This document shows, one piece after another, positions 1 through 22,470 of a DNA stretch of 22,470 bases. The first letter of the stretch is position 1; each line of letters opens with the position of its first letter. Origin of the DNA: a virus; the IMG/VR virus record IMGVR_UViG_3300025806_000246, positions 1 to 22,470 of that record; one strand, 5' to 3'. The position numbers and the translations under genes were made by a program. Under the pieces are notes generated by a model that saw only the letters and a list, made by a program, of their open reading frames with translations, ran no database searches and was not told where the DNA came from.

Positions 1-16
1 GATATGAGAAAAGAGT

Positions 17-301
17 ATGGCTAGTCGTTCGGATAAGCCGATAAAGCGTAACAAGAAAAATTACCGCCCCACTAAGTCTGGGGCGGGAATGACGGAAAAG
101 GGCGTGAAAGCCCACCGCGCTGCAAACCCGGGATCAAAGCTTAAAACAGCGGTCACGGGTAAAGTAAAGAAGGGCAGCAAGGACGCCAAGCGCAGGAAGT
201 CTTATTGCGCTCGTTCGGCAGGACAGATGAAGAAGTTTCCAAAGGCGGCTAAAGACCCGAATAGTCGTTTAAGACAGGCTAGAAAACGTTGGAAGTGTTG
301 A
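17..301 (+). CDS. Small Lys/Arg-rich phage protein (DUF6321-like)
   Basis: This 94-residue protein is extremely basic: by hand count 32 of 94 residues are Lys or Arg and only 4 are acidic. It reads as a DUF6321-type protein, a family I know from marine phages, with a central GMTEKGVKAHRAANPGSKLK block (about residues 24-43) and a C-terminal SYCARSAGQMKKFPK block followed by KDPNSR. Two cysteines (in SYCARS and at the last residue) could bind metal or be incidental. The ATG is preceded by a purine-rich stretch (AGAAAAGAG). Its stop overlaps the ATG of the next gene (TGATG). The function is not established. The charge suggests nucleic-acid binding, perhaps packaged with the genome, but that is inference. 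Confidence 0.8.
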   Translation: MASRSDKPIKRNKKNYRPTKSGAGMTEKGVKAHRAANPGSKLKTAVTGKVKKGSKDAKRRKSYCARSAGQMKKFPKAAKDPNSRLRQARKRWKC

Positions 302-519
302 TGAAACAAGTGGTAGTTATTCTTCTTACGGCGGTTATTGGCGGCATTGGCGCGGTCAGTTATAGCTGGGCCACTTGGACAACTCAAACTTTAATCTCTG
401 TAGATAAAAAAACAGAAGTTATAGCGTCAGAAATAGCGTACATTAAATCGTTTATGGAGCGTGATTATGGCTATATCCAGAGGTCAGATGGAACAGCAAG
501 TGTCCAAGCCACCCGCTAA
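301..519 (+). CDS. Small single-pass membrane protein
   Basis: A 72-residue protein starting at the ATG that overlaps the upstream stop (TGATG). An in-frame TTG at 289 is possible but lies inside the upstream gene and is less likely. Residues about 3-28 form one hydrophobic segment (VVVILLTAVIGGIGAVSYSW) directly after MKQ. A polar, probably helical tail follows (DKKTEVIASEIAYIKSFMERD), reminiscent of short coiled-coil tails in small phage membrane proteins. It could be a holin-like or other lysis accessory protein, or a membrane-inserting virion component. Nothing in the sequence decides, and no endolysin lies nearby in the window to support a lysis role. Confidence 0.7.
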   Translation: MKQVVVILLTAVIGGIGAVSYSWATWTTQTLISVDKKTEVIASEIAYIKSFMERDYGYIQRSDGTASVQATR

Positions 520-724
520 GACTCTCAAGGGTCTTACCTACTATAAAAGAGGTGGTAAGGCTTCTCCTAAATCCAAGGGCAGCAAGATTTGTCCTTCGGG
601 TAAGGCTTGGGCGAAAAGAACTTTTGACACGTATCCTTCGGCGTATGCAAACATGGCGGCTTCAAAGTATTGCAAAGACCCTAACTACGCTAAGGGTGCA
701 AAAGGCAAGAAGAAGAAGTCGTAA
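467..724 (+). CDS. Small Lys-rich phage protein with CPSGK motif
   Basis: An 85-residue basic protein (18 Lys and 3 Arg against 3 acidic residues by hand count). I chose the ATG at 467 because GGAG at 456-459 lies 7 bases upstream; an in-frame GTG at 461 is too close to that site. The start overlaps the end of the preceding gene by 53 bases in another frame. Visible blocks are TYYKRGGKASPK (about residues 24-35), ICPSGKAWAKRTFDTYPSAY (about 41-60), SKYCKDPNYAKG and a KKKK tail. The CPSGK/KYCKDPN blocks resemble CARSAG/KDPNSR in the first gene, so the two may be distant relatives. A KxGGK motif is present. Function is unknown; nucleic-acid binding is an inference from charge. Confidence 0.78.
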   Translation: MAISRGQMEQQVSKPPAKTLKGLTYYKRGGKASPKSKGSKICPSGKAWAKRTFDTYPSAYANMAASKYCKDPNYAKGAKGKKKKS

Positions 725-1092
725 TGGGCGAGTTAAAAAAGTGGCGCGACCAGAAGTGGGTGAGGATAGGAACTGATGGTAAAATCAAAGGTCCATGCGG
801 TACTTCAAAGGACAAGAAGAACCCTGACCGATGCCTTCCGTTGGCTAAAGCACGTTCTCTTTCTAAAGCAGATAGAGCTTCGACTGCTAAGAAAAAGAAG
901 AAAGCTGGCAAAAAAGGAAAAACCGTTGTCAGTAACACTAAGAAAGCCAAGGTCAGAGGCTATACCCTTGGGGGACAAGTCAAAAGGCCCTACCAAGGCG
1001 AAGGCAAAGAAGGCGAAGCGGTCGCGAAAGGCTGCGGACAAGTAATGGAATCTAGGCGCAAGAGTACCAAGGGCGCTGTTCGTCAGTTTTAA
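724..1092 (+). CDS. Basic phage protein, DUF5872-like N-terminus with GCG-VM--RRK tail
   Basis: 122 residues, starting at an ATG that overlaps the upstream stop (TAATG). The N-terminus (KKWRDQKWVRIGTDGKIKGP followed by CGTSKDKKNPDRCLP, about residues 5-39) reads as DUF5872-like, with two Cys that may pair or bind metal. A Lys run (56-60) and a GYTLGGQVKRPY block (79-90) follow. The tail GCGQVMESRRKSTKG (103-117) is one I associate with small marine-phage proteins. That tail supports this frame over the overlapping Lys-rich frame at 776-1045, which lacks the conserved blocks. It belongs to the same basic-protein run as its neighbours. Function is unknown. Confidence 0.75.
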   Translation: MGELKKWRDQKWVRIGTDGKIKGPCGTSKDKKNPDRCLPLAKARSLSKADRASTAKKKKKAGKKGKTVVSNTKKAKVRGYTLGGQVKRPYQGEGKEGEAVAKGCGQVMESRRKSTKGAVRQF

Positions 1093-1103
1093 GGAGAAGT
1101 CTA

Positions 1104-1265
1104 ATGGATATGAAACAACCAACAGAAGACCAGACTGGTCTTAAAAAGTTACCTGAGCCAGTTCGTAATAAAATGGGGTACATGAAAAACGGCGGCAAAG
1201 TTACAAGCTTTAAAAACGGCGGTTGTGTTATGATTAAAACTAATCAATCACCGAAGTTGTATTAA
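1104..1265 (+). CDS. 53-residue Gly-Gly motif mini-protein
   Basis: A short gene with a clear ribosome site (AAGGAG at 1091-1096, 7 bases before the ATG) and stop TAA at 1263-1265. It fills the gap between its neighbours exactly. It translates to a 53-residue protein with LKKLPEPVRNKMGYM (about residues 13-27), then two copies of KNGGxV: KNGGKV (28-33) and KNGGCV (37-42). I recall marine-phage mini-proteins of the type KLPxxVRNKMGYMxxGG, so I treat it as real rather than chance. The 11-base string AAAAACGGCGG occurs twice, at 1185-1195 and 1212-1222. Function is unknown. Confidence 0.75.
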   Translation: MDMKQPTEDQTGLKKLPEPVRNKMGYMKNGGKVTSFKNGGCVMIKTNQSPKLY

Positions 1266-1267
1266 TC

Positions 1268-1933
1268 ATGGCTACTTCTGGGTCCAGAGATTTCAACATT
1301 GATGTTGGTGAGATTATTGAGGAAGCGTATGAGCGGTGTGGACTAGAGGTCCGCACTGGCTACGATGCTCGAACGGCGCGTAGGTCTTTGAACCTAATGT
1401 TTGCTGATTGGGCAAACCGTGGCATCAACATGTGGACCGTGGCGCAGGGAACTATAACGTTGACGCAAGGGCAGGCCACTCAGACGTTAACGGCGGATGT
1501 TGTTGATGTACTAGAAATTGTTCTTAGGCGCAGCAATACAGACTATGAGGTAGAACGAATTAGTCGGGGGGAGTATGCCACTCTTCCCAACAAAACCACG
1601 CAGGGTAGACCAAGCCAGTTTTGGTTTAACAGACAGATTGATCCTGTTATAAATCTGTGGGCCGTTCCCGAGAACTCTACAGATCAGTTAATCTACTACT
1701 ATGTGCAGAGAATTGAGGACGCCGATACGTTGGTGAACACAACGGACATGCCGTTTCGGTTTTACCCATGTATGGTAGCGGGGCTGGCGTATTATATCGC
1801 TATGAAAAGAGCGCCGGAACGGATTCAACTTTTGAAGAGTGTGTATGAAGAAGAGTTCCAACGGGCCTCTGACGAGGACGAGGATCGTGTTCCTCTTAAA
1901 CTTCAACCAAGCATTCAGTATCTAAGGGTGTGA
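1268..1933 (+). CDS. Head-tail adaptor, P22 gp4-like tail accessory factor
   Basis: A 221-residue protein. The N-terminal half has the helical pattern of head-to-tail adaptors of the P22 gp4 type: IIEEAYERCGLEVRTGYDAR (about residues 17-36), then SLNLMFADWANRGINMWTV, the helix pair that in this family packs against the portal. The middle is beta-rich (ITLTQGQATQTLTADVVDVL) and ends in a helical segment with AYYIAMKRAPERI. In this family the protein forms a ring below the portal that closes the filled head and carries the tail. Its position before the SU10-type adaptor agrees with a connector cluster. The ribosome site is weak, but the ATG sits 2 bases after the upstream stop. The assignment is from pattern memory; a profile comparison with the P22 gp4 family (P22_Tail-4) would test it. 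Confidence 0.68.
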   Translation: MATSGSRDFNIDVGEIIEEAYERCGLEVRTGYDARTARRSLNLMFADWANRGINMWTVAQGTITLTQGQATQTLTADVVDVLEIVLRRSNTDYEVERISRGEYATLPNKTTQGRPSQFWFNRQIDPVINLWAVPENSTDQLIYYYVQRIEDADTLVNTTDMPFRFYPCMVAGLAYYIAMKRAPERIQLLKSVYEEEFQRASDEDEDRVPLKLQPSIQYLRV

Positions 1934-1934
1934 C

Positions 1935-2258
1935 ATGGCCTATGCTTCAGACAAGAATGCGTATGGAATTTCGGATCGTTCTGGTTTTCGTTATAGACTG
2001 AGAGATATGCGAGAGGAGTGGACAGGGGCGCGTGTCGGCAAGGACGAGTTCGATCCAAAGCATCCTCAGCTATTCCCTCCCAAGGTAGGGGCTGATCCCC
2101 AAGCGTTAAGAAACCCTAGGCCAGAGTCTGGTTTGGAGGAGCAAAGAAACATTCAATACGGTTTTCGACCCGTTGGTTTTAACGGGGACGAGTCGTTGAC
2201 TCCTAACAGGTTGAAATCTACAGGGGAAGTCGGAGAGGTTACGGTGGTCACGTCATGA
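1935..2258 (+). CDS. Conserved marine-phage structural-region protein (SDRSGFRY family)
   Basis: A 107-residue hydrophilic protein with an N-terminal signature DKNAYGISDRSGFRYRLRDM (about residues 6-25), then REEWTGARVGKDEFDPKHPQ and a PRPESG stretch. I have seen this family (S/CDRSGFRY, EW.G..V, KHPQ) between the connector genes of uncultured marine phages. It has no enzymatic motif. AAGGG at 1924-1928 precedes the ATG, and the gene overlaps the next one (ATGA at 2255-2258). The size, the neighbours and the Tyr/Arg-rich start suggest a small connector or tail component. That role is an inference; a chaperone or head-completion role is equally possible. Confidence 0.72.
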   Translation: MAYASDKNAYGISDRSGFRYRLRDMREEWTGARVGKDEFDPKHPQLFPPKVGADPQALRNPRPESGLEEQRNIQYGFRPVGFNGDESLTPNRLKSTGEVGEVTVVTS

Positions 2259-2923
2259 GCTTTACATTTGCGCAGTTAAAAACAGCGTTGCAGGATTACA
2301 CTGAGAACACGGAGACTTCTTTTGTAGCTAATCTCCCTCTGTTTATACGGGCAGCAGAGGAACGAGTTTTAAAATCTGTTCAGCTAAGTCTATTTCGAAA
2401 AAATGTTTCAGGTATAGCGTCTAGTGGAAACAAGTTTCTTGCGATGCCAAGTGATTTTTTAGCGCCATATTCGTTAAGCCTAAGAACTGTTACGGACCCA
2501 ATAACCAGTGGCAGTGATTACGGATTTGTAGAGTTTAAAGATGTTAGCTTTGTTCAAAGCTATACCTCCGATCCTGCTACAACAGGTGTGCCGAAATATT
2601 ACGCTACGTTTGACGTCAGCAACTTTATCTTAGCACCAACACCAAACGTTGACTATACGGCAGAGCTTCACTACTTGTACCGCCCCGCAAGCCTTACGGC
2701 AGGATCAGACAGTGGTACAACATGGTTAAGTGAAAATGCAGAGTTAAGCCTTTTGTACGGTTCGTTAATAGAGGCGTACATCTTTATGAAAGGTGAGCAG
2801 GACGTTATGGCTATGTATGACAAGAGATTTCAGGAGTCTTTGTCTGGTCTAAAGTTGTTGGGTGAGGCCAAAGAAACCACACAAGGTTACCGTGTTGGTC
2901 AAGTTATTAGGCCGAAACAATGA
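2255..2923 (+). CDS. Phage adaptor protein, SU10-type
   Basis: A 222-residue protein beginning FTFAQLKTALQDYTENTETS followed by FVANLPLFIRAAEERVLK (about residues 3-40). This helical start is typical of the adaptor family named after Escherichia phage SU10 and distantly like T7 gp11. The middle is beta-rich (residues about 60-150, including VPKYYATFDVSNFILAPTPN). The C-terminal helices contain LLYGSLIEAYIFMKGEQDVM (about 170-190). In relatives twelve copies form the ring joining portal and nozzle in short-tailed phages. The ATG overlaps the preceding stop (ATGA). The length is normal for the family. Family placement is from memory of the pattern. Confidence 0.72.
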   Translation: MSFTFAQLKTALQDYTENTETSFVANLPLFIRAAEERVLKSVQLSLFRKNVSGIASSGNKFLAMPSDFLAPYSLSLRTVTDPITSGSDYGFVEFKDVSFVQSYTSDPATTGVPKYYATFDVSNFILAPTPNVDYTAELHYLYRPASLTAGSDSGTTWLSENAELSLLYGSLIEAYIFMKGEQDVMAMYDKRFQESLSGLKLLGEAKETTQGYRVGQVIRPKQ

Positions 2924-3204
2924 ACAACATGTCTTTTGGAGAGTTTAAGGTTGATGTTCAAACCACAAACAATCGTGGTGCAACTCCTGAAGAGGTGGCT
3001 CACCGTTGCGTAGGTAAGATCGTTGCGTTCTCTGAGGACGCGCACCCTACGCTACGGGATCAGGCTATTGCTTATCGTGACAGCATAGAGAAGCTGCTGG
3101 TCATCTACATGAAACAGGCTATCCAAAGTGACCGTACTACGGTATATAATGCGATAAAAGAAGCGGGTCATTCTGATTTGGCCGAATATATAAGGAAAAT
3201 GTAA
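2920..3204 (+). CDS. Small helical phage protein (PEEVAHRCV / RTTVYNAIKEAGH family)
   Basis: A 94-residue, mostly helical protein. Conserved-looking blocks are GATPEEVAHRCVGKIVAFSE (about residues 20-39), RDQAIAYRDSIEKLLVIYMK and SDRTTVYNAIKEAGHSDLAE YIRKM, the last split here by a space. I recognise the last block from hypothetical proteins beside connector genes in many marine and alphaproteobacterial phages. Two starts fit: ATG 2920 (ATGA overlap) and ATG 2929. I kept the first for coupling, though the second would begin at the equally plausible MSFGEF. No catalytic motif is visible. A scaffolding, chaperone or minor tail role is possible but undetermined. Confidence 0.7.
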   Translation: MNNMSFGEFKVDVQTTNNRGATPEEVAHRCVGKIVAFSEDAHPTLRDQAIAYRDSIEKLLVIYMKQAIQSDRTTVYNAIKEAGHSDLAEYIRKM

Positions 3205-3638
3205 TGGCTTTTACGGGCAACTTCCTGTGTACTTCATTCAAAAAAGAATTAATGACAGCTACACATAATTTCACTGCGGCAAGTGACCAGTTTAAGATTG
3301 CTTTGTATGACAACAGTGCAAGTTTCACTGCGGCTACCACTGCTTACACAAGTAGCAATGAAATAACGGGAACAAATTACACTGCAAAGGGTCAGTTTTT
3401 AACAAGCGTAACGCCAACGACTACCGGCACAACAGCTCTGACTGACTTTTCTGATGAGGTGTTTTCTAACGTAACAATTTCTTCGGTGCGCGGTGCTTTA
3501 ATTTATAATGAGGCCGCGTCAGGCGATCCGTCTGTTTGTGTTTTGGACTTTGGAGCCGATAAAGGTGCCACGTCTGGAGACTTCACTATCGTTTTTCCCA
3601 CCGCTGACGCGAGTAACGCAATTATACGGATAGCTTAA
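3204..3638 (+). CDS. Conserved beta-rich phage structural protein (SFKKEL...IIRIA family)
   Basis: A 144-residue, Thr/Ser/Ala-rich, beta-predicted protein. The family signature is CTSFKKELMTATHNF (about residues 9-23), FKIALYDNSASFTAATTAYT, then RGALIYNEAA, CVLDFGADKGATSGDFTI and the end SNAIIRIA. I know this family as a frequent passenger at the start of fibre regions in marine and other phages. The copy looks complete at both ends. Its stop lies 1 base before the next ATG. It may be a small decoration or baseplate-like component or a fibre-docking protein, but that is inferred from position only. TAATG overlap with the upstream gene indicates co-translation. Confidence 0.75.
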   Translation: MAFTGNFLCTSFKKELMTATHNFTAASDQFKIALYDNSASFTAATTAYTSSNEITGTNYTAKGQFLTSVTPTTTGTTALTDFSDEVFSNVTISSVRGALIYNEAASGDPSVCVLDFGADKGATSGDFTIVFPTADASNAIIRIA

Positions 3639-3639
3639 C

Positions 3640-5070
3640 ATGGCAATATCTTTAGGAAATCGTGCAAAAATGTCTACCAGTACCACGGGTACTGGAACGA
3701 TTACCTTGGGAAGTGCTGCAACAGGCTACCAGACTTTTGCTAATGCTGGAATAACCAACGGTCAAACTATTAGATATGCTATAGAGGATGGAACTAATTT
3801 TGAAATTGGCAGTGGGACATATACGTCAAGCGGCACAACACTTACTCGTTCGGTTACTGAAAGTTCTAATTCAGACAGCGCTATATCGCTTAGTGGCACG
3901 GCAGTTGTCTTTGTCACAGCCACAGTCGCAGATTTATTTATTAACGATGGGGCGTCCTCGTTAACAACCACAGGCGTTGGAACATTTGCTTCGTTAGACA
4001 TTAGCGGAAACATCGACGTAGACGGAACAACAAATCTAGATGCTGTAGATATAGATGGCGCAGTTCAATTAGACTCAACTTTAACGGTGGGTGTTAACGA
4101 TCAAGGTTACGATGTTAAGCTGTTTGGAGACACTGCCAGTGCGTTTATGCTTTGGGACACAAGTGCCGACGATTTAATACTTAGTGGGGCTGCGGGTTTG
4201 ATTGTTCCTGATGGACAATTAACATTAGGCTCTACGGCACTTACCAGCACGGCAGCGGAGCTAAACTACAACGATACAGGCGCAGCGGTTGGAACTGTAG
4301 TTGCGTCCAAGACTGTTACCGTAGACGCCAACAAAGACGTTGCTAGTTTTCGAAACATTACTTTAACTGGAGAGCTAGACGCAGGTTCTTTAGATATTTC
4401 AGGTGACGCGGACATTGATGGTACGCTGGAAACAGATGCGCTTTCTCTTAACGGCACTGCGGTCACTACGACTGGGGCTGAGATTAATTTAATCGACGGT
4501 GGAACTTCGCGGGGTACGACTGCGGTTGCAAGTGGCGATGGCCTGTTGGTGAACGATGCAGGCACAATGCGTATGACCAACGTGGATACAGTGTCCACTT
4601 ATTTTTCTAGCCACAGTGTAGGTGGCGGCAACATTGTTACTGTTGGGGCTTTAAACTCAGGTTCAATAACATCTGGTTTTGGTGCTATCGACAACGGTTC
4701 CAGTGCCATTACTACTACAGGTGTGGGATCGTTTGGTTCATTAGATATCAGCGGTGCTATCGACGTAGACGGGACCACTAACTTAGATGTAGTGGATATC
4801 GACGGTGCGGTGGACATGGCATCTACGCTTTTGGTCACTGGAGTAGCAACCCTCACTGCAAAGCCCATTGCTAACGCGGGTATTTCTGTAAAAAACGGCG
4901 CTACAGGCGCAGGCTTTGTAGAGTTCTTTGAAGACACTGACAATGGAACTAACAAAGTAACATTAATAGGCCCCGCGTCTACTGCGGATGTAACTCTCAC
5001 GCTTCCTTCTGCAACTGGAATTGTAGCAACAACAGACGATGCGACAGCTTTGGCGATTGCGTTGGGGTGA
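3640..5070 (+). CDS. Modular tail fibre protein, no tip chaperone
   Basis: A 476-residue fibre protein. Residues 6-96 form an N-terminal domain seen in many marine-phage fibres (NRAKMSTSTTGTGTITLGSA, later FEIGSGTYTSSGTTLTRSVT and VVFVTATVADLF). Next come repeated beta modules: LDISGNIDVDGTTNLDAVDI (119-138), ELDAGSLDISGDADIDGTLE (245-264) and LDISGAIDVDGTTNLDVVDI (368-387). Residues 408-476 form a GATGAGFVEFFEDTDNGTNK / VTLIGPASTADVTLTLPSAT domain. Such modules normally form a trimeric beta shaft. I see neither an S74 chaperone nor a receptor-tip domain, so this may be a shaft that carries separately encoded tips. The codons are ordinary for the window and no frame break is seen. A fibre role is well supported; its place in the virion is not. 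Confidence 0.8.
   Translation: MAISLGNRAKMSTSTTGTGTITLGSAATGYQTFANAGITNGQTIRYAIEDGTNFEIGSGTYTSSGTTLTRSVTESSNSDSAISLSGTAVVFVTATVADLFINDGASSLTTTGVGTFASLDISGNIDVDGTTNLDAVDIDGAVQLDSTLTVGVNDQGYDVKLFGDTASAFMLWDTSADDLILSGAAGLIVPDGQLTLGSTALTSTAAELNYNDTGAAVGTVVASKTVTVDANKDVASFRNITLTGELDAGSLDISGDADIDGTLETDALSLNGTAVTTTGAEINLIDGGTSRGTTAVASGDGLLVNDAGTMRMTNVDTVSTYFSSHSVGGGNIVTVGALNSGSITSGFGAIDNGSSAITTTGVGSFGSLDISGAIDVDGTTNLDVVDIDGAVDMASTLLVTGVATLTAKPIANAGISVKNGATGAGFVEFFEDTDNGTNKVTLIGPASTADVTLTLPSATGIVATTDDATALAIALG
3994..4065 (+). repeat. Fibre module A (LDISG...NLD.VDIDGAV), first of four copies
   Basis: A 24-codon module with pattern LDISGxxDxDGTTNLDxVDI plus DGAV. Further copies are at 4741-4812 (same gene), 5486-5539 (a shorter form at the start of the S74 fibre) and 11450-11521 (the 441-residue fibre). 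The amino acids are highly similar, but third-codon bases differ widely, so these are old or selected copies rather than recent duplications. Confidence 0.8.
4372..4467 (+). repeat. Fibre module B (ELDA..LDISG.ADIDGTLETDALSL), first of two copies
   Basis: A 32-codon module ending NGTAVT. It recurs at 11762-11857 in the 441-residue fibre with nearly identical amino acids but many synonymous changes. In both genes the copy is followed by related sequence (a DGGTS motif, then VNDxGTM), so the shared block is longer than the module itself. Confidence 0.8.
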
Positions 5071-5084
5071 TATAGGAAAAATAA

Positions 5085-5438
5085 ATGGCTAATACATTTA
5101 AGTTAATCACAAGAGATGTTGCTCCTGCAAGTTCAGGAACACCAGAAACTTTATACACGGTTCAGTCCGGTAGCACAGTTATTATTCTTGGGCTTACACT
5201 GGCAAACGTTCACACGTCACAGGTCACAGCATCTGTAACGATTGTAAGTACAACAACTCAAACCAGCCAAACTCAAAACACAACGGCGTTTTTGGTTAAG
5301 AGTGTACCAATACCTGTTGGGTCAACGCTTGCTGTTTTGGACGGAAAGATTAACCTTAACGTGGGCGATATCGTTAAAATTGATTGTTCTGTTGCGGATA
5401 AGGTTTCAGTAACCATGAGTTATATGGAGATTACATAA
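5085..5438 (+). CDS. Small beta-rich phage structural protein (MANTFKL...SYMEIT family)
   Basis: A 117-residue Thr/Val-rich protein without charged motifs, probably an all-beta (Ig-like or jelly-roll-like) fold. It has a conserved start MANTFKLITRDVAPASSGTP, a middle ILGLTLANVHTSQVTASVTI, FLVKSVPIPVGSTLAVLDGK, and ends VTMSYMEIT. I recall it as a recurrent small protein in marine-phage fibre regions. A more distant homologue may lie at 14606-14926. An AGGA-type site about 5076 precedes the ATG. Its own 3' codons (YMEIT) contain the GGAG that serves the next gene. It sits between two fibre genes that share module sequence, so it may be a docking or joint protein, which is speculative. Confidence 0.72.
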   Translation: MANTFKLITRDVAPASSGTPETLYTVQSGSTVIILGLTLANVHTSQVTASVTIVSTTTQTSQTQNTTAFLVKSVPIPVGSTLAVLDGKINLNVGDIVKIDCSVADKVSVTMSYMEIT

Positions 5439-6919
5439 TGGCTGGATACATTGGCGGCAAAGCGGTCAACCTTAGTACCTCTGGGGCTGATATTAGTGGT
5501 ACAGCTAACCTAGACATTGTGGACATTGATGGTGCTGTGGATATGGCAACGACTGCCCTAGTAACAGGTGTCCTGACCACCACGGCTGCGCCTGTGTTTA
5601 ACGGTGGTTTTACTGCAAACGATGGATCAACCATTACAACTGCTGATAACACTACGCAGCTTACACTTATTTCTACAGATGCAGATGCTAATAAAGGACC
5701 AGCCTTAGATTTATATCGTAACTCAGGTAGTCCCGCTGCTGGTGACGATACAGGTAGAATTAACTTTCAAGGCGAAAATGATGCAGACGAAGCAGTTACC
5801 TATACACAAATTTTTACAGAGATAGTAGCAGTAGGAGATGGTGTAGAGAGTGGCAGATATAAAGTAGGCGCAATGTTAGCAGGAGATTTTGCCAGTCGTA
5901 TGGATATGACAGCATCTGAAACCGTTTTTAATGATGACAGTAAAGACCTAGACTTCCGTGTTGAGTCTGATGCCGATACTCACGCTTTCTTCGTCGAGGG
6001 TTCGACGGGCAACATAGGTATGTCATCTAGTAACCCAGACAGCAATACTCCACAGACACACAACCCCAATAAACTCAGCTTTGTTAATCATGCCACAGGC
6101 GGCACTCAATTTGTTGCAGGTAGGTCCGACACAACAGTAACCGCTGGTGAGTACATTGGTGGTTACTTATTCAAAACGAATGACAATAGTACCAATAAAT
6201 TCGGCGGCATGATTGCCACAGCGGATGATACCGCTGGCAACGGAAACTTAGAGTTTTTTGCTGTAGGCAATGCCTATGAGTCATCAACCACCTCAGAGGG
6301 GTCTATGCAGCTTGATGACTCTGGCGATTTGTATATCAGGGCTGGAGGTATAAAAGTAGGCAGAAGTCACGGTAGTGTTTATACTTCGACAGAGGAAGCT
6401 ATTACTATTTTCCATGCTGGGGATGGTAGTAACGACACCATAACTCAGGTTGTGGCAAGAGATGGCACTGGGAGTGACCAAGTATTTAGACACATGCGTC
6501 GAAACGTAGTTAAATCTAAGATTGAAGAAAACGGTGACTTTCAGTCAGCAACAAACTCCTACGGTGCTACATCAGATGGGCGTCTAAAAGAAAACATTGC
6601 TCCTGCCAGTTCCCAGTGGAATGACATTAAAGCACTGCAGTTCAAGAACTACTCTATGATTGATGCTGAGTTAGATGCACCAAATATGCTTGGCGTTATT
6701 GCTCAAGACCTTCAAGCCGCTGGTATGAATGGATTGGTGAAGCAGAACTTTAAGACTAATGCTGATGACGAACCAGTCTTAGATGCAGACGGCAATCAAG
6801 AAGAGTATCTTTCTGTAAAATACTCTGTGTTGTACATGAAGGCTGTTAAAGCACTGCAAGAGGCTATGGCTAAGATTGAAGCATTAGAGGCCAGAGTGAC
6901 GGCATTGGAGGAAGTATAA
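5438..6919 (+). CDS. Tail fibre/spike with C-terminal S74 self-cleaving chaperone
   Basis: A 493-residue protein. After a short MAGYIGG start it carries a shortened module A (residues 17-34). Blocks familiar from marine-phage fibres follow: DADANKGPALDLYRNSGSPA (about 81-100), DASRMDMTASETVFNDDSKD-like text near 150-175, and DLDFRVESDADTHAFFVEGS. The C-terminal 115 residues (379-493) are an intramolecular chaperone of peptidase family S74: SDGRLKENI at 379-387, NMLGVIAQDLQ (about 417-427), SVKYSVLYMKAVKALQE and a coiled-coil end IEALEARVTALEEV. In this family the chaperone trimerises the fibre and then releases itself by cleavage at the Ser of SDxRLK, with Ser and Lys as the pair; here Ser379 and Lys384 have the correct five-residue spacing. 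GGAG at 5426-5429 supports the start. Confidence 0.87.
   Translation: MAGYIGGKAVNLSTSGADISGTANLDIVDIDGAVDMATTALVTGVLTTTAAPVFNGGFTANDGSTITTADNTTQLTLISTDADANKGPALDLYRNSGSPAAGDDTGRINFQGENDADEAVTYTQIFTEIVAVGDGVESGRYKVGAMLAGDFASRMDMTASETVFNDDSKDLDFRVESDADTHAFFVEGSTGNIGMSSSNPDSNTPQTHNPNKLSFVNHATGGTQFVAGRSDTTVTAGEYIGGYLFKTNDNSTNKFGGMIATADDTAGNGNLEFFAVGNAYESSTTSEGSMQLDDSGDLYIRAGGIKVGRSHGSVYTSTEEAITIFHAGDGSNDTITQVVARDGTGSDQVFRHMRRNVVKSKIEENGDFQSATNSYGATSDGRLKENIAPASSQWNDIKALQFKNYSMIDAELDAPNMLGVIAQDLQAAGMNGLVKQNFKTNADDEPVLDADGNQEEYLSVKYSVLYMKAVKALQEAMAKIEALEARVTALEEV
6572..6589 (+). other. Predicted S74 autocleavage site
   Basis: Codons for Ser379-Asp380-Gly381-Arg382-Leu383-Lys384. In characterised S74 chaperones the Ser and the Lys five residues later are the catalytic pair, and cleavage occurs between Ser and Asp. 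The mature fibre would then be about 379 residues, with a released chaperone of about 114 residues. Confidence 0.8.
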
Positions 6920-6920
6920 C

Positions 6921-7385
6921 ATGGCTGGATATTTAGGCGCTATACCTGTCCCGCAGGCTACACAAACGCGACAGACCTTCACGGCTACCTCTGGGCAAAC
7001 TAGCTTTGCTACGGCGGGCTATACGGCGGGCTTCGTGGATGTCTATATGAACGGCGTGAGGCTGGTCGATGGCACCGATTTCACGGCTACCAACGGTTCT
7101 GACGTTGTGCTGACATCTGGCGCTGCCACTGGCGACATCATCGATTTGCTGATGTTCACGGCGGTTGACCTTGCGACTGCGGTTGGCGGGGGTCGCTACA
7201 AAGGCGAGCGCGGTACGGTTGGCCCTGCGGCTGCGGCTGGTGACATCTTTCGTGTGTCTGAGCAAACCCTTAACACAAATGTAACCATCGACGCGACAGA
7301 GAACGCTTCTGCTACTGGCCCCTTGGCTGTAGCATCAGGTGTTACGCTAACAGTCGCAAGCGGAGGGAACTTGTCCATTGTCTGA
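6921..7385 (+). CDS. Fibre-like protein with FVDVYMNGVRL domain
   Basis: A 154-residue protein. Residues 17-85 form a beta domain common in phage fibre proteins: TRQTFTATSGQTSFATAGYT, then FVDVYMNGVRLVDGTDFTAT, ATGDIIDLLMFTAVDLA. The C-terminal part (about 112-154, RVSEQTLNTNVTIDATENAS then VASGVTLTVASGGNLSIV) is a second recurrent block, a short beta-helix-like end. The first residues, MAGYLG, match the start of the preceding S74 fibre (MAGYIG). A strong GGAGG at 6907-6911 precedes the ATG. The gene is GC-rich (34 of 60 bases in 7021-7080 by hand count), unlike the fibre genes around it, suggesting a separate origin. Confidence 0.76.
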   Translation: MAGYLGAIPVPQATQTRQTFTATSGQTSFATAGYTAGFVDVYMNGVRLVDGTDFTATNGSDVVLTSGAATGDIIDLLMFTAVDLATAVGGGRYKGERGTVGPAAAAGDIFRVSEQTLNTNVTIDATENASATGPLAVASGVTLTVASGGNLSIV

Positions 7386-7770
7386 TATTAGAGCAAATAC
7401 GATAAGCGCAGCAAATGGGACTGACCCCGTTACGCTGACTAAGCAGAGTGCTTCTAAGGCTCATTGTACTTTTAATGGCACTGGCACTATTGCTGTAAGT
7501 GGTACGAGTTTTAATATATCTTCACTAACGGATAACGGCACTGGTTTGTATCGCACAAATTTTACAAACAATATGGAAGATGGAGAGCATGTAGATGCTT
7601 TTGCTTGTCGTGAAAACACATCATCTGATGGCGGTGATATAAACAGGGTAGCTAATTACAATAGGGTAAGTCAGGCGGCTTCTTACACTGACTTAACTAC
7701 ACAAACAAGTTTAACAACTCCAGTTGATGTGGCTCGGATTTGTGTTGTTACGCATGGAGGTCTAGCATGA
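7378..7770 (+). CDS. Small fibre-associated protein, SDIRANTIS family (TTG start)
   Basis: A 130-residue protein that appears to start at TTG 7378, overlapping the upstream stop by eight bases. The family signature SDIRANTISAANGTDPVTLT begins directly after this codon, and no ATG upstream in frame fits. GGAGG at 7362-7366 lies 11 bases upstream, a little far. Core blocks are KQSASKAHCTFNGTGTIAVS (about residues 22-41), SFNISSLTDNGTGLYRTNFT and a C-terminal HGGLA. Two tandem relatives follow. I know the family from many marine phages, where several copies occur beside fibre genes. It is probably a small trimeric tip or fibre-capping beta protein. Function is unproven. Confidence 0.72.
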   Translation: MSDIRANTISAANGTDPVTLTKQSASKAHCTFNGTGTIAVSGTSFNISSLTDNGTGLYRTNFTNNMEDGEHVDAFACRENTSSDGGDINRVANYNRVSQAASYTDLTTQTSLTTPVDVARICVVTHGGLA

Positions 7771-7771
7771 G
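7756..7771 (+). promoter_or_regulatory. Conserved coupling junction 1 (SD within last codons, ATGA)
   Basis: GGAGGTCTAGCATGAG. GGAGG lies 6 bases before the ATG of the next gene and is encoded by the last codons of the upstream gene (GlyGlyLeuAla-stop). It is almost the same sequence as at 8094-8109 and 8465-8480. Confidence 0.75.
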
Positions 7772-8108
7772 TACACTAACGGTCACAAACATCCAAGCCA
7801 CGGGTGAAACAGCTAGTCGTGCAGTGTCAGGCGTTGCGGCGGCGTTATTGTTTTATGGAAGCCAAGCTATAATTGGCTCAAGAAACATTAGTTCTGTAGC
7901 CGATATTGGCACAGGCCAGTTAACAATTAGTTTTTCAAACCACTTTGCAGATGACGATTGGGTTGGGCATCACACGACAGAAGATGAGCAGCCATATATA
8001 AACACAAACAGGACAGCCTCTGGGGTTACTTTAGTTAACAAAACCAGAACAGATGCTACTTCGGACTGTAGTGATGGAAATGCCACAATACACGGAGACT
8101 TAGCATGA
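7767..8108 (+). CDS. Small fibre-associated protein, second tandem paralogue
   Basis: A 113-residue protein from the ATG at 7767, which has GGAGG six bases upstream and overlaps the previous stop (ATGA). A longer in-frame reading from 7740 lacks a ribosome site. It is the most diverged of three adjacent relatives: MSTLTVTNIQATGETASRAV at the start, FYGSQAIIGSRNISSVADIG where the others have FNGTGTIA..S.NI.SLTDNG, TGQLTISFSNHFADDDWV, and the shared end GDLA. Being a divergent copy, it may recognise a different partner or receptor. No catalytic residues are visible. Confidence 0.75.
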   Translation: MSTLTVTNIQATGETASRAVSGVAAALLFYGSQAIIGSRNISSVADIGTGQLTISFSNHFADDDWVGHHTTEDEQPYINTNRTASGVTLVNKTRTDATSDCSDGNATIHGDLA

Positions 8109-8109
8109 G
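8094..8109 (+). promoter_or_regulatory. Conserved coupling junction 2
   Basis: GGAGACTTAGCATGAG. GGAG encoded in the GDLA-stop codons precedes the overlapping ATGA start of the third paralogue. It matches the junctions at 7756 and 8465. Confidence 0.75.
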
Positions 8110-8479
8110 TACGTTAAACGTTTCCAACATCACCGATGGCACAGATACAGTCGGCACCAGCTATGTGGTCAATGGGTCTGCAAAGGCTTGGGTAAACTTT
8201 AATGGGACTGGGACCATTGCTATACGGGACAGCATGAATATTGGTAGCCTAACGGATAATGGCACAGGCGATTATAATGTTAATTTCAGTGCTAACATGG
8301 CAAACTCAAATTATTGCGCAGTTCTGGGTCATAGGGGCAATAGGCCCGGTGATGGCGATAACGGGCTGTCTGGTTATGCTGCATCAACTTATGAACTAAA
8401 CTCACGCTCAGGAAACCAAGACTCTTCGAAAGAGGATAGTGACCGTATGCACAGTTCAATATTCGGAGACCTAGCATGA
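8105..8479 (+). CDS. Small fibre-associated protein, third tandem paralogue
   Basis: A 124-residue protein with the clearest family signature of the three: MSTLNVSNITDGTDTVGTSY, then VNGSAKAWVNFNGTGTIAIR (about residues 22-41), DSMNIGSLTDNGTGDYNVNF, SANMANSNYCAV, and the end FGDLA. It is close in pattern to the 7378 gene over the central block and shares the first residues (MSTL) with the 7767 gene. It starts at ATGA with GGAG eight bases upstream. The C-terminal third (GHRGNRPGDGDNGLSGYAAS and onward) differs from its relatives, as expected for the part that might contact a receptor. Confidence 0.77.
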   Translation: MSTLNVSNITDGTDTVGTSYVVNGSAKAWVNFNGTGTIAIRDSMNIGSLTDNGTGDYNVNFSANMANSNYCAVLGHRGNRPGDGDNGLSGYAASTYELNSRSGNQDSSKEDSDRMHSSIFGDLA

Positions 8480-8480
8480 G
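8465..8480 (+). promoter_or_regulatory. Conserved coupling junction 3
   Basis: GGAGACCTAGCATGAG. The same GDLA-stop/ATGA arrangement occurs here, although the downstream gene (8476) is not a member of the paralogous family. Confidence 0.72.
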
Positions 8481-8901
8481 CCACCTCTGGGATCGCCTAG
8501 CAGAAGCTAAGTCACGCCTTGCACCTGTGCAGTCGAAGTATCGTGTGCTGTTCGAAGACCCGACACAGCCTGATGCTCCTGCCGCTGTGCTTGTGCCTGA
8601 CCCTAACTGGATGGCTGCTGCACTGGCTGGTGGTGTACTGCCACCCATCGACACATACCTTCGTGACCAGAACGTACCAGACGGACAGCCCAAAGAGCAT
8701 CCGTATGCTGAGCCTATCCCTGCTATGACTGAAGAAGAGGCGATTGAGTACCTCATTATGAAAGACATCCCGCCGCAAGTGTGGCGTGACTACCAAGGCA
8801 ACAGAGCAGTCATGAAGATTGTACCTGTAGAATTGATCCCATCGGATCGTAGTTTCCGCAATGCGTGGAAGATTAATCAAGAAATGGAGATGGCAGCATG
8901 A
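8476..8901 (+). CDS. Tail-fibre-associated small protein, possible assembly factor
   Basis: A 141-residue acidic protein. A helical start (LWDRLAEAKSRLAPVQSKYR) is followed by a Pro-rich middle (DPTQPDAPAAVLVPDPNWMA and LRDQNVPDGQPKEHPYAEPI), then a helix TEEEAIEYLIMKDIPPQVWR and the end IPSDRSFRNAWKINQE (about residues 121-136). That P-x-DR-x-FR-x-AW motif also occurs near the start of the next protein (PADRTFRGAW). In alphaproteobacterial and marine phages this motif occurs in small proteins beside fibre genes, sometimes annotated as tail-fibre assembly chaperones. The gene is GC-rich (37 of 60 bases in 8581-8640) relative to its surroundings. An assembly role is inference; a small tail protein is the alternative. 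Confidence 0.65.
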   Translation: MSHLWDRLAEAKSRLAPVQSKYRVLFEDPTQPDAPAAVLVPDPNWMAAALAGGVLPPIDTYLRDQNVPDGQPKEHPYAEPIPAMTEEEAIEYLIMKDIPPQVWRDYQGNRAVMKIVPVELIPSDRSFRNAWKINQEMEMAA

Positions 8902-9245
8902 CCACTTACATCAATATCAACGGTGATGTCCGTGAGGCATCTTCTCTGGTCGTACCAGCGGATCGCACCTTTCGTGGCGCTTGGTCATTTAATGGCGATG
9001 CTGTCGAAGTAGACATGACAGCGGCAAAGGCCATCCACAAGGACAACCTACGCGCAGAACGTGCGCCTCGCTTGGCTGACTTGGACGTAGAGTACATGAA
9101 GGCTCTTGAAGCTGGTACAGGCGCTGATGCTATTGCTGCACAAAAGGCAACGCTACGTGACATCACAGACGATGCTCGCATTGATGCTGCGGCAAACCCT
9201 GATGCGCTGAAGGCATTGGACTTGGCTACCCTGTTGGGAGAATAA
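8898..9245 (+). CDS. Tail-fibre-associated small protein with ADRTFRGAW motif
   Basis: A 115-residue protein starting at ATGA, with GGAG at 8886-8889. The start MTTYININGDVREASSLVVP and motif ADRTFRGAWSFNGDAVEVDM (residues about 21-40) are followed by a helical region: AKAIHKDNLRAERAPRLADL, DVEYMKALEAGTGADAIAAQ, KATLRDITDDARIDAAANPD. I know this layout (beta start, FRxAW, then HxxNLRxxRxPxLxxLDVxxM) from many alphaproteobacterial and marine phages, usually next to fibre genes; some annotations call it a tail assembly chaperone. The long helix would suit a chaperone or a tail-tip clamp. It is GC-rich like its partner upstream. The role is not demonstrated. Confidence 0.7.
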   Translation: MTTYININGDVREASSLVVPADRTFRGAWSFNGDAVEVDMTAAKAIHKDNLRAERAPRLADLDVEYMKALEAGTGADAIAAQKATLRDITDDARIDAAANPDALKALDLATLLGE

Positions 9246-9248
9246 GCT

Positions 9249-10313
9249 ATGAGTAAAGCAAGACAAAACGCCAACATATCCCCTGCTGTTGGTCGCAATA
9301 TGGTAATCAATGGTGCAATAAATGTGGCACAGAGATCAGCGTCAGTAACAGGCTTGGGTACTACTGATGGTTATTTTACTGTAGATAGATTTGCTTTAGC
9401 TGGAGGTAATACTGCCGGTCGTTTAACAATGTCACAAACAGCGGATGGGCCAAATGGTATTTCTGCTAATTGTCTTAAACTAGACTGCACTACTGCTGAT
9501 ACATCTATAGCTGCTTCTGAGTTCTTACATATTCAGCAGAGATTTGAAGGCCAAAACCTACAACGCATTGGTAAAGGGGTTGTTGGAGCAAAACAAATTA
9601 CGTTAAGTTTTTACGTTAAAGCTAATGCTGCATTTACGTTTGGCTGTGAGCTTTTTGATAATGATAATACCCGACAAATAACTAAATTGTATAATACTAC
9701 AACGGATTGGGTTAGACATGAAATTACATTCCCTGCTGATGTAGATGATGGTAGTAGTCCTTTTGATGACGATAATGCAGTAAGTTTATATTTATTATTT
9801 TGGTTACACGCAGGTTCTAATTATACAAGTGGCACACTAAACACAGCATCATGGGCTAATGTTACAAATGCTAATCGTGCCGCTGGCATAGACAGCTTCT
9901 TCAGCAGCACTGACAACAACTTTTTCATCACAGGCGTACAGATGGAAGTCGGCCCAGTGGCTACAGATTTTGAGCAAGAAGAAATAAGTACCACGTTAGC
10001 TAAGTGCCAAAGGTATTTTCAAACAGTATTAAAGGCTTATGGAGTTGTCCATAGTTGCAATACATCAGGAAATGCCTACGCTAATATTAATTTTGTTTCA
10101 AAAATGAGAGCAGCCCCTTCTATCACAATGGGTGCTGCAAATACAGCTCAACTGTACGAGAAAAATGCAAACAGAGGGGTATCTGCATTTACTGCCCAAA
10201 ATATTCAAGCTGAGAATTACCAGCTTCACACGCAAACAAGTGGTGCAACGGCAGGTAGTGCAGCACATCTGGATATTACCCCGTTACTTTATCAAGCCGA
10301 TGCGGAGTTATAG
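9249..10313 (+). CDS. Carbohydrate-binding-like tail fibre/tip protein
   Basis: A 354-residue protein. It has the plan of receptor-binding fibre proteins from marine phages: NMVINGAINVAQRSASVTGL (about residues 17-36), DRFALAGGNTAGRLTMSQTA, KLDCTTADTSIAASEFLHIQ, QRFEGQNLQRIGKGVVGAKQ and ITLSFYVKANAAFTFGCEL. A jelly-roll-like beta region ends at ITGVQMEVGPVATDFEQEEI (about 229-248), followed by a C-terminal domain from the TLAKCQRYFQT motif onward. The first part resembles carbohydrate-binding-module jelly rolls, so binding to host surface glycans is likely but inferred. GGAG at 9237-9240 supports the start. It is distinctly AT-rich (21 G/C in 60 bases at 9601-9660), in contrast to the gene just upstream. 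Confidence 0.78.
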   Translation: MSKARQNANISPAVGRNMVINGAINVAQRSASVTGLGTTDGYFTVDRFALAGGNTAGRLTMSQTADGPNGISANCLKLDCTTADTSIAASEFLHIQQRFEGQNLQRIGKGVVGAKQITLSFYVKANAAFTFGCELFDNDNTRQITKLYNTTTDWVRHEITFPADVDDGSSPFDDDNAVSLYLLFWLHAGSNYTSGTLNTASWANVTNANRAAGIDSFFSSTDNNFFITGVQMEVGPVATDFEQEEISTTLAKCQRYFQTVLKAYGVVHSCNTSGNAYANINFVSKMRAAPSITMGAANTAQLYEKNANRGVSAFTAQNIQAENYQLHTQTSGATAGSAAHLDITPLLYQADAEL

Positions 10314-10315
10314 TT

Positions 10316-10498
10316 ATGGATAGTTCAATGACAATTTTATCGGCACAATATATAGCAATAGATAATGTAAATGATACAGTTAAAGCCACTATAGACGGAC
10401 AAGAGCTATCAGTCCCACTAGACCCAGCCAACAGACACTACGCAGAGATACTACGCCAAGTAGAAGCTGGCACACTAACCATTGCAGATGCTGACTGA
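10316..10498 (+). CDS. Small protein with NRHYAEILRQVEAGTLTIADAD end
   Basis: A 60-residue acidic protein. The first half is beta-like (TILSAQYIAIDNVNDTVKAT, IDGQELSVPLDP). The end NRHYAEILRQVEAGTLTIAD is one I recognise in small proteins near phage fibre genes, where a N-x-Y/HY-x-x-x-x-x-W/V-x-x-G pattern recurs. GGAG at 10304-10307 supports the ATG at 10316; ATG 10328 is a second possible start. The stop overlaps the next ATG (TGATG). It may be a tail-fibre assembly or tip accessory, but nothing more specific can be said. Confidence 0.68.
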   Translation: MDSSMTILSAQYIAIDNVNDTVKATIDGQELSVPLDPANRHYAEILRQVEAGTLTIADAD

Positions 10499-10845
10499 TG
10501 TTAGGTTTTTCCCCACTAGCTGACAACTCTATCGCGGGGTTTGACACGCTAAACTCTACGGTGACGGGAGTTCAAGCTACTGGTGCCGTGGGAACAGTAA
10601 GCGTTGACACAGAAATATCTGTAACAGGCGTTCAAGCCACAAGCGCGGTTGGAACGGTCAGCGTTTCTGCAGAAATATCTGTAACAGGCGTTCAAGCCAC
10701 GGGCCTTATTACGAAGGCACTTGTTTGGGGACAGATTACACCTTCTCAGTCTTCAAGTTTTTCTGCGATTACACCTTCTCAGTCTTCAAGTTTTTCTGCG
10801 ATTACACCTTCTCAGTCTCCAAGCTGGGAGGATATCGCTGCGTAG
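10498..10845 (+). CDS. Repeat-built short fibre protein (VTGVQATGAVGTVSV / TPSQSSSFSAI)
   Basis: A 115-residue protein made almost wholly of two tandem repeats. Residues about 21-69 hold a 20-residue unit (VTGVQATGAVGTVSVDTEIS) in two full copies and one partial copy. Residues about 79-109 hold an 11-residue unit (ITPSQSSSFSA) in two exact copies and one altered copy ending SQSPSWEDIAA. Marine-phage proteins with VTGVxATGxVGTV units and a TPSQxPxWxxI end are familiar to me. The valine/glycine units would form stacked beta strands, giving a short shaft whose length can change by adding 20-residue steps. Function is inferred from architecture and position among fibre genes. Confidence 0.75.
   Translation: MLGFSPLADNSIAGFDTLNSTVTGVQATGAVGTVSVDTEISVTGVQATSAVGTVSVSAEISVTGVQATGLITKALVWGQITPSQSSSFSAITPSQSSSFSAITPSQSPSWEDIAA
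10561..10700 (+). repeat. 60-bp in-frame tandem repeat
   Basis: Units are at 10561-10620 and 10621-10680, with a partial third copy from 10681. The first two match at 45 of 60 positions by hand count. A 31-base stretch is exact at 10610-10640 and 10670-10700. Each unit is 20 codons, so copy-number change keeps the frame. Confidence 0.88.
10735..10824 (+). repeat. 33-bp in-frame tandem repeat
   Basis: Units 10735-10767 and 10768-10800 are identical. A third, 24-base partial copy at 10801-10824 differs at two positions. Each unit encodes 11 residues (ITPSQSSSFSA). Confidence 0.92.
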
Positions 10846-10874
10846 TTGCTTAGAAGCAGAAGTATGGGTATAGT
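10846..10874 (+). promoter_or_regulatory. Possible sigma70-type promoter before the second long fibre gene
   Basis: TTGCTT (10846-10851), a 17-base spacer and TATAGT (10869-10874), followed by an AT-rich stretch and the gene start at 10904. The -10 matches the consensus at five of six bases and the -35 at three of six. It lies in the only intergenic gap above 50 bases in the window. There is no experimental support, and a match of this quality can arise by chance. Confidence 0.4.
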
Positions 10875-10903
10875 ATATTTAAATTTATGGTTGAGGTCAC
10901 ATC

Positions 10904-12229
10904 ATGGCTACATACACTAGCGCCAACGCAATTAAAAAAATATCTACTGGTGATGAATCAGGCACATGGGGCGATAGCACCAATAACAACTTTGATATTA
11001 TAGATCGTGCGGCCAACGGCTTTGTTTCGATTGCTTTGTCCAGCACTTCTTACACGCTGTCGTTGTCCACTACGGCGGTCCTGTCTGATGGTCATTACAA
11101 GGCTGTAAACTTTACGGGAACTCCGGGCGGTACATGCACTGTTACTTTAGAGCAAAACAACAAAGCTCGAATGTACATGATCGTTAATAGCACAAACCAA
11201 AGTTTGTCCATTACGCAAGGGTCTGGTGCCAACGTCACGATAGCCGCTACAAAGTCGGCTATTGTTCTAGCTGACGGCGCGGGTTCTGGGGCCGCAGTCA
11301 CAGATTTCACAGCGGTTCTTAGTGCGCTGACGGAGCTTGATGTAACTGCGGGTACAGTTAGTGCCAGCAAAGCGGTTGTTGTTGACAGCAACAAAGACAT
11401 TACGGGCTTTAGAAACGTCACAATGACGGGCGAGTTGGACGCGGCAACGCTAGACATTAGCGGTGACGCGGACATAGACGGGACCACAAACTTAGATATT
11501 GTGGACATAGATGGCGCGGTAAACATTGCGGCTGCTACAACGATAGCCACCAATAATAAAATACAGTTTCGTGATACGGCTATATATATTCAATCCAGCG
11601 CGGACGGTCAGTTAGATATTGTTGCGGACACTGAGGTGCAGATTGCAGCAACCACGATTGATATAAACGGTGCGGTGGCTTTAAACGGTGCGATTACAGG
11701 GGCTACTAACATTGCCCTGTCAGGTGCGATTACAGGGGCTACTAACATTACCCTGTCAGGAGAGTTAGACGCCGCAACCTTAGATATATCGGGTAATGCG
11801 GACATTGACGGCACTCTTGAGACTGACGCTTTATCCCTCAACGGCACCGCAGTTACTAGCACCGCAGCAGAATTAAACGTAATGGACGGTGGAACATCTG
11901 CTTCTAACATTACTATCGTAGACGCAGATCAGTTTGTTGTAAACGACAATGGCACGATGAAGCAAGTTGCTGCTACTAAAGTAGCGGCTTATACGGCTCC
12001 TAGCACAACTTATGGAGATGTTGGCACTTACGTTTTTGCCAACCGATTTACTGTGCTAAGTGGTGCGATTGTTCCCGGCGACACATATGCAGGTAGCACT
12101 CTCAAGCCAGCCGCAACAGATAGTGCTCAAGGGGTCGGGAATGCTCTATCCGGCACTTGGCGAGCAATGGGATATGCGGGTGGGCGACAAGGGTATTTTC
12201 CAACAACTCTCTTCGTGAGGGTGTCATAA
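10904..12229 (+). CDS. Modular tail fibre with C-terminal GTWR...TLFVRVS tip
   Basis: A 441-residue fibre protein. Residues 11-39 (KKISTGDESGTWGDSTNNNF, then DIIDRAANG) are an N-terminal signature common to marine-phage fibres; the following beta domain extends to about 145. The shaft has module A (183-206), a 12-residue tandem repeat (262-285), and module B (287-318) with VMDGGTSASNITIVDADQFV. The C-terminal domain (about 365-441) begins TYGDVGTYVFANRFTV, has PGDTYAGSTLKPAA and ends GTWRAMGYAGGRQGYFP plus TLFVRVS. This end domain recurs at fibre tips and is the best candidate for receptor contact in this gene. GAGG at 10893-10896 supports the ATG. No S74 chaperone is seen. Confidence 0.8.
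   Translation: MATYTSANAIKKISTGDESGTWGDSTNNNFDIIDRAANGFVSIALSSTSYTLSLSTTAVLSDGHYKAVNFTGTPGGTCTVTLEQNNKARMYMIVNSTNQSLSITQGSGANVTIAATKSAIVLADGAGSGAAVTDFTAVLSALTELDVTAGTVSASKAVVVDSNKDITGFRNVTMTGELDAATLDISGDADIDGTTNLDIVDIDGAVNIAAATTIATNNKIQFRDTAIYIQSSADGQLDIVADTEVQIAATTIDINGAVALNGAITGATNIALSGAITGATNITLSGELDAATLDISGNADIDGTLETDALSLNGTAVTSTAAELNVMDGGTSASNITIVDADQFVVNDNGTMKQVAATKVAAYTAPSTTYGDVGTYVFANRFTVLSGAIVPGDTYAGSTLKPAATDSAQGVGNALSGTWRAMGYAGGRQGYFPTTLFVRVS
11687..11758 (+). repeat. 36-bp in-frame tandem duplication in fibre shaft
   Basis: Two units, 11687-11722 and 11723-11758, differ at a single base (GCC versus ACC codon). Each encodes GAITGATNIALS or its Thr variant. The near-identity contrasts with the much older divergence of modules A and B, so this duplication is recent. 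Confidence 0.92.
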
Positions 12230-14436
12230 TGCCGCTTACAGACCTTAAATTTAAACCCGGAATAAACAAAGAGATTACGCCGTACTCTGAAGAAAACGGT
12301 TGGGTTGATTGTGATAAGGTAAGGTTTCGGTTTGGCTTTCCTGAAAAGCTAAACGGTTGGGAAAAAAATTCTAATAATGCTTTCTTGGGCCTGTGTCGTG
12401 GATTGCATGAGTTTGTTGCCCTAAGCGGCGAAAAGTTTCTAGGCGTTGGAACTCAAGAAAAGTTTTACATTAAACAGGGTACAGCATTTAAGGACGTTAC
12501 CCCTATTCGCCTTACTACTAGCGCAGGAGACGTTACATTTGCTGCAACAAATGGATCGGCTGTTCTCACTGTAACAGATACAAATCACGGCTGTATAGTA
12601 AACGACTTTGTAACTTTTTCTGGCGCGGCAACATTGGGCGGAACAATTACAGCAAACGTCTTGAACCAAGAGTATCAAATTACAGAGGTTGTAAACGGAA
12701 GCACGTACAAAATATCGGCTAGAACCGTTAGCACAATAGAAAGTATTACGGTGTCTGGTGGTATAAGCGCCACAGCGGTCAATGCTAATGGCAGCGATAC
12801 GGGTAACGGCGGCGGTAGTGTTGTCGGCACTTATCAGATTGGCGCAGGATTAAACTCTTCTGTGCAAGGCGGCGTTGGTTGGGGCGTTGGACTTTGGGGC
12901 GGCACAACAGATGGTGCGTTGGTTGGTCAACTTAACGAAGCCTTAGATACCAGCGAGACTACGATCACCTTGGATAGCACAACGGGCATTGTGGCTAATG
13001 ACGTTATACTTGTGGACTCTGAGTTAATAAAAGTGGGTGGAATTAGTAGTAACGATTTAACTGGCTGTACTCGCGGTCACTTAGGAACCACTGCCGCTAC
13101 TCACGCTGATAATAGTGTCGTTCTTTTAGCTGTTGGCAACGCGGCAAGTTCAAACGACTTTGTTGGTTGGGGTCAGCCGATAAATACAGATTCAGTAAGT
13201 GCCGCAAGCACACTGCGTATTTGGACCCAAGATAACTTTGGTGAAGACTTAATTCTTAATGACCGTAACGGCTCAATCTATTATTGGGATAAAACAAACG
13301 GCGTAGGAACACGAGCCAAGGCTCTAACAGATAGCGGCTTGAGCCTCGGAACGCGCACCTCGGTTCCTACAGTGGCTTTACAGGTGTTACTCTCCGACAG
13401 GGATCGTCACGTTATTGCGTTTGGTGCGGATGGCCTTGGTGCATCCTCAACGGCCACTGATGGTGATGGGACTCAAGACCCTTTGCTTATACGGTTTAGT
13501 AGTCAGGAAAACCCTGTCCAGTGGTATCCAACAGCCAGTAATACAGCGGGTGATTTGCGCATAAGTTCTGGCTCCACTATTGTTCAAGCCGTTGAAACAC
13601 GTCAACAAATACTTGTGTTTACAGATGTTTCTATTCACGCGATGCAGTTTATTGGGCCACCGTTTACTTTTGGCATTAACTTAATTTCTGAAAACATTAC
13701 AATCGCTAGTCCCAAAGCTGCAATCGCGGTTGATGACCAAGTATTCTGGATGGGTGACGCAGAGTTTTACGCTTACTCAGGTGCAGTGCAGCGAATACCC
13801 TGCACAGTCAGGGACTTTGTGTTTGACGGCATGAACAGGGACCAAAAAGAAAAGGTTGTAGCTGGGGCTAATGTTTCCTTCTCGGAAGTGTGGTGGTTTT
13901 ATCCTTCTAACGATGCTGGCAACACCGAGAATGACCGTTATGTAGTGTATAACTACATGGAAAAGCTTTGGTTTATAGGAACTTTGGGACGCACTGCGTG
14001 GTTAGATCGTGGTATCTCTGCGTTTCCGATTTCTACATCTACAGATAACTTTTTGTTTGACCATGAAAAAGGAACTGAGGACGATGGGTCAGCTATGTCC
14101 ACGTTTATTGAGTCTGGTGACATGCGTATATCACAAGGCAATCAGTTTTCATTTATCAGTCGTGTAATTCCTGACGTTAATTTCAGGGAAACTACGGACA
14201 CATCTACGATGAATTTTATTTTGGAAACAAAGAACTTTCCGGGCCAAGTGGATCAGAACTCTTCTACAAACGCGGTTGCAAAAACGTCTGCAACTCCCAT
14301 CGACCAGTACACAAACCAGTATTTTACACGGTTGCGAGGCCGCAGCTTTACGTTGAAGGTGCAGTCCACTACGGAAAACGTGCTTTGGCGCTTGGGTGTG
14401 CCTCGTATTGAAATAAGACCAGACGGGAGGCGCTGA
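12229..14436 (+). CDS. Large tail nozzle / P22 gp10-like stabilisation protein
   Basis: A 735-residue protein from the ATG at 12229 (overlapping the upstream stop, with GAGG at 12217-12220); a longer reading from 12157 is unsupported. The start MPLTDLKFKPGINKEITPYS, then GWVDCDKVRFRFGFPEKLNG, is a strong signature of a long tail protein common in marine phages and similar in plan to P22 gp10-type stabilisation/nozzle proteins. Residues about 100-165 form a beta insert (NGSAVLTVTDTNHGCIVNDF), and about 234-302 a second one (TITLDSTTGIVANDVILVDS, GCTRGHLGTTAATHADNSVV). The remainder, with IWTQDNFGEDLILNDRNGSI, NPVQWYPTASNTAGDLRISS, VFWMGDAEFYAYSGAVQRIP and YVVYNYMEKLWFIGTL, fits a beta-propeller-like body. 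It is likely a ring of the short tail below the SU10-type adaptor. Confidence 0.74.
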   Translation: MPLTDLKFKPGINKEITPYSEENGWVDCDKVRFRFGFPEKLNGWEKNSNNAFLGLCRGLHEFVALSGEKFLGVGTQEKFYIKQGTAFKDVTPIRLTTSAGDVTFAATNGSAVLTVTDTNHGCIVNDFVTFSGAATLGGTITANVLNQEYQITEVVNGSTYKISARTVSTIESITVSGGISATAVNANGSDTGNGGGSVVGTYQIGAGLNSSVQGGVGWGVGLWGGTTDGALVGQLNEALDTSETTITLDSTTGIVANDVILVDSELIKVGGISSNDLTGCTRGHLGTTAATHADNSVVLLAVGNAASSNDFVGWGQPINTDSVSAASTLRIWTQDNFGEDLILNDRNGSIYYWDKTNGVGTRAKALTDSGLSLGTRTSVPTVALQVLLSDRDRHVIAFGADGLGASSTATDGDGTQDPLLIRFSSQENPVQWYPTASNTAGDLRISSGSTIVQAVETRQQILVFTDVSIHAMQFIGPPFTFGINLISENITIASPKAAIAVDDQVFWMGDAEFYAYSGAVQRIPCTVRDFVFDGMNRDQKEKVVAGANVSFSEVWWFYPSNDAGNTENDRYVVYNYMEKLWFIGTLGRTAWLDRGISAFPISTSTDNFLFDHEKGTEDDGSAMSTFIESGDMRISQGNQFSFISRVIPDVNFRETTDTSTMNFILETKNFPGQVDQNSSTNAVAKTSATPIDQYTNQYFTRLRGRSFTLKVQSTTENVLWRLGVPRIEIRPDGRR

Positions 14437-14606
14437 TGGCTACACCTACTCCACTTCCATTTTTTCCTGTTGCGCCTTTGGACTATGACCAACGTTATCT
14501 TAACGAAGTCGTGCGGTCTTTCTCCACTTTCCTAGCGCAATACAATGCGTCTCAACAGGACAGCGATGAGAATAAAGCTACCGCAGTAGGGTGGTTTATG
14601 GGCTGA
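14436..14606 (+). CDS. 56-residue conserved phage protein (LPFFPVAPLDYDQRY)
   Basis: A short gene directly coupled to the nozzle gene (TGATG) with GGGAGG at 14425-14430, five bases before the ATG. It translates to a 56-residue protein with LPFFPVAPLDYDQRYLNEVV (residues 7-26) and RSFSTFLAQYNA. I recall longer marine-phage relatives in which the LPFFP...YDQRY...RSF start is followed by a short beta block; here the protein ends after VGWFMG, so this copy may be shortened. Its TGA overlaps the next ATG. The function is unknown; it is probably a small tail-associated protein by position. Confidence 0.72.
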   Translation: MATPTPLPFFPVAPLDYDQRYLNEVVRSFSTFLAQYNASQQDSDENKATAVGWFMG

Positions 14607-14926
14607 TGGCAAATGTTTATGTAAATGCAAAAGTTGACCTTACGACAACGGACGTGACCACACTTTATACGTGTGGCTCTTTTTCTACCGCAATTATAAA
14701 ATCTATTCTTGTGTCAGAGGATAGCAACAACGCGGACACGTTAACGTTAACGTTGACCAACGGGTCAAGTGTATTCAGCTTGTTCAAAGACAAAGCAGTG
14801 GGGGCCAAGGGTACAGTTGAATTATTGACCGCACCGCTTGTGGTTCAGGCAGATGAAATTTTAAAAGTCACGGCAGGGACAGCAAACAGGTTGCATGTTG
14901 TGGCTAGTATTTTGGAGATATCGTGA
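14606..14926 (+). CDS. Small beta-rich structural protein, possible paralogue of the 5085 gene
   Basis: A 106-residue Thr-rich protein, starting at ATG 14606 in the TGATG overlap; a longer reading from GTG 14591 is less likely. It runs MANVYVNAKVDLTTTDVTTL, then ILVSEDSNNADTLTLTLTNG, SVFSLFKDKAVGAKGTVELL and VVASILEIS. The size, the Thr-rich beta pattern, the MAN start and the end (SILEIS against SYMEIT) suggest a distant relation to the protein at 5085-5438, though a chance resemblance cannot be excluded. It may be a small decoration, joint or tail-tip protein. No enzymatic motif is visible. Confidence 0.7.
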   Translation: MANVYVNAKVDLTTTDVTTLYTCGSFSTAIIKSILVSEDSNNADTLTLTLTNGSSVFSLFKDKAVGAKGTVELLTAPLVVQADEILKVTAGTANRLHVVASILEIS

Positions 14927-14959
14927 TAATGTGCGGTCAATTCATAGTGGTGGTTTGGT

Positions 14960-15775
14960 ATGGGCATTAACTTTGGTGGCATTCTAGGAGGCATTGCTGG
15001 GCTTCTAGTCCCCGGAGCAGGAACCTTCTTGGCTCCTGCTATTGGTGCAGGGTTAGGCACGTTGGCTGGTGGCGGAAGCTTTAAGAACGCTATTAAGTAC
15101 GGGCTTCTGGCTGGCGGTGCTAACACAGCCCTCGGGGGTGGTATTGGTACTGCCCTTCAAAACTCACCAATGGGTAAACCACTTAGCGCTCAGTTAGAAA
15201 AGTTAGGTTTCATTGGAAAGCCTATGAGCACAATAGCGGGTCCAGAGAAGAAAGGTATTCTTTCAAATCCTCTTGCTCAAGCGGTTCTTCTATCGTCAAT
15301 AGTACCAGAACAAAAGACGTCTCCTTTAAGTACTGAAGGATACGATGGGACGAGTATAACTGAAAAGGAAAAGAAGGCTCGTTTAGACAACCTCTACGCA
15401 AGTTATAATGATGGCACGAGGTTTAGCACTCCTGAAGAACGGGACGAGTACGACAGGCAAATTGAGGAGGGGGATGATATTTCTCCTTTTGAAACACAAT
15501 ACGCGGCAAGGGGTGGTCTGATGGGGGGCCTAATCGAAGGCCCCGGAACAGGGACCAGTGATGATATCCCTGCAATGATCTATCAGGATGGCAATCCCGT
15601 TCAGGAAGCAATGCTTTCAAACGGGGAAGTTGTTCTGTCTCTAAAGGACTTGAGAAATATAGGTGGCGGAGACGCCGAGATGGCAGGCAAGATGATCGGG
15701 GATGCGCCCAACGGCACCCGAGGAGCCGTAGCCGCCAAGCTATTTAGAAACATGCAGGAATTTAAAAATGTCTAA
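14960..15775 (+). CDS. Gly-rich internal-virion-type protein with GPGTGTSDDIPA motif
   Basis: A 271-residue protein. The first 65 residues are hydrophobic and Gly-rich (INFGGILGGIAGLLVPGAGT, LAPAIGAGLGTLAGGGSF, YGLLAGGANTALGGGIGTAL), a region that could insert into or cross membranes. The middle (130-175) is charged and helical. Residues 184-205 read RGGLMGGLIEGPGTGTSDDI PA (split here), followed by LSNGEVVLSLKDLRNIGG (219-236); this pair of blocks recurs in phage tape-measure-like and ejected proteins. The C-terminus is helical. Position before three further large virion proteins suggests a head-internal or ejection role, which is inferred. The start has only a weak GT-rich upstream site. 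Confidence 0.7.
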   Translation: MGINFGGILGGIAGLLVPGAGTFLAPAIGAGLGTLAGGGSFKNAIKYGLLAGGANTALGGGIGTALQNSPMGKPLSAQLEKLGFIGKPMSTIAGPEKKGILSNPLAQAVLLSSIVPEQKTSPLSTEGYDGTSITEKEKKARLDNLYASYNDGTRFSTPEERDEYDRQIEEGDDISPFETQYAARGGLMGGLIEGPGTGTSDDIPAMIYQDGNPVQEAMLSNGEVVLSLKDLRNIGGGDAEMAGKMIGDAPNGTRGAVAAKLFRNMQEFKNV

Positions 15776-16886
15776 TACAGTAACACAGATTAGCAGGACC
15801 GAGATTCCTGACTACCTTCGTAAGTACCAAGAAGAAATACTGGAACGAGCGCAGGCTTTAGGTAAGGACGATGGTTTTGTTCTGCCAGAGTATAATGTTG
15901 CGGGTCGAAGTGGTTTGCAGCAACAAGCCTCGGACCTTACGGCTTCCGGTTTAGGGGCATATGCTCCTATGTTGCAGGCTGGAACAAATACACTGGGCGC
16001 AGGCATTGGCACCATGTATGGAGCAACAAACCCGTTAAACCAAGCTATGGGTTCTATCGGCGGCACGGGTCAGGCGATTAGTGGTATTCAAGGGGCCGTT
16101 GGTCAAGGGTACTCGGACCTTGCAGGAACGGGCGCACAGTTTGACCCGAGTAACATTCAACAGTTTATGGACCCGTATGAGGATCAGGCTGTTCAGCAAG
16201 CTATGACGGACATTCGCCGTCAGGGTGATCAGCAACGTTCTGGCATTGATGCTCAGGCTACTGCGGCTGGAGCGATGGGCGGGTCTCGACAGGCTGTTCG
16301 TCAGGGCCAGTTGGATGAAAGTATTTTAAACCAGCAAGGTCGCACTGCGGCAGGCATGCGGCAGGCTGGGTATCAAGGTGCCGCGCAACGTGCGCAGCAA
16401 GCTTACGAGCAGTCTATGGGCCGTCAGCAACGTGCTGCGTTGTCGGGTGCGCAGATGGGCATTCAAGGCGGTCAGGCTTCGGGGCAGTTGGGTCTTGGTG
16501 CAGGAAGTGCGTACAGTGGGCTGGCTGGTCAATATGGCTCCTTGGGCCGTGGTCTTGGGTCCTTGGGCATGCAGCAAGCGCAGCTTGGCGAGACGGCTCA
16601 GGGTCTTGGGTTTAAAGACATCAACATGCTTAGTACGATGGGCGGTCAAGAGCAGGCACAACAGCAGGCTATGCTGGATGCGCAGCGTCAGAACCAATAC
16701 CAAAATGTTATGGCTCCGTATCAACAGCTTGGGTTCTACTCGGACATTTATCAGGGTATGCCCACGGCGCAGCAGACATTCTCGCAGCAACAACAACCAA
16801 GCCCGAGTGCGATCTCGCAAATTGCGGGTCTTGGAATGGGACTGTACGGTCTACAACAGTCAAATATGTTTGGAGGTTCGAGATGA
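15768..16886 (+). CDS. Gln/Ala/Gly-rich internal virion-type protein
   Basis: A 372-residue protein coupled to its neighbour by an eight-base overlap, with AGGA about eight bases before the ATG. The N-terminus (IPDYLRKYQEEILERAQALG) is followed by a flexible Gly/Ala region. The conserved centre is FMDPYEDQAVQQAMTDIRRQ (133-152), then DAQATAAGAMGGSRQAVRQG (161-180). A long Gln/Gly/Ala helical region (190-330) precedes PYQQLGFYSDIYQGMPTAQQ and a short Gly-rich end. I know this protein type from many marine podovirus-like genomes, usually just before the large ejection proteins and annotated as hypothetical or internal virion. Low charge and repeating small residues would allow a bundle that passes through the tail, but this is inference. 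Confidence 0.73.
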   Translation: MSNTVTQISRTEIPDYLRKYQEEILERAQALGKDDGFVLPEYNVAGRSGLQQQASDLTASGLGAYAPMLQAGTNTLGAGIGTMYGATNPLNQAMGSIGGTGQAISGIQGAVGQGYSDLAGTGAQFDPSNIQQFMDPYEDQAVQQAMTDIRRQGDQQRSGIDAQATAAGAMGGSRQAVRQGQLDESILNQQGRTAAGMRQAGYQGAAQRAQQAYEQSMGRQQRAALSGAQMGIQGGQASGQLGLGAGSAYSGLAGQYGSLGRGLGSLGMQQAQLGETAQGLGFKDINMLSTMGGQEQAQQQAMLDAQRQNQYQNVMAPYQQLGFYSDIYQGMPTAQQTFSQQQQPSPSAISQIAGLGMGLYGLQQSNMFGGSR

Positions 16887-19800
16887 TTAATATGTCACGA
16901 AACTTTAATGGATTTGGTATGATGCCTTATCGTCCTCAGCGTGATGTTCCTGATTATGCTTTAAACAAGAACAGTGGTGGCATAGATCAGTACGGCGAGT
17001 ATTTAGAGCAGACTTATGGTGTTCCTGCGATTTCTGCAGCGCAGAATTTTGATCAGAAGCGAGATGACTTTTTGCAAAACGTTTCTCAGCAGGAGCAGCA
17101 GACATTTGGCGGTGGCATGAACAGTTTTGCACCAAGCACTAGCCCCCAACCGTCTATGGGGCGTCCTATGTTTAGCGGACAGGTTATTGGCTCGCCGTTT
17201 GGAGGCTCTGTTGGTAGTCCCTCCGCCAATCAGTCACTACCTTCCAGTCCGTATGAATCGTTCTTTGGAGGCATAGGCACACCTAATTTTAATGTACATA
17301 CTTTTTTTCAAGAAGGAGGTTCCGTGTCAGGTCCTCCCCCGACACACGGTCCTAACGCAAACGGTGTTTCAAACAGGGGCATGTTCAAGAACCGTGACTC
17401 TCGAAAAAAGTTGGCTCAAATGGGTGGCATTCTTAGCTCGTCACCGGAGCTACAAGAAACAGCCATGACGTTTGCGAACGGTGGTGGTGCTGATTTACCG
17501 GACTACATTATTAATGTTCCGGGTCTTACGGCTGAAGGTGAGTATCTGCGGATTAGTTCTGCCACTCTTGAGAAATTAAACAACGCTGTGCCCGAGGTTA
17601 TGGCTAACGCTAGTATGGTTTCCCCTGTTGAAATGGTTATCTCTGAGGGCTTTAGCAGTCTTGTAGCTAACGCACGACCCGGAGATGCGGTGGTTGGAAC
17701 TCGGGTCAATAGACTTCGGGAGCAACGCGCAGCGTCTGATCCCTCTCTTGTGCCTATGCCTCCTGAGATAGAGCAGGTTAGTTCCCCTGAAGATGTGTTT
17801 GCAGCATCCAACGCTGCAAATGACGCTAGAGATAATAGGGTAGCTCGTTCTATTGCGGCGGCGAATAATGAAGACTTGACTAGCCCAGCGCAGTTACGTG
17901 CTGATCCTCTTCAATCGAAAGAAATATTGGGAGACCCTTACGCTGGAGATATTTTTTCCGATGACCGGATTAGGGTTAGACCTCGTGAAAATGTTGGCGG
18001 TGGTATAGAAGCACAAGACGCGGCTAACTTTGAAAAAGAAAAGATTAGTGCTGCTTTAATTGAAAGCCTAGCGCCTAACAATGCACAGGGACAACCGGGA
18101 GGTATTCTTGGTAAAAGGTACGCTGAGTCCGATGATGATCTGAGAATGATAAATTCTCAAAGATATATAGAGTCTCTTATTAAAGGTAATCCTTTCAGCG
18201 GTGAGTTGTCTCCGTCACAAACAGCACGTAATCAAGAGACTCTTAGGAATACGTTAGGACGGGAAGAGATTGCGCAGCAACGGGAAGACAGCACCGAGGC
18301 TGGAAGAATAATTCGGGATGCAGCGGACACACGCGAGGCGTTTAGTGTTCCGTTGGAGTCGGGCATAGCGAAGGCTGTTCCAACAGAAGTTAATTCTGAC
18401 GCAGAGCGTCTTATACAGGCAGAGCGCGAAAGAATTTTAAAGTTGCAGGCATTAAATAAAATGCGGAAGCCGACAGTAACGCCTGCCGAAGAGTTGCAAG
18501 CGGTTACTCCAGACATTGCTGAGTTTGCAAAGTACGCAGATCAATATACAAAAATGCGTGATGATCGTGAAGTTGACATGGCTGTTGAAGCTGCAGAACG
18601 TGATGAGAACGCTAGGATTGCAGCTAGAACAGAAAAACAAGAGGCATTAAATACGTCTGAAAAAGAATTAGCGGAAAGATTAGATACAGAAGGTAGCATT
18701 TTTGATACTGCCGGAGACTACATCACTGAGTTTTTCTTAAACCCAGAGATACAGGAAAAAATTAATAGCGCGATTGAACAGTCTCAAGCGGCTACTGCTG
18801 AAGCTGTTCAAAAAAGAGTTGGCCCAGCAATCGCCGCCTCCGAAGATGCTGTTCAGGCTCTTGGCAATGAAGCTGCAATAGATGCAATGGATGCGCGTAA
18901 CGAAGCGGGGCCATATAGAATAGCTGGGAAAGGTTTTACTGGGGACGGCAGCGAAGTAGACGTTAAGATTGAAGCCGACCCTGAAGGAGCAGGGACCGTA
19001 AGTGCAGACCCTCTTAAAGCAGTAGTTCCTATTGCAAAAACTGTAACCGAAGTGGCAGCGGCTATGTCTGGTTTGGGTCCAGATGTGTTGGGTGATGATG
19101 TAAAAGGTGTTTCTAAATCGGTTGGAGACGCTGACCAACAACTAGCCGAGGAGCAAGTCTCCGCGCAAGACTCGGCTGAGGATTTGTTGAAAGAACTTTC
19201 TGCGGAAAGGGCTACCAACGAACAAGAACAGCGTCAGGTAGAAATAGAAGAGGAAGTAGACAGAAAGGTTGTCTCACCTCCTGTGACCCCTACAATTACA
19301 CCAGCGATTAAGGAAAAAATTACTACGTTAGGCGCAAATGCAGACTTGGGCGAAAACTTTGGTGGTGACGGCAGCATTGGAGACTTAACCAAGGATTATG
19401 TAAAGCTGCTCAAAAGCCTGCTTGGAGAGTCAGACGAGGACAAGGCTGCGCGTAAGGGCGAGTTGTTCATGCTCATGGGTGCGGCGTTGATGTCGGGCAA
19501 GTCTTCGAATGCCCTGACCAATATCGGTGCTGCCTTGCAGATCGGTGCTAAGTCCGCGATCCAAGATCGCGCCACCCGCAAGAAGCGTGAGGACACCATC
19601 GGTCTCAAAGGCTTTGAGATGGCTGCAGACCGCATCGCGAAACGTGACGCCTTGGAAACGACCTTAGCGGCTGAAGGAAGGGACGAGCAAAGAAGGCTAA
19701 GGGCAACGGCAGCGCAAAATAAAGAACGACGAGACTTTGAAACTTGGAAACTTTCAAACAAAACGTATTTTGGCTCTGCTCCATACAAAGCCGTAGATGC

Positions 19801-20008
19801 GAACTTCAAGGCCCTTTTAAAAGCAGGAAGAGACAGTGCGACTATTGACTTAGTATCAGGGGAAAGTCCAAGAGATTACGCATTAAGAAAACTTAGTGAA
19901 CTTTTTGAGCCGGACAATATTGCATTGTATCTTTCTACAATAAACGCTCTTCCATCAGGAGCAGATGGCGGCGGTGGTCAAGAAGATAGCGGCGACTTTA
20001 AGATTTAG
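16883..20008 (+). CDS. Large internal virion-type protein (1041 residues)
   Basis: Start ATG 16883 overlaps the upstream stop (ATGA), with GGAGG six bases before it, which favours it over the ATG at 16892. Residues 1-140 are Gln/Pro/Ser-rich and disordered-looking. FFQEGGSVSGPP (141-152) and RKKLAQMGGILSSSPELQET (174-193) then FANGGGADLPDYIINVPGL begin a conserved section. Residues about 400-830 are mostly charged helices. The C-terminal block LLGESDEDKAARKGELFMLM to SNALTNIGAALQIGAKSAIQ (about 847-895) and RATRKKREDTIGLKGFEMA recurs in marine-phage internal proteins. That block is GC-rich compared with the preceding helices. No enzymatic motif (lytic transglycosylase or protease) is seen. 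Likely packaged in the head and ejected; unproven. Confidence 0.72.
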   Translation: MINMSRNFNGFGMMPYRPQRDVPDYALNKNSGGIDQYGEYLEQTYGVPAISAAQNFDQKRDDFLQNVSQQEQQTFGGGMNSFAPSTSPQPSMGRPMFSGQVIGSPFGGSVGSPSANQSLPSSPYESFFGGIGTPNFNVHTFFQEGGSVSGPPPTHGPNANGVSNRGMFKNRDSRKKLAQMGGILSSSPELQETAMTFANGGGADLPDYIINVPGLTAEGEYLRISSATLEKLNNAVPEVMANASMVSPVEMVISEGFSSLVANARPGDAVVGTRVNRLREQRAASDPSLVPMPPEIEQVSSPEDVFAASNAANDARDNRVARSIAAANNEDLTSPAQLRADPLQSKEILGDPYAGDIFSDDRIRVRPRENVGGGIEAQDAANFEKEKISAALIESLAPNNAQGQPGGILGKRYAESDDDLRMINSQRYIESLIKGNPFSGELSPSQTARNQETLRNTLGREEIAQQREDSTEAGRIIRDAADTREAFSVPLESGIAKAVPTEVNSDAERLIQAERERILKLQALNKMRKPTVTPAEELQAVTPDIAEFAKYADQYTKMRDDREVDMAVEAAERDENARIAARTEKQEALNTSEKELAERLDTEGSIFDTAGDYITEFFLNPEIQEKINSAIEQSQAATAEAVQKRVGPAIAASEDAVQALGNEAAIDAMDARNEAGPYRIAGKGFTGDGSEVDVKIEADPEGAGTVSADPLKAVVPIAKTVTEVAAAMSGLGPDVLGDDVKGVSKSVGDADQQLAEEQVSAQDSAEDLLKELSAERATNEQEQRQVEIEEEVDRKVVSPPVTPTITPAIKEKITTLGANADLGENFGGDGSIGDLTKDYVKLLKSLLGESDEDKAARKGELFMLMGAALMSGKSSNALTNIGAALQIGAKSAIQDRATRKKREDTIGLKGFEMAADRIAKRDALETTLAAEGRDEQRRLRATAAQNKERRDFETWKLSNKTYFGSAPYKAVDANFKALLKAGRDSATIDLVSGESPRDYALRKLSELFEPDNIALYLSTINALPSGADGGGGQEDSGDFKI

Positions 20009-20020
20009 TAGGATTAAACT

Positions 20021-22470
20021 ATGGCTACTTTTGAAGAATTAAGACGGGCTTCGAATGCAGCGTTTGATGCTGGTGACGAAGAAAGAGCAGCGAACTTAAA
20101 GGCTGACGCCCTGCAAGCCAGAGAGTTTGAAACCCTACGGTCTCAATCGAACGCTGCCTTTGACGCCGGAGATGAAGACTTGGCCCTAGAACTAAAGGAC
20201 CAAGCTCTTTCTATCCAGAAGGGCATGACCGAATCTGCCTTCACCGGAATAGGTCGTGGCATCAAGGCCGCTCCTGTAACAATGGCCCAAGGGTTGTTGG
20301 AGATCGGGGCCGCTGGCATAGATGCGTCTATAGGTTCTAACTACTCTCGTGGTGTGACAGAATCCTTTGAAGAGTTTAAGAAAAATAACGACCTCAACCC
20401 TAACACCGCTGCGGGAGAAATCACCGAGGAGATCGTGGCCTTTGGCTTGGGGTTTATTCCTATTGCTGGCTGGCTTGGTCGTGCGGGTTCCGTTGCTAAG
20501 GCAGGGCGCATTGCTAGACCATCGAAGAGCAGGTTTCTAAAGTCGGCAGAGTCGTTTGGTGATAGTGCAGCGGGTCGTGCTATGCTCAAAAATAGAACGA
20601 GGTTGGCTGGAACAACGGCACTGGCTGCGGTTGGATATGAAACTCTAATAACGCCCGATGGTCGCGCTACATTGTCGGACTCCTTTGATGTGTTTCCCGA
20701 TTTCTTAAAGACCGAAGAGGACCTCAATCTGTCAGGCAGTGCAGAAGGCGGACGCAAACTTCGCAACAAACTTCGCAGCGGCTTTGAAGCAGGGGCCTTT
20801 AGCCTTGGATTTGACATGGCCCTGCCCGTGGTGGGCGGTGTGGCAAGAGGCATTGGTGCAACTCCCGTTCTAGGTGACGGCATCTCGGCCCTTGCTCGTG
20901 GTACAAACAACGCCTTCGGCTTGGCGTTTAATTACCTTGGTAACACGGTGGTAGGAGAGAAGATTGGCAGGGGGTACAACAAGTACCTTACGGCTTCCGG
21001 TGGCGTTGATGCCAAGCTCTTTGAGGGGCAGGAAGACACGATAGCCATGAACCAAACTGCTAAATCCTTAGCCGTCTCTTACTTTTCAAGCTTTGATAAA
21101 GAGCTTTCTAAGTTTATTGGCACAACTGTTAGGCCCGGAAAAAAGAAAAACCTAATAACAGCCGCAAAAAATAACTTAGAACATTATTTAGACACAGGGG
21201 ATACTGCCTTTTTAAGAATAGGTGACGAAGGTAGTGCGCCTCTTAGCGCAGAGGCTATAAAATCTGCGAAACGTATGCTTGACTTAAACGTAGAGCATCA
21301 AGACAGGATACTTGTAGAGGTTGAGTCAGAAATAGACCGCCTGTCTGAGATGGTCTCATCGGATGTTCCAGTAGGAGACATGCCTACTGGGATGTCCTTA
21401 CAAAAGCTGCGGCTAGAGAAAGTTCGTGACACTATTAGGGAAAACCTAACTGCAAACGAACAGATGCAAAAGGCGTATCTTCGGCGCAGGTTTGACGTTC
21501 ACGAGAACCCGTTGTCTTTTTACAAGAACGGGATAGACGAGAGCGGGAAAGACTTTGCTCAAGGGTTGAACGACATTGAGCATTTTATTCGGCAAGCTCC
21601 AGAAGAGTTTGGGACTACCGCTGATCCTGCGGCGGTGAGCAGCACGGCTCGTAATGTGTTGTATGAAATCTTGGGGTTAAGCGGCGTCAAAGAAGGCATG
21701 TCTGTAAACGATGCCATGAAACAAAAAGTTCTGGCGTTAAAGACGGCTCGTAACAACTACGTTTTGCCCGGATCATCAAAGGTTGATCTAGCTACTGATA
21801 TGTTTATTGAACGCAAAGCTTTGATTGATACATCTCCCTCGCTTCAAAAACTTATGGGCATGCGAAACGATGTGAAAGAAAGTTACATCAACACCATAGA
21901 TGACCTGTCCAGAACCGTGGGCGGTCTCAAGTTCTATCGCGACTCCGCAAAGAATGTTGCAGACGGTGGCCTGACTATGGCTGAAGACGCAGGTATGTCG
22001 GCTCTTGCAAATGGCGGTCGCCCAACATTCATTCGGTTAAACATGAAACCCGAAGACTATGCTCAGGCAGAACTAACTGAGGTAGGGTCTATGGCTAGGA
22101 CAACCAAGGACCGCGCACAAACGTTGACTGATCTGGGGTACGTTAGCCTTGGTCAACAAAACCCTAACCAAGTGTTTCAGGGAAACTTCGGAGACTTATC
22201 AGGGGTCTATGCTGCTCCGGAAGTCTACAGTGCAATCACAACTCCGGGCCGTCTGGGTCAGACTGTGTTGAATGAAGTGGCTGCTCTTGCGGTTCAGGCC
22301 AAGGGCCTGTCGCAGAAGATGGCTATCATTCCAAACCCGTTGTCACAGGTCCGAAACATCTTGGGCAACATTCAGATGATTGGTGCGCAGGGGCTGCTTG
22401 GCAGAGACTTGGACTTCTTTGATACGTTCGCCATGCATGCCGCCAACATGAGTAACTTGGATGACGAGGG
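20021..22470 (+). CDS. Giant internal/ejection-type virion protein, N-terminal part (runs off window)
   Basis: The frame is open from ATG 20021 (AGGA at 20010-20013) to the window end, 816 codons without a stop. Residues 7-31 and 39-63 are a tandem repeat (SNAAFDAGDE core). Hydrophobic segments follow: EEIVAFGLGFIPIAGWLGRA (136-155), RLAGTTALAAVGYETLI (194-210) and FSLGFDMALPVVGGVARGIG (260-279), which may associate with membranes. Then come long helices, and near the edge QKMAIIPNPLSQVRNILGNI followed by QMIGAQGLLGRD, a block I recall from very large marine-phage proteins. No transglycosylase motif is visible in this part. A DNA-ejection role is inferred from position and hydrophobic segments; the C-terminus is outside the window. 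Confidence 0.72.
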   Translation, partial: MATFEELRRASNAAFDAGDEERAANLKADALQAREFETLRSQSNAAFDAGDEDLALELKDQALSIQKGMTESAFTGIGRGIKAAPVTMAQGLLEIGAAGIDASIGSNYSRGVTESFEEFKKNNDLNPNTAAGEITEEIVAFGLGFIPIAGWLGRAGSVAKAGRIARPSKSRFLKSAESFGDSAAGRAMLKNRTRLAGTTALAAVGYETLITPDGRATLSDSFDVFPDFLKTEEDLNLSGSAEGGRKLRNKLRSGFEAGAFSLGFDMALPVVGGVARGIGATPVLGDGISALARGTNNAFGLAFNYLGNTVVGEKIGRGYNKYLTASGGVDAKLFEGQEDTIAMNQTAKSLAVSYFSSFDKELSKFIGTTVRPGKKKNLITAAKNNLEHYLDTGDTAFLRIGDEGSAPLSAEAIKSAKRMLDLNVEHQDRILVEVESEIDRLSEMVSSDVPVGDMPTGMSLQKLRLEKVRDTIRENLTANEQMQKAYLRRRFDVHENPLSFYKNGIDESGKDFAQGLNDIEHFIRQAPEEFGTTADPAAVSSTARNVLYEILGLSGVKEGMSVNDAMKQKVLALKTARNNYVLPGSSKVDLATDMFIERKALIDTSPSLQKLMGMRNDVKESYINTIDDLSRTVGGLKFYRDSAKNVADGGLTMAEDAGMSALANGGRPTFIRLNMKPEDYAQAELTEVGSMARTTKDRAQTLTDLGYVSLGQQNPNQVFQGNFGDLSGVYAAPEVYSAITTPGRLGQTVLNEVAALAVQAKGLSQKMAIIPNPLSQVRNILGNIQMIGAQGLLGRDLDFFDTFAMHAANMSNLDDE
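20039..20209 (+). repeat. Tandem 32-residue-spaced repeat at N-terminus of giant protein
   Basis: LRRASNAAFDAGDEERAANL (20039 onward, through KADAL at 20113) and LRSQSNAAFDAGDEDLALEL (20135 onward, through KDQAL at 20209) match at 17 of 25 residues by hand count, with many synonymous base differences. The pattern AxxAFDAGDxxxAxxLxxxAL is TPR/Sel1-like and recurs at the start of phage virion proteins. Confidence 0.85.

Follow-up and report, generated by a model that had tools for sequence, protein, structure and literature searches.

How can a row of small phage genes carry the same short piece of DNA at each gene boundary beside gene bodies that have diverged, and what does such a boundary do? 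The question is raised by a locus in the window, the term used here for the whole 22,470-nucleotide stretch of viral DNA that was analysed, where three consecutive gene junctions share a 16-base sequence. The array, its conservation among relatives and the borders of DNA exchange within it are described below, and the possible causes of the conserved junction are then weighed.

A repeated junction in a tail-tip gene array

The junction sequence GGAGRYYTAGCATGAG is present in the window in three exact copies, all on the + strand as direct repeats. With 0.05 copies expected, chance is ruled out as the source of the repeat; tolerating up to two mismatches uncovers no fourth copy in the window, and three copies occur in no shuffled sequence. 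Each copy combines GGAG with the closing codons Gly-Asp/Gly-Leu-Ala-TGA and with a 4-nt overlap (ATGA) between the stop and the following start, GGAG lying 7 bases from the ATG. The preliminary description had reported three junctions of one form, each holding a ribosome site, the last codons of one gene and the overlapping start of the next, and these elements are all found, exactly, at the three positions given (Table 1). Its statements that the third junction opens an unrelated gene and that the DNA repeat lies beside diverged gene bodies are also borne out, as gene D is unrelated to the other three and these are paralogous members of PHROG 11355 (E rounded to 7e-17, 1e-4 and 2e-18).

Table 1. 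Features of the tail-tip array and its flanks in the window
Feature	Position	Strand	Description
Gene U	6921..7385	+	Small tail-fibre-like protein; ORF with PHROG tail fiber matches; directly 5' of the array
Slot-1 tip gene	7378..7770	+	TTG start, overlaps U; PHROG 11355, E 6.7e-17
Slot-1 N-module	~7378-7461	+	
Slot-1 exchangeable C-domain	~7462-7755	+	
Junction 1	7756..7771	+	GGAGGTCTAGCATGAG
Slot-2 tip gene	7767..8108	+	ORF; PHROG 11355, E 1.1e-4
Slot-2 N-module	~7767-7844	+	MSTLKVTNIQATGETASRAVSG
Slot-2 C-domain	~7845-8093	+	
Junction 2	8094..8109	+	GGAGACTTAGCATGAG
Slot-3 tip gene	8105..8479	+	ORF; PHROG 11355, E 2.4e-18
Slot-3 N-module	~8105-8188	+	
Slot-3 hinge codon	8189..8191	+	TGG, Trp29 of AKAW; usual 5' exchange border in relatives
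Slot-3 C-domain	~8189-8464	+	
Junction 3	8465..8480	+	GGAGACCTAGCATGAG; leads into gene D
Gene D	8476..8901	+	Conserved small protein, function not assigned; constant 3' flank of the array
Gene E	8898..9245	+	Coupled gene after D; PHROG 20196, with weak similarity to tail assembly families

The proteins of slots 1, 2 and 3 each match the PHROG 11355 'tail fiber protein' profile over most of their length, and none has a Pfam match above the cut-off; the three genes upstream of the junctions are, judged by these profile matches, diverged paralogues. Gene U adjoins the array in 137 contig groups, and E comes after D in most relatives. Gene D, which has no PHROG match and no meaningful Pfam match, has homologues in phage HMO-2011 and Dunaliella viridis virus SI2. 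The locus is best explained as an array of marine podovirus tail-tip genes of the putative receptor-binding type, like that of phage HMO-2011.

Several further observations concern the locus and its surroundings. The TTG start of the slot-1 gene (window 7378) lies within the end of U in an 8-base overlap, and TTG is found there in several relatives as well. At window 10498-10845, a small protein built of repeats (TGVQATxAVGTVSV and ITPSQSSSFSA) is possibly another fast-changing tail part. For Dunaliella viridis virus SI2 (L333, HQ332136) the record gives a green alga as host; as this virus has a D gene and a tail-fibre gene resembling those of these bacteriophages, the host label looks doubtful.

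Conservation of the junction in relatives

Approximately 460 loci were gathered by protein similarity searches and one pattern scan; the loci of the latter, which bias codon counts, were excluded from the codon comparison with gene bodies and from the GDLA counts. Most loci fetched with the slot-2 and slot-3 proteins contain the exact motif one to four times (the slot-1 query returned mostly distant, non-array tail fibres), and the repeat occurs across hundreds of contigs of marine phages as well as in the isolate HMO-2011. A search of bacterial genomes turned up four matches, all weak, and hence no prophage or host link.

A family profile delimited 728 non-redundant gene ends: the overlap is ATGA in 438 and TAATG in 195, and 95 have neither. 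With pattern-fetched loci excluded, GDLA-stop closes 302 of 334 ATGA-overlap ends, 61 of 64 TAATG ends and 8 of 136 uncoupled ends. The preliminary description had suggested comparing synonymous divergence at junctions with that in gene bodies, and the comparison shows junction DNA kept beyond what the codons demand: at GDLA ends Gly is encoded by GGA in 98% of cases against 26% in gene bodies, and Asp by GAC in 93% against 36%, while 95% of ATGA ends have CTA or TTA for Leu. The columns directly 5' of the junction are near random, with less than 0.7 bit each. GGA is accounted for by the ribosome site and the Ala codon GCA by the ATGA overlap; the choice of GAC and of the Leu codon is explained by neither. 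Restriction-site avoidance was considered as a cause of GAC and rejected, as GAT favours TTA over CTA by 15 to 4, numbers that are too small.

The junction is also not a general habit of gene ends in these phages. Among 3348 ORFs examined, those ending in GDLA are all family members, and the D-to-E junction of the same phages is ATGA-coupled in 86 of 166 cases with no fixed sequence; a fixed 16-mer is thus not the way in which these phages build every coupled junction. At L043:4607-4639, a slot-1 gene ends early (TAG) just 5' of the junction, and GGAGACCTAGCATGAG is intact after the stop with GDLA not encoded.

Exchange of C-terminal domains

Each tip gene encodes an N-module of ~27 residues followed by a C-terminal lectin-like domain of ~95 residues. 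The contigs compared are metagenome assemblies. Mean identity to the window in 41 relatives is 76% for U, 81% for D and 71, 82 and 81% for the three N-modules, against 33, 31 and 37% for the respective C-domains; relatives whose U reaches 92-94% identity still have C-domains at 27-40%. Close C-domain pairs between different contigs number 62, and in 25 of them the attached N-modules share under 50% identity; a mismatched swap of this kind is present in 20 of 51 clusters of C-domains. Since N-modules normally evolve more slowly, alike C-domains on unlike N-modules are not a product of point divergence.

The borders of exchange were read from chimeric pairs. In 21 of them, DNA identity is 83% over the C-domain and 89% over the junction, and falls to 49% upstream, 55% in the N-module and 53% downstream, where random sequence gives 48%. 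A gene of slot-2 type and one of slot-3 type (L089 and L313), for example, share DNA identity from the hinge codon TGG to the junction. The 3' end of exchange lies at the junction in 23 of 35 cases (1.5 expected, a figure that presumes independent pairs and uniform borders and is only indicative) and at the next gene's hinge in 8; the 5' end lies at the hinge or junction in 38 of 43, and in 20 of the 43 pairs the breakpoint falls +65 to +115 nt past the ATG. Taking one pair per component leaves the border picture the same. These comparisons indicate that exchange is usually of the C-terminal domain and not of the whole gene, with junction-to-next-hinge exchange occurring as well, and that the swappable domain has its 3' border at the junction, which is presumably also the coupling element for the next gene.

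The hinge itself is written in mixed synonymous codons (GCG/GCA/GCT), with no fixation comparable to that of the junction. Arrays that lack the 16-mer and end their genes in AIFR-stop exchange C-domains too (L050/L067, L348/L350 and L044/L069). In the related arrays L044, L048, L050, L067, L348 and L350, genes end in AIFR-stop with no overlap, and C-domains are exchanged in some of them.

Slot order and gene number

The preliminary description had envisaged recombination that adds, drops or swaps small tip genes and had asked whether their number and order vary. Both are near constant: between U and D, 113 of 137 contig groups contain three family genes, 8 contain four, 2 contain one and 14 apparently contain two. 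Frequent gene loss is rejected, since these 14 'two-gene' arrays mostly have a gap of 500-1400 bases holding an undetected gene and are mainly under-counts. Of the earlier proposal, what stands is that the junction is a real exchange border, with coupling apparently kept through exchanges; adding and dropping of genes are not the main process, and the usual unit is the C-terminal domain.

The slots are recognizable by their N-termini, such as MSEIRATTISDAAGTGPITLTKQSAAKAW, MSTLKVTNIQATGETASRAVSGVAAAW and MSTLNVSNITDGTDTVGTSYVVNGSAKAW, and 287 of 323 genes have their best match in the same slot; the slot-1 N-module MSEIRATTIS... is conserved. Gene addition occurs, but rarely. In 6 of the 8 four-gene arrays, an extra gene with the N-module MSSTLTVTN... 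lies between slots 2 and 3 with perfect junctions on both sides. The clade with this fourth slot (N-module MSSTLTVTNLTATNLTDGGGTTSTFAN) comprises L111, L119, L126, L127, L086 and L283. In another of the 8 arrays (L128), a 49-residue mini-gene, MSTIRVDNFGPSAGG...IHGDPA, with the junction GGAGACCCAGCATGAG, stands between slots 1 and 2 and resembles a decayed inserted cassette.

Predicted structure of the slot-3 protein

The model of the slot-3 protein has a mean pLDDT of 92, with a lectin-like tip domain at residues 25-122. As a monomer model, this segment resembles the tip domains of tailspikes (phiAB6, Pam1 and LKA1), R-pyocin fibres and H-type lectins, with Z scores of 8.8 to 5.3 and rmsd of 1.8-4.2 A; a Foldseek search against the PDB gave the slot-3 model no match under 0.001. 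In the model, hinge residue 29 opens the first strand of the domain and GDLA (121-124) lies beyond the last strand, so that the exchanged DNA would correspond to one structural domain plus a tail.

Mechanism and competing explanations

The best explanation, which we consider highly probable, is a three-slot tail-tip array in which N-modules are fixed per slot and C-domains are exchanged between hinge and junction. The slot-specific N-module of ~27 residues would fix the place of the protein in the tail tip, and the lectin-like beta-sandwich domain of ~95 residues after it would bind the receptor. In co-infecting phages, homologous or annealing-type recombination, presumably carried out by a phage annealing protein or host RecA, would replace the C-domain from the AKAW hinge to the GGAG-AY-YTA-GC-ATGA junction or, alternatively, a segment that begins at one junction and ends at the hinge of the following gene. 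The Shine-Dalgarno site coded as Gly, the 7-base spacer and the overlapping start would form a common adaptor; because every piece would end in the same adaptor, any piece could work in any slot with the downstream genes still translated, and a piece without the adaptor would shut off the genes that follow and then disappear. We infer coupled initiation at GGAG, the type of recombination enzyme and selection for interchangeability. The efficient or minimal pairing length of Red beta is 23-27 bp, and phage Rad52-like proteins recombine diverged DNA (PMC3945230); as 16 bases fall short of that length, flanking homology or a less exact process would be needed. No recombinase family is common to the relatives in 26 records, which are mostly fragments.

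What has kept the 16-mer itself is a separate matter. It may be a selected standard connector, at once recombination border and translation coupler, through which different slots and different genera of marine phages would draw on a common stock of interchangeable receptor-binding parts, a proposal that is possible but on balance doubtful. The bias at codons not obviously set by translation and the persistence of the motif without a start overlap favour a partial role in recombination; swapping by motif-free arrays and the unfixed hinge codons count against it, the latter implying that recombination alone does not fix codons. Alternatively, with a prospect only slightly short of even, the junction is kept purely as a strong coupling element, and borders lie there since only domain-precise chimeras survive, illegitimate recombination having been filtered by function. 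The 7-base spacing of GGAG from ATG, the Ala codon forced by the overlap, the two observations just cited on motif-free arrays and hinge codons, and the retention of GGAGACCTAGCATGAG in L043, where the reading frame stops just 5' of it, are in line with conservation for translation alone. This account is harder to reconcile with the coupled D-to-E junction that has no fixed sequence, with biased GAC and Leu codons outside the ribosome site, and with the retention of GGAGAC-YTA-GC where the overlap with a start has been lost, as at several gene ends including those of L126, L307 and L111. As it addresses the cause of conservation, it is partly compatible with the three-slot reading of the exchange unit and its borders, and the degrees of confidence given to the two do not sum to one.

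The remaining alternatives are less probable. GDLA could be a C-terminal signal for folding or assembly of tip proteins, which would suit its near invariance in coupled genes and its retention in L032, where each of the four codons differs and no overlap is present; this is unlikely, given that codon choice is fixed as well as the residues, that uncoupled relatives end in IFR or FGD (...AIFR-stop) without the GDLA tail, that the tetrapeptide lies past the last strand of the model, and that its Asp is replaced by G, E, V, S, N or A. Shuffling of domains by a dedicated site-specific recombinase or reverse transcriptase, as in a shufflon or a diversity-generating retroelement, resembles the present case in combining a constant N-part with alternative C-parts, and is nevertheless very improbable: reverse transcriptase is found in 0 of 26 records, many of them fragments and one a 33.8-kb contig of the same virus, a serine recombinase in 2 and a tyrosine recombinase in 4, the repeats are direct and not inverted, and the exchanged domains are unrelated alleles and not point-diversified copies. 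Least probable of all is that the three genes, homologous as they are, represent recent tandem copies whose junction has not yet diverged, for the C-domains have diverged to ~30% and the flanks to near randomness with the 16-mer intact over hundreds of diverged genes, and slot-specific N-modules mark the slots as old and stable.

Comparison with known systems

Boundary sequences (Clark et al. 2001, cited in PMC3945230) reportedly lie at the borders of mosaic modules in lambdoid phages such as HK620, and the ninR region of lambda is a chain of genes with ATGA overlaps. The window family resembles these in its short conserved DNA at gene borders, stop/start overlap, mosaicism at the borders and unrelated sequence outside them, as in the 21 chimeric pairs; unlike the lambdoid early genes, it forms a structural tail-tip array, and its second border lies inside a gene.

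In the T-even gp37/38 system, short conserved motifs of the tail-tip gene flank the receptor-binding segments that are exchanged (1998 work, cited in PMC11414711). The likeness is that a C-terminal domain is exchanged and the N-part stays, as in the 25 of 62 pairs above, with receptor binding presumed here; the window family differs in its three parallel slots, each with a distinct N-module, and in that one border coincides with a gene junction in which the following gene has its ribosome site and start. The branched tail-spike complex of Ackermannviridae combines several receptor-binding proteins in which the N-terminal domain is conserved and specific to its position and the C-terminal domain can be exchanged; its tail-spike genes are large and separate, and the accessible part of that source describes no shared 3' coupling adaptor (PMC11414711). 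In marine phage metaviromic islands, the C-termini of tail fibres and C1q-like tip proteins are hypervariable between close relatives, and the accessible text shows this variability without giving the exchange unit, its borders or a junction sequence (PMC3909814).

The closest case is the small tail-fibre array of Puniceispirillum phage HMO-2011, which has the same PHROG 11355 family, the same junctions and gene D beside the array. In this cultured phage (L331), the junctions read GGAGACCTAGCATGAGTT and GGAGACCTAGCATAATGC, and the D homologue is 46% identical; its genes are annotated merely as putative tail fibre proteins, with no slot or exchange structure annotated. The likeness covers the tail array and gene D, and the window's stabilisation protein is nearest to those of DSL-LC04, CRP-902, HTVC023P and other podoviruses, at no more than about 40% identity. 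Shufflons and invertible tail fibres need inverted repeats and a conserved site-specific recombinase, and diversity-generating retroelements need a reverse transcriptase, requirements with which the direct repeats and the recombinase and reverse transcriptase counts given above are at odds. The pattern combines two known ideas, namely the swapping of adhesin segments that lie between conserved motifs and the presence of boundary sequences where mosaic modules meet; a non-exhaustive search of the open-access literature turned up no account of either the junction or the slot grammar.

Implications

Metaviromic islands have raised the question of how marine phages can alter their binding tips with few changes elsewhere, and for this family the exchange unit, both of its borders and the slot grammar can now be given. 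GDLA-stop with GGAGAY-YTN-GCATGA or ...GCATAATG provides a searchable tag by which the pool of tip domains becomes countable in metagenomes. The array also offers a rare case for directly testing the 'boundary sequence' model of mosaicism in phages, which is under debate, and it indicates that a polycistronic array can tolerate domain swapping when every part supplies the start site from which the adjoining gene is translated.
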